A DNA stretch of 41,220 bases. Origin: Acidimicrobiia bacterium. Its GTDB lineage: Bacteria; Actinomycetota; Acidimicrobiia; Spongiisociales; UBA5794. The stretch lies in assembly GCA_036396535.1 (NCBI GenBank), contig DASWKR010000067.1, positions 1 to 41,220 on the forward strand, read 5' to 3'. How positions within the stretch are numbered: position 1 is the first letter of the stretch; every line of letters starts with the position of its first letter. Positions 1-41,220 of this stretch are shown here, piece after piece. The notes beneath the pieces were generated by a model that did not search any database, was not told the origin of the DNA, and saw only the letters and a list, made by a program, of their open reading frames with translations. A program made the position numbers and the translations under genes.

Positions 1-60
1 CGCCCTGAGCCATTGCAAGTCTTCATCCGGTAGCGATCGCTTCAAGCAATCGAGAAGGAA

Positions 61-113
61 GTGACCAGTGCTGCCGCCCGTGTAGTCCGCGATCGGAACG
101 CTTCTCCGACACC
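61..113 (+). repeat. Dispersed repeat R1, copy a
   Basis: This copy of a short intergenic repeat is seen directly. Bases 85-113 match 2191-2219 at 27 of 29 positions. The flanking part from 61 (GTGACCA, then CGCCCGTGT) also matches the copy at 10043-10098. It lies just beyond the 3' end of the integrase remnant, so together with copy b it flanks that remnant. It could be an attachment-site-like sequence or a dispersed intergenic repeat. Confidence 0.6.
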
Positions 114-136
114 AAGCTCGTAAGGGTTGTCGGCGA

Positions 137-1034
137 TCAGCGGGTTCCGGTGACGGGTCTCGACATCCTCTCAGGTGCCCGCAGCCTCTGGGAACCGCCG
201 AAGATGAGGCCGGCGACCGCCTCTGCCGCATCCCGATCGACGGTCCTCGTGACGTGCTGATAGAGATCTGCGGTGATGGCGATGGAAGCACGTCCGAGAC
301 GCTTGGACACCACCTCGACCGGCACACCGGCCTCCAGGGCGAGGGTCGCGTAAGTGTGACGGAGACCGTGGAAGGGCCGCGGGCTCAGGTCGGGCAGCCC
401 GGCCGCGTTCGCCAACTGGGCGAAGCGACGGGAGAGCGAGGTCGGTTGGATGGGTGCTCCATCTTCCCGTGCGAAGACCAGACCGCGGTCGCCGTACCCG
501 TCTCTGGCCGCGAGCCGTTCCTCGAGTTGGCGTTTGCGATGGGTGCGAAGCTCGCGCGTCGTCACCGCGTCGAGTGCGATGCGGCGTCGTGAGTGGTCGG
601 TCTTCGGGAACGGTTTGAGCTGCGGCCGGTGCTCGACCTCGACCAGTGCCTGCACTACGGCCAGATGACCGTCGTCGAGATCGACGTGGTCCCTGGAGAG
701 CCCGAGTACCTCGGAGCGTCGCATCCCGGTGGTGAGCACGACCGTGTGCAGGGCGCGCAGCCGATCGCCGGCGACGTGGCCGAGGAAGGTCTCGACCTGG
801 TCACGGCTCCAGGTGCGTCGTTGCAACCGCGGGCTTGCGTGCTCGTCGGGCGCTGGGTGGCTTGGTCCGGGTCGCCGGATTCCGCCGGAGCAGATCGTGC
901 TCGACGGCATCCTGGAATGCCCGGTGGAACATGACGTGGACGTTGCGGACCGTCTTCGGCGCCAGGTCGGTGCCGTCGCGCCGCCCGCTCTTCAGCAGTG
1001 TGGCGTACAGGTGGTCGAGCAACCCTCGGGACAC
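137..1034 (-). pseudogene. Frameshifted tyrosine recombinase (integrase) remnant
   Basis: This is a site-specific tyrosine recombinase of the phage/ICE integrase class, now broken. The minus-strand fragment from 1034 carries part of the core-binding domain (LAPKTVRNVHVMFHRAFQDA). The fragment ending at 137 carries the catalytic domain, with Arg in TGMRRSE, the H-x-x-R motif HGLRHTYATL and Tyr in ADLYQHV. The two lie in different frames, and a single-base shift near 850-860 would join NPATRTKPPSA to PDEHASPRLQRR. The usual His before the Tyr (LGHxS) is Arg here. The extreme N-terminus is missing and homology stops at repeat R2. I infer an inactive relic of an integrated element. Confidence 0.8.
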
Positions 1035-1067
1035 AGAGCGGGGAGGCTCTCGCTCTTCATGGCATCA
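1027..1067 (+). repeat. Dispersed repeat R2, copy a
   Basis: A 41-base stretch that recurs at 8966-9007 with a few mismatches and one indel. The shared core is GAGCGGGGAGGCTC followed, after a short variable part, by GCTTCATGGCATCAC (CTCTTCATGG in this copy). The core can fold into a short hairpin (AGAGCG pairing with CGCTCT). It sits at the truncated 5' edge of the integrase remnant. Confidence 0.6.
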
Positions 1068-1193
1068 CCTCGGGTGCGGGTCAGAACTTCCGGTTCTGAA
1101 TTCGCGCCGGGCCTTGGCGGCTTCGTAGATATTTCTTCCCTCGATCCGGTGATGTCATCAGGAAGGCTGAAGGTAGCGTGATACCGTCGCGGC

Positions 1194-1850
1194 GTGGATG
1201 AAGGTGAACGTTCGCTTCGCAACGCCACGTACCGCCTCTTTGTGGAGTTTGGCCGGGCCCCGACAGCGGGTGAGGTTGCGGCAGCCGAGAGTTCGACTGC
1301 GGAACTTGTCCAGGAGGCGTGGCGCCGTCTTCACGATGACCATGCACTGGTCTTGCATGACGGAGGCGAGCTCCGTATGGCGAATCCGTTTTCGGCGGTT
1401 CCCACGGCGAATCGAGTGCATGCCGGCGGTCGCTGGTGGTACGCGAACTGCGCGTGGGATGCGTTCGGGATCTGCGCTGCTCTGCACACCGACGGTGACA
1501 TCGAGACGTCCTGCCCGGATTGCGGCGAGCTGCTAACGGTAGCGATCCGACGCCAGCGACCCAGCGATGAGACGATGCGCTTCCATTGCCTGGTCCCGGC
1601 TAGCTCTTGGTGGGAAGACATCGTCTTCACTTGAAGCAACATGAATCTCTTCCGGTCGGAAGAGCACATTGCCCAATGGCTTGGTGCTCGCGCCCCAGGA
1701 GCGACCATCCCCGTGTTGAAGTTGAGCGAGTTGGCCCACGCCTGGTGGGACGATCGCCTCTCGCCCGATTGGCGTCCTCACACTCGCGAGCAGAACCAGG
1801 CGATCCTCGATCGACTCGAACTCTCGGGACCGTTTTGGAGACTCCCGTGA
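1194..1850 (+). CDS. MerB-like organomercurial lyase family protein with in-frame TGA (candidate selenoprotein)
   Basis: The GTG-initiated frame runs 146 codons to TGA at 1632-1634. It then continues in the same frame for 71 more codons to a second TGA at 1848-1850, giving 218 residues if the first is read through. The N-terminal part (about 1-60) resembles the MerB winged-helix region. The core has Cys86-x-x-Asp89 in NCAWD, matching MerB Cys96/Asp99, and Cys107 at the spacing of Cys117. The first TGA is codon 147, 61 residues after Cys86; in E. coli MerB the catalytic Cys159 lies 63 residues after Cys96. The downstream part (FRSEEH, AHAWWDDRL, DWRPHT, GPFWRLP) reads as a normal conserved C-terminus. 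MerB enzymes cleave carbon-mercury bonds using two Cys and Asp. Selenocysteine at 147 is inferred; a simple Cys-to-stop mutation is the alternative. There is no clear Shine-Dalgarno; a GATACC box 8 bases upstream may be a leaderless promoter. Confidence 0.7.
1647..1664 (+). promoter_or_regulatory. Candidate bacterial SECIS hairpin
   Basis: CTCTTCC (1647-1653) pairs perfectly with GGAAGAG (1658-1664) around the loop GGTC. The loop begins 20 bases after the in-frame TGA, within the 16-37 base spacing known for bacterial SECIS elements. The GGUC loop resembles the AGGUCU loop bound by SelB in E. coli fdhF. Caveat: the bases encode Leu-Phe-Arg-Ser-Glu-Glu, probably conserved in the family, so the pairing could be a by-product of coding. 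Confidence 0.45.
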
Positions 1851-2302
1851 ACGCGTCCGTGAGCTGCCACTGCGCCGCCCGATAACCCCAGCCGGAGCGC
1901 CATACAAACCGATCCCGAGCAGTAACGAGCATTTCAGCGAGTGCACCCGATCGGCACTTCTCGGGCGGCTTGCGTGACGGGTCCGAGAGCCGTAGGACCC
2001 TAGGTTCCGCAGGACGGCGACGCGATGCTGGCGTTGGCGCACATCTCGACCGGCATACGGATGGCGGGTTCATGGTCACGCTCAACGCCGGGCGCGACGC
2101 GGCGAGCAAGCCGCGCGATGGACTCACCGGTTCGGAAGGGCTAGCTCACGTGGATCGAATGTTGCGAGACGTCTGGATGGGTTAGGGGTGGTCCGCGACC
2201 CGAACGCTTCTCCGACACCCAGGATCTTCTCATACGGCTTCGGCCGCAGCGTTCGCCGATAGGTACCGAATTCGGGCGCGTCCTGCTGCCAGGCGTGGAA
2301 TC
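1851..2302. other. Intergenic stretch, no gene supported
   Basis: No reading frame here shows protein family features. The only structure I see is repeat R1 copy b at 2188-2219. The stretch separates the MerB-like gene from the VOC protein. Confidence 0.5.
2188..2219 (+). repeat. Dispersed repeat R1, copy b
   Basis: Bases 2191-2219 match 85-113 at 27 of 29 positions. Bases 2188-2219 match 10067-10098 at about 25 of 32. With copy a it brackets the integrase remnant and the MerB-like gene as direct repeats about 2.1 kb apart. Confidence 0.6.
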
Positions 2303-3046
2303 ATGGCCGATCTCGCTTGTTCCGGGCATGTTTACGATGCCGAAGTGTCCTTGCGAATCGTCGCGGTGAGTTACGACGCTCTCGACCCGGAAGCCTTGGG
2401 CCTGTTCTGGGCCGGGATGCTCGGTCGAGAGATCGTCGAGGAAGCCAACGGAGTGCTGTTGCCCGGTACCGACACTCAGATCGGGCTTCGGTTCGTCGCG
2501 GCCACTACGGAGACGTCTGGGCGGAACCGCCTGCACCTCCACCTAACCAGTTCCACCGCCGAGGACCAACGGCGCAAGGTGGAAACGGTGTTGAGACTTG
2601 GGGGCCGCCGCTTCGGCACGAAGCCGCTGCCAATGGGTCGCGACTCCATCTTTCTGGCCGATCCTGGCAGCAACGAGTTTTGCGTGATCGAACCAGGCAA
2701 CGGCTACCTCGCTGGCTGTGGCCTTCTCGGCGAGTTCACGTGCGACGGCACACGGGAGGTCGGTCTGTTCTGGCGCGACGCACTCGAGTGGCCGCTCGTG
2801 TGGAACCAGGGCAAGCAGATCGCCATCCAGTCCCGACGGGGCGGCACGAAGATCTCATGGGACAGTTGGCACGTAACCCGCGAGAACGGGAGAAACCGGC
2901 AGGAATTCGATCTCGCTGCACCGGAACCCGCAGTCGAGGCCGAACGACTGGTCGCCCTGGGTGCGACGGTTCTGGGCGACCGAGGCGACGGCGTTGGGCT
3001 GGCCGATCCCGACGGGAACGGGTTTTCGATCACCCTCGGCCACTGA
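2303..3046 (+). CDS. VOC superfamily protein with two glyoxalase-like domains
   Basis: The 247-residue product has two tandem vicinal-oxygen-chelate modules. The first runs from LRIVAVSYDALDPEALGLFW to about residue 140 and contains FLADPGSNEFCVIEP. The second runs from CGLLGEFTCDGT to the end and contains GLADPDGNGFSITL. Both show the family pattern of a substrate-loop Trp/Phe region and a terminal D-P-x-G/S-N-x-F strand, as in the glyoxalase_6 group of actinobacteria. The substrate cannot be told. A GTG at 2345 would start the protein just before SLRIVAVSY and fits relatives better than the ATG at 2303; neither has a clear ribosome site. A hairpin follows the stop codon. Confidence 0.8.
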   Translation: MADLACSGHVYDAEVSLRIVAVSYDALDPEALGLFWAGMLGREIVEEANGVLLPGTDTQIGLRFVAATTETSGRNRLHLHLTSSTAEDQRRKVETVLRLGGRRFGTKPLPMGRDSIFLADPGSNEFCVIEPGNGYLAGCGLLGEFTCDGTREVGLFWRDALEWPLVWNQGKQIAIQSRRGGTKISWDSWHVTRENGRNRQEFDLAAPEPAVEAERLVALGATVLGDRGDGVGLADPDGNGFSITLGH

Positions 3047-3048
3047 CA

Positions 3049-3067
3049 TGTAGCGGGAGGCGCTACA
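3049..3067 (+). terminator. Hairpin after VOC gene
   Basis: TGTAGCG (3049-3055) pairs perfectly with CGCTACA (3061-3067) across a 5-base loop, starting three bases after the VOC stop codon. There is no U-run, so it is a hairpin-type terminator or an mRNA 3' stabiliser. Confidence 0.5.
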
Positions 3068-3704
3068 GATCCAGCGGCAGCCGCTCCCTGGCTGAACGGG
3101 CCAAGTCGATGGGCGACCAGTTCACTGCGGCACACGCGATGCCGCCATGACGTCGAGCGGATGCTCGAGGAGGCGGTGCGGATTCTCGACGACCTCGACT
3201 TCCACCAAGCCCTCGGGCATGGCCTCCTCTACTGGGGGTGCCGCCACCAAAGACCGGGACGGCGGCGAAGCAGGCGGCAGCGCCGTGACCAGACGTGCTT
3301 CTATCCTGGCCGAGATAGGTGACATCCCCTGTGCAGTCAACGCCTCGAACGACATGATCGACCACCAACTGGGCCGCGACCAGGTCGACAAGGCCCTCGC
3401 TCACCTCGTCTTCGCCGCCCGCCGATCGGAGCCGATCCGCCCCGCTCCGCACCCCGTCTGGCGGCGACCTCCTGTCGCCTCATGGCGGCGAGTGGCGATC
3501 TCCGGGCCGCGGCCACCGTCGTCGGCTTCATCGAAGCAGGGGAGGGTCCCGGGGGCGCGTGCCGGGATATAGTGATGGGCGGTCTCGACGCAACGGAGGC
3601 CGAGGTGCTGTGTGGATCAGGCTCACGTGTGAGCGACGCCGACATCCTCGGTCATATGGGCCTGGGCAGCCGGAACCGCGAACGGAGTCGACTAAGGGGC
3701 CGGT
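3068..3704. other. Gene-poor stretch, no gene supported
   Basis: Open frames on both strands between about 3063 and 3650 have Arg/Ser/Pro-rich translations with no motif I recognise and no ribosome site. A Shine-Dalgarno for the next gene lies at 3694-3699. It may be decayed coding sequence. Confidence 0.4.
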
Positions 3705-4565
3705 ATGGAGCAGCTGAGGCTCGGCGATGGGTCGGAGGTCAGCTATAGGGCTGTTGGCGAGGGCCCTCCTACCATCGGAATGCCGGGTGGTCCCGGCGTG
3801 TCGGCCGGGTACGTCCATTCGTTTGCGGAGCCGCTGCTCGACCGACTGACGTGGTATCTGATCGACCCGCCGGGGACCGGTGCGTCCACTCCGTCGAGTG
3901 ACTACAGCATCGGCGCCCATGCGGCGTTCTACCGGAATGTCATGTCCGCGCTCGGTTTGGACGAAGCCCTGGTTTTTGGCCACTCGTACAGCGGCACGGT
4001 GGCGACAACATTTGCTGCGCAATATCCCGAAACAACGCTGGGTTGTCTGCTCGTGGCTCCCCCGGTGGTGGGGACCGACGTCGACGCCGCCGAAGGTGGG
4101 CAGATCCGAGCCGACATGAACACCGCTATGGAACGCCACGCCGCAGAGCCGTGGTACGAGGATGCTGTGCAAGCAGAGTTCAACCCCGACCCTTCCGACC
4201 CAGCTGGTTCGTTCCGACGTGGTTTGCCCCTCTACTTCTCCGACCCCACCGACGATTTGCTCGAACACGCCGTCGCGGCGATGGGTCCGATCGAGATCAA
4301 CATGGATCCAATGATGTGGTTCTACGAGAAGGAGTGGCCGAGCCTGGACCTTCGCTCGACTCTTGACAGTCTTGCCATGCCGCTCCTGGCGGTCGTGGGT
4401 GAACACGACTGGGCAGTTCCACCGATCCAGGCCAGATTCTACGAGTCGGCCCCGGCCGGCCGGTTGTTGGTCATTCCCGACTGCGGCCATTTCGTCCAGA
4501 TCGAGAAGCCGGCCGCCTATCGCGACGCCGTTATCGATTGGCTCGCCGAGACGGGACTGGACTAG
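3705..4565 (+). CDS. Alpha/beta hydrolase, proline iminopeptidase-like
   Basis: The 286-residue protein has a complete alpha/beta-hydrolase triad: Ser94 in the nucleophile elbow GHSYSG, Asp235 in GEHDW and His262 in CGHF. The oxyanion region reads GMPGGPG, as in proline iminopeptidases and related hydrolases, and DPPGTGAS follows at residues 54-61. A lid region of about 90 residues (130-220) is rich in acidic and aromatic residues. There is no signal peptide, so it is probably cytosolic. The start is set by AAGGGG five bases before the ATG. The substrate is unknown; a peptidase is possible but not proven by the motif. Confidence 0.88.
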   Translation: MEQLRLGDGSEVSYRAVGEGPPTIGMPGGPGVSAGYVHSFAEPLLDRLTWYLIDPPGTGASTPSSDYSIGAHAAFYRNVMSALGLDEALVFGHSYSGTVATTFAAQYPETTLGCLLVAPPVVGTDVDAAEGGQIRADMNTAMERHAAEPWYEDAVQAEFNPDPSDPAGSFRRGLPLYFSDPTDDLLEHAVAAMGPIEINMDPMMWFYEKEWPSLDLRSTLDSLAMPLLAVVGEHDWAVPPIQARFYESAPAGRLLVIPDCGHFVQIEKPAAYRDAVIDWLAETGLD

Positions 4566-5062
4566 GGGCGCCAGGAAGGACGCTGGTCTTCTTCGCCCTC
4601 CGCATGGCTTCTTCATAGACGACTCGCTGGGCTCACCGGGCAGGACGGGACACACCTCTCTAATCCAGACCATTGAGGACGAACTAGAACGGGCGTCGCT
4701 GATCGTCAAACCCGGCCAGAGTTCAGTCCCCACTCCGCCCTCGGGATGCTCACCCCAACCGAGTACACCCGGCAATGGCGGACCAACCACCCAGAAGAAC
4801 TCTCATAACCAGTGGACCAACAACCGGGGTCCGGTCACCTGTTCCTGACGCACTCAATGTGCCGATCCCGGATGGGTGCGCGGTGCGAGGTTCCAGCGCC
4901 TGACTTGGTGATGTGCGTCTCGTCGACCAGCAGCGCCGTCGTGGGCGAGAGAGCGTGGCAAATGGCGGGTAGGTCGGCCGGCAGGATCTCCGTTGAACTG
5001 GCCACCCGTTGTCATCAAGTCCGCGGACCCTCGGGCGTCCAGCGGGAACGTCGTGACTCCGA
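4566..5062. other. Gene-poor stretch with a possible transposase trace
   Basis: No gene is supported. On the minus strand between about 5013 and 4845 a short frame reads LPADLPAICHALSPTTALLV followed by DETHI, reminiscent of the first catalytic Asp region of some IS630-type transposases. The sequence after DETHI does not continue the family in any frame, so at most this is a decayed fragment. Confidence 0.3.
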
Positions 5063-5443
5063 TCAGCCTTGCCGTTCGAAGGTCCAGTCGGGAGATGGGG
5101 GGCCCACTTCCACGGAAGCATCTGGGCAGTCACCACCTATAACGTCGGCTGTCAACGTCGACCCCTCGATCTGATAGTCCCAGATGAGATTCCCGGCGGG
5201 GCAGAAGGGACTGTCGTCCGAAAAGGTGAGTCTCAGACTTGTCGCGTCACCCTCCCACGTTCCTTCGAGGTCAAAGACACTCCAGGTGAAGGATCCGTCG
5301 GCGGCTGGCACAAAGGTCACCTCGCCTGGCTGACCCGGGCTGGATCCCACCCACGTACCCACAATCTCGGCGCTCCCTTGATCATCAGCGGAAGCGCAAG
5401 CACAGAGTAAGAAAACGAGCGTCACAATCATCGCTCTCTGCAT
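5063..5443 (-). CDS. Small secreted lipoprotein, unknown function
   Basis: The 126-residue product starts with a short charged N-terminus and a hydrophobic stretch (VTLVFLL) ending in a lipobox, Leu13-Cys-Ala-Cys16, so Cys16 is the expected lipid-modified residue. The mature part begins at EIVGTWVG and has alternating beta-strand-like segments (VTFVPAADGSFTWSV, WEGDATSLRLTFSDD, GSTLTADVIGGDCPD), as in lipocalin-like or copper-resistance-type beta-barrel domains. Two further Cys, in FCPAG and GDCPD, could form a disulphide. No partner gene is evident and the neighbours are spaced by long gaps. The lipoprotein call is firm; the fold is inferred. Confidence 0.72.
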   Translation of the reverse strand: MQRAMIVTLVFLLCACASADDQGSAEIVGTWVGSSPGQPGEVTFVPAADGSFTWSVFDLEGTWEGDATSLRLTFSDDSPFCPAGNLIWDYQIEGSTLTADVIGGDCPDASVEVGPPSPDWTFERQG

Positions 5444-5995
5444 CGAGGTGTCCTGACTGTCGCTGTCATGAGGCTAGTCGCAGACGACGCGGCAGCAGGG
5501 GAGGGACGTGATTCCCCAGACAACGCATAACCGGCACGTCAGCGTGTGGTGGAAAGGATCTCCACTCGTCCTCTCCTTCGAGCCGGTGGCGTCAAATTTG
5601 GAGCCCGCCCCAGATCAACGGTTCCGTAACGGTTCCGCCCATGTCTGTCACCGCCCGAGATCGGCTGCGGTATCGGGCGGTTGCTTGTTCGTGGAATGTG
5701 ATGATGAAGTGCCGCTTCGCGGGAAGTGCGGCATTCGGGATGCTGGCCTGATTGAGTGCGTCGAGCTGAGCGGTCCACGACGAGCCCAACACCTGGCAGA
5801 CGCCGTAGGGGCCCAACCCGGAGTCATCGGCAAGCGTCTCTCCTTCTGCAGACCTCCAATCCGCAGAATGACGGGACCCATTCCCGCGTCAATGGATTCC
5901 CCGATCAGCCCCCGGGACTCACCACGCCCCACAATTCATCGCGTAGAGCCCGTTTGTGGCGGCTTTGGGCCGGATCCTCCGCCCAGAGTTGAGGC
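5444..5995. other. Gene-poor stretch, no gene supported
   Basis: A minus-strand frame of about 74 codons (5592-5816, containing ALNQASIPNAALPAKRHF) is open but matches no family I know and lacks a ribosome site. Nothing else is recognisable before the toxin-antitoxin operator. Confidence 0.4.
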
Positions 5996-6012
5996 GTGTA
6001 CGTTTCGTACAC
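5996..6012. promoter_or_regulatory. Palindromic operator of the toxin-antitoxin pair
   Basis: GTGTACG and CGTACAC form a perfect inverted repeat around TTT, 19 bases before the antitoxin start and just upstream of the -10 box. Ribbon-helix-helix antitoxins typically bind such palindromes to autoregulate, so this is the likely operator. Confidence 0.65.
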
Positions 6013-6019
6013 GTTCTGG

Positions 6020-6025
6020 TAGAGT
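6020..6025 (+). promoter_or_regulatory. -10 box of toxin-antitoxin operon
   Basis: TAGAGT lies six bases before the ATG at 6032, implying transcription starts at or next to the start codon (leaderless mRNA). The palindromic operator would overlap the spacer or -35 region. Confidence 0.5.
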
Positions 6026-6031
6026 TCGGAC

Positions 6032-6289
6032 ATGAGCATCCCCGTCACTGCCCGTTTGGACGAGTCCGTTGTCGAGGCGCTGGACCGCGCCGTGGACGCC
6101 GGCGTTGCACCAAGCCGGGGTGCAGTAGTGGCTCGCGCCGTCGCCGAATGGCTCACCCGGCATGGGGAGGATGCCATCGTCGAGTCGTACCGGCGTCGAT
6201 ACGCAGATCCCGACCCGGCCCACGATGACCTCATGGAGAAGCTTGCTTCGTTCTCGCTGGCCGCATGCCTCGCCGACAGCGGGCGTTGA
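6032..6289 (+). CDS. Ribbon-helix-helix antitoxin (MazE/ParD-like)
   Basis: The 85-residue protein begins with the short beta-strand typical of ribbon-helix-helix DNA-binding domains (SIPVTARLDESVVEALDRAV). Two helices follow (PSRGAVVARAVAEWLTRHG). The remaining acidic C-terminus (ESYRRRYADPDPAHDDLMEK) is the expected toxin-binding tail. It is translationally coupled to the MazF-like gene: its stop codon overlaps that gene's reading frame. It should neutralise the toxin and repress the operon through the palindrome at 5996-6012. Confidence 0.85.
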   Translation: MSIPVTARLDESVVEALDRAVDAGVAPSRGAVVARAVAEWLTRHGEDAIVESYRRRYADPDPAHDDLMEKLASFSLAACLADSGR

Positions 6290-6600
6290 TCTCTCGCGGC
6301 GAGGTGTGGGATGCCGACATCCCGGGTGTGGGCCGGCATCCCGTCGTGGTGGTGACGCGTGACTCGGCCATCCCGGTTCTGTCCTCCGTTGTGTGCGTGT
6401 TGGTGACCAGCACGTTTCACGGCCATGTGGCCGAAGTCGCGCTCGGAGCCGGTGAGGGTCTCAGCCGGCCCAGCGCAGCGAACTGCGACAACGTGTTCAC
6501 GCTGCCGAAGCGGGTTCTGTCGCGGCGGCGGGGGATGCTCGACTCCCGCAAGCTGAACGAGCTGGATCGGGCGCTGATGGTGGCCCTCGGCCTTGCATGA
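6265..6600 (+). CDS. MazF/PemK family endoribonuclease toxin
   Basis: The family core is present: ISRGEVWDADIPG (first strand and loop), HPVVVVTRD, VCVLVTSTF and the later CDNVFTLPKRVLS, which holds the conserved region before the last helix. MazF toxins are small SH3-like barrels that cut mRNA at short sequences. The ATG at 6265 gives 111 residues and overlaps the antitoxin by 25 bases. A TTG at 6286 overlaps the antitoxin stop as TTGA and would start right before ISRGEVW, as in most relatives; I consider it equally likely. The cleavage sequence cannot be predicted. Confidence 0.87.
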   Translation: MPRRQRALISRGEVWDADIPGVGRHPVVVVTRDSAIPVLSSVVCVLVTSTFHGHVAEVALGAGEGLSRPSAANCDNVFTLPKRVLSRRRGMLDSRKLNELDRALMVALGLA

Positions 6601-6722
6601 CGTGACACGGTGAACGACGTCACCAAGGCCGCCACTCGCGTGGTCACGGGTTGCACGCGGCCGGGCTTGGTCCCCGTGGATCGATGACAGCTGATCGAAC
6701 CGCCGCAATGAACGGCCGGAAG

Positions 6723-6728
6723 TAGCCT
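6723..6728 (+). promoter_or_regulatory. -10 box TAGCCT, leaderless cyclase gene
   Basis: TAGCCT lies six bases before the ATG at 6735. The same hexamer precedes several other genes in the window at the same distance. Confidence 0.5.
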
Positions 6729-6734
6729 CTCCCG

Positions 6735-7364
6735 ATGCAAAGGATGTGGCGAGCGCTCATGGCCATGGGCGCCTACCCGGGCGAGACGGCTGCGCAGGCC
6801 GGGCGGCGCCGGATCGTGGTCGGCTACATGGTCTTCGGCATCCCTCTCCGGCTGCTGCTCGGCGCCCTGACGATCACTGAAGGCCTCCCTGCGGCCGGTC
6901 TCGTCGACATTCTGGCGGCGCTCCCGCCTGCCGCCGGATTGCTCGCGCTCCGACTCGAGCCCCTGTGGTACAGGGGGATCGTGAACGTTCTCCTGGGCGC
7001 GATCATCGTCGAGAATCTCGTGCCGACCGTCATGCGCGGCGGCGTCCTCGAGGCGGAGCTCTTCATGGCGTGGACCGTGCTGGCTCCTGTCGGGGCCCTG
7101 ATAGCTCTCAGCAGACGGGCGGGTTTCTGGTGGTTCGTCGCCTTTCTCGTCTCGCTGGTCCTCGCGGTCGTGCTCCCGGAGTGGATCGACCCGATCTACG
7201 ACCTGGAGCCGGCTTCGGCCGTCGACGTTGCGGCATCGCGCGGCGGCGCCGCGATCTTCGTCTACGCCGGTATGGCATATTTCGTGCGGCAGGGGATCGG
7301 TTTCAGCAGGAGTCGGATGACTTGTTGCGCAACATCCTGCCCGGCGAGATCGCCGCTCGGTTGA
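6735..7364 (+). CDS. Membrane adenylate cyclase, N-terminal half (frameshifted)
   Basis: The first part of a class III cyclase encodes a membrane domain of about six hydrophobic segments (for example IVVGYMVFGIPLRLLLGALT, LVDILAALPPAAGLLAL, AWTVLAPVGALIALS, WWFVAFLVSLVLAVVLP). Sequence meaning continues to YFVRQ at about codon 186 (7292); residues after that are out-of-frame until the stop at 7364. The catalytic half continues in another frame directly downstream. It may be a sequencing error, a broken gene, or a -1 slip on the GGGG run at 7292-7295. Confidence 0.65.
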   Translation: MQRMWRALMAMGAYPGETAAQAGRRRIVVGYMVFGIPLRLLLGALTITEGLPAAGLVDILAALPPAAGLLALRLEPLWYRGIVNVLLGAIIVENLVPTVMRGGVLEAELFMAWTVLAPVGALIALSRRAGFWWFVAFLVSLVLAVVLPEWIDPIYDLEPASAVDVAASRGGAAIFVYAGMAYFVRQGIGFSRSRMTCCATSCPARSPLG

Positions 7365-7957
7365 AGACCGACCCGTCGATGATCGCCGACGACTTCCCGC
7401 AAGCCTCCGTGCTGTTCGCCGACGTGGTCGGGTTCACCCCGATGTCGGCCACCATGACCCCGGCGCAACTCGTCGGACTCCTCAATCGGGTGTTCACCAC
7501 GTTCGACGGGTTCGTCGCAGAGCTCGGTTTGGAGAAGATCAAGACCGTCGGCGACGAGTACATGGTCGCCGCCGGCGTCCCGGTGCCGCGCCCCGACCAT
7601 GCCGAAGCGATCGCCGAGCTGGCGCTGCGGATCCGTGACTACATGGCAAGCCACGATTTCGACGGGCACTGGCTCGAGTTGCGGATCGGCATCAACTCGG
7701 GGCCGGTGGTAGCGGGGATCATCGGGACGCACAAGTTCGCCTATGACCTGTGGGGCGACACGGTCAACACCGCGTCGCGGATGGAGTCGGGCGGGCTCCC
7801 CGGCGAGATCCAGGTCGGTCCCGCCACCCACCAGCTCCTCGCCGGCAACGGCTACCGCTTCGAGTCGCGCGGCACCATCGACGTCAAGGGCAAGGGCCCC
7901 ATGTCCACCTGGCTCCTCACCGGGTCTTCCGCGGCGCGATCGCCCACCTCGCCGTAG
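7322..7957 (+). CDS. Class III adenylate/guanylate cyclase catalytic half (frameshifted)
   Basis: Meaningful sequence in this frame begins at about 7295 (DRFQQESDDLLRNILPGEIA, the linker helix before many cyclase domains). The catalytic domain has the first metal Asp in FADVVGFT and Lys plus the second metal Asp in KIKTVGDEYM. YDLWGDTVNTASRM carries the purine-selecting Asp and the transition-state Asn and Arg. The Lys/Asp pair fits ATP as substrate, so it would make cAMP if assembled. It needs joining to the membrane half at 6735-7292; the start given is only the first in-frame TTG after the shift. Confidence 0.72.
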   Translation: MLRNILPGEIAARLKTDPSMIADDFPQASVLFADVVGFTPMSATMTPAQLVGLLNRVFTTFDGFVAELGLEKIKTVGDEYMVAAGVPVPRPDHAEAIAELALRIRDYMASHDFDGHWLELRIGINSGPVVAGIIGTHKFAYDLWGDTVNTASRMESGGLPGEIQVGPATHQLLAGNGYRFESRGTIDVKGKGPMSTWLLTGSSAARSPTSP

Positions 7958-7994
7958 GCATGACCCGTTGCGGATCGAATAGGAAGGTCAAGAG

Positions 7995-8438
7995 ATGAGC
8001 ACAGCGAAGAAGTCCGGTTCGGGTTTCTCGGAGGCGGAGCGTGCCGCCATGAGGGAGCGCGCCCAGGAGCTGAAGGCGCAGGGCCGCAGCGGCCAGAAGA
8101 AGGCCGACAACGAGCGCGCCGTGCTCGAGGCGATCGCCGAGATGCCGGATGCCGACCGGGCTCTTGCCGAGCGTATCCACGCCCTGGTCACCGCGAACGC
8201 GCCGGAGCTTCTGTCCAAGACCTGGTACGGCATGCCCGCCTACGCCAACGCGGACGGCAAGGTCGTCTGCTTCTTTCAGGGCGCTTCCAAGTTCGATGCC
8301 CGCTACGCGACATTGGGATTCAACGATGCGGCCGCACTCGACGACCCCCCGATGTGGCCGGTCTCGTGGGCGATCGTCAAGTGGACCCCGGCCGTCGAGA
8401 AGAAGCTCGTGGCGCTCGTCAAAGCCGCGGTCGCCTGA
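7995..8438 (+). CDS. DUF1801/YdhG-like protein
   Basis: The 147-residue protein has a charged N-terminal helix (about 1-45, rich in Lys, Glu and Ala). A DUF1801-type domain follows, with LLSKTWYGMPAYANADGKVV and KFDARYATLGFND. Members include YdhG/Fra-type proteins sometimes described as iron chaperones, but the function is not settled. AGGAAGG upstream of the ATG is a good ribosome site. It lies 37 bases after the cyclase on the same strand and could be cotranscribed. Confidence 0.75.
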   Translation: MSTAKKSGSGFSEAERAAMRERAQELKAQGRSGQKKADNERAVLEAIAEMPDADRALAERIHALVTANAPELLSKTWYGMPAYANADGKVVCFFQGASKFDARYATLGFNDAAALDDPPMWPVSWAIVKWTPAVEKKLVALVKAAVA

Positions 8439-8504
8439 ACGGCACGATCGAGCGACGGCGTCCGACCGTAGCTACGCCGGATCGCCGACCGACGGGTGCG
8501 CCAC

Positions 8505-8861
8505 CTAGAGATGGTTGGCGAGCGACAGCAGTCGTTGGGCCAGGAAATCTGCCTGGGGCGCATCCGGACCGAAGCGGTTGGTGAGCACGGCCACGGTCAC
8601 GCCGGTGCCGGTGTCATGGAACAGGGCGGACAGGAATCCGGCTATGCCGCCGTCGTGTCCCCAGGCAGTGCCGTTGCGGTAGATGCCGAGCCCGTACGAG
8701 CCCCCGCCGCTCGACCCCTCCAGCATCGCAACGAGTGAGTCTTCGCTGAGGAGCGCACTGCCGAACACGGCATCGAGGAATCGCACGAGCTCCTCCGCCG
8801 TGGAGATCATCGCTCCGGCAGTCCACGCCGGCGTGATGAACCCGGGTGGTGCCGTCGGCAT
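8505..8861 (-). pseudogene. C-terminal fragment of a class C beta-lactamase-like serine hydrolase
   Basis: The 118-residue frame matches only the last third of penicillin-binding/serine-hydrolase proteins: AWTAGAMISTAEELVRFLDA, GSYGLGIYRNG, and WGHDGGIAGFLSALF, where HDGG is the K-T/H-x-G-like third motif. The SxxK and YxN motifs are absent upstream, where the strand runs into repeat R2 within about 100 bases. I read it as a truncated remnant rather than a working gene. Confidence 0.7.
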
Positions 8862-8965
8862 CGAGCACCACGATCACCCGAAAGACGCCGATGCAGATCC
8901 ACACCCTCGTCACGTGTCATCGAGAGCCTCCTCACTCGTCGTGATGACACCCCGAGTTCCCTGCC

Positions 8966-9007
8966 CGGGACGCAAGAGCGGGGAGGCTCCCGCGCTTCAT
9001 GGCATCA
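8966..9007 (+). repeat. Dispersed repeat R2, copy b
   Basis: This matches 1027-1067 (core GAGCGGGGAGGCTC and GCTTCATGGCATCAC). It lies between the truncated serine hydrolase and the 3' end of the LLM oxidoreductase. Both R2 copies lie at the broken 5' edge of a minus-strand gene fragment. Confidence 0.6.
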
Positions 9008-9034
9008 CATCCCGCGCTGACGAACGGGGTCGGT

Positions 9035-9967
9035 TCAACCAGTGTGGACGATCTCCACGACAGGTGCCATGGCTTCCACCGCTGCTGTCTCCTTGGGCCA
9101 TACGTCGCACCGGACTTCTTCAAGGCCGAGATCGCCCAAAGAGAGGATGTACTCAGCAATCTCTGCGGACGTGCCCGTCACTGGCTGTTCAACTTGGAGT
9201 CCTTCGGCGATGCCGATCCGGTTGCTGAACGCTTCGGGCACAACCGTGTACAGATCGAAGGTCCGAACGAGCGTGGAGGGGTCTCGTTCCTCCGCCTCAC
9301 AAGCCTGTTCCAAGAGGTCGATGATGGGCCTCAGCCGAGCCTTGATCTGTTCGAGTGTCTCGTCCCAGCCCCACCAGTTCCATGCGTCGCCGTATCTCGC
9401 GACCAGCTGCAGCATCTTCGGGCCGCCTGCGGCGATGTTGATCGGTGGACCGGTCCGCCGAGGACCCCGCAACACCAACTCGGCCTGCTTGACCGAGTAG
9501 AACTGGCCTTCGAAATCGAACTCTCCGTTCTTGAGAAGGCCGTGGATGATCTGGATTGCCTCAGCGAACCGCGAGAACCGCTTGTCGGTCGGGATCCCGA
9601 AGGCCTCGTAGTCTGAGTCTGGCGTGTTCCCCGCTCCGATGCCGAGGACGAACCGCCCCCCAGATACCTCATCGATCGTCTCGGCAATCTTCGCTGTCAT
9701 CGCCGGAGGGCGGTATGGGGAATTGACGACTGACTGTCCCAGATTGATACGACTTGTCGTCGCCGCCACCGCGGCCGCGATGACTACCGATTCCCACACT
9801 CCATCCGTGGCCGCCTCACCCCGGTAGAGCAGCGCATCTTCAAACACGAACATGTCGAACCCAGCTGCTTCCGCCGCGACCGCACGCTCGCTGATCGAAT
9901 TCCAGGAAGGTACGGGTGTGGCGCCATCCGGCCGGCCATGGAGCTGATTGATGAGCCCGAGGTGCAT
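9035..9967 (-). CDS. LLM-class flavin-dependent oxidoreductase
   Basis: The 310-residue protein has the luciferase-like TIM-barrel pattern: AVAAEAAGFDMFVFEDALLY near the N-terminus, INLGQSVVNSPYRPPAMTAK, and the GRFVLGIGAGNTPDSDYEAF loop that contacts flavin or F420. GPPINIAAGGPKMLQLVARY and GDAWNWWGW follow. Actinobacterial members often use F420 or FMN to oxidise or reduce small organics; the cofactor and substrate cannot be told here. It is a single gene with its own TAGGGT box six bases upstream of the ATG. Confidence 0.88.
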   Translation of the reverse strand: MHLGLINQLHGRPDGATPVPSWNSISERAVAAEAAGFDMFVFEDALLYRGEAATDGVWESVVIAAAVAATTSRINLGQSVVNSPYRPPAMTAKIAETIDEVSGGRFVLGIGAGNTPDSDYEAFGIPTDKRFSRFAEAIQIIHGLLKNGEFDFEGQFYSVKQAELVLRGPRRTGPPINIAAGGPKMLQLVARYGDAWNWWGWDETLEQIKARLRPIIDLLEQACEAEERDPSTLVRTFDLYTVVPEAFSNRIGIAEGLQVEQPVTGTSAEIAEYILSLGDLGLEEVRCDVWPKETAAVEAMAPVVEIVHTG

Positions 9968-9973
9968 GCGCCG

Positions 9974-9979
9974 ACCCTA
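9974..9979 (-). promoter_or_regulatory. -10 box TAGGGT of LLM gene
   Basis: On the minus strand TAGGGT lies six bases before the ATG at 9967, indicating a leaderless transcript. Confidence 0.45.
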
Positions 9980-10042
9980 GTGATGCGTCGCGGAGTTGGC
10001 TTGGGTGAGTGCGGCTCGGCCTCGTCACACCGCCGAGAACGA

Positions 10043-10098
10043 TGTGACCAACGCCCGGCGCCCGTGTGGTCCACAACCGCATCGCATCTCCGAAACCA
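10043..10098 (+). repeat. Dispersed repeat R1, copy c
   Basis: GTGACCAACGCCC, then CGCCCGTGTGGTCC, corresponds to the start of copy a at 61. Bases 10067-10098 match 2188-2219 at about 25 of 32. It is the most diverged long copy. Confidence 0.5.
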
Positions 10099-10150
10099 GA
10101 CGTCCTCAACTTTCACGTGATGCGGCGCCGCTGTTGCCCGTCGCCCATAG

Positions 10151-10170
10151 GTGGTCAGCGATCAGAACGC
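10151..10170 (+). repeat. Dispersed repeat R1, partial copy d
   Basis: GTGGTCAGCGATCAGAACGC matches 83-102 at 17 of 20 positions, preceded by a GCCCGT element as in the other copies. It is short, so less certain. Confidence 0.35.
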
Positions 10171-10275
10171 CATCATGATCAGTGAAGACGGACCATCCTG
10201 GTCGGTTCTGGCCCTTGAGCCATACAGATCACTTCTCGCCCCGAGCGATACGCACCGTGAGGGTTGTTCAACGAC

Positions 10276-10310
10276 GGGCGGGACCCGGATCCCTTGTCCA
10301 GGTCCCGCCC
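10276..10310. terminator. Strong hairpin terminator after RTX gene
   Basis: GGGCGGGACC (10276-10285) pairs perfectly with GGTCCCGCCC (10301-10310) around a 15-base loop. It lies 25-60 bases beyond the stop of the minus-strand RTX gene and has no U-run. Confidence 0.65.
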
Positions 10311-10334
10311 TCCATCCTGCGAAGCAGTCGTTAT

Positions 10335-11084
10335 CTAGAGAATGTCCTCCACGGCCAGGTTGGTTTCGCACCCGAGGGACGCGTCGTACCCCGCGGCTCC
10401 CTGACATACGTCATCACCCGGAGGCAGTGGCACACCTGGAGGCGGTGGGAAGAACGTTGGAACATCACCACCGATGAAGTCGTCTCCGGGACCGCCGTTG
10501 ATGTGGTCGGAGTGGGATCCACCAAATAGCGAATCGGCGCCTGCTTGTCCGAATATGGAGTCGTCGCCGAGCCCACCAATGATTTCGTCGTCTCCACTTC
10601 CCCCATAACCCTGGTCATCGCCTTGGGCTAGAGCCAGGAAGTCGTTCCCCGAATCGCCATGAACGATGTCGTCGCCGGGTCCGGCAAGAATCTCGTCGTC
10701 GCCAGCACCGCCGTGGATCCGATCATTGCCACCCTCGGCGTTGGGGTCGCCGAAGAACGCGAGGTCGTCGCCGAGGATTCCGTCGTCGCCGTCACCCCCG
10801 TCGATGACGTCGTCACCCCCACAGCCAGCCATCAGATCATCACCACCCAGAGCCCGAATGATGTCGTCGCCATCGCCGGCGATGATGACGTCGAAGCCCT
10901 CTGTGCCGAACAGGACGTCCTTGCCGTCAGTGCCGAGAATGAAGTTGCCTCCCTCGAACATGGGATCCTCGAGATCAACACCCGGGCAAGTCGGGAGATG
11001 CGCATCTCCCAGCGCGGCAGGAGCCACTATCAACGACAAGGCAGCAACCGTCACCACGACGGAAAGTCTCCCCAGCTTTCTCAT
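10335..11084 (-). CDS. Secreted RTX (hemolysin-type) calcium-binding repeat protein
   Basis: The 249-residue protein has a Sec-type signal peptide (MRKLGRLSVVVTVAALSLIV, then APAALG). At least ten nonapeptide repeats of the GGxGxDxhx type follow (for example DGGDGDDGI, HGGAGDDEI, GGSGDDEII, GGPGDDFIG), which form a calcium-binding beta-roll. A proline-rich segment and a final Cys-bounded loop (DDVCQGAAGYDASLGCE) close the protein. Unlike classic RTX toxins, it has a cleavable signal and no type I exporter gene beside it, so export is probably by Sec. AAAGGGG lies a few bases before the ATG, setting the start. It is probably a surface or matrix protein. Confidence 0.87.
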   Translation of the reverse strand: MRKLGRLSVVVTVAALSLIVAPAALGDAHLPTCPGVDLEDPMFEGGNFILGTDGKDVLFGTEGFDVIIAGDGDDIIRALGGDDLMAGCGGDDVIDGGDGDDGILGDDLAFFGDPNAEGGNDRIHGGAGDDEILAGPGDDIVHGDSGNDFLALAQGDDQGYGGSGDDEIIGGLGDDSIFGQAGADSLFGGSHSDHINGGPGDDFIGGDVPTFFPPPPGVPLPPGDDVCQGAAGYDASLGCETNLAVEDIL

Positions 11085-11110
11085 TGCGTCCCCTTTCCTG
11101 AGGTACTCCA

Positions 11111-11116
11111 ACGTTA
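11111..11116 (-). promoter_or_regulatory. -10 box TAACGT of RTX gene
   Basis: On the minus strand TAACGT lies 26 bases before the ATG, giving a leader of about 19 bases that contains the AAAGGGG ribosome site. Confidence 0.4.
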
Positions 11117-11424
11117 CACGACCCACATGAACCGAGCCCGAAGTCCCAGATGGCCTCAGTTCGGCGCTCGCCGTCACGGCCTCGTGGCACGTGTCAGGCG
11201 GTGCAGTCGCCACGCGTTGCCCTGCCGAGCCGCCCGGTTCTCCGATACTCGACTCAACTACGCGCGGCCGGGATTCGACGACGACCTGGCCGTCTTGGTG
11301 GTGGGTGATGTCGATCCCCATCTCGGCGTTAGACCTTGGCCCTGTCTGCCGGGTCGGCCGCGGCGAGGGTGGCGGTGATGTCCCATACGGATGCGGCTGG
11401 TCAGCCCGACCATGTGCCGGCGCA
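11117..11424. other. Intergenic stretch between divergent genes
   Basis: No gene is supported. The RTX frame stays open upstream of its start, but that part has no signal or family features. Confidence 0.4.
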
Positions 11425-11430
11425 TAGAGT
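11425..11430 (+). promoter_or_regulatory. -10 box TAGAGT of phosphotransferase gene
   Basis: TAGAGT lies eight bases before the ATG at 11439, the same hexamer as at the toxin-antitoxin operon. This supports the downstream ATG as the true start. Confidence 0.45.
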
Positions 11431-11438
11431 GCCTGTCC

Positions 11439-12449
11439 ATGGACTGGCTTTCTGTCCCGGCTGGTCGTGATGAGGTCACAACCCAGTGGCTCTCGCGCAT
11501 CTTTGGTCCGCTGCAGTCGTTCACGATAGAGCAGATTGGAGAGGAGTTCGGTCTCAGCGGATCGACATTCAAGGTCGATCTATGCCCAATCGATGCACCA
11601 CGGCGACAGGTGGCAATCAAGTTCGCTTCCTACGATCCCACGGCACGGGAGATCATGTTTTTCGAGCGCTGCGCCGCCGACACGCCCCTTCGATTACCCG
11701 ACTTCGTGGCAGGAGCCGTCGATCACGAGGCCGACCGAGGGGTCGTCGTGCTCGAGTATCTGGCCGACTTGCGGCAGGGCGACGTTCTGGCCGGGTGCAC
11801 CCGAGCGGAGGCGATCACCCTGGCGAGGATGCTGGCGCGCCTGCATGCGGCGTGGTGGGGTGCCGACGATGCGGCGACGTCAGCACTAGCAGAGCTCGGT
11901 GATGACACAATGGCCTCCGGGCCGGGTATACGGGAAGACCGGCTCGGCCCGTTTCTCAATCGTCATGGTGGGTCGCTTCCCTGGTCGATGCGTGAACTCC
12001 TCGAGGATCTTCCGAATCGGCTGGCTTTGGCGTACCAGAAGCTGCGGATGGGCCCGATTACGTTGATCCATCGCGACTGGCACCTCGACAACGTGCTCTT
12101 CGCGCCGTCGGGTGAGCCGTTCGTGATCGACTGGCAAGGAGCCGCCGTAGGACCTCCGGCAACCGATCTTGCTCGATTCATGGTCGAATGCCTGACGGCT
12201 GAGCAGCACCGCTCCTACGGATCAGAGGCGCTGCTCACCTACGTGGAGGAGCTCGCCCGCCGCGGTATCCACAGACCCATGTCGGACGCCAGCCAAGAGA
12301 TCGGCCATGCCTCGTTGCGTCTGCTGGCCCGCATCATCAACTGGCTCGGCCGAACACCGCCCGATCCTCCCGGCTCACGCAAAGAGGCACTCGGTCGCAA
12401 CATTCTGCACAACATCGCGATGACCCTGGAAGCCTTCTCAATGGGGTGA
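11439..12449 (+). CDS. Aminoglycoside phosphotransferase (APH)-like kinase
   Basis: The 336-residue protein has the kinase-fold catalytic loop H211-R-D213-WHLDN218 and the metal-binding Asp231 in VIDWQ. The nucleotide Lys lies in the strand RRQVAIKFASYD. The arrangement matches the APH/EcKinase-like group that phosphorylates alcohols such as aminoglycosides, choline, sterols or macrolides. Residues 205-245 are highly conserved, while the substrate lobe is not diagnostic, so resistance is not implied. The ATG at 11439 was chosen over 11391 because MDWLS follows a -10 box at leaderless spacing. Confidence 0.82.
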   Translation: MDWLSVPAGRDEVTTQWLSRIFGPLQSFTIEQIGEEFGLSGSTFKVDLCPIDAPRRQVAIKFASYDPTAREIMFFERCAADTPLRLPDFVAGAVDHEADRGVVVLEYLADLRQGDVLAGCTRAEAITLARMLARLHAAWWGADDAATSALAELGDDTMASGPGIREDRLGPFLNRHGGSLPWSMRELLEDLPNRLALAYQKLRMGPITLIHRDWHLDNVLFAPSGEPFVIDWQGAAVGPPATDLARFMVECLTAEQHRSYGSEALLTYVEELARRGIHRPMSDASQEIGHASLRLLARIINWLGRTPPDPPGSRKEALGRNILHNIAMTLEAFSMG

Positions 12450-12520
12450 CCCCCCGGCATCCATCTTCCCCGCACTCGATCAACAAGATCGGGAGGATCA
12501 ACGCGACGGAAAGCGACGCG

Positions 12521-13474
12521 TCAGGCGGCGCCGTCCCACCAATCGAGAACTCGGAGCGCTCGGAGGGTGTTCCAGCGGCTGGGTTCTCCGACGACGGCTT
12601 CGAGGTCGAAGTGGACGCGACCCTGATGGATGCGGTCGAGCAGCCACCGGCCGTCGGGCTGCCGCTTGGACCGCACGACCTCGACGGCTTCGGCCATGCG
12701 TGGATCGGGGTCCGCTCCCGAGTGACGGAAGTAGTCGAGCGCCCGCAGCACGTCATAGTGCCAGTAGTAGGGGAAGGCGAAGTCGAGATACGCCGGATCG
12801 GCGACCTCGCCCGTGCTCCTGCGACGGAACAGATCGCGCTCGAGCAGATACTCCTCCCCGCCGCGGCGGGCCTGGCGGACCGCGGCGGAACCCCCGGTGG
12901 CGCGCTCGAACTCGAGCAGCCCGTCGAGCACGTTGATCGTCGTGTCGAACGAGGAGCGCACCGACCCGTTCTCGGCCTCGCAGTTCCAGCCACCGTCGGC
13001 GAGCCGCTCGCCCAGGACCCGCTCGACGATGGCGGCGACGTCCACCCCGAAGTAGGCGCCGGTCTCGATGGTCCGACCGTTGATGCACGGCTCGACCTCG
13101 CCGTCGAAGTAGCGCTGCCCGGCGTGCTCCCAGCGCCCGTGCTCGGCGATGAGCGGGATCGCCCGACGCGCTGCCTCGCTCGCCGGGTCCAATCCGAGGA
13201 TCTGCAAGGTCTGCAGTGTGTGCATCGTCGCCGTCCACGGCTGGCCCGGTTCGCCGCCCCGGTAGCCCGCCGGGAAGCAGGCGCCGCCGTCCCACAACCC
13301 GTCGGCGCCCTCGAGCGCCAGTAGACGGGCGCCCCAGCCCTCGTGCTCCAGGCGCGCTCGCTCGGCGGCGACCTCGCTGGGCGAGGCCTCGCCGGGCGAG
13401 GCAGCAATGAGACCGCGTAGCACCTGCCAGCGGATCGCGGGGTCGCCCTCGAGCAGCCAATCGATCACGCCCAT
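12521..13474 (-). CDS. Alpha-alpha toroid (squalene-cyclase-like) protein
   Basis: The 317-residue protein begins MGVIDWLLEGDPAIRWQVLR, a widespread start for actinobacterial prenyltransferase/squalene-oxidase-repeat proteins. It contains toroid repeats with QW-like cores: ADGLWDGGACFPAGYRGGEP, PWTATMHTLQTLQILGLDP, LADGGWNCEAENGSVRSSFD and QPDGRWLLDR. The DxDD-type catalytic acids of true terpene cyclases are not evident and the length is half that of squalene-hopene cyclase, so an enzyme role in terpene cyclisation is doubtful. TAGCCT lies seven bases upstream of this ATG, supporting the start. Confidence 0.78.
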   Translation of the reverse strand: MGVIDWLLEGDPAIRWQVLRGLIAASPGEASPSEVAAERARLEHEGWGARLLALEGADGLWDGGACFPAGYRGGEPGQPWTATMHTLQTLQILGLDPASEAARRAIPLIAEHGRWEHAGQRYFDGEVEPCINGRTIETGAYFGVDVAAIVERVLGERLADGGWNCEAENGSVRSSFDTTINVLDGLLEFERATGGSAAVRQARRGGEEYLLERDLFRRRSTGEVADPAYLDFAFPYYWHYDVLRALDYFRHSGADPDPRMAEAVEVVRSKRQPDGRWLLDRIHQGRVHFDLEAVVGEPSRWNTLRALRVLDWWDGAA

Positions 13475-13481
13475 CGCCCGC

Positions 13482-13487
13482 AGGCTA
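13482..13487 (-). promoter_or_regulatory. -10 box TAGCCT, toroid protein gene
   Basis: On the minus strand TAGCCT ends seven bases before the ATG at 13474. This is leaderless spacing. Confidence 0.5.
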
Positions 13488-13520
13488 ACCCGGGTTCGAA
13501 ACCCCGTTCGAGCGATTCGC

Positions 13521-13916
13521 CTAGACCTGGGTTGGTGGTCGGTGTTTGCGATAGGAGTTCTTGCTGATGATCTTTCCGTCACGCACGGTCAGGAAGTCGC
13601 AGCCGTTGACCTCGACGTGTCGCCCGTCGGGCAGGGTGCCGGTGAGGGTCCACTCGGACACCCCGTAGCCGAAAGCCAGGCTGTGATGGCGTCCGTTGCC
13701 CCACTGGGCGTCCGGCATCGATTCGAGAGCCTCGGCAAACGCCTCCTTCACCTCCCTGGAACCCTCGTACCGCTTGCCACACACCTCATCACCTCCCGAT
13801 GCCTCGAACACGCAGTCCTCGGAGAAGAGGCTCATCAGGGTTTCCAGGTCGTGCCGGTTCCACGCCTCCGTGTGGCGGGCCAGAAGCTCCCGCAGATTCG
13901 AATCACGCTGTGCCAC
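13521..13916 (-). CDS. SnoaL-like (NTF2-fold) protein
   Basis: The 131-residue product has the NTF2/SnoaL pattern: RHTEAWNRHDLETLMSLFSE (first helices), then DCVFEASGGDEVCGKRYEG and VKEAFAEALESMPDAQW. The closing strands are EWTLTGTLPDGRHVEVNGCD and FLTVRDGKIISKNSY. Family members range from polyketide cyclases to isomerases and non-enzymatic binding proteins, so no reaction is assigned. GGAGGA lies too close to the GTG at 13922 but seven bases from the GTG at 13916, which is therefore the preferred start. It is divergent from the cyclase-ATPase gene. Confidence 0.83.
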   Translation of the reverse strand: MAQRDSNLRELLARHTEAWNRHDLETLMSLFSEDCVFEASGGDEVCGKRYEGSREVKEAFAEALESMPDAQWGNGRHHSLAFGYGVSEWTLTGTLPDGRHVEVNGCDFLTVRDGKIISKNSYRKHRPPTQV

Positions 13917-14017
13917 TTTCACTCCTCCATATGGGCTCTCGGATCATCGCAGACATCTGGATCTCGACGATTGGTCGAGCCGGAGGCCACCGGATTCGAA
14001 CGGCGCCGCCCCCTTCC

Positions 14018-14023
14018 TATATT
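14018..14023 (+). promoter_or_regulatory. -10 box TATATT of cyclase-ATPase gene
   Basis: TATATT lies eight bases before the ATG at 14032, leaderless spacing, and is the most consensus-like -10 box in the window. Confidence 0.5.
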
Positions 14024-14031
14024 GCCGCGGG

Positions 14032-17000
14032 ATGCAGACGTTTCTCTTCACCGACATCGAGGGGAGTACCCGTCTTTGGGAGGAGCAACCTGACGAGATG
14101 GCTGCGGCCCTGTCGCGGCATGACGTGATCCTGGCCGAATCGATCCACGAGGCCAGCGGCGCCGTCCTGAAGACGACCGGGGACGGGACCATCGCCGTGT
14201 TCGACTCGGCCGGCGGCGCCCTGGCAGCCACCGTTCTTGCGCAGAAGGCGCTGAGCGCCGAGCCATGGCCGTCATCGCCGTTGCGGGTGCGGATGGGGGT
14301 CCACGCCGGGGAGACGGAGAACCGCGACGGCGACTACTTCGGACCGACTATGAATCGCACCGCGCGAATCATGGCCGCGGGCCATGGCGGACAGATACTG
14401 ATCTCGGCTGCCGTCGCCGAGCTCGCCGCAGGGCAACTGCCGTCCGGGGCGGACCTTCGGGACCTCGGCCTGCACCGCCTCAAGGACCTGACTCTGCCCG
14501 AGCACCTCTATCAGCTCCTTCACCCCGACATCGACAGCGACTTCCCGCCGCCCTTCACCCTCGACGCCCGGCCCCACAATCTCCCCCTGCAGACGACGGA
14601 GTTCCTGGGGCGGAGCAACGAGCTGACAGCGGTCCAAGCGCTGCTGGAGGCAACCGGCACCAGGCTGCTCACGCTGGCCGGTCCTGGTGGTGCCGGCAAG
14701 ACACGACTCGGTCTCCAGGTCGCCGCCGAGCAGGTCCACAGGTTCCGTGACGGAGTGTTCTTCGTAGACCTCTCCGCCGAGCGCGACTCGGGCGCCGCTT
14801 TCGAAGCGATCGTCCGCATCCTCAACCTCCCTGTTTCGGGAGCGGGAGACCCTCTCCAGGTTCTGAAGACCAGGCTGCGCGACCTCGAGATGTTGCTGGT
14901 CCTCGACAACTTCGAGCAGGTGACTTCCGCCGCCGAAGGCGTCGCCGAGCTGCTCCAGCACGCCCCGGCGTTGAAGGTCATCGTCACCAGCCGTGAGACA
15001 CTTCGGATTCGGGCCGAACGTGTCTTCCCCGTCCCGCCGCTCGCACTCCCTCACCCGAGGGATACTGCGTCTTCGATCGCCGAGTCTGAGTCCGTGCAGC
15101 TCTTCACGGAGAGGGCGCGTGCGGTGCGGTCTGGGTTCGCCGTCACCGACACCAACGCCTCGACCATCGCCGAGATCTGTCTCCGCCTGGACGGCCTCCC
15201 GCTGGCGATCGAGTTGGCGGCGGCGCGGCTGAACGTGTTCACGCCTGCCGAACTCCTGGGGCGCTTGCAGGATCGACTCGACGTCTTGGGAGCCGGAGGT
15301 CGTGACAGACCCGACCGGCAGCGCACACTGTGGGGGGCGATCGGGTGGAGCTACGACCTCCTCGATGAGGGCGAGGGTCGGCTCTTCGAACTCATGGCGG
15401 CCTTCTCGACGACCCGGCTGCCCGCTCTCGAAGATGTGTCGGCCGCCGCCCTCGGCATGACTCACGTCGTCGACTCCCTCGCATCCCTCGTCGACAAGAG
15501 CCTGGTCAAGAGCGACGAGGTCGGCGGCTCGCAGCGCTTCTCGATGTTGCAGATGATCAAGGAGTACGCCGCGATGCGTCTGGCGGAGTCTTCGGAGCGC
15601 GAGGAGGCGGTGCGCCGAGCCCACGCCCTCCACTTCTCCGGGTTCGCCGACGCTCTGCGGGAACGGCTGCGTGGGTCGGAGCGCGATGCCGCACTCGAAG
15701 ACCTCGAATCCGAGATCGGCAACCTGAGGACCGCCTGGCGATTCTGGGTCGAACGCCAAGACCTGGAACAGCTCTTCCACCTCATCGACGGGCTCTGGGC
15801 GCTCCACGAAGCCAAGGGCTGGTACCACGCCGCCATCGAGCTGGCGTCCGACACTCTCGGCGTGCTGGCGGCCGCCGAGCACCCTCTCGAGCACGCCGCA
15901 GAGGAGCTCACTCTCCGCACCAGTCTGGCGAGGGCGCTGATGGCGGTCCGCGGCTACGGCGTCGAGGTGGAGGCAGCCTTCAGACAGGTGCTCGAGATGT
16001 CGGAGACCTCCGGCAGCGCCGCGCAGCGCTTCGCCGTGCTTCGCGCCCTCGCCAGCTACTACGTGAACACCGCAGACTTCGGTCGGGCCGCCGAAACCGG
16101 AAGGCGGCTCCTCGAGTTGGGAGAGCTCGAGGACGACGAGTCGATTCGGCTCGAGGCGCACTACGTCCTCGGTGCCTCCATCTCCTTCATGGGCGACCTC
16201 GAGACGGGCCTGCCGCATCTCGACCGCGCCATCGAGTTGTACGACCCGCGCATCCACAGCTCGAACCGCTATCGCCTCGGCCCGAACACGGCAGTGGTGG
16301 CTCGGGTTGCCTCCGGTCTCCTGCTCTGGCAGTGCGGCGCCCTGGAGAGAGCGATGACCAGAGTGGCGGAGGCTCTCGACCTGGCGCGCCGGATCGACCA
16401 TCCGTACAGCATCGCCTACGCGCTCTACCACAACGCATTCCTCGCCCTCGATCGCGGTCGATTCGACGAGTGCCTGGAGAGGGTCCATGAGCTGGCGATC
16501 GTCGCCAACGAGAACGACTACGTCGTGTGGAGCACCCTCGCCACGGTGCTCGAAGGGGTATCGGCGACTGCGCTCGGCCGGGTCGAGGAAGGCCTGGCAA
16601 TGACCGAGGCCGCCATCGATCTCTACAAGGGACTGACGACGCCGCCGGTGTTCTGGCCGTTGATCCTCAGCTTGCGCGGCATGGTGCACGCCATGGCAGG
16701 CAAGCGCGGGCCGGCTCTCGCCTTCATCGATGAGGCCATCGGGACGGGACCTCCGGAAACGGTCATGTCGCCGGAGCTGTGGAACATCAAGGGTGACATC
16801 CTGAGAATGCTCCCCGAAGCCGACCTCGACGGCGCCGAAGAGGCATATCTGAGCTGCCTCAGAGAATCGAGGGCTCGGAGCCTGGATCTCAGCGCCCTCA
16901 GGGGGTCGATCAGGCTCGTCGGTCTTCGCCGGGAGACAGGTCGCACGCCGGACGGCAGCGATGAGCTGGCATCTCTGTACGCCTCCTTCTCGGAGGGGCT

Positions 17001-17043
17001 CTACGAGCGCGACCTCGTCGTCGCCCGGGACCTGTTGGGCTGA
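14032..17043 (+). CDS. Adenylate cyclase-AAA ATPase signalling protein (STAND-like)
   Basis: The 1003-residue protein starts with a class III cyclase domain: FLFTDIEGSTRLWEE carries the first metal Asp and LKTTGDG the Lys and second metal Asp. GDYFGPTMNRTARIM carries the purine-selecting Asp and the catalytic Asn and Arg, so it may be active. An NB-ARC-like ATPase follows, with Walker A GPGGAGKT near residue 217 and Walker B LLVLDNFE near residue 287. TSRETLRIRAERVF and LDGLPLAIELAAARL belong to the same module. About 450 C-terminal residues form TPR-like helical repeats. This is the architecture of mycobacterial Rv0386/Rv1358-type proteins, but no LuxR helix-turn-helix is present; the chain ends RDLLG. 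The leaderless TATATT box selects the start. Confidence 0.9.
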   Translation: MQTFLFTDIEGSTRLWEEQPDEMAAALSRHDVILAESIHEASGAVLKTTGDGTIAVFDSAGGALAATVLAQKALSAEPWPSSPLRVRMGVHAGETENRDGDYFGPTMNRTARIMAAGHGGQILISAAVAELAAGQLPSGADLRDLGLHRLKDLTLPEHLYQLLHPDIDSDFPPPFTLDARPHNLPLQTTEFLGRSNELTAVQALLEATGTRLLTLAGPGGAGKTRLGLQVAAEQVHRFRDGVFFVDLSAERDSGAAFEAIVRILNLPVSGAGDPLQVLKTRLRDLEMLLVLDNFEQVTSAAEGVAELLQHAPALKVIVTSRETLRIRAERVFPVPPLALPHPRDTASSIAESESVQLFTERARAVRSGFAVTDTNASTIAEICLRLDGLPLAIELAAARLNVFTPAELLGRLQDRLDVLGAGGRDRPDRQRTLWGAIGWSYDLLDEGEGRLFELMAAFSTTRLPALEDVSAAALGMTHVVDSLASLVDKSLVKSDEVGGSQRFSMLQMIKEYAAMRLAESSEREEAVRRAHALHFSGFADALRERLRGSERDAALEDLESEIGNLRTAWRFWVERQDLEQLFHLIDGLWALHEAKGWYHAAIELASDTLGVLAAAEHPLEHAAEELTLRTSLARALMAVRGYGVEVEAAFRQVLEMSETSGSAAQRFAVLRALASYYVNTADFGRAAETGRRLLELGELEDDESIRLEAHYVLGASISFMGDLETGLPHLDRAIELYDPRIHSSNRYRLGPNTAVVARVASGLLLWQCGALERAMTRVAEALDLARRIDHPYSIAYALYHNAFLALDRGRFDECLERVHELAIVANENDYVVWSTLATVLEGVSATALGRVEEGLAMTEAAIDLYKGLTTPPVFWPLILSLRGMVHAMAGKRGPALAFIDEAIGTGPPETVMSPELWNIKGDILRMLPEADLDGAEEAYLSCLRESRARSLDLSALRGSIRLVGLRRETGRTPDGSDELASLYASFSEGLYERDLVVARDLLG

Positions 17044-17076
17044 AGCTCGACAGGTCGAGAGCCTCAGGCAGCTCCC

Positions 17077-18198
17077 TCATGCTTCGACGGCTGCCGACAG
17101 CTCCGGTGGGAGCGGGGGAGCGGTGCCGCGCCACGAGCGGTTGCGGCGCCAGTACATGTAGGCGAACGCCCCGAAGAGGATCGGCAGCACATACGTGAGC
17201 GCCCGGAACAGCAGCACCGCGGCGACGACCGTTGCCGAGTCGCCTCCCGCTCTGGTGAGCCCGGCGATGAGAGCCAACTCGATCACGCCGACTCCGCCCG
17301 GCGTGAGCGGGATCGCCGTGAGGAGACGGGCAAATGCGAAGATCGCCAGTACCTGCGCCCACCCGACCTCCGCGTCGGACACCCCCATGACACGCAAGGC
17401 CGTCACGAGAACGGCGTAGAGGGCGGCGTGGCTGGCGATCGTCGACACCGTGAGCGACACCCACCGCAGCCGGACGAGGCCGACGACCCGGTTGCGGAAC
17501 TTGACGACGGCGCGGTCCCATCCGGTGACCGGGCCGCGCCCGAACGCCCGGAGGAGGGAGGACGCCCAGCGGCCCGCCCCGGTGCCGACCTTGGCGGCGA
17601 AGGCCTCGTTGCGCAAGATCAAGGCGAACACGACGATCGCACCGACGAGCCCGGCGAGCCCGGCGAGGGCGGCGAGCAGCTTCCCCCCGCCCGGCTGACC
17701 GTGGAGGGCGAGGATGGCAAGGGCAAGGATCGGTGTCCCGAGCTTGACGAAGTTGTTCCAGATGCCGGTGATGACGATCGAGACCGTCGCCCGCGATCGC
17801 GAGAAACCCCACGAAGACAGGATCGAGTACGTGAGCCCGAGGGCGATCCCTCCGCCTGCCGGCACCGAGTTGGCGATGGCCGTCGTCGATTGCGTGAGCA
17901 CCGAGGCCTGGACGAAGCCGAGCCCGGGAGTCGCGATGACGAGCACCACCCAGTAGCTGAGGAGGTTGACGACCGTGATCAGCGCCAGGAAGGCGTTCTC
18001 GCGCCAGGTGAGCGTCCGCACGGCGGCCCACACCTCGGAGACGTCGGCCACCTGCTTGAAGACGTACCAGAAGATCGCGACGAGAACTACGAGCGACACG
18101 GCGACCTGGATCAGCTTCCTCACAAGCGACGAACTGCGCTCAGGCGCGGCCGGCAGGTCGTCGAGCGGGACGGTGGCGTCGGTGTTCATCGAGCCCAT
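17077..18198 (-). CDS. Flippase-like/lysylphosphatidylglycerol synthetase TM-region family protein
   Basis: The 373-residue integral membrane protein has about eight hydrophobic segments, beginning at LIQVAVSLVVLVAIFWYVF. It contains the family signatures SVPAGGGIALGLTY and, near the C-terminus, FARLLTAIPLTPGGVGVIEL, the PGGxGxxE motif of the UPF0104/AglD/MprF transmembrane domain. The MprF synthetase domain is absent. Related proteins flip or transfer lipids; the substrate is unknown. The start at 18198 is fixed by TAGCCT seven bases upstream. It converges with the cyclase-ATPase gene, with only 33 bases between the stop codons. Confidence 0.85.
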   Translation of the reverse strand: MGSMNTDATVPLDDLPAAPERSSSLVRKLIQVAVSLVVLVAIFWYVFKQVADVSEVWAAVRTLTWRENAFLALITVVNLLSYWVVLVIATPGLGFVQASVLTQSTTAIANSVPAGGGIALGLTYSILSSWGFSRSRATVSIVITGIWNNFVKLGTPILALAILALHGQPGGGKLLAALAGLAGLVGAIVVFALILRNEAFAAKVGTGAGRWASSLLRAFGRGPVTGWDRAVVKFRNRVVGLVRLRWVSLTVSTIASHAALYAVLVTALRVMGVSDAEVGWAQVLAIFAFARLLTAIPLTPGGVGVIELALIAGLTRAGGDSATVVAAVLLFRALTYVLPILFGAFAYMYWRRNRSWRGTAPPLPPELSAAVEA

Positions 18199-18205
18199 CG
18201 GCGGC

Positions 18206-18211
18206 AGGCTA
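18206..18211 (-). promoter_or_regulatory. -10 box TAGCCT, flippase-like gene
   Basis: On the minus strand TAGCCT ends seven bases before the ATG at 18198, the same arrangement as at 13474. Confidence 0.5.
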
Positions 18212-18361
18212 CGCCGAAACGCCGCCCGCCGTTCCATCGCACATCGCAGTGCCCACCTACACTCCACGCACCTGGGACGAGGGCTCCGCAGCGAGGAGTC
18301 GATGCCGATCCTTCGGTCTTCCGTCCTCGAGATGAAGTGTCTACCGGCCCGGTGGGTGAAC

Positions 18362-18634
18362 ATGTCCGGCGAGCATCCACGGCGTCCGTCGCCTCTGGCG
18401 TACACCGCCGGGGCCCTGATCGGCGCGGCGATCGGCTACGCCGTTCCCGTGCTCGTCGCCTTCGTCGTGGTGCGCCTCGGGAATGCTCTCGGTTGGTTCG
18501 CGGAGGGGAGCTTCACGGACCTCGGCATCGCTGCCATCGCCCTCGTCTTCGTCGGGCCGCTGTGCGCCGGCGTCGGGGGAGTCCTCGGCGCCGTCGTCGC
18601 CAAGCGCCGGGCCGCCGGTGCGGCGCCGGGATGA
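18362..18634 (+). CDS. Small two-TM membrane protein
   Basis: The 90-residue product has a short polar N-terminus and two hydrophobic segments (AYTAGALIGAAIGYAVPVLV and LGIAAIALVFVGPLCAGVGG). A basic C-terminus (AKRRAAGAAPG) follows. I do not recognise a family. It is divergent from the flippase-like gene; GGTGGG a few bases before the ATG may serve as ribosome site. An upstream ATG at 18302 in the same frame would add 20 residues. Strong GC at third positions and the clean hydrophobic pattern make it a likely real gene. Confidence 0.55.
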   Translation: MSGEHPRRPSPLAYTAGALIGAAIGYAVPVLVAFVVVRLGNALGWFAEGSFTDLGIAAIALVFVGPLCAGVGGVLGAVVAKRRAAGAAPG

Positions 18635-18753
18635 GCCCCCCCTCTAGCGTCGATCGGCACGCTGAAGTGCTGTTCCCACCCATGGTCACCGAGGACTACG
18701 GTTGGTGACCGAGGGCGCGAAAGGCCGCGTCCCCAAGAGAAAGGGACGCGCAT

Positions 18754-19548
18754 ATGGCCAGAAGGCTGGCAACACTCGTCGCGGCGGTAGCCGTGGCTCT
18801 CACGGCATCGGTGGCTCCAGCCGGGGCGATCACGAACGGCACAGTGGACACGGACAACGACTATCCCTATGTCGGGATGGTCACCGATTTTGCCTTCCTG
18901 TGCTCAGGAGCGGCCATATCGCCGACCATCTACGTGACGGCGGCGCACTGCTTCGACGATCCAGTGAACCCGACGCACGATCCGGTACCGGTGGCAGTGA
19001 CGTTCAGTGTCGACGCGCTCACCGCACTGTTCGTCACCGGCGACTTCGTCACAGGCACGTGGCATCCGGATCCGCAGTGGTGCACGGCATGCGGACCGGG
19101 ACTCCCGGGATTCGACACGCACGACGTCGCCGTGGTCGTGCTCGATGAGCCGGTCGACCTGCCCCGCTATGCGAACTTGCCGGACGAGGGGCTGGCAGAT
19201 GGGCTCGCCAATCATGCGGCCGTGACCAATGTCGGCTACGGGGTGAACGACTTCAACAGGGGAGGCGGCCCACCGGGCGCCGTCTTCGACGGGCTGCGGC
19301 GCATCGCCCCCGCCGAGGTGGTGGCGAGCAACCACGTCCACTCGGCGGAGTACCTCAAGTTCACGCTCAACGGCTCGCAGGGCAAGGGCGGAACCTGCTT
19401 CGGCGACTCGGGGGGACCGAACCTTCTCGGCAACTCGGACACGATCCTCTCGGTCAACTCGTACGTGACGAACGGGAACTGCGCCGGCGTCGGGTATTCG
19501 AACCGCATCGATGTCGGGTACGCGTTGGACTTCATCAACTCGTTCTGA
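18754..19548 (+). CDS. Secreted S1-family (chymotrypsin-fold) serine protease
   Basis: The 264-residue precursor has a signal peptide ending APAGA at residue 25. The triad is complete: His65 in TAAHC, Asp124 in HDVAVVVL and Ser219 in GDSGGP. Signal peptidase cleavage would expose Ile26 (ITNGT), the equivalent of chymotrypsin Ile16, so no separate propeptide seems needed. The specificity residue six positions before Ser219 is Gly213, not Asp, so trypsin-like cleavage is unlikely. Cys pairs (50/66 and 110/113) suggest disulphides. It is probably an extracellular protease; the gene stands alone and ends at a strong hairpin. Confidence 0.9.
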   Translation: MARRLATLVAAVAVALTASVAPAGAITNGTVDTDNDYPYVGMVTDFAFLCSGAAISPTIYVTAAHCFDDPVNPTHDPVPVAVTFSVDALTALFVTGDFVTGTWHPDPQWCTACGPGLPGFDTHDVAVVVLDEPVDLPRYANLPDEGLADGLANHAAVTNVGYGVNDFNRGGGPPGAVFDGLRRIAPAEVVASNHVHSAEYLKFTLNGSQGKGGTCFGDSGGPNLLGNSDTILSVNSYVTNGNCAGVGYSNRIDVGYALDFINSF

Positions 19549-19565
19549 CCACGGTGGGGAAGCGA

Positions 19566-19596
19566 GCGGGGAGCCCCCGACGGCGGGGCTCCCCGC
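19566..19596. terminator. Bidirectional hairpin terminator
   Basis: GCGGGGAGCCCC (19566-19577) pairs over 12 bases with GGGGCTCCCCGC (19585-19596) around a 7-base loop. It lies between two convergent genes, 18 bases after the protease stop and just beyond the LLM gene end, so it can serve both. Confidence 0.75.
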
Positions 19597-19603
19597 CTCG
19601 CAC

Positions 19604-20500
19604 TCACGCGATGGCGGCGCGCACGTCGGCAAGCCGCTCGTAGGAACCCATCACCGCCTCGTGGTCGTCGGCGATGTGCCGGACGAGCACGTCTGTGTAG
19701 CCGACGTCGCCGAAAGCGCCGAGCCGCGTGGCCACCTCGTCTGTCGTGCCGTGCACCAGGACGGCTGGATCCATGCCGCGGTACCCGCGGCGGACGGCCT
19801 CGTCCACGACCGAGCGCCCCTGCTGGGACGTCGCCGCGACGTGGATGTCCCTCCTGAGCGCCACGACGCCAGGGTCCGAGCGGTGATGCTCGCAGCGCTC
19901 CAGGTAGAGGGCCGCCAACCCGGCGGCTTCTTCCTCGCCGAGCTCCGGGCCGGCGATCCAGCCGTCGCCGAGCCGGGCGGCTCGGTCGATCGCCGCCGGG
20001 GAGTGCCCGCCTATCCACACCGTCACGGGCGACTCGGGTGCCCGGCCGATGGATGCAGACGAGATTCCCAGCGTCTCCGAGCTCACCGTCTCGCCCCGCA
20101 GGAGCGCCTGGATGACCGGGAGGGCAGCCTCGAACACCCTGCCCCGAGTCGCCGGCCTGGCACCCATGGCGCCGAACTGGTCTTCGCCGTCACCGACCGC
20201 ACATTGCATGACGAATGGTCCCGGAGCGATCGCAGCGAGTGTGCTCACCTGCTCGGCGACGAGCACGGGGTTCCACAGGGGGAGGAGGTAGAGCGCCCCT
20301 GCCGGTCGATCGTGCCACTCGGCGAGCATGCGTCCCAGGATCGGCGAGTTCTGGAGATAACCGGTGGCGCGGGAGTGGTGGTCGCCGACGAAGAGCGAGT
20401 CGAGGCCGGCGAGGCGCGCTGCTCGCGCCCGGGCGATCATCGAGCGCGCTCCGGCCCGTGCGTCGCCGAACGAGCTCCTCACGGACACGCCGAGGCGCAC
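19604..20500 (-). CDS. LLM-class flavin/F420-dependent oxidoreductase
   Basis: The 298-residue luciferase-like protein includes ARAARLAGLDSLFVGDHHSR near the N-terminus, LLPLWNPVLVAEQVSTLAAI, and GPFVMQCAVGDGEDQFGAMG. SPVTVWIGGHSPAAIDRAAR and LGDGWIAGPEL follow. It is similar in class to the gene at 9035 but clearly a different subfamily. It is the last gene of a minus-strand cluster with the VOC and MDMPI-like genes (gap 19 bases from the VOC stop), pointing to a shared small-molecule pathway. The start is a GTG. Confidence 0.86.
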   Translation of the reverse strand: MRLGVSVRSSFGDARAGARSMIARARAARLAGLDSLFVGDHHSRATGYLQNSPILGRMLAEWHDRPAGALYLLPLWNPVLVAEQVSTLAAIAPGPFVMQCAVGDGEDQFGAMGARPATRGRVFEAALPVIQALLRGETVSSETLGISSASIGRAPESPVTVWIGGHSPAAIDRAARLGDGWIAGPELGEEEAAGLAALYLERCEHHRSDPGVVALRRDIHVAATSQQGRSVVDEAVRRGYRGMDPAVLVHGTTDEVATRLGAFGDVGYTDVLVRHIADDHEAVMGSYERLADVRAAIA

Positions 20501-20519
20501 GCTCAGCCTGTCGCGAGCG

Positions 20520-21029
20520 TCATTCGCGCCAGCTCATGAGCTTGGTCCCGTACATCTCGCCGAGCGGGTCGGCGATCAGCTCGAGCCGCACTCCGTCCGG
20601 ATCGCGGAAGTAGAGGGACACCTCGCTGTGGATGGCGTATTCGATCCCGGCCTCATCGAGCTTGGCGTGCAGACGATGCCAGGTCTCCGGCTCGACCGAT
20701 ATGGCGACATGGTGCAGCCCCCCGAGAACCTCGGCGTATTCGCCGAGATCGAGCCCCGGGAAGTCGAAGAACGCCAGCGTGTTGCCGTTGCCCAGGTCGA
20801 AGAAGAAGTGATTCGAGCCCTGGTAGTCGCGATTCTCGAAGATCTCGAGGAGCGGGAACTCGAGCACGCCCTGGTAGAACCGGATCGTCCGCTCGACGTC
20901 CGACGACAAGAGAGCGACGTGGTGGACGCCGCGCGCCGTCGACCGGGGCCGCTCGGCTTCGTCTTCGAGGTACTCGTCGACGAGGCGCCGCCGTTCGGCG
21001 GCAATGGCGTCGAGGTCGATGCCCGCCAT
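20520..21029 (-). CDS. VOC family (glyoxalase/dioxygenase-fold) protein
   Basis: The 169-residue protein has an N-terminal helix (AAERRRLVDEYLEDEAE) before two paired beta-alpha-beta modules. Probable metal ligands are His37 (GVHHVALL), His107 (GLHHVAISV) and Glu150 (RLELIAD), a classical VOC set. FYQGVLEFPLLEIFENRDYQ and the FRDPDGVRLEL strand are typical. The reaction is not identifiable; candidates include isomerase, lyase or dioxygenase. It is two bases downstream of the MDMPI-like gene, so cotranscribed. Confidence 0.86.
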   Translation of the reverse strand: MAGIDLDAIAAERRRLVDEYLEDEAERPRSTARGVHHVALLSSDVERTIRFYQGVLEFPLLEIFENRDYQGSNHFFFDLGNGNTLAFFDFPGLDLGEYAEVLGGLHHVAISVEPETWHRLHAKLDEAGIEYAIHSEVSLYFRDPDGVRLELIADPLGEMYGTKLMSWRE

Positions 21030-21031
21030 CG

Positions 21032-21844
21032 TCAGATCCTGAAGAAGCTGTTGAGGAACCTCTCGGCGAGCGCAGCATCGCCCCGCACGGTCCCACCGTT
21101 CATCCGCCCGTACGAAGTGAGGACGAGGGTGGCCGGATCGAACTCGATGATGGCAGGCAGGGAGTCGATGTCCCCGGGCTCGACGGTGAGCCCGCCCGGA
21201 GCGACGGAGAGGACGTAGTCGCCCCCATTGCGTCCCGAGACCCTGATGCCGAGCTGGTAAGGCTCCGTCGTCTCGGGTATCTCATGCGTCGATTGCCACA
21301 GGATGAAGGCGAGCGGCACGAGGAGGTCGGCGGTGTCGCCGTCGAGTGCATGCCCCCTGCCCGAGCCTTCCCGGATGTCCCAGCTGTGGACCCCGTAGTC
21401 GACGAGCTGAAACAGTGGGTAGAAAGATGCCGGGAGCGGGCCCATGTACTTGTGCGGGACGATGAGACCCGACCATTCCTCGTCGCCCAGCTCGTCGACG
21501 ATGCGCCGGAACTTCGAGAGGTCGTCCCCGAGCCGGTCGACCATGTCGCGGCGCGAGTGGCTGCGAAACCCCTGGGCGCCCTTGTCGATGTAGCTCGCCA
21601 TGTTGCGGACACCGAGATTCTCCGGGGGCTCGCCGACACCTCTGGCGGCGTCGAAAGAGACGAAGTAGCCCTCGGTCGTGTCGACGATGTGCCCGAATAC
21701 GTCGCGGACCTTCCAATGGCCGGCACCGGTCGGTGAGTCCCAGGTGGCGTCGTCCGCCAGCCGCATCATGCCGGCGGCCTCCCTGTCCCACGCCGTCAGC
21801 AGGTTCGTTCGAGAAGCCGAATCCATGAAGTGCCAGTCGCTCAT
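21032..21844 (-). CDS. Maleylpyruvate isomerase/DinB-fold protein with SCP2-like tail
   Basis: The 270-residue protein begins with a DinB/MDMPI four-helix domain, with W44 and H52 in GHWKVRDVFGHIVDTTEGYF and a later VDYGVHSWDIREG holding a second His. The C-terminal 90 residues (QLGIRVSGRNGGDYVLSVAP, FDPATLVLTSYGRMNGG) resemble an SCP2-like lipid-binding domain. In actinobacteria such proteins are mycothiol-dependent enzymes or their relatives. GGAGGT four bases before the ATG is a good ribosome site. It leads the three-gene minus-strand cluster with the VOC and LLM genes. Confidence 0.84.
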   Translation of the reverse strand: MSDWHFMDSASRTNLLTAWDREAAGMMRLADDATWDSPTGAGHWKVRDVFGHIVDTTEGYFVSFDAARGVGEPPENLGVRNMASYIDKGAQGFRSHSRRDMVDRLGDDLSKFRRIVDELGDEEWSGLIVPHKYMGPLPASFYPLFQLVDYGVHSWDIREGSGRGHALDGDTADLLVPLAFILWQSTHEIPETTEPYQLGIRVSGRNGGDYVLSVAPGGLTVEPGDIDSLPAIIEFDPATLVLTSYGRMNGGTVRGDAALAERFLNSFFRI

Positions 21845-21935
21845 CGTGACCTCCGCTTTCGAGATGAGCCGCGGCCTGGGCCGTCGCTGCGACCAACACT
21901 ATCTAACCGCGCGGTCAGCTGCCGGTGTGACCGCC

Positions 21936-22886
21936 TCAGCGGTGCAGCCACGCCAAGTCTGTGTTGCCACCGCTGATGATGACCCCGACACGTTCGCCCC
22001 GAATGGCGTCTCCCATGGCTCTAAGGGCGGCGAGGGCGGTCGCTCCCGACGGCTCGACGACGAGCTTCATCCGCTCGAGATGGAAGCGGGCCGCCTCGAC
22101 GATCGCTTCCTCCGTCACGGTGACGATGGTGGCGTTCGCCGCCAGGAGGATGTCGAAGGTGAGCTCCCCGATCCCGGTGAGCAACCCGTCCGCCAGGGTC
22201 TCCGGATCGGGGACCATCGGCTGGCGAACACCGCTCTCGAGCGAGCGGTGAGCGTCATCGACTGCGAGCGGCTCGGCGCCGATGACGCGGGCCCCGCTGC
22301 CGGAGCCGCTTGCGGCGACGGCGGTGCCCGAAAGCAGGCCCCCGCCGCCGATCGGGGCGACGATCAGGTCCAGGTCCGAGACCTCCTCGATGAGCTCGAG
22401 TGCCGCCGTACCCTGCCCGGCGATGACGTCCTTGTGATCGAACGGTGGGATCAGGGTGCCGCCTCGCTCGGCGAGCACCGCTTCGGCGGCGTCGTGCCGC
22501 TCATGGTGCCCGGTGACGACCACGTCGGCGCCGTATCCCTCGATGGCCCTTCGCTTCAGGGCAGAGGCGTTCTCCGGCATCACCACGGTGCACGGGACGC
22601 CCCGGATGGCGGCGGCGTAGGCCATCGCCTGCCCGTGGTTGCCGGAAGAGTGGGTGACCACCCCGCCGGCCGCCAGTTCGGCATCGAGCGCCATCACGGC
22701 ATTGACCGCTCCGCGCGCCTTGAACGCCCCGACCTTCTGGAGGTTCTCGCATTTGAAGAACAACGAGGCGCCGAGCTCTTCGTTGATCGTCCTGTTGGTC
22801 ACGACGGGGGTCCGGTGCACGTGGGGGCGGATGCGGTCGGCCGCATCGAGCACGTCACCGTACGAGACATGAGGGAGTGTGGTCAC
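21936..22886 (-). CDS. PLP-dependent threonine/serine dehydratase
   Basis: The 316-residue protein is a fold-type II PLP enzyme. The Schiff-base Lys56 lies in VGAFKARGA, the substrate loop is SSGNHGQA, and the phosphate-binding glycine loop is APIGGGGLLSG. SGGNTDL lies near the C-terminus. There is no ACT regulatory domain, so it fits catabolic threonine/serine dehydratases or serine racemase relatives rather than the feedback-controlled biosynthetic form. The GTG at 22886 was chosen because TACACT lies seven bases upstream. Confidence 0.9.
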   Translation of the reverse strand: MTTLPHVSYGDVLDAADRIRPHVHRTPVVTNRTINEELGASLFFKCENLQKVGAFKARGAVNAVMALDAELAAGGVVTHSSGNHGQAMAYAAAIRGVPCTVVMPENASALKRRAIEGYGADVVVTGHHERHDAAEAVLAERGGTLIPPFDHKDVIAGQGTAALELIEEVSDLDLIVAPIGGGGLLSGTAVAASGSGSGARVIGAEPLAVDDAHRSLESGVRQPMVPDPETLADGLLTGIGELTFDILLAANATIVTVTEEAIVEAARFHLERMKLVVEPSGATALAALRAMGDAIRGERVGVIISGGNTDLAWLHR

Positions 22887-22893
22887 GACGCCG

Positions 22894-22899
22894 AGTGTA
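22894..22899 (-). promoter_or_regulatory. -10 box TACACT, dehydratase gene
   Basis: On the minus strand TACACT ends seven bases before the GTG at 22886. It is back to back with the Nudix promoter 25 bases away. Confidence 0.45.
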
Positions 22900-22924
22900 C
22901 GAACCGCCGCAGGCCGTGCGGCGC

Positions 22925-22930
22925 TATGTT
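22925..22930 (+). promoter_or_regulatory. -10 box TATGTT, Nudix gene
   Basis: TATGTT ends six bases before the ATG at 22937, leaderless spacing. The two start codons of the divergent pair are only 50 bases apart. Confidence 0.45.
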
Positions 22931-22936
22931 CGGCGG

Positions 22937-23410
22937 ATGGCACGCGAGAGCGCCGGGGTCCTTCTCTACCGGATGGACGGTCCTCTGGTCGAGGTGTTGA
23001 TTGCTCACCCTGGAGGTCCGTTCTGGGCGAGCAAGGACGCCGGGGCGTGGTCGATCCCCAAGGGAGAGCTCGACGAGGGTGAGGACCCGCTGGCGGCCGC
23101 GATCCGCGAGCTCCACGAGGAGACCGGTGCCTCGATCGAGGGAGACGTGATCCCGCTCGGGAGCGTCACCCAGAAGGCAGGCAAGGTCGTCCATGCGTGG
23201 GCGGCGCGTGGAGATCTCGACCCGTCGTCGTTCGTGAGCAACACCTTCACGATGGAATGGCCACCGGGCTCCGGTCGGCTCGGCGAGTACCCGGAGCTGG
23301 ACATGGTCGAGTGGGCGACACCCGAGCTGGCGGTCGCCAAGCTGAACCCCGCCCAGGCGGAGCTCGTGAGGCGACTCCTGGCGGCGCTCGCCTCCCAGAA
23401 TTCCGTGTAG
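22937..23410 (+). CDS. Nudix hydrolase
   Basis: The 157-residue protein carries a perfect Nudix box from Gly43 to Ala65 (GELDEGEDPLAAAI, then RELHEETGA). AGVLLYRM and GPFWASKDAGAWSIPKG before it are typical of the NTP-pyrophosphohydrolase/diadenosine polyphosphate group. Nudix enzymes cleave nucleoside diphosphates linked to another moiety using Mg or Mn; the substrate is not clear. The ATG at 22937 is preferred because of the leaderless -10 box. Confidence 0.9.
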   Translation: MARESAGVLLYRMDGPLVEVLIAHPGGPFWASKDAGAWSIPKGELDEGEDPLAAAIRELHEETGASIEGDVIPLGSVTQKAGKVVHAWAARGDLDPSSFVSNTFTMEWPPGSGRLGEYPELDMVEWATPELAVAKLNPAQAELVRRLLAALASQNSV

Positions 23411-23445
23411 GAGGCGGGCACAGGCGCCGAAGCTCACGGTAGGGC

Positions 23446-24642
23446 ATGGCGAAGACCTCCAAGAAGATGAGCTCGCGCCTCCAAGAGCTCGACAAGTTCG
23501 GCTCGAAGGCAGGTGGTGCTCCGCCGATGAGCAGAGTCGAGGCGGAGCCTCCCCTCGACGCGCCCATCTTCATCCTCACGGCCTTCCTGCCCCTCGTCAT
23601 CCTCGTCGGTGCCGCCGTCTTCTTCGGGACGCGCAACATCGAGTCGACGCTCGCCAGTCAAGCGACGGCACTCTTCGCGGCGGCGGAGGTGGAGGGGCTC
23701 GAGGTCGATGTCGAGGCCCACGGCCTGGCCCTCACGATCTCCGGCATCGTGCCACGCGAGGATCTGCTCACGTCGATACCGGCGTTCGTCCAGGAGAACA
23801 TCGCCGGGATCCGTTCGATCGAGACGGACCTGCGGTTCGTCGCCCCAGTCGTGCCGGGCGATATCGTCGTGTCGAGCGACCCGCTGATCGTCACCTGGGA
23901 GGGCTCCAGTGGCATCGTGACCGGGACGTTGTCCGACGATGCCACCGTGACGTTCGTCGTCGATACCCTCTCAGGCATCTTCGGCACGCTCGACAGCACC
24001 GGTCTCGTCGTGAAGCCGGGGGTCGGACCGGAGCGGGACTGGCTCGGCACCATCCTCACCGTGGTGCGCGAGATGGACGGCCGCACCGCTTCAGGGGAGG
24101 TGCTCGCCAACCCGGACGCCGGGCTCGTGCGAGTCGGGGCCGAGTTCGACACCCGCCAGGAGCGCGGTGAGGCCGTCACCGACGTCGAGGAGATCCTCAG
24201 CGCCCTCACCTTCGACTTCGTCGACAGCCTGACCGTGAAGGACACCGAGGTCCCCCCGCCGACGCAGGAGGAGGTGGTCGAGCTGCAGACCAACCTCGAC
24301 GAGCTCATCGAGGGCAAGGTCGTCGAGTTCGGCGTCGACAGCGACGTCATCACGCCGCGCGGGCAGGACCTGCTCGACGAGATCCTCGATGCCCTCCAGC
24401 AGGTCCCGAACGTGCCGGTGCAGATCAGCGGGCACACCGACGACAACGGAACGGACGAGCACAACCTCGACCTGTCGCGCCGGCGAGCCGAGGCGGTGCT
24501 CGACTACCTGGTGGCGCACGGGGAGGACCCGGAGCGATTCGTCGTCATCGGGTACGGCGAGTCCCGCCCCGTCGCAGACAATGGAACACCGGAGGGCGAA
24601 GCCCGCAACCGCCGCATCGAGTTCACCGCCCTGGAGGAGTAG
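23446..24642 (+). CDS. OmpA-family envelope protein with BON-like region (ArfA/OmpATb-like)
   Basis: The 398-residue protein has a short basic cytoplasmic N-terminus and one transmembrane segment at about residues 39-61 (IFILTAFLPLVILVGAAVFF). A periplasmic region with BON-like repeats follows (VEGLEVDVEAHGLALTISGI, SGEVLANPDAGLVRVGAEFD). The OmpA C-terminal peptidoglycan-binding domain spans about 285-398, with ISGHTDDNGTDEHNLDLSRR and GYGESRPVADN. This domain order is that of mycobacterial ArfA/OmpATb (Rv0899). A 51-residue membrane protein follows three bases later, as ArfB follows ArfA. The role, probably wall-linked envelope adaptation, is inferred. Confidence 0.88.
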   Translation: MAKTSKKMSSRLQELDKFGSKAGGAPPMSRVEAEPPLDAPIFILTAFLPLVILVGAAVFFGTRNIESTLASQATALFAAAEVEGLEVDVEAHGLALTISGIVPREDLLTSIPAFVQENIAGIRSIETDLRFVAPVVPGDIVVSSDPLIVTWEGSSGIVTGTLSDDATVTFVVDTLSGIFGTLDSTGLVVKPGVGPERDWLGTILTVVREMDGRTASGEVLANPDAGLVRVGAEFDTRQERGEAVTDVEEILSALTFDFVDSLTVKDTEVPPPTQEEVVELQTNLDELIEGKVVEFGVDSDVITPRGQDLLDEILDALQQVPNVPVQISGHTDDNGTDEHNLDLSRRRAEAVLDYLVAHGEDPERFVVIGYGESRPVADNGTPEGEARNRRIEFTALEE

Positions 24643-24645
24643 ACC

Positions 24646-24801
24646 ATGGATACATACGTGGCGTCCCAGATCACGATCTGGATCATCATCGCGGTGGTGT
24701 TCGGCTTCGCCGTCGGATGGCTGGCGCGCGGGCGGGGGGCCGCCCGGGCTCGTTCGACGGCCAGCATCAACCGAACCCACAACCGCAAACGGCGTTTCTG
24801 A
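24646..24801 (+). CDS. Small single-pass membrane protein (ArfB-like position)
   Basis: The 51-residue frame starts with ATG three bases after the OmpA-family stop. It encodes one hydrophobic helix ([20 protein letters not shown]) and a very basic, Arg-rich tail ending NRKRRF. GGAGGAG seven bases before the ATG is an excellent ribosome site. Its place and size resemble ArfB (Rv0900) beside OmpATb, but sequence identity cannot be judged here. Confidence 0.75.
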
Positions 24802-24821
24802 CGAGCCGGCCGCCCGCTCGG

Positions 24822-24827
24822 TAGCCT
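24822..24827 (+). promoter_or_regulatory. -10 box TAGCCT, cupin/Rieske-ThDP operon
   Basis: TAGCCT lies 25 bases before the TTG start of the cupin gene, leaving a leader of about 19 bases that includes CTGGAGGG as ribosome site. Confidence 0.4.
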
Positions 24828-24852
24828 TGCCCTCCCGCGACCTGGAGGGCCC

Positions 24853-25245
24853 TTGGAGCACACGCCGAGCACTGCAATCGAATGGCAACCGTCCGGTGAG
24901 GAGCACTTCACGGGTCGCGTGCGATTCGGGGTCCTCTCCAGGCCACGCAGTGAAGGAGCCCTCAACGCCCTTGGTGTGCTCTTCGAACCGGGCTCCCGGT
25001 CCGACTGGCACAGTCACCCCGACGGGCAGGTGCTGTACATCGCGTCCGGCGCAGGCGTCGTTCAGACCGAGGCGGGTGAGACGGTCGAGATGTCGTCGGG
25101 CGACGTGGTGTACGCCCCGCCCGGTGAGGTCCACTGGCATGGTGCGCTACCGCATTCGCACATGGTGCAGCTCTCGCTGACCACGGGCGGAGTCACCGAG
25201 TGGACCTCTCGCAAGGTCACCGAGGAGGAGTACCGCCGCCGATGA
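24853..25245 (+). CDS. Cupin-domain protein
   Basis: The 130-residue single cupin has the first motif SDWHSHPDGQVLYI (ligands His53 and His55, with Gln59 where Glu is usual). The second motif, GDVVYAPPGEVHWHGA, carries His94. A metal site of three His plus Gln is therefore likely. It resembles carboxymuconolactone-decarboxylase-linked cupins and quercetinase-like proteins, but no reaction can be assigned. It starts with TTG and its stop overlaps the next gene by four bases (ATGA), so it is translationally coupled to the Rieske-ThDP enzyme. Confidence 0.82.
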   Translation: MEHTPSTAIEWQPSGEEHFTGRVRFGVLSRPRSEGALNALGVLFEPGSRSDWHSHPDGQVLYIASGAGVVQTEAGETVEMSSGDVVYAPPGEVHWHGALPHSHMVQLSLTTGGVTEWTSRKVTEEEYRRR

Positions 25246-27197
25246 CCGCCGGGGAGACGGAACGCGCCTGGCATCGAATCGACCCGGGCGACCTCGCGGT
25301 CGGCGGAGTCACCACGGTCGTCGCAGCCCAGCGCGCTCTCGCCATCACTCGTACCGCCGCCGGGTACGCCGCCCTCGACAACCGTTGCCCTCACCAGGGC
25401 GGACCTCTCGGCGAGGGCCACATCGAGGACGGATGCCTCATCTGCCCGTGGCACGGCTACGAGTACGACCCGGTGACGGGCGCCCCACCTCCCGGCTACG
25501 ACGACGCGGCGACGGCGTTTCCGCTCGAGGAACGTGACGACGGGCTGTACGTCGAGCTGCCGGTTCCGCACCGCACGGTGACGTTGATGGACCAGATGGT
25601 CGACGTCATGACCGAATGGGGCGTCGACACCGTGTTCGGGATGGTGGGTCACTCGAATCTGGGTCTCGCCGACGCCTTCCGCATCGCCGAGAAGGACGGG
25701 CGCCTCACCTACTTCGGGATCAGGCACGAGGGAGCCGGAGCGTTCGCGGCGTCGGCCTATGCCAAGCTGACCGGGCGTCCCGCCGCCTGCTTCTCGATCG
25801 CCGGGCCCGGGGCCACGAACCTGCTGACGGGCCTCTGGGATGCCAAGGTGGATCGAGTGCCGATCCTCGCCTTGACCGGACAGGTCCAGAGCCAGGTGCT
25901 GGGACCGGGCGCCTTCCAGGAGATCCCGACCGCTTCGGCGTTCGAGGCGGTCGCCGAGTGGTCGCAGACCGTCGTGACGAGCGCCAACGCCTCGGAGTTG
26001 ATGGCGCTGGCCGTCAAGCACGCCGTCGTGAATCGGGACGTGGCGCACCTCATCTTCCCAGACGATGTGCAGAACCTCCGTGGGCTCGAGGAGCCGCCGC
26101 CCCGACCCATCGAGGGACGGCTGTCCGCCATCCAGATAGCGCCACCGACCGAGGAGCTGGAGCGGGCCTGCGAGATGCTCGTCGCCGCCAAACGGCCGGT
26201 GATCATCGCCGGCAACGGTGCTCGGCCGTACCGCCGGGACGTGATCGCCCTCGCCGAGCACATCGACGCCCCCGTGATCACCACGTTCAAGGCCAAGGGC
26301 CTGATCGGGGACGATCATCCGCTCGGTTGTGGCGTGCTCGGCCGGTCGGGCACACCGGTCGGGTCGGCCGTGATGGGCCGCAGCGACTTGTTGCTCGTCC
26401 TCGGAGCATCGTTCTCCAATCACACGGGGATCTCGACGAAGAAGCCGACGATCCAGGTGGACTTCGACCGCATGATGCTCGGCAAGTTCCATCCGGTGAC
26501 CGTGGCGCTGTGGGGCGAGATCGGCCGCACCTTGGCGCTCATGCAGGAGCACCTTCCGGCGACGTCGCGTCCCGAGCTGCGGGAAGACCTGGCGGCACGG
26601 TGGGCGGCGTGGCGAGCCGAGAAGACGCGGCGCCGGGAGTACGAGGACGCCAAGGGCCGGATGCACCCTGCTCTGCTGTTCGATGCGCTCGGGTCGCTCG
26701 TTGCTCCCGATGCCGTGATTCCCGTCGACGTCGGCAACAACACGTATGCCTTCGGCCACTACTTCGAGTGCCGCGGCGACCAGGACATCATCATGTCCGG
26801 ATACCTCGGGTCGATCGGCTTCGCCCTCCCGGCTGCACTCGGGGCGTGGGCGGCCACCAGAGGGTCCCGCCAGATCGTCTCGATCTCGGGCGACGGAGGG
26901 CTCGGTCAGTACCTCGCCGAGTTCACGACGGCCGTCAAGTACGGCATGGAGATCACCCACGTCGTGCTGAACAACGACGAGCTCGCCAAGATCAGCCGGG
27001 AGCAGGTGGGGGCGCTGCGTCCGGTATGGCAGACGTCGCTCGTCAACCCGGACTTCGGCAAGTTCGCCGAGCTGTGCGGCGGGCGCGGCTTCACCGTGAC
27101 CGACGCCACCGACCTGGGAGATGCGCTGCGCGAGGCGCTGGCGGTGACCGGCGGACCCAGCCTCGTGGAAGTCAGGTCATCCGGACGCTGGGTCTGA
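25242..27197 (+). CDS. Rieske ferredoxin domain fused to ThDP-dependent enzyme
   Basis: The 651-residue protein joins two unrelated modules. Residues 1-105 are a Rieske [2Fe-2S] domain with Cys49-x-His51 and Cys68-x-x-His71 (CPH and CPWHG). Residues 110-650 are a complete thiamin-diphosphate enzyme of the acetolactate synthase/pyruvate oxidase fold. The activating Glu163 lies in IRHEGAGAF, FSIAGPGATNLLTGLWDAK and a central domain follow, and the ThDP-Mg motif runs from GDG (550-552) to NND (577-579). The linker is seamless and no stop or shift separates them. Rieske domains carry one electron and may serve an oxidative decarboxylation here. It is coupled by ATGA to the cupin. The substrate is unknown. 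Confidence 0.88.
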   Translation: MTAGETERAWHRIDPGDLAVGGVTTVVAAQRALAITRTAAGYAALDNRCPHQGGPLGEGHIEDGCLICPWHGYEYDPVTGAPPPGYDDAATAFPLEERDDGLYVELPVPHRTVTLMDQMVDVMTEWGVDTVFGMVGHSNLGLADAFRIAEKDGRLTYFGIRHEGAGAFAASAYAKLTGRPAACFSIAGPGATNLLTGLWDAKVDRVPILALTGQVQSQVLGPGAFQEIPTASAFEAVAEWSQTVVTSANASELMALAVKHAVVNRDVAHLIFPDDVQNLRGLEEPPPRPIEGRLSAIQIAPPTEELERACEMLVAAKRPVIIAGNGARPYRRDVIALAEHIDAPVITTFKAKGLIGDDHPLGCGVLGRSGTPVGSAVMGRSDLLLVLGASFSNHTGISTKKPTIQVDFDRMMLGKFHPVTVALWGEIGRTLALMQEHLPATSRPELREDLAARWAAWRAEKTRRREYEDAKGRMHPALLFDALGSLVAPDAVIPVDVGNNTYAFGHYFECRGDQDIIMSGYLGSIGFALPAALGAWAATRGSRQIVSISGDGGLGQYLAEFTTAVKYGMEITHVVLNNDELAKISREQVGALRPVWQTSLVNPDFGKFAELCGGRGFTVTDATDLGDALREALAVTGGPSLVEVRSSGRWV

Positions 27198-27208
27198 CGG
27201 CTGCCGCG

Positions 27209-28558
27209 TCACGGCCGTGGGCGGAGACCTTTCGTTGCCACGGCCAGCCGTTGCTGGAGCACGGACCCCGCTCCGTCGTTCTCGGCCGGGGACTGCCAGA
27301 GCCACAGCGGCGTGACCAGGAAGACCACTGCCAGGGCGAGCACGGCGCTCGACCCGAGCAGGTAGACGGTGGTCAGGCCGATCTCGTCGGCGAGCCAGCC
27401 TCCGATGGCGGCGCCCAGCGGGATGAACAGGTATGCGATCGTGCGCGACGCCGCAGTCACCCTCCCGAGCATCGGCTCGGGCGTGAGCCGCTGGCGCAAC
27501 GTCGAGAACGACACGTTGATCCAGCCGATGCCCGTCAGCGCCAGCGCTGCCGGGAACACCGCCCAGAACGTCGTCAGCCTGCTGACGACCACGAAACCGC
27601 CGCCCATGAGGATCATGCCGATGACGTACATCCGCCCGAGCGGTATCCGCTTGGCGAGCCGCGGGGCGAAGGCGACCCCGAGCGAGCCGATGGCCGCCTG
27701 CAAGGCGATGAAGAGCCCAACCTCCGCCTGCTCGACGAACAGCCACTCGAGCCAGGTCGGGACCTGGACCATCCCGGCGAGCCGGTCCGAGACGAAGAGG
27801 ATGAGCAGAGCCTCGAGCGGTGCGAAGACGAAGTTGATGACAGCCGCCCCGATCGTGGCCCATCGCAGATGCCGGTCCCGGCTCAAGAACCGGAGCCCGG
27901 CGCGGAGGGCCGAGGCGAACGTCTCCTTGACCGGCTCGGGGCGGGCGTGCAGCTCCCTGATCCTCAGCAACAGCAGCGCCGAGACCCCGAACGTCGCCGC
28001 GTTCACCCCGAACGCCAGCGGGAACCCTCCGCTACTCGCCACGAGGAGCCCGCCGATGGCCGGTCCGATCGAGAAGGCGACCGTGCGCGCCAGTGACAAC
28101 CGCGAGTTGGCGTCGACGAGCATCGACCGCCCGACGACGGCCGGGAGCAGTGACTGAAGCCCCGAGTCGAAGAACGTCGTCATCGTTCCGACCAGGAAGG
28201 CGGCGGCCAGCACCGTCCACACCTCGAGGGAGTCGCCCGCCGACCCGAAGGCGAGGCCCACGAACACTCCTGCCCTGACCAGGTCGGCGAGGATCAGGAT
28301 GCGCTTGATCCGGTAGCGGTCGAGCAGGACTCCCGCCGCGAAACCGAAGAAGAGGAGCGGGAGGGTCTCGGCAGCCGCCGTCAGACCCAGATCGATGGCA
28401 CGACCCGTCAACTCGAGGACGAAGAACGGCACGGTGACGAAGGCGATGTAGTCGCCGAGGAGCGACACGGACTGGCCCGCCACGATCGGGTACAGGTTGA
28501 GCCTGGCGCGACTGTGCTCTCGGATGGCGTCGACTTCCGACGAGTGCACCGGTCTCAT
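27209..28558 (-). CDS. MFS transporter (MFS_3/enterobactin-exporter-like)
   Basis: The 449-residue protein has about 12 hydrophobic segments and the MFS_3 signatures: the N-terminal QSVSLLGDYIAFVTVPFFVL, the GVLLDRYRIKRILILADLVR loop-2 motif, and AGSVLQQRL near the C-terminus. Related proteins export small molecules or macrolides. It converges with the Rieske-ThDP gene 11 bases apart. TAGCAT eight bases before the ATG supports the start. Confidence 0.88.
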   Translation of the reverse strand: MRPVHSSEVDAIREHSRARLNLYPIVAGQSVSLLGDYIAFVTVPFFVLELTGRAIDLGLTAAAETLPLLFFGFAAGVLLDRYRIKRILILADLVRAGVFVGLAFGSAGDSLEVWTVLAAAFLVGTMTTFFDSGLQSLLPAVVGRSMLVDANSRLSLARTVAFSIGPAIGGLLVASSGGFPLAFGVNAATFGVSALLLLRIRELHARPEPVKETFASALRAGLRFLSRDRHLRWATIGAAVINFVFAPLEALLILFVSDRLAGMVQVPTWLEWLFVEQAEVGLFIALQAAIGSLGVAFAPRLAKRIPLGRMYVIGMILMGGGFVVVSRLTTFWAVFPAALALTGIGWINVSFSTLRQRLTPEPMLGRVTAASRTIAYLFIPLGAAIGGWLADEIGLTTVYLLGSSAVLALAVVFLVTPLWLWQSPAENDGAGSVLQQRLAVATKGLRPRP

Positions 28559-28566
28559 CGGGCGTG

Positions 28567-28572
28567 ATGCTA
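28567..28572 (-). promoter_or_regulatory. -10 box TAGCAT, MFS gene
   Basis: On the minus strand TAGCAT ends eight bases before the ATG at 28558. Confidence 0.4.
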
Positions 28573-28681
28573 CTGCGTCGTCCCTGCGGAGCCGACCACG
28601 CTCAGTGGCCTCGCGACATCGCTACGCGCTTCCGTCCCGCACCGGGCCGCCGCAGCCGGACGGCGGCGTGACCCGATGGGG

Positions 28682-28687
28682 TAGCCT
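28682..28687 (+). promoter_or_regulatory. -10 box TAGCCT, small membrane protein-trmI operon
   Basis: TAGCCT lies 32 bases before the ATG at 28720, giving a short leader of about 25 bases with GGAG near the start codon. Confidence 0.4.
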
Positions 28688-28719
28688 CGAAGGCGCAAGC
28701 CGGCGACCGGAGCGATGTC

Positions 28720-29031
28720 ATGGCCAACCCGACGGAGATCCCGCAACTCGTCTCCGAGTTCGTGGAGATGTCGAAGGCGTATCTCGTCCAGGAGACGATC
28801 GAACCGGCCAAGAACCTCGGAAGGCTGGCCGGTTTCTCCTTCGGGGCCGCCGTCTGCTGGTCGCTCGCCGCCCTACTCCTCACCATCGCCGTGCAGCGTT
28901 GGATCGTCGAGGCGTTGCCGGAAGGCGCCAACTGGTCGGCACTCGGGTACCTGGCAACGGTGGCTGCGCTCGTCGTGGTGGCGGCACTTGTGGTGTCGCT
29001 GGCCGCCAGATCCTCGAAAGGGGGGACGTGA
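28720..29031 (+). CDS. Phage-holin-family-like membrane protein
   Basis: The 103-residue protein has an amphipathic N-terminal helix (EIPQLVSEFVEMSKAYLVQE) and two transmembrane segments (SFGAAVCWSLAALLLTIAV and LGYLATVAALVVVAALVVSL). This is the layout of the actinobacterial holin-X/phage_holin_3_6 family, which is chromosomal and not linked to lysis in most genomes. The downstream gene overlaps its stop as GTGA. It opens a run of tiny membrane proteins ending at trmI. Confidence 0.72.
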   Translation: MANPTEIPQLVSEFVEMSKAYLVQETIEPAKNLGRLAGFSFGAAVCWSLAALLLTIAVQRWIVEALPEGANWSALGYLATVAALVVVAALVVSLAARSSKGGT

Positions 29032-29234
29032 CCGTGGCAATTCAACGTGCCGACCTCGAGGCGAAGCTGCGCGAGATCGACGAGATCGTCAGCGAGACGA
29101 AGTCCCAAGCGAAGCAGACGGGGACCGTGGTGGCGGTCGCCATCGTCGTCGCGGTGGCGCTCGCCTATCTCGTCGGCAGGAGGAAAGGCAAGCGTGCCGG
29201 GGGCGCCCGGGTCGAGGTGTATCGACTCAAATGA
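29028..29234 (+). CDS. Small DUF3618-like membrane protein
   Basis: The 68-residue product has an N-terminal coiled segment (QRADLEAKLREIDEIVSETK), one transmembrane helix (GTVVAVAIVVAVALAYLVG) and a basic tail. The helix-plus-TM layout resembles DUF3618 proteins. It may start at the GTG at 29028 (overlapping the previous stop) or at 29034, which sits better behind GGGGGG. Its stop overlaps the next start as ATGA. Confidence 0.65.
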   Translation: MTVAIQRADLEAKLREIDEIVSETKSQAKQTGTVVAVAIVVAVALAYLVGRRKGKRAGGARVEVYRLK

Positions 29235-29461
29235 ACCGGTACCTGACGTTCGGGCTGCGTCAACTCTTCGGCGGGGCGAGGCGAGGTCAGCCGTATGTGG
29301 CCGGGCTCGGCGCCGCCATCGCGCTCGTGTCCTGGCTTCGTGAGCGTTCCGCCATCGATGGGAGCCCGATCTACAGGCGCACCCTGCGTGAGGGTGAGGC
29401 GGTGACGATCAGGCTGCTGCGCGGCGAGGCGATCATGGACGAGACCGTGGTGGAGGGCTGA
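29231..29461 (+). CDS. Small conserved-looking protein in trmI operon
   Basis: The 76-residue product (MNRYLTFGLRQLFGGARRGQ) has a weak hydrophobic stretch (YVAGLGAAIALVSWL). A short strand-rich C-terminus follows (GEAVTIRLLRGEAIMDETVV). I do not recognise a family. Overlapping starts and stops on both sides (ATGA before, next ATG immediately after the TGA) make expression within the operon very likely. Confidence 0.6.
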   Translation: MNRYLTFGLRQLFGGARRGQPYVAGLGAAIALVSWLRERSAIDGSPIYRRTLREGEAVTIRLLRGEAIMDETVVEG

Positions 29462-29566
29462 ATGTTCCGGCATCGCGAGCAGATGATCAAGATCATCGCC
29501 CTCGTCGTCGTCGTGGGGCTGGTCCTCACGATGCTCGCCACCGTCGTAGCCGTCCTCTCGAGCTGA
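29462..29566 (+). CDS. 34-residue single-pass membrane peptide
   Basis: This frame begins with ATG directly after the previous stop codon. It encodes MFRHREQMIK followed by one hydrophobic helix (IIALVVVVGLVLTMLATVVA), ending LSS. The stop is followed one base later by the TTG start of trmI. Its function is unknown; it could be a regulatory or coupling peptide, or a translational relay into trmI. Confidence 0.6.
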   Translation: MFRHREQMIKIIALVVVVGLVLTMLATVVAVLSS

Positions 29567-29567
29567 G

Positions 29568-30341
29568 TTGTTCGCACCGGGCGATCCCTGCCTCCTCTTC
29601 GACGCCAAGGGTCGTACCTACCTGATCGAGCTGCGCCCCGGCGGCGACTTCCAGTACCACAGGGGCTCGGTCTCCCACGACGCCATCATCGGCTCGCCGG
29701 AGGGGTCATCGTTCGAGTCGACGCTCGGCTCGCGTCTCGTAGCGCTCAAGCCGCGGCTCGCCGACTACGCCCTCAAGATGAGCAGGGGCGCCGCCGTCGT
29801 GTACCCCAAGGACGCCGCCGCCATGGTGATGTGGGCCGACATCGCCCCCGGCCTCACCGTCCTCGAGGCCGGCACCGGTTCAGGGGCGCTCGCCATGGTC
29901 CTGGCACGCGCCGTCGGGCCGGCCGGGAAGGTCGTGAGCGTCGAACGACGCCAGGACCACGCCGCCATCGCCCACAAGCGGATCGTCGGGTTCTTCGGAG
30001 AGATCCCGTCACAGCTCGAGCTGCGCCTCGGTGAGGTCGAGGACCACATCGCCGACGTGGCGCCCGACCGGGTCGTGCTCGACGTCCCCGAGCCATGGCA
30101 CTCCGTCGCCCCGGCCGTCGAGCATCTTCGGCCGGGCGGGATCTTCTGCTGCTACGTCCCGACCGTTCCCCAGGTCCAAGAGGTGCGCCAGGCGATGGCC
30201 GACTCGAAACGCTTCCACGAGGCGCAGACCCTCGAGGTGCTCGAGCGCGAGTGGGTCATCGAGGGCCGTTCGGTCCGCCCCAGCCACCGCATGCAGGCCC
30301 ACACCGGCTTCATCACGGTCGGCCGACTCGTCCAGCCGTGA
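29568..30341 (+). CDS. tRNA (adenine-N1)-methyltransferase TrmI
   Basis: The 257-residue protein has the TrmI N-terminal beta domain (GDPCLLFDAKGRTYLIELRP) and the segment SRGAAVVYPKDAAAMVMWAD. A Rossmann-fold methyltransferase follows, with the AdoMet motif VLEAGTGSGALAM and the VLDVPEPWHS motif. TrmI methylates A58 in the T-loop of tRNA. In actinobacteria it commonly sits next to the Pup-proteasome locus, and here ARC follows 121 bases later. The start is a TTG one base after the preceding stop. Confidence 0.92.
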   Translation: MFAPGDPCLLFDAKGRTYLIELRPGGDFQYHRGSVSHDAIIGSPEGSSFESTLGSRLVALKPRLADYALKMSRGAAVVYPKDAAAMVMWADIAPGLTVLEAGTGSGALAMVLARAVGPAGKVVSVERRQDHAAIAHKRIVGFFGEIPSQLELRLGEVEDHIADVAPDRVVLDVPEPWHSVAPAVEHLRPGGIFCCYVPTVPQVQEVRQAMADSKRFHEAQTLEVLEREWVIEGRSVRPSHRMQAHTGFITVGRLVQP

Positions 30342-30391
30342 GGGCCGCGCCGCCCCCCGAATCGGTCGTAACCCTTGAACACGCCTCTGCC

Positions 30392-30397
30392 TACACT
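30392..30397 (+). promoter_or_regulatory. Candidate -10 box of proteasome operon
   Basis: TACACT lies in the gap between trmI and ARC and would give a leader of about 58 bases containing AAGGAGG. No convincing -35 hexamer lies at 17 bases upstream. Confidence 0.35.
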
Positions 30398-30462
30398 GCG
30401 AAGCAGGTCCTGAAGGTAGGCGGTCGGGACGCCGATAGAGCGCAAAAGGAGGCTTGTGACTC

Positions 30463-32181
30463 GTGGACCAGCACGGTGAAGCCCAGGAGCTGAGAGCGAC
30501 CGTCAGGATGCTCGAAGAGGAAGTGGCCGTCCTTCGCCGCCGCCTCCAGGACGCTCCCCGCCGTGTCAGGGTCCTCGAGGAGCGATTGCTCGAGACCAAG
30601 AACAAGCTGTCGCAAGCCGCCTCGCAGAATCAGAAGCTCTCGACGGCTCTCGAGGAGACCCGCGAGCAGCTCGCCCTCCTCCGTGAGGAAGTCGAGAAGC
30701 TCACGTCGCCGCCGAACCCGTTCGGCACGATCCTCGGCATCAACGAGGACGGGACTGCCGACGTCTTCACGTCCGGCAGGAAGCTGCGGGTGAACGTCGA
30801 GCCGAACCTCGAGATCAAGGCGCTCGAGCTCGGCCAGGAGGTCCTGCTCAACGAGGCGTACAACGTGATAGACGTCCGCGACTTCGACCCCGTCGGCGAG
30901 GTGGTCACGGTCAAGGAGATCCTCCCGGAGTCGCGGATCATCGTCACCGGAAGGGCAGACGAGGAGCGGGTCGTCGAGCGAGCAGCGCCGCTCATGGGCG
31001 AGCACATCCGCATCGGCGACCACGTGCGCATGGATCCGAAGACCGGGCTGGTCTTCGAGAAGCTGATCCGCCCCGAGGTGGAGGAGCTCATCCTCGAGGA
31101 GGTTCCCGACGTCACCTACGAGGACATCGGTGGGCTGAGCGAGCAGATCGAGGCGATCCAGGACGCCGTCGAGCTGCCATACATGTACAAGGAGCGGTTC
31201 GCCGAATACGACCTCGCTCCGCCGAAGGGCGTCCTGCTGTACGGGCCGCCGGGCTGCGGCAAGACGCTCATCGCCAAGGCCGTCGCCAACAGCCTCGCCA
31301 AGGCCGTCGGCCGCAAGGAAGGCAACGAGGACATCCGCTCGTACTTCCTCAACATCAAGGGCCCGGAGCTCCTCAACAAATACGTCGGTGAGACCGAGCG
31401 CCAGATCCGGCTCATCTTCCAACGCGCCAAGGAGAAGGCGAGCGAGGGCGTTCCGGTGATCGTGTTCTTCGACGAGATGGACTCGCTGTTCCGGACGCGT
31501 GGGACGGGCGTCTCTTCCGACGTCGAGTCGACCATCGTGCCGCAGCTCCTCTCGGAGCTGGACGGCGTCGAGACGCTGCGCAACGTCATCGTCATCGGCG
31601 CATCGAACCGCGAGGACCTCATCGACCCGGCCATCCTCCGCCCCGGGCGCCTCGACGTGAAGGTGAAGATCGAGAGACCGGATCGCGACGCCGCCCGCCA
31701 GATCTTCCGGATCTACCTCACGTCGGAGCTGCCATACGCCGAAACCCTGCTCTCCGGCCACGGCGGGGACAAGAGCGTCATGCTCGAGGCGCTCCTCGAC
31801 ATGCTGGTCGACCACATGTACGACACCTCAGACGCCAACCGATTCCTCGAGGTGACGTACGCCAACGGCGATCGCGAGGTTCTCTACTTCAAGGACTTCT
31901 CGAGCGGGGCGATGATCGAGAACATCGTGCGCAGGGCCAAGAAGGACGCCATCAAGCGAGAGATCAGCGGCGAGCCCGAGGGGCTCTTGGCCGAGGACCT
32001 CCTGTCGGCCGTCACCCAGGAGTTCCGGGAGCACGAAGACCTGCCGAACACCACCAATCCGGACGACTGGGCGAGGATCTCCGGTAAGAAGGGCGAACGC
32101 ATCGTCTACGTCCGGACGCTGATCGAGGGCGAGACCGAGCATCGGACGATCGAGGCCGTCACCCCCGGCCAGTATCTGTGA
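30463..32181 (+). CDS. Proteasomal ATPase ARC/Mpa
   Basis: The 572-residue protein is the Pup-dependent unfoldase. Residues 1-85 form a coiled coil ([20 protein letters not shown]) that binds Pup. Two OB-fold interdomains follow, then an AAA domain with Walker A GPPGCGKT near residue 260 and Walker [10 protein letters not shown] near residue 331. The arginine-finger region reads [17 protein letters not shown]. The chain ends GQYL, the HbYX-like C-terminus that opens the 20S gate. AGGAGG precedes the GTG by ten bases, and Dop follows after 12 bases. Confidence 0.97.
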
Positions 32182-32193
32182 CCGGGACACAGC

Positions 32194-33678
32194 GTGGCGC
32201 AGCATAAGGTCCTCGGTACCGAGACCGAATATGGGATCACGGTCCGCCATCAGCACGACTTCAACCCCGTGCTGGCCTCGAGCACGATCATCAACTCGTA
32301 CGCCGGTGAGCGCGCCAGGATCCAGTGGTCGTTCGACGAGGAGTCACCCGGGCGAGACGCGCGGGGCTTCGGCTTCGAGGACTCGATGCCGACGGAGCTC
32401 GAGACGGGACTCGTCAACGTGGTGCTGACCAACGGCGCCCGGCTCTACGTCGACCACGCCCACCCCGAGTACTCGACGCCCGAGTGCTACGACCCCCTCG
32501 AGGCGGCCCTGTACGACAAGGCCGGCGAGGTCGTCATGGCCCGGGCGGTGGCGTCTGTGCGATCGATCATGCCGCCCGAGGAGCGGATGTTCATCCACAA
32601 GAACAACAGCGACGGCAAGGGCAACTCCTACGGGTCGCACGAGAACTACCTCATCCCGCGCGACGTTCCGTTCGGGGACATCGTGAAGGCGATGACCGGG
32701 TTCTTCGTGACGCGCCAGATCTTCACGGGGGCGGGCAAGGTCGGAGCCGAGAACGGCAGACCCGAGGTCGGCTATCAGGTGTCGCAGCGCGCCGACTTCT
32801 TCGAGGAGGAGGTCGGGCTCGAGACCACCCTGAAGCGGCCGATCATCAACACCCGCGACGAGCCGCACGCCGACTCGACGAAGTACCGCCGGCTCCACGT
32901 GATCATCGGCGACGCCAACCTGTCGGAGACCCAGACGTTCCTCAAGCTCGGGTCGACGGCGCTCGTCCTGCACGCCCTCGACGAGCACGCTCTCCCGGAG
33001 CATCTGGTGCTCGCAGAGCCGGTGCCCACCGTGTGGAAGGTGAGCCACGACACGACCCTTGGCTACGTCTTCAAGCTGGACGACGGCAGGACGATGACGG
33101 CGCTCGAGGCACAGTGGCAGTACCTCGAGTGGGCGACCAAGTACCTCCACGGCAGCGATCTCGACTCGGTGTTCGCCGATGTCGTGACGCTGTGGGAGCA
33201 GGTGCTCGGCGATCTCGAGATCGACCCGCTCCGCACGGCAGACCGGCTCGACTGGACCGCCAAGCTGCGCCTCCTCGAGGGCTTCATCGCACGCGACGGG
33301 CTCGAGTGGAACGACCCGAAGTTGCGCCTCCTCGACCTGCAATACCACGACGTCGATCCCGAGCGAGGCCTGTACCACCGTCTCGTCCGCAACCGCAGGA
33401 TGGAGCGACTGTTCACGGACGAGGAGGTGGCGAAGGCGGTCCGCAGGCCCCCCGAGCGCACCAGGGCCTACTTCCGGGGAGAGTGCGTTGCCCGCTTCCG
33501 CGAGTCGTTGGTCGCTGCCAACTGGGACTCGCTCGTGTTCGACGTGGGCGAGGACGCCTTGAAGCGGGTGCCTATGATGGAGCCCCTACGCGGTACGAAG
33601 GCCCTCGTAGGGAGCCTCCTCGAAGCCTCGGAGACTCCGGCCGACCTGCTGCGATCACTCGGAGGAGATCATGGCTGA
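32194..33678 (+). CDS. Depupylase/deamidase of Pup (Dop)
   Basis: The 494-residue protein belongs to the carboxylate-amine ligase family. It has the metal/ATP-binding GTETEYGI at residues 8-15 and the catalytic Asp87 in LYVDHAHPEYSTPE. The flexible Dop-loop region (DEESPGRDARGFGFEDSMPT, about 48-67), absent from PafA, marks it as Dop. [12 protein letters not shown] is conserved with PafA. Because this genome's Pup already ends in Glu, depupylation of substrates is probably its main job. It overlaps Pup by eight bases. The start is a GTG. Confidence 0.96.
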   Translation: MAQHKVLGTETEYGITVRHQHDFNPVLASSTIINSYAGERARIQWSFDEESPGRDARGFGFEDSMPTELETGLVNVVLTNGARLYVDHAHPEYSTPECYDPLEAALYDKAGEVVMARAVASVRSIMPPEERMFIHKNNSDGKGNSYGSHENYLIPRDVPFGDIVKAMTGFFVTRQIFTGAGKVGAENGRPEVGYQVSQRADFFEEEVGLETTLKRPIINTRDEPHADSTKYRRLHVIIGDANLSETQTFLKLGSTALVLHALDEHALPEHLVLAEPVPTVWKVSHDTTLGYVFKLDDGRTMTALEAQWQYLEWATKYLHGSDLDSVFADVVTLWEQVLGDLEIDPLRTADRLDWTAKLRLLEGFIARDGLEWNDPKLRLLDLQYHDVDPERGLYHRLVRNRRMERLFTDEEVAKAVRRPPERTRAYFRGECVARFRESLVAANWDSLVFDVGEDALKRVPMMEPLRGTKALVGSLLEASETPADLLRSLGGDHG

Positions 33679-33865
33679 ACAAGAACGCAAACAGACCCGA
33701 TCACAGGACGCCGACGCCGAAACGGTCGAAGCGGACGAGGCCGTCACTGCCCAGGGAGACGAGCTCACCGAGCGAATCGACGACCTGCTCGAGGAGATCG
33801 ACTCGGTCCTCGAGGAGAACGCCGAGGAGTTCGTGAAGAACTACGTGCAGAAGGGCGGGGAGTGA
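33671..33865 (+). CDS. Prokaryotic ubiquitin-like protein Pup
   Basis: The 64-residue protein is acidic and largely disordered, with the C-terminal helix and tail ELTERIDDLLEEIDSVLEEN, EEFVKNYVQK and Gly-Gly-Glu. The C-terminal residue is encoded as Glu, not Gln as in mycobacteria, so it is ligation-ready without deamidation, as also known from some corynebacteria. It overlaps both Dop and PrcB (GTGA). Confidence 0.97.
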   Translation: MAEQERKQTRSQDADAETVEADEAVTAQGDELTERIDDLLEEIDSVLEENAEEFVKNYVQKGGE

Positions 33866-34659
33866 CGTCGGACCGGGCGAAGGAAGATCCACTTGTATTC
33901 GGCACGGTCGTACCCGACGCCAGCTTCCTCTCGCTGCTGACCGTCCGCGGCATGGCTCCTGCTTGGAAGATCGAGGCCGGCGGGCACATCGAGGTCCCTG
34001 AAGCCACCACCGTCTTGGCGCTCAACTACGGCGAAGGCGTCGTGATGGCGGGCGACAGGCGCGCCACCGCGGGCAACGTGATCGCTCACAAGCGCGTCAA
34101 GAAGGTGTACCCGGCGGATGAGTACTCGGCCGTCGCCATCTCGGGCACGGCAGGCTTGGCGATCGAGCTCATCAAGCTGTTCCAGACGGAGCTCGAGCAC
34201 TACGAGAAGATCGAGGGCACCAGGCTCAGCCTCGAAGGCAAGGCGAACTATCTCGCCAGGCTGGTCCGCAATCACCTCCCTCTCGCCTTCCAGGGGCTAG
34301 CCGTCGTCCCGCTGTTCTGCGGGTTCGACGAGGTGGAGGGGCGAGGCAAGCTGTTCACGTTCGACGTCGTCGGAGGCCGCTACGAGGAGCAGGACTACGC
34401 GACGACCGGCTCGGGCGGCGCCGAGGCGAAGTCGTTCCTGAAGTCGGCCTATCGGGAGGGGCTCGGCGAGAACGATGCTCTCGAGATCGCCGTCGAAGCC
34501 CTGGTGGCTGCCGCAGAGGAGGACACGGCGACCGGAGGCCCGGACCTGCGGCGCCGCATCTACCCGAACGTCGTCACGGTGACGACCGAGGGCTACAAGG
34601 AGGTCCCCGACGAGGTGATCGCAGGGATCGCCCAAGTCGTCGTGGACGGCCGGCCATGA
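33862..34659 (+). CDS. Proteasome beta subunit
   Basis: The 265-residue precursor has a 48-residue propeptide and the mature start Thr49-Thr50 (TTVLALNYGEGVVMAGDRRA), with Asp in GDRRAT. The Lys33 equivalent lies in AHKRVKKVY. TGSGGAEAKSFLKSAY near residue 180 completes the active-site set. The residue before the nucleophile is Ala48, where PrcB proteins normally have Gly. The N-terminal Thr does the cutting in the 20S chamber. It overlaps Pup and PrcA by four bases each. Confidence 0.96.
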   Translation: MTSDRAKEDPLVFGTVVPDASFLSLLTVRGMAPAWKIEAGGHIEVPEATTVLALNYGEGVVMAGDRRATAGNVIAHKRVKKVYPADEYSAVAISGTAGLAIELIKLFQTELEHYEKIEGTRLSLEGKANYLARLVRNHLPLAFQGLAVVPLFCGFDEVEGRGKLFTFDVVGGRYEEQDYATTGSGGAEAKSFLKSAYREGLGENDALEIAVEALVAAAEEDTATGGPDLRRRIYPNVVTVTTEGYKEVPDEVIAGIAQVVVDGRP

Positions 34660-35336
34660 CCGTACCGTACTGGGTGCCCACCGAGCAGCTCGTCAAGGAC
34701 AAGGCCGATTTCGCCAGGAAGGGCATCGGCCGTGGCAAGCCGATCGTCGTCATGGAGTACGAGAACGGGATCCTCATCGTCGGCGAGAACCCGAGCGGGT
34801 CGCTCCACAAGATCGGCGAGGTCTACGACCAGATCGCCTTCGCAGGCGTCGGGCGGGTGAACGAGTTCGAGACCCTCCGGGTCGGCGGCATCCGCTACGC
34901 AGACGTCAAGGGCTACTCGTACGGACGGATGGACGTGACCGCCAAAGGCTTGGCGTACGCCTACTCCCAGACGCTCGGGCAGATCTTCACCCACGACGTC
35001 AAACCGTACGAGATCGAAGTCCTCGTCGCCGAGGTCGGGGGCGAGGATCGGTCGAACGAGTTGTACCGAGTGCAGTTCGACGGAACCCTGCAGGACATCG
35101 ACAGCTTCGGGGCGATGGGCGCCAACCAAGACCAGCTCACCTCGGCCCTCTCCGAGCACTTCGATCCGACCTCGACCCTGGCGGTGGCCGTAGCCCAGGC
35201 AGCAGTCGTGATCGAGTCGGCGGAGAGCCGCGAGATCCCGGCGGACGACTGGGAGGCTGCCGTGCTCGACCGGACCCTGGGGCGCCGCAAGTTCCGTCGC
35301 CTGACTCCCGACGAGATCGCGGCGGCCCGCAGCTGA
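34656..35336 (+). CDS. Proteasome alpha subunit
   Basis: The 226-residue protein starts VPYWVPTEQLVKDKADFARK, the gate-forming N-terminal helix region. It then carries GIGRGKPIVVMEYENGILIV and SLHKIGEVYDQIAFAGVGRV, typical of actinobacterial PrcA. It forms the outer rings of the 20S core that dock ARC and has no active-site Thr. The ATGA overlap with prcB ensures matched output. It is the last gene of the operon. Confidence 0.96.
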   Translation: MTVPYWVPTEQLVKDKADFARKGIGRGKPIVVMEYENGILIVGENPSGSLHKIGEVYDQIAFAGVGRVNEFETLRVGGIRYADVKGYSYGRMDVTAKGLAYAYSQTLGQIFTHDVKPYEIEVLVAEVGGEDRSNELYRVQFDGTLQDIDSFGAMGANQDQLTSALSEHFDPTSTLAVAVAQAAVVIESAESREIPADDWEAAVLDRTLGRRKFRRLTPDEIAAARS

Positions 35337-35340
35337 AGAG

Positions 35341-35709
35341 TCAGTACATCCTGAGGATGCGGGCGACTACGAGCATCACCAGGATCACGCCGAGGATCAA
35401 TGCGACCAGCCGGAACTCGGCGGGCATCCCGTCGTGCAGCCGAACGGTGTCGGGGTCGGCCGGAGCCAGTGCGTCGCGGGTCTCGGCATCGAGCATGATC
35501 TCGGCGGCCTCCGCCAGCCGGTCGCTCGACACCCACAGCTCGGACCTGGCGAGATCGCCGACGGTCACCGGGTAGGGGCCGAGCGCTGCGCTGTGGACGC
35601 GCACCTCGATTCCTTCCGAGCGGAGGCGGGCCGCCAGCACGTTGGCAACCGTGACGTCACCGACCGTGGTGAGCCGCTGGAAGTGCGCAGGGCGCTCGCG
35701 CGTGGTCAC
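35341..35709 (-). CDS. DUF2007-like small membrane protein
   Basis: The 122-residue protein has an N-terminal signal-transducing-type domain (LTTVGDVTVANVLAARLRSE, then GIEVRVHSAALGPYPV and ELWVSSDRLAEAAEIML). This matches the putative prokaryotic signal-transducing protein family (DUF2007). It ends in one transmembrane helix (LVALILGVILVMLVVARIL). It is divergent from the methyltransferase and convergent with prcA. The GTG start is set by TAACGT seven bases upstream. Confidence 0.72.
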   Translation of the reverse strand: MTTRERPAHFQRLTTVGDVTVANVLAARLRSEGIEVRVHSAALGPYPVTVGDLARSELWVSSDRLAEAAEIMLDAETRDALAPADPDTVRLHDGMPAEFRLVALILGVILVMLVVARILRMY

Positions 35710-35716
35710 TGCGAGG

Positions 35717-35722
35717 ACGTTA
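35717..35722 (-). promoter_or_regulatory. -10 box TAACGT, DUF2007-like gene
   Basis: On the minus strand TAACGT ends seven bases before the GTG at 35709. Confidence 0.45.
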
Positions 35723-35799
35723 ATCGGGACGCGGCTCTGCTGGGACCGCGGCGCCGCAATCCCCTCCGCACGGCATTTTCGTGCGAGAGCGCGAAGCTC

Positions 35800-35805
35800 T
35801 AACGT
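35800..35805 (+). promoter_or_regulatory. -10 box TAACGT, methyltransferase gene
   Basis: TAACGT ends six bases before the ATG at 35812, leaderless spacing. Confidence 0.45.
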
Positions 35806-35811
35806 TCCGGC

Positions 35812-36522
35812 ATGGAGAGCATCACCGAGTTCCAATGGAAGGGTCGCCTAGGTCCGCTCGACCTGGCTCTCTCGGACAAGACCTTCGCCCCGTCCACGAT
35901 CTCGTCGATGTTGGCGGAGGCGATGGTGATCGGCGACGGAGACGTCGTCATCGACGTGGGGTGCGGTTCCGGCATCCTGGCGATCATCGCCGCCAAGCTC
36001 GGCGCCGGCCACGTCTACGGGGTCGACCAGGCTGAAGACGTCGTCGAAGTGGCCACATCGAACGCCGTCCGCCACGGCGTCGCCGACATGACGACGTTCA
36101 TGCGAGGGGACCTGTTCGACCCGCTCCCGCTCGACCTCAAAGCGGATGTGATCATCGGGGACGTGTCGGGCATCCCGGACCTCATCGCACTCGAGAGCGG
36201 CTGGTTCCCGAGCGGGTACGGAGGGGGTCCCAGCGGGAGCGAGCTCCCGATCAGGATGCTCGAGCGCGCCAAGCAGTGGCTCACCCCGAAGGGCAAGCTG
36301 TTCCTCCCGACGGGCACGCTCCAGGACGAGAACGCCATCCTCCGCGCCGCCAAGAACATGTTCAGCAGCCTGACGCAGATCACGGAGCGCCGCATCCCCT
36401 TGCCGGCAGCCCTCGCCGAGAGCGCCGCCGTCCGCAAGCTCGTGCAGGACAAGATCGTCCAGCTCACCGAGAAGGGCTCGCGGGCCTTGTGGATGGCGAG
36501 GGTCTGGGAGTGCACCACTTGA
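35812..36522 (+). CDS. PrmA-like class I methyltransferase
   Basis: The 236-residue protein has the AdoMet motif VVIDVGCGSGILAIIAAKLG and the acidic loop VYGVDQAEDVVEVA. FMRGDLFDPL and DVIIGDVSGI follow as motifs. The closest known pattern is ribosomal protein L11 methyltransferase and related protein methyltransferases, but the L11-binding N-terminal domain is missing, so the target is unknown. It lies between prcA and pafA, which suggests but does not prove a link to the proteasome pathway. Confidence 0.82.
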   Translation: MESITEFQWKGRLGPLDLALSDKTFAPSTISSMLAEAMVIGDGDVVIDVGCGSGILAIIAAKLGAGHVYGVDQAEDVVEVATSNAVRHGVADMTTFMRGDLFDPLPLDLKADVIIGDVSGIPDLIALESGWFPSGYGGGPSGSELPIRMLERAKQWLTPKGKLFLPTGTLQDENAILRAAKNMFSSLTQITERRIPLPAALAESAAVRKLVQDKIVQLTEKGSRALWMARVWECTT

Positions 36523-36547
36523 CGCCGAGGTTCGACACCCCCGGTTG

Positions 36548-36553
36548 TAGCCT
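36548..36553 (+). promoter_or_regulatory. -10 box TAGCCT, pafA
   Basis: TAGCCT ends six bases before the GTG of pafA, so the ligase has its own promoter and need not depend on the proteasome operon. Confidence 0.5.
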
Positions 36554-36559
36554 GTCTGG

Positions 36560-37915
36560 GTGAAACGGCGCATATTCGGCATCGAGAACGAATACGGGGT
36601 CACCTGCACGCTCCGAGGCCAGCGCCGCCTCTCGCCTGACGAGGTCGCCAGGTATCTCTTCCGCAGGGTCGTGAGCTGGGGCCGGTCGTCGAACGTGTTC
36701 CTCGAGAACGGCGCTCGGCTGTACCTCGACGTCGGCAGCCACCCGGAGTACGCCACGCCGGAGTGCGACAGCCTCTACGACGTCGTTCGCCACGACAAGG
36801 CGGGGGAGCGGATCCTCGAGGGCCTGCTCCGTTCGGCCGAGGGGCGTCTCGAGGAAGAGGGCATCAGAGGCCAGATCTACCTCTTCAAGAACAACACCGA
36901 CTCGGCGGGAAACTCATACGGCTGCCACGAGAACTACCTCGTCGGCCGGCAAGGCGACTTCCAGCGCATCATCGACACCTTGATCCCGTTCTTCGTCACC
37001 CGTCAGATCTACGCGGGGGCCGGCAAGCTCCTCCAGACCGCCAGAGGCACCGTCTTCTGTCTCGCCCAGAGGGCCGAGCACATCTGGGAAGGCATCTCTT
37101 CGGCGACAACGCGCAGCCGGCCCATCATCAACACCAGGGACGAACCGCACGCCGACGCCGAGCGCTACCGCAGGCTGCACGTCATCGCAGGTGACTCGAA
37201 CATGTCCGAGTACATCACGTACGTCAAGGTCGGGACGACGGCGGCACTGCTCCAGATGCTCGAGGACGACGTCGTCTTCCGAGACCTGTCACTCGAGAAT
37301 CCCATCAGGGCGATCAGGGAGATCTCGCACGACGTCACGTGCAGGCGCCGAGTCCGCCTCGCCAACGGGAGGGAGCTGTCGGCGCTCGACGTGCAGTGGG
37401 AGTACCTCGAGAGGGCGATGCGATACGCCAGGACCACCGGCTTCCCTCCGGAGGTGGAACGGGCGGTCGGCATGTGGGAATCGCTGCTCACGGGGCTCGA
37501 GAAGGACCCGATGTCGCTGCATCGCGAGTGCGACTGGGTGGCGAAGTACCGGCTCATCGAGGAATACCGGGCGCGCCATCAGCTCTCGCTGTCCTCGCCG
37601 AAGCTGGCGCTCGTCGACCTCACGTATCACGACGTCACGCGAGATCGCGGGCTGTATTACATGCTCGAGCATCGCGGGATGGTGGAGCGGGTCGTGACCG
37701 ACCGCGACATCGCCACCGCGATGACGGAACCTCCCGCGACGACGCGGGCGAAGCTTCGCGGCGACTTCATCAAGGCTGCCAAGGCCCGCAAGCGGGACTT
37801 CACGGTCGACTGGGTGCACCTCAAGCTGAACGACCAGGCGCAGCGGACAGTGCTCTGCAAGGACCCGTTCCGTGCGGTGGACGAGCGGGTCGAGAAGCTC
37901 ATCGCAAGCCTCTGA
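36560..37915 (+). CDS. Pup ligase PafA
   Basis: The 451-residue ligase joins the Pup C-terminal Glu side chain to substrate lysines using ATP. It has Glu9 in GIENEYG for Mg-ATP and the catalytic Asp57 in [15 protein letters not shown], the same number as in the well-studied PafA. It also has [18 protein letters not shown] and [18 protein letters not shown], shared with Dop. It lacks the long Dop insertion loop, which separates the two paralogues. It starts with GTG at leaderless spacing from TAGCCT. Confidence 0.97.
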
Positions 37916-37953
37916 GCGCTCGGTACTTCCCGGCGCCGACCAGACTGGCGCCC

Positions 37954-39396
37954 ATGCGCGCCTCGACTCGGCTCGCAGGATGGCTCGTCACCGTGCTACT
38001 CGTAGCGACGGGGTGCACGAGCGACCCGGCGGCAACCACGACCCGTGCCGCGTTTCGGCCACCCTCCGAGCTGATCCCTCCGGCGGAGCCGGCCCTGGAG
38101 CTCGCCACCGAGGCGTGCGTGCCAATAACCTTCGTCGTCGTCGACACTGCTCTGGCGTGGCCGTTCGGCGACCTCCGGCCATGCCCGTCGGCGCGCGTGT
38201 GGATCGACGGTCGCTACGAGGTCGGGCTCGTCGACTTCCCGAGCGCCACCGTGCCCGACATGACGGTTGCCGTCGGGACGCTCGACGCCGAGGGCATCAG
38301 GCAGCTTTCGAGCCTGGTGGACGATCCGAGCCTCGCCGCAGTGGCCGAAGCGGACGCGACCACCTGTGCCGAGCCGGCGAATGGGATCGTCGTGCAGTAC
38401 CGGGTCGCCACGCCCGACGGGCAGGTGACGCTGCGGACGTGCTCGGGCTCCGACGTGGGTGAGCTGCACGCTCTCGCCCGCAACGTGGTCTCTGCGGTGG
38501 TGCACCCGAACCGGACCATGTTCGCCACCCGGACCGGGGAGGTCGATGCGGTCACTCGGCCGCGCAATGTCCTCGAAGCCGGCGGCGTGCTGGTCGACGC
38601 CCGGGTGATGGCCGCGACAGGCGACCACATCGCCATCGAGGTGAGCGGCGTCCGTGTCGGCAAGGGGAAGTCACTCGTCGGCACGACGCTCCGGGTTCCG
38701 TTCCATACGCCTTACGAGGGGCATCTCGAGGACGACGCCTTCGATCGACTCCAGCGGGGCGACGCCGTCGTGGCGCTCGTCGACAAGCACCGGCGGGTTC
38801 GCCTCATCGGCCTCGTAGAGGGCGACGATCTCGTCGACCTGTCGTCGGCGGACGTCACATTCGGGCTCGGCCACGTCATGGCCATCGCCATCGAGCACGG
38901 CGGCCCAGCCGGCGGCGCCGATGGGTCGGCGTGCCGGTTCGGCGCGTTCGCCGTCGAGGCGGCGACCGCGACAACCGCGATCGGCAGGCTCGACGAGCTG
39001 GCCGCGGCGGGCCGCAGGTACTCGCTGCGTCTCGAGGCGAAACGGGACTACGAGCGGCGGAGGAGCGTGCGTACGACCGAGGTCGAGTACTCCGGCAAGC
39101 CGGGCGGCCTCCATGCGTTGTTCATCGATCGACAGGGGCTGATGGGCGTCGTGACCGCGAAGGCCGGCCGGCAGGGAGTAGTGCGGCTTCCGCGGCCGGA
39201 CCCCGGATCGAAGGTGAGGGTCTGGCTCGTCGAGCAGGCCAGCGTCGAGCCGTGCCACCCCTGGGAGTTGGCTCCCACGGTGGCCGAGGTCGGGTTCGAG
39301 TTCGTGACGATCCCGGCGGGCGAGCTGGCGCCGGGCAGAACGATGAGGATCGACATCCGGGACGGGACGTGGCGTTCAGGTGACCGGGAAAGGTAA
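37954..39396 (+). CDS. Large lipoprotein, unknown function
   Basis: The 480-residue precursor has a signal peptide (ASTRLAGWLVTVLLV) ending in the lipobox VATGC, so Cys21 is the expected lipid-anchored residue. A Thr/Pro-rich tether follows (TSDPAATTTRAAFRPPSELI). The mature protein has several beta-rich segments, paired Cys (EACVPITFV, RPCPSARV) and a later domain around TLRVPFHTPYEGHLEDDAFD. I do not recognise a family. It starts 38 bases after pafA and may use a weak box (CAGACT) seven bases upstream. Confidence 0.75.
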   Translation: MRASTRLAGWLVTVLLVATGCTSDPAATTTRAAFRPPSELIPPAEPALELATEACVPITFVVVDTALAWPFGDLRPCPSARVWIDGRYEVGLVDFPSATVPDMTVAVGTLDAEGIRQLSSLVDDPSLAAVAEADATTCAEPANGIVVQYRVATPDGQVTLRTCSGSDVGELHALARNVVSAVVHPNRTMFATRTGEVDAVTRPRNVLEAGGVLVDARVMAATGDHIAIEVSGVRVGKGKSLVGTTLRVPFHTPYEGHLEDDAFDRLQRGDAVVALVDKHRRVRLIGLVEGDDLVDLSSADVTFGLGHVMAIAIEHGGPAGGADGSACRFGAFAVEAATATTAIGRLDELAAAGRRYSLRLEAKRDYERRRSVRTTEVEYSGKPGGLHALFIDRQGLMGVVTAKAGRQGVVRLPRPDPGSKVRVWLVEQASVEPCHPWELAPTVAEVGFEFVTIPAGELAPGRTMRIDIRDGTWRSGDRER

Positions 39397-39421
39397 CTTG
39401 AGCCACCTTGCCACGTGTCTG

Positions 39422-40660
39422 TCACGGATCGTCGAACTGAGGTGGGACGAGGCGCCGCCGCTGGGGTGGCGACTCCGGGTCGAGGGTGTAACCCCTCGTG
39501 TGGATCACGACGTGGTGGTGGTACCAGCAGACCGTCGTCAAGTTGTCGGCATCGTGGCTTCCGCCGCCGGCCCACGGGATCACGTGGTGGGGCTGCAAGC
39601 GGTAGCGGGATCCGCAGCCGTCGATGGTGCATCCCTGGTCTCGGTTCAGCACGAAGTCGCGGATGGCGGGCGGGATGGCGCGATTGCCGTCGGTGACGGT
39701 GACCGGCCTTCCGGCATCGACGCCGACGACTTTCACGGTGCCGGTGCACAGCAGCTCTTCGAGCGTGGCAGGGCCGACCGGGAGCCCGGTGGTTGCCGTC
39801 ACTGAGCCCGCCTCCCCACCCGTTCGCGCTGCCAGCTCGGCGTCGACGAACACCGTGACGGACGGGGCCGTCGTCGCGGTGACGGGCGCCTCGAGGTCGA
39901 GGGAGTCTTGGCAGATCGACACCAGGGCGTCGGCGAGTCGGGCCCCCAACGCCTCACGGACTGCATCGGGCGACCGCGGGAGCTCGTCGGCGCGCTGAAA
40001 CAGTGCCTTCTCGAGGACCGTGAAATCGACGGCGGGCAATTCGAACCAACCCGTCCCGGTCATTCCGCCGAGCGAAGGCTGAAGGCGCAGATGACGCCGC
40101 TCAGACGCTTCACGCTCGTCTGCACGCCTGTGCCGACGATGCCTCCCCGCCAACCGCCACACCCCGGCGACGTCGAATCCGTTGGACAGCTCTATGGCTT
40201 CGGCTGACGCTCCGCTGTTTCGGAGCGTGGCGGTGGCGACGGCACGATCCGTCGACACCTCGCCGGTCGCCACCGCAGCCCCGAGGTCGGGATGCTGGGC
40301 GAGGAGGCGGGTGGCACGCATGACGTTGCCGGCCGTGTCCGGATGCAAGTCGAGGCGAGCCGTGATCCAATCCTTCATCGATCGAGCTCCGTCGATCGTC
40401 GTCACGCCGGCCGCTTCGAGCTGGCGCAGCGTGGCGACCTGGACCACTCGGAGCCGGTCGATGAGGCGCTCGCAAGCGATGAGCCGCTGCTCGAGGGCGT
40501 CGATCGACTCGGCGGCGGACGAGGTGCCCGTATCGGGACCGGCTCCGCCGATCATCGCCGATGGTTCCAAAAGCTGTTCCATCACCGCAAAGTAACGCTC
40601 CCATGTGACAGAAACCGATCGAAGGCCCTCGGAGCCGCGAAAACTTCTTCCAGCGTCCAT
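39422..40660 (-). CDS. DUF222/13E12-type HNH endonuclease-like protein
   Basis: The 412-residue protein has a helical DUF222 region (ALEQRLIACERLIDRLRVVQ, then LDLHPDTAGNVMRATRLLAQ) and a C-terminal HNH nuclease motif. The latter is CTIDGC, LQPHHVIPWAGGGSHDADNL and CWYHHHVVIH, with two zinc-binding Cys pairs. Such proteins occur in many copies in actinobacteria and resemble the mycobacterial 13E12 repeat family. Their targets are unknown. The ATG at 40582 is an alternative start. Confidence 0.88.
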   Translation of the reverse strand: MDAGRSFRGSEGLRSVSVTWERYFAVMEQLLEPSAMIGGAGPDTGTSSAAESIDALEQRLIACERLIDRLRVVQVATLRQLEAAGVTTIDGARSMKDWITARLDLHPDTAGNVMRATRLLAQHPDLGAAVATGEVSTDRAVATATLRNSGASAEAIELSNGFDVAGVWRLAGRHRRHRRADEREASERRHLRLQPSLGGMTGTGWFELPAVDFTVLEKALFQRADELPRSPDAVREALGARLADALVSICQDSLDLEAPVTATTAPSVTVFVDAELAARTGGEAGSVTATTGLPVGPATLEELLCTGTVKVVGVDAGRPVTVTDGNRAIPPAIRDFVLNRDQGCTIDGCGSRYRLQPHHVIPWAGGGSHDADNLTTVCWYHHHVVIHTRGYTLDPESPPQRRRLVPPQFDDP

Positions 40661-40705
40661 CGCTAGATATCGTTAAAGTGCGTCGGGGTCACGAAGGGGA
40701 GATAC

Positions 40706-41220
40706 GTGAACAGGACCGCGGCTGCGATCGGCTTCGTCGCCGTGCTGCTGGCGGCCCTGATCACCGTGCTCGTCATCGACGGTGGCGACGATCCGGTTGC
40801 GGCTCCCACCACGACAGCGCCGCCCACCTCCAGCGCCCCGCAGAGCACGACCTCGCCGACCACGACCACCACCCCGCCGACCACGACGGCGCCGCCCGCG
40901 GACCGCGAGGCCGAGATCGAGGAGATCATGACCTTCGTGGAGCTTCGGATGTGGCAGGCCGTCGAGGCTGGAGACATCGAGCTCCTCGGGACGCTGCTGG
41001 GCGATCCGTTCAACTATGAGCCACTAGCTGAGGCGGCGGGTGACTCGGGGCGTTACTTCAGTCAATCTCCGAGTACGTCCAATTTCGAGTTGAGGGTCGA
41101 CGAGATCCTCCTCGATCGCGAGGATTGTCTTGTGGCCCGGGTGACCGAGGATCCGCGCCCGTTTCTCGTCGATGGCCAGGTTGACACGCTCATCGCCGTG
41201 CTCTGGCCTCGACTTGAGAT
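40706..41220 (+). CDS. Membrane-anchored Thr/Pro-rich protein, 3' truncated by window
   Basis: The frame starts with GTG after AAGGGGAG and stays open to the window end. It encodes one hydrophobic helix (AAIGFVAVLLAALITVLVID), then a Thr/Pro/Ser-rich stretch (PTTTAPPTSSAPQST onward). An acidic globular domain follows from about residue 70 (EAEIEEIMTFVELRMWQAVE, then DIELLGTLLGDPF), possibly NTF2-like. It is probably an extracytoplasmic protein on a flexible tether. The C-terminus lies outside the window. Confidence 0.7.
   Translation, partial: MNRTAAAIGFVAVLLAALITVLVIDGGDDPVAAPTTTAPPTSSAPQSTTSPTTTTTPPTTTAPPADREAEIEEIMTFVELRMWQAVEAGDIELLGTLLGDPFNYEPLAEAAGDSGRYFSQSPSTSNFELRVDEILLDREDCLVARVTEDPRPFLVDGQVDTLIAVLWPRLE

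Follow-up and report, generated by a model that had tools for sequence, protein, structure and literature searches.

In MerB, the organomercurial lyase, Cys96 and Cys159 bind the mercury and Asp99 manages the proton; once the hydrocarbon has left, Hg is retained by both thiols. MerB-like selenoproteins as such are already known and are listed in reviews from 2022 and 2026 (PMC9312934, PMC13188914), the later of which includes SaoL, a MerB-like organometallic lyase selenoprotein with the motif CU (PMC13188914). Selenocysteine (Sec) is not confined to UGA, as UAG serves as a Sec codon in Geodermatophilaceae, where FDH, UGSC-motif protein, and AhpC genes of this kind are reported (PMC5330540). 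Within the open-licence literature, we found no paper on an actinobacterial, UAG-coded, or two-Sec MerB. Here, we examine a MerB-like gene from an Acidimicrobiia bacterium, located in a 41,220-nucleotide stretch of DNA referred to as the window. The best explanation as a whole, to which we assign a probability of roughly 0.92 on sequence comparison, is that the gene encodes a MerB-fold selenoprotein in which SECIS-directed decoding of UGA would place Sec at the second catalytic Cys.

The gene contains a single internal TGA in its reading frame, which is otherwise open up to the final TGA (Table 1). The first-pass annotation, made from the letters of the window alone, had described this frame as running on past the TGA with family-conserved sequence on both sides, had equated Cys86, Asp89, and Cys107 with MerB residues, and had placed the TGA 61 residues past Cys86. 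An alignment of 24 homologs bears out each of these points: mean column identity across the TGA is 76%; C86, D89, C107, and the TGA column are all invariant; and the spacing from C86 to U147 is 61. Just upstream of the gene, a tyrosine recombinase is seemingly split between two frames (window 140-910 and 801-1034, both on the minus strand) and is likely a mobile-element remnant.

Table 1. Coordinates within the window of the MerB-like gene, its predicted active-site residues, and the candidate SECIS.
Feature	Positions	Strand	Details
MerB-like gene, predicted selenoprotein	1194..1850	+	GTG start; 218 residues; predicted Sec at 147; final TGA 1848-1850
Cys86, equivalent to MerB first catalytic Cys (C96)	1449..1451	+	invariant among 24 homologs; profile alignment to MerB2
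Asp89, equivalent to MerB catalytic Asp99	1458..1460	+	invariant among 24 homologs
Cys107, equivalent to MerB Cys117	1512..1514	+	invariant among 24 homologs
Predicted Sec147 codon TGA, column of MerB catalytic Cys159	1632..1634	+	homolog loci and profile alignment to MerB2
Candidate SECIS hairpin	1647..1664	+	7-bp stem CTCTTCC/GGAAGAG; loop GGTC 1654-1657; TGA-to-loop 19 nt

Both sequence profiles and structure prediction place the protein with MerB. The Pfam MerB family (PF03243) matches residues 66-184, across the TGA, with E 1.7e-24 and 86.7 bits against a gathering cutoff of 27. An AlphaFold2 model built on the family alignment reached a pLDDT of 92, and its best match among solved structures is Hg-bound MerB2 (5c17, Foldseek E 1.6e-11), with which 186 residues align at a Z score of 19.0 and an rmsd of 2.7; entries for E. 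coli MerB align at Z of about 15. Unrelated winged-helix matches score well below the MerB structures and mostly cover residues 1-66 only. The protein shares with MerB and MerB2 (PF03243; 3f0o, 3f2f, 5c17) the fold, the Cys-x-x-Asp site, a second conserved Cys, and the position of the second catalytic residue. The catalytic positions C96, D99, and C159 are filled by C86, D89, and the predicted Sec147, with Sec replacing the last Cys. The differences from MerB and MerB2 are this Sec at the C159 position, the lack of a MerA partner among the reductases found in the window's genome, and scores below the NCBIfam MerB models NF033555 and NF009710 (about 27 bits versus cutoffs of 193-200; E about 2e-6).

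At homologous loci in other genomes, the column occupied by the internal TGA holds a stop codon in 25 of 25 cases (20 TGA and 5 TAG). The proteins of these relatives are at 64-71% identity, and the frame is kept for 70 residues beyond the stop. A wider survey covering the phylum and the order, mapped by profile and counted as distinct sequences, yielded 93 homologs with a readable column, which hold 77 TGA, 5 TAG, 7 TGC, 4 TGT, and nothing else; the profile was made from Sec-containing sequences, so the ratio of Sec to Cys is biased toward Sec. In MerB2 (PDB 5c17), its aligned counterpart is the Cys within TCKQIHYF, and genomic MerB homologs likewise have Cys there (FCPDVNFF, LCPQANLF, LCPHIDFF, FCHFVHFF, and FCGHVHFL). 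Aligned by eye, the column corresponds to C159 of E. coli MerB (FCCHVHFF). The Cys label requires three changes on a maximum-likelihood tree versus 9.7 upon shuffling, corresponding to MerB proper and two Cys groups within the Sec branch, with the direction of change not readable from the tree.

These counts decide against the view that a MerB-like gene is decaying here and that its TGA stems from a recent nonsense mutation or from a sequencing error, in which case the product would be a 146-residue fragment. The recombinase remnant just upstream does offer a setting where gene decay is common. A read error or a mutation private to this genome is nevertheless excluded, because a stop falls at exactly this codon in all of the loci from other genomes. 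The same column is a stop in 82 of the 93 wider homologs, the frame behind it is preserved, and Sec machinery is present. Together with the SECIS described below, the conserved stop column rules out a nonsense mutation, a read error, and a pseudogene, and the probability left to this reading is very small.

The window's genome encodes tRNA-Sec(UCA), detected at 72.7 bits, along with SelA, SelB, and SelD above their respective cutoffs; SelB adjoins SelA. Across the phylum sample, SelA exceeds its cutoff in 226 of 396 genomes and in 21 of the 23 that carry a TGA-bearing MerB-like gene (Fisher p 3e-4, with relatedness ignored). The two Sec-MerB genomes in which SelA is missing are both incomplete MAGs (68% and 73% complete). 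The five TAG genes (L010, L016, L017, L020, and L026) all come from Geodermatophilaceae (Geodermatophilus, Blastococcus, and Modestobacter), and the best tRNA-Sec match in each of those genomes, above the Rfam tRNA-Sec cutoff, has the anticodon CTA; ARAGORN labels this tRNA Pyl, from the anticodon. The window's genome and 10 sampled genomes with TGA genes have TCA as the anticodon, and one relative (G411, locus L015) gave no tRNA-Sec above the cutoff. Since the TAG/CTA pairing belongs to one lineage, we count it as one evolutionary event. The same CUA tRNA-Sec and UAG codon define the UAG-coded selenoproteins of Geodermatophilaceae (PMC5330540), here in relatives rather than in the window's genome, and the MerB-like gene is absent from the list in that work.

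That the codon follows the anticodon strongly indicates decoding of the column by tRNA-Sec. It also bears on whether a suppressor or near-cognate tRNA might insert a standard amino acid at the stop instead of Sec. Such readthrough is highly improbable: Cys is the sole sense alternative in the column, TGA occurs with TCA and TAG with CTA, and the hairpin discussed below is confined to genes with the stop codon. The first-pass annotation had proposed a candidate selenoprotein, to be checked by aligning homologs, searching relatives for the same TGA, and searching the genome for selA, selB, selC, and selD. The proposal is well supported, as 93 of 93 homologs have either Cys or a stop codon in this column, the same TGA is present in related genomes, and all four genes occur in the same genome. 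Judged from these comparisons, the gene product is almost certainly a selenoprotein. A separate observation concerns SelD of this genome (L044:1501-2427, minus strand), which is itself a selenoprotein with the sequence GAGUACK.

Downstream of the TGA, the RNA CUCUUCC-GGUC-GGAAGAG would form a hairpin with a perfect 7-bp stem. The bSECIS model (PMC13188914) specifies a loop of 3-9 nt, a stem of 4-16 bp, a G in the first two loop positions, a spacing of 16-37 nt, and an MFE of at most -7.5. The hairpin falls within all of these limits, with a loop of 4, a stem of 7, GG, 19 nt, and -13.1 kcal/mol; its single-sequence folding z-score is modest (-1.55). Conservation was examined across 45 sequences, where the five inner stem pairs are paired in every case and the loop is GGTC in 44. 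Two-sided changes affect four of the seven stem pairs, a value matched in 2 of 500 shuffles, and slid controls were lower. In one homolog (L059), Glu is replaced by Lys and the stem is still intact. Among 96 testable codon columns, the top three for excess synonymous conservation (L152 CTC, R154 CGG, and S155 TCG) all lie in the hairpin. When all eight hairpin columns are taken together, the Mann-Whitney p is only 0.06, which is explained by free wobble at the two-fold Asn codon and at the first Glu codon, in the case of Glu as a G-U pair. The hairpin is present in 77 of 82 Sec genes and 0 of 11 Cys genes (p 7e-11, ignoring relatedness), a distribution that makes the LFRSE protein motif look like a by-product of the SECIS RNA signal. 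The pattern of TGA plus hairpin has a single occurrence in the 3.13-Mb genome, and no Rfam family matched anywhere in the window.

SaoL (NF040728) resembles the window protein in being MerB-related with known Sec-containing members. By its own model, however, the window gene is not SaoL: the NF040728 score is 47.7 bits versus a curated cutoff of 140, and the matched stretch stops at residue 121, ahead of Sec147. The residue before Sec is Thr here (TU) and Cys in SaoL (CU). None of the 396 genomes in the phylum sample passed the NF040728 cutoff.

A related MerB-like family comprises nine sequences (L068:1411-3015, L069:1459-3030, and one locus each for L146-L152). It includes members in which an additional TGA lies in frame at the position of C96 (GLUGMEALAV or GQUGMESLAV). 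These two-TGA members have Glu at the D99 position and retain the TGA at the C159 position together with a hairpin, as in the window gene. A stem of the type GCURGC or GCUGGC is predicted about 17 nt past the first TGA in most members, and in L068 and L069 the MerB-like part is continued in frame by an AAA ATPase domain. The sequences suggest two Sec residues in one catalytic pair in this AAA-fused family, and in four relatives (L154, L155, L156, and L158) Cys occupies the first of the two positions and Sec the second. Both the UAG-coded MerB-like form and the AAA-fused two-Sec family are missing from the reviews cited above (PMC9312934, PMC13188914).

Two further observations concern individual homologs. 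Between its TGA and a hairpin having a GCTC loop, L064 (G363:C379) has both a frameshift and an insertion; it may be a pseudogene, an assembly error, or a shifted SECIS. Nocardioides sp. zg-1230 has two copies of the gene in its genome (L029 and L033), located on two different scaffolds and predicted to encode the same protein, which suggests recent duplication or mobility.

By analogy with MerB, the following mechanism can be proposed. Guided by the hairpin, SelB and tRNA-Sec(UCA) would read UGA as Sec, and Sec147 would take the place of the second catalytic cysteine of MerB. The protein, which is probably a carbon-metal lyase, would then split the bond in the manner of MerB. A soft organometal, most likely R-Hg+, would sit between two ligands, the thiolate of Cys86 and the selenolate of Sec147; Asp89 would help to bring a proton to the carbon, and RH would leave. 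The metal would remain on the Cys/Sec pair until passed to a thiol. Because a selenolate coordinates metals better and exists in deprotonated form at neutral pH, better capture of a scarce substrate is expected; the stronger metal binding of selenium would favor capture at low concentration, and metal release may become the slow step.

No MerA was found above the 454-bit cutoff in the window's genome, where three FAD reductases reach about 290-300 bits. Two of these pass other models instead (STH transhydrogenase and lipoamide dehydrogenase); the remaining one most resembles NAD(P)H-quinone dehydrogenase, falling slightly short of the cutoff of that model. A Pfam scan of about 30 genes that flank the family members at about 20 loci detected no mer gene; the scanned genes are unrelated and include a thiolase, a K+ transporter, a methyltransferase, and an alpha/beta hydrolase, among others. 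Conserved neighbors are restricted to three close loci, no operon is shared across the family, and a mer-operon context was seen at none of the loci examined. With no MerA above the cutoff and no mer neighbor in the genes scanned, mercury as the substrate is something we infer, and we put the odds that an organomercurial is the natural substrate at about even. The same observations favor a selenoprotein whose target is not organomercury but a different organometal or a thiol-redox substrate, or one that serves as a metal-binding chaperone, comparable to the organometal role proposed for SaoL. NCBIfam likeness also points this way, being stronger to SaoL (E 1.6e-12) than to the MerB models. Against it stand the retention of all of the MerB catalytic positions (Cys, Asp, and Cys/Sec) and the Hg-bound state of the top structural match, and we regard a non-mercury role as a serious possibility at somewhat under even odds.

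Returning to the MerB-fold selenoprotein reading, we tentatively envision a broad, undescribed actinobacterial branch of MerB-like selenoenzymes. Its members might carry Sec at one or both metal-binding catalytic positions, with the Sec codon following the tRNA-Sec of the lineage (UGA or UAG), LFRSE kept for encoding the SECIS, and perhaps a scarce organometal as substrate without MerA. Ordinary annotation ends such genes at the stop codon, and they are likely under-reported. Here the SECIS can be seen to constrain the protein sequence itself, and the occurrence of one residue as UGA, UAG, or Cys among relatives amounts to a natural experiment on selenium versus sulfur at a single active-site position. 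The toxicity of mercury to animals is thought to act partly via binding to selenoproteins; if the proposed reading is true, an enzyme with Sec as a catalytic mercury or organometal ligand would turn that affinity to use.
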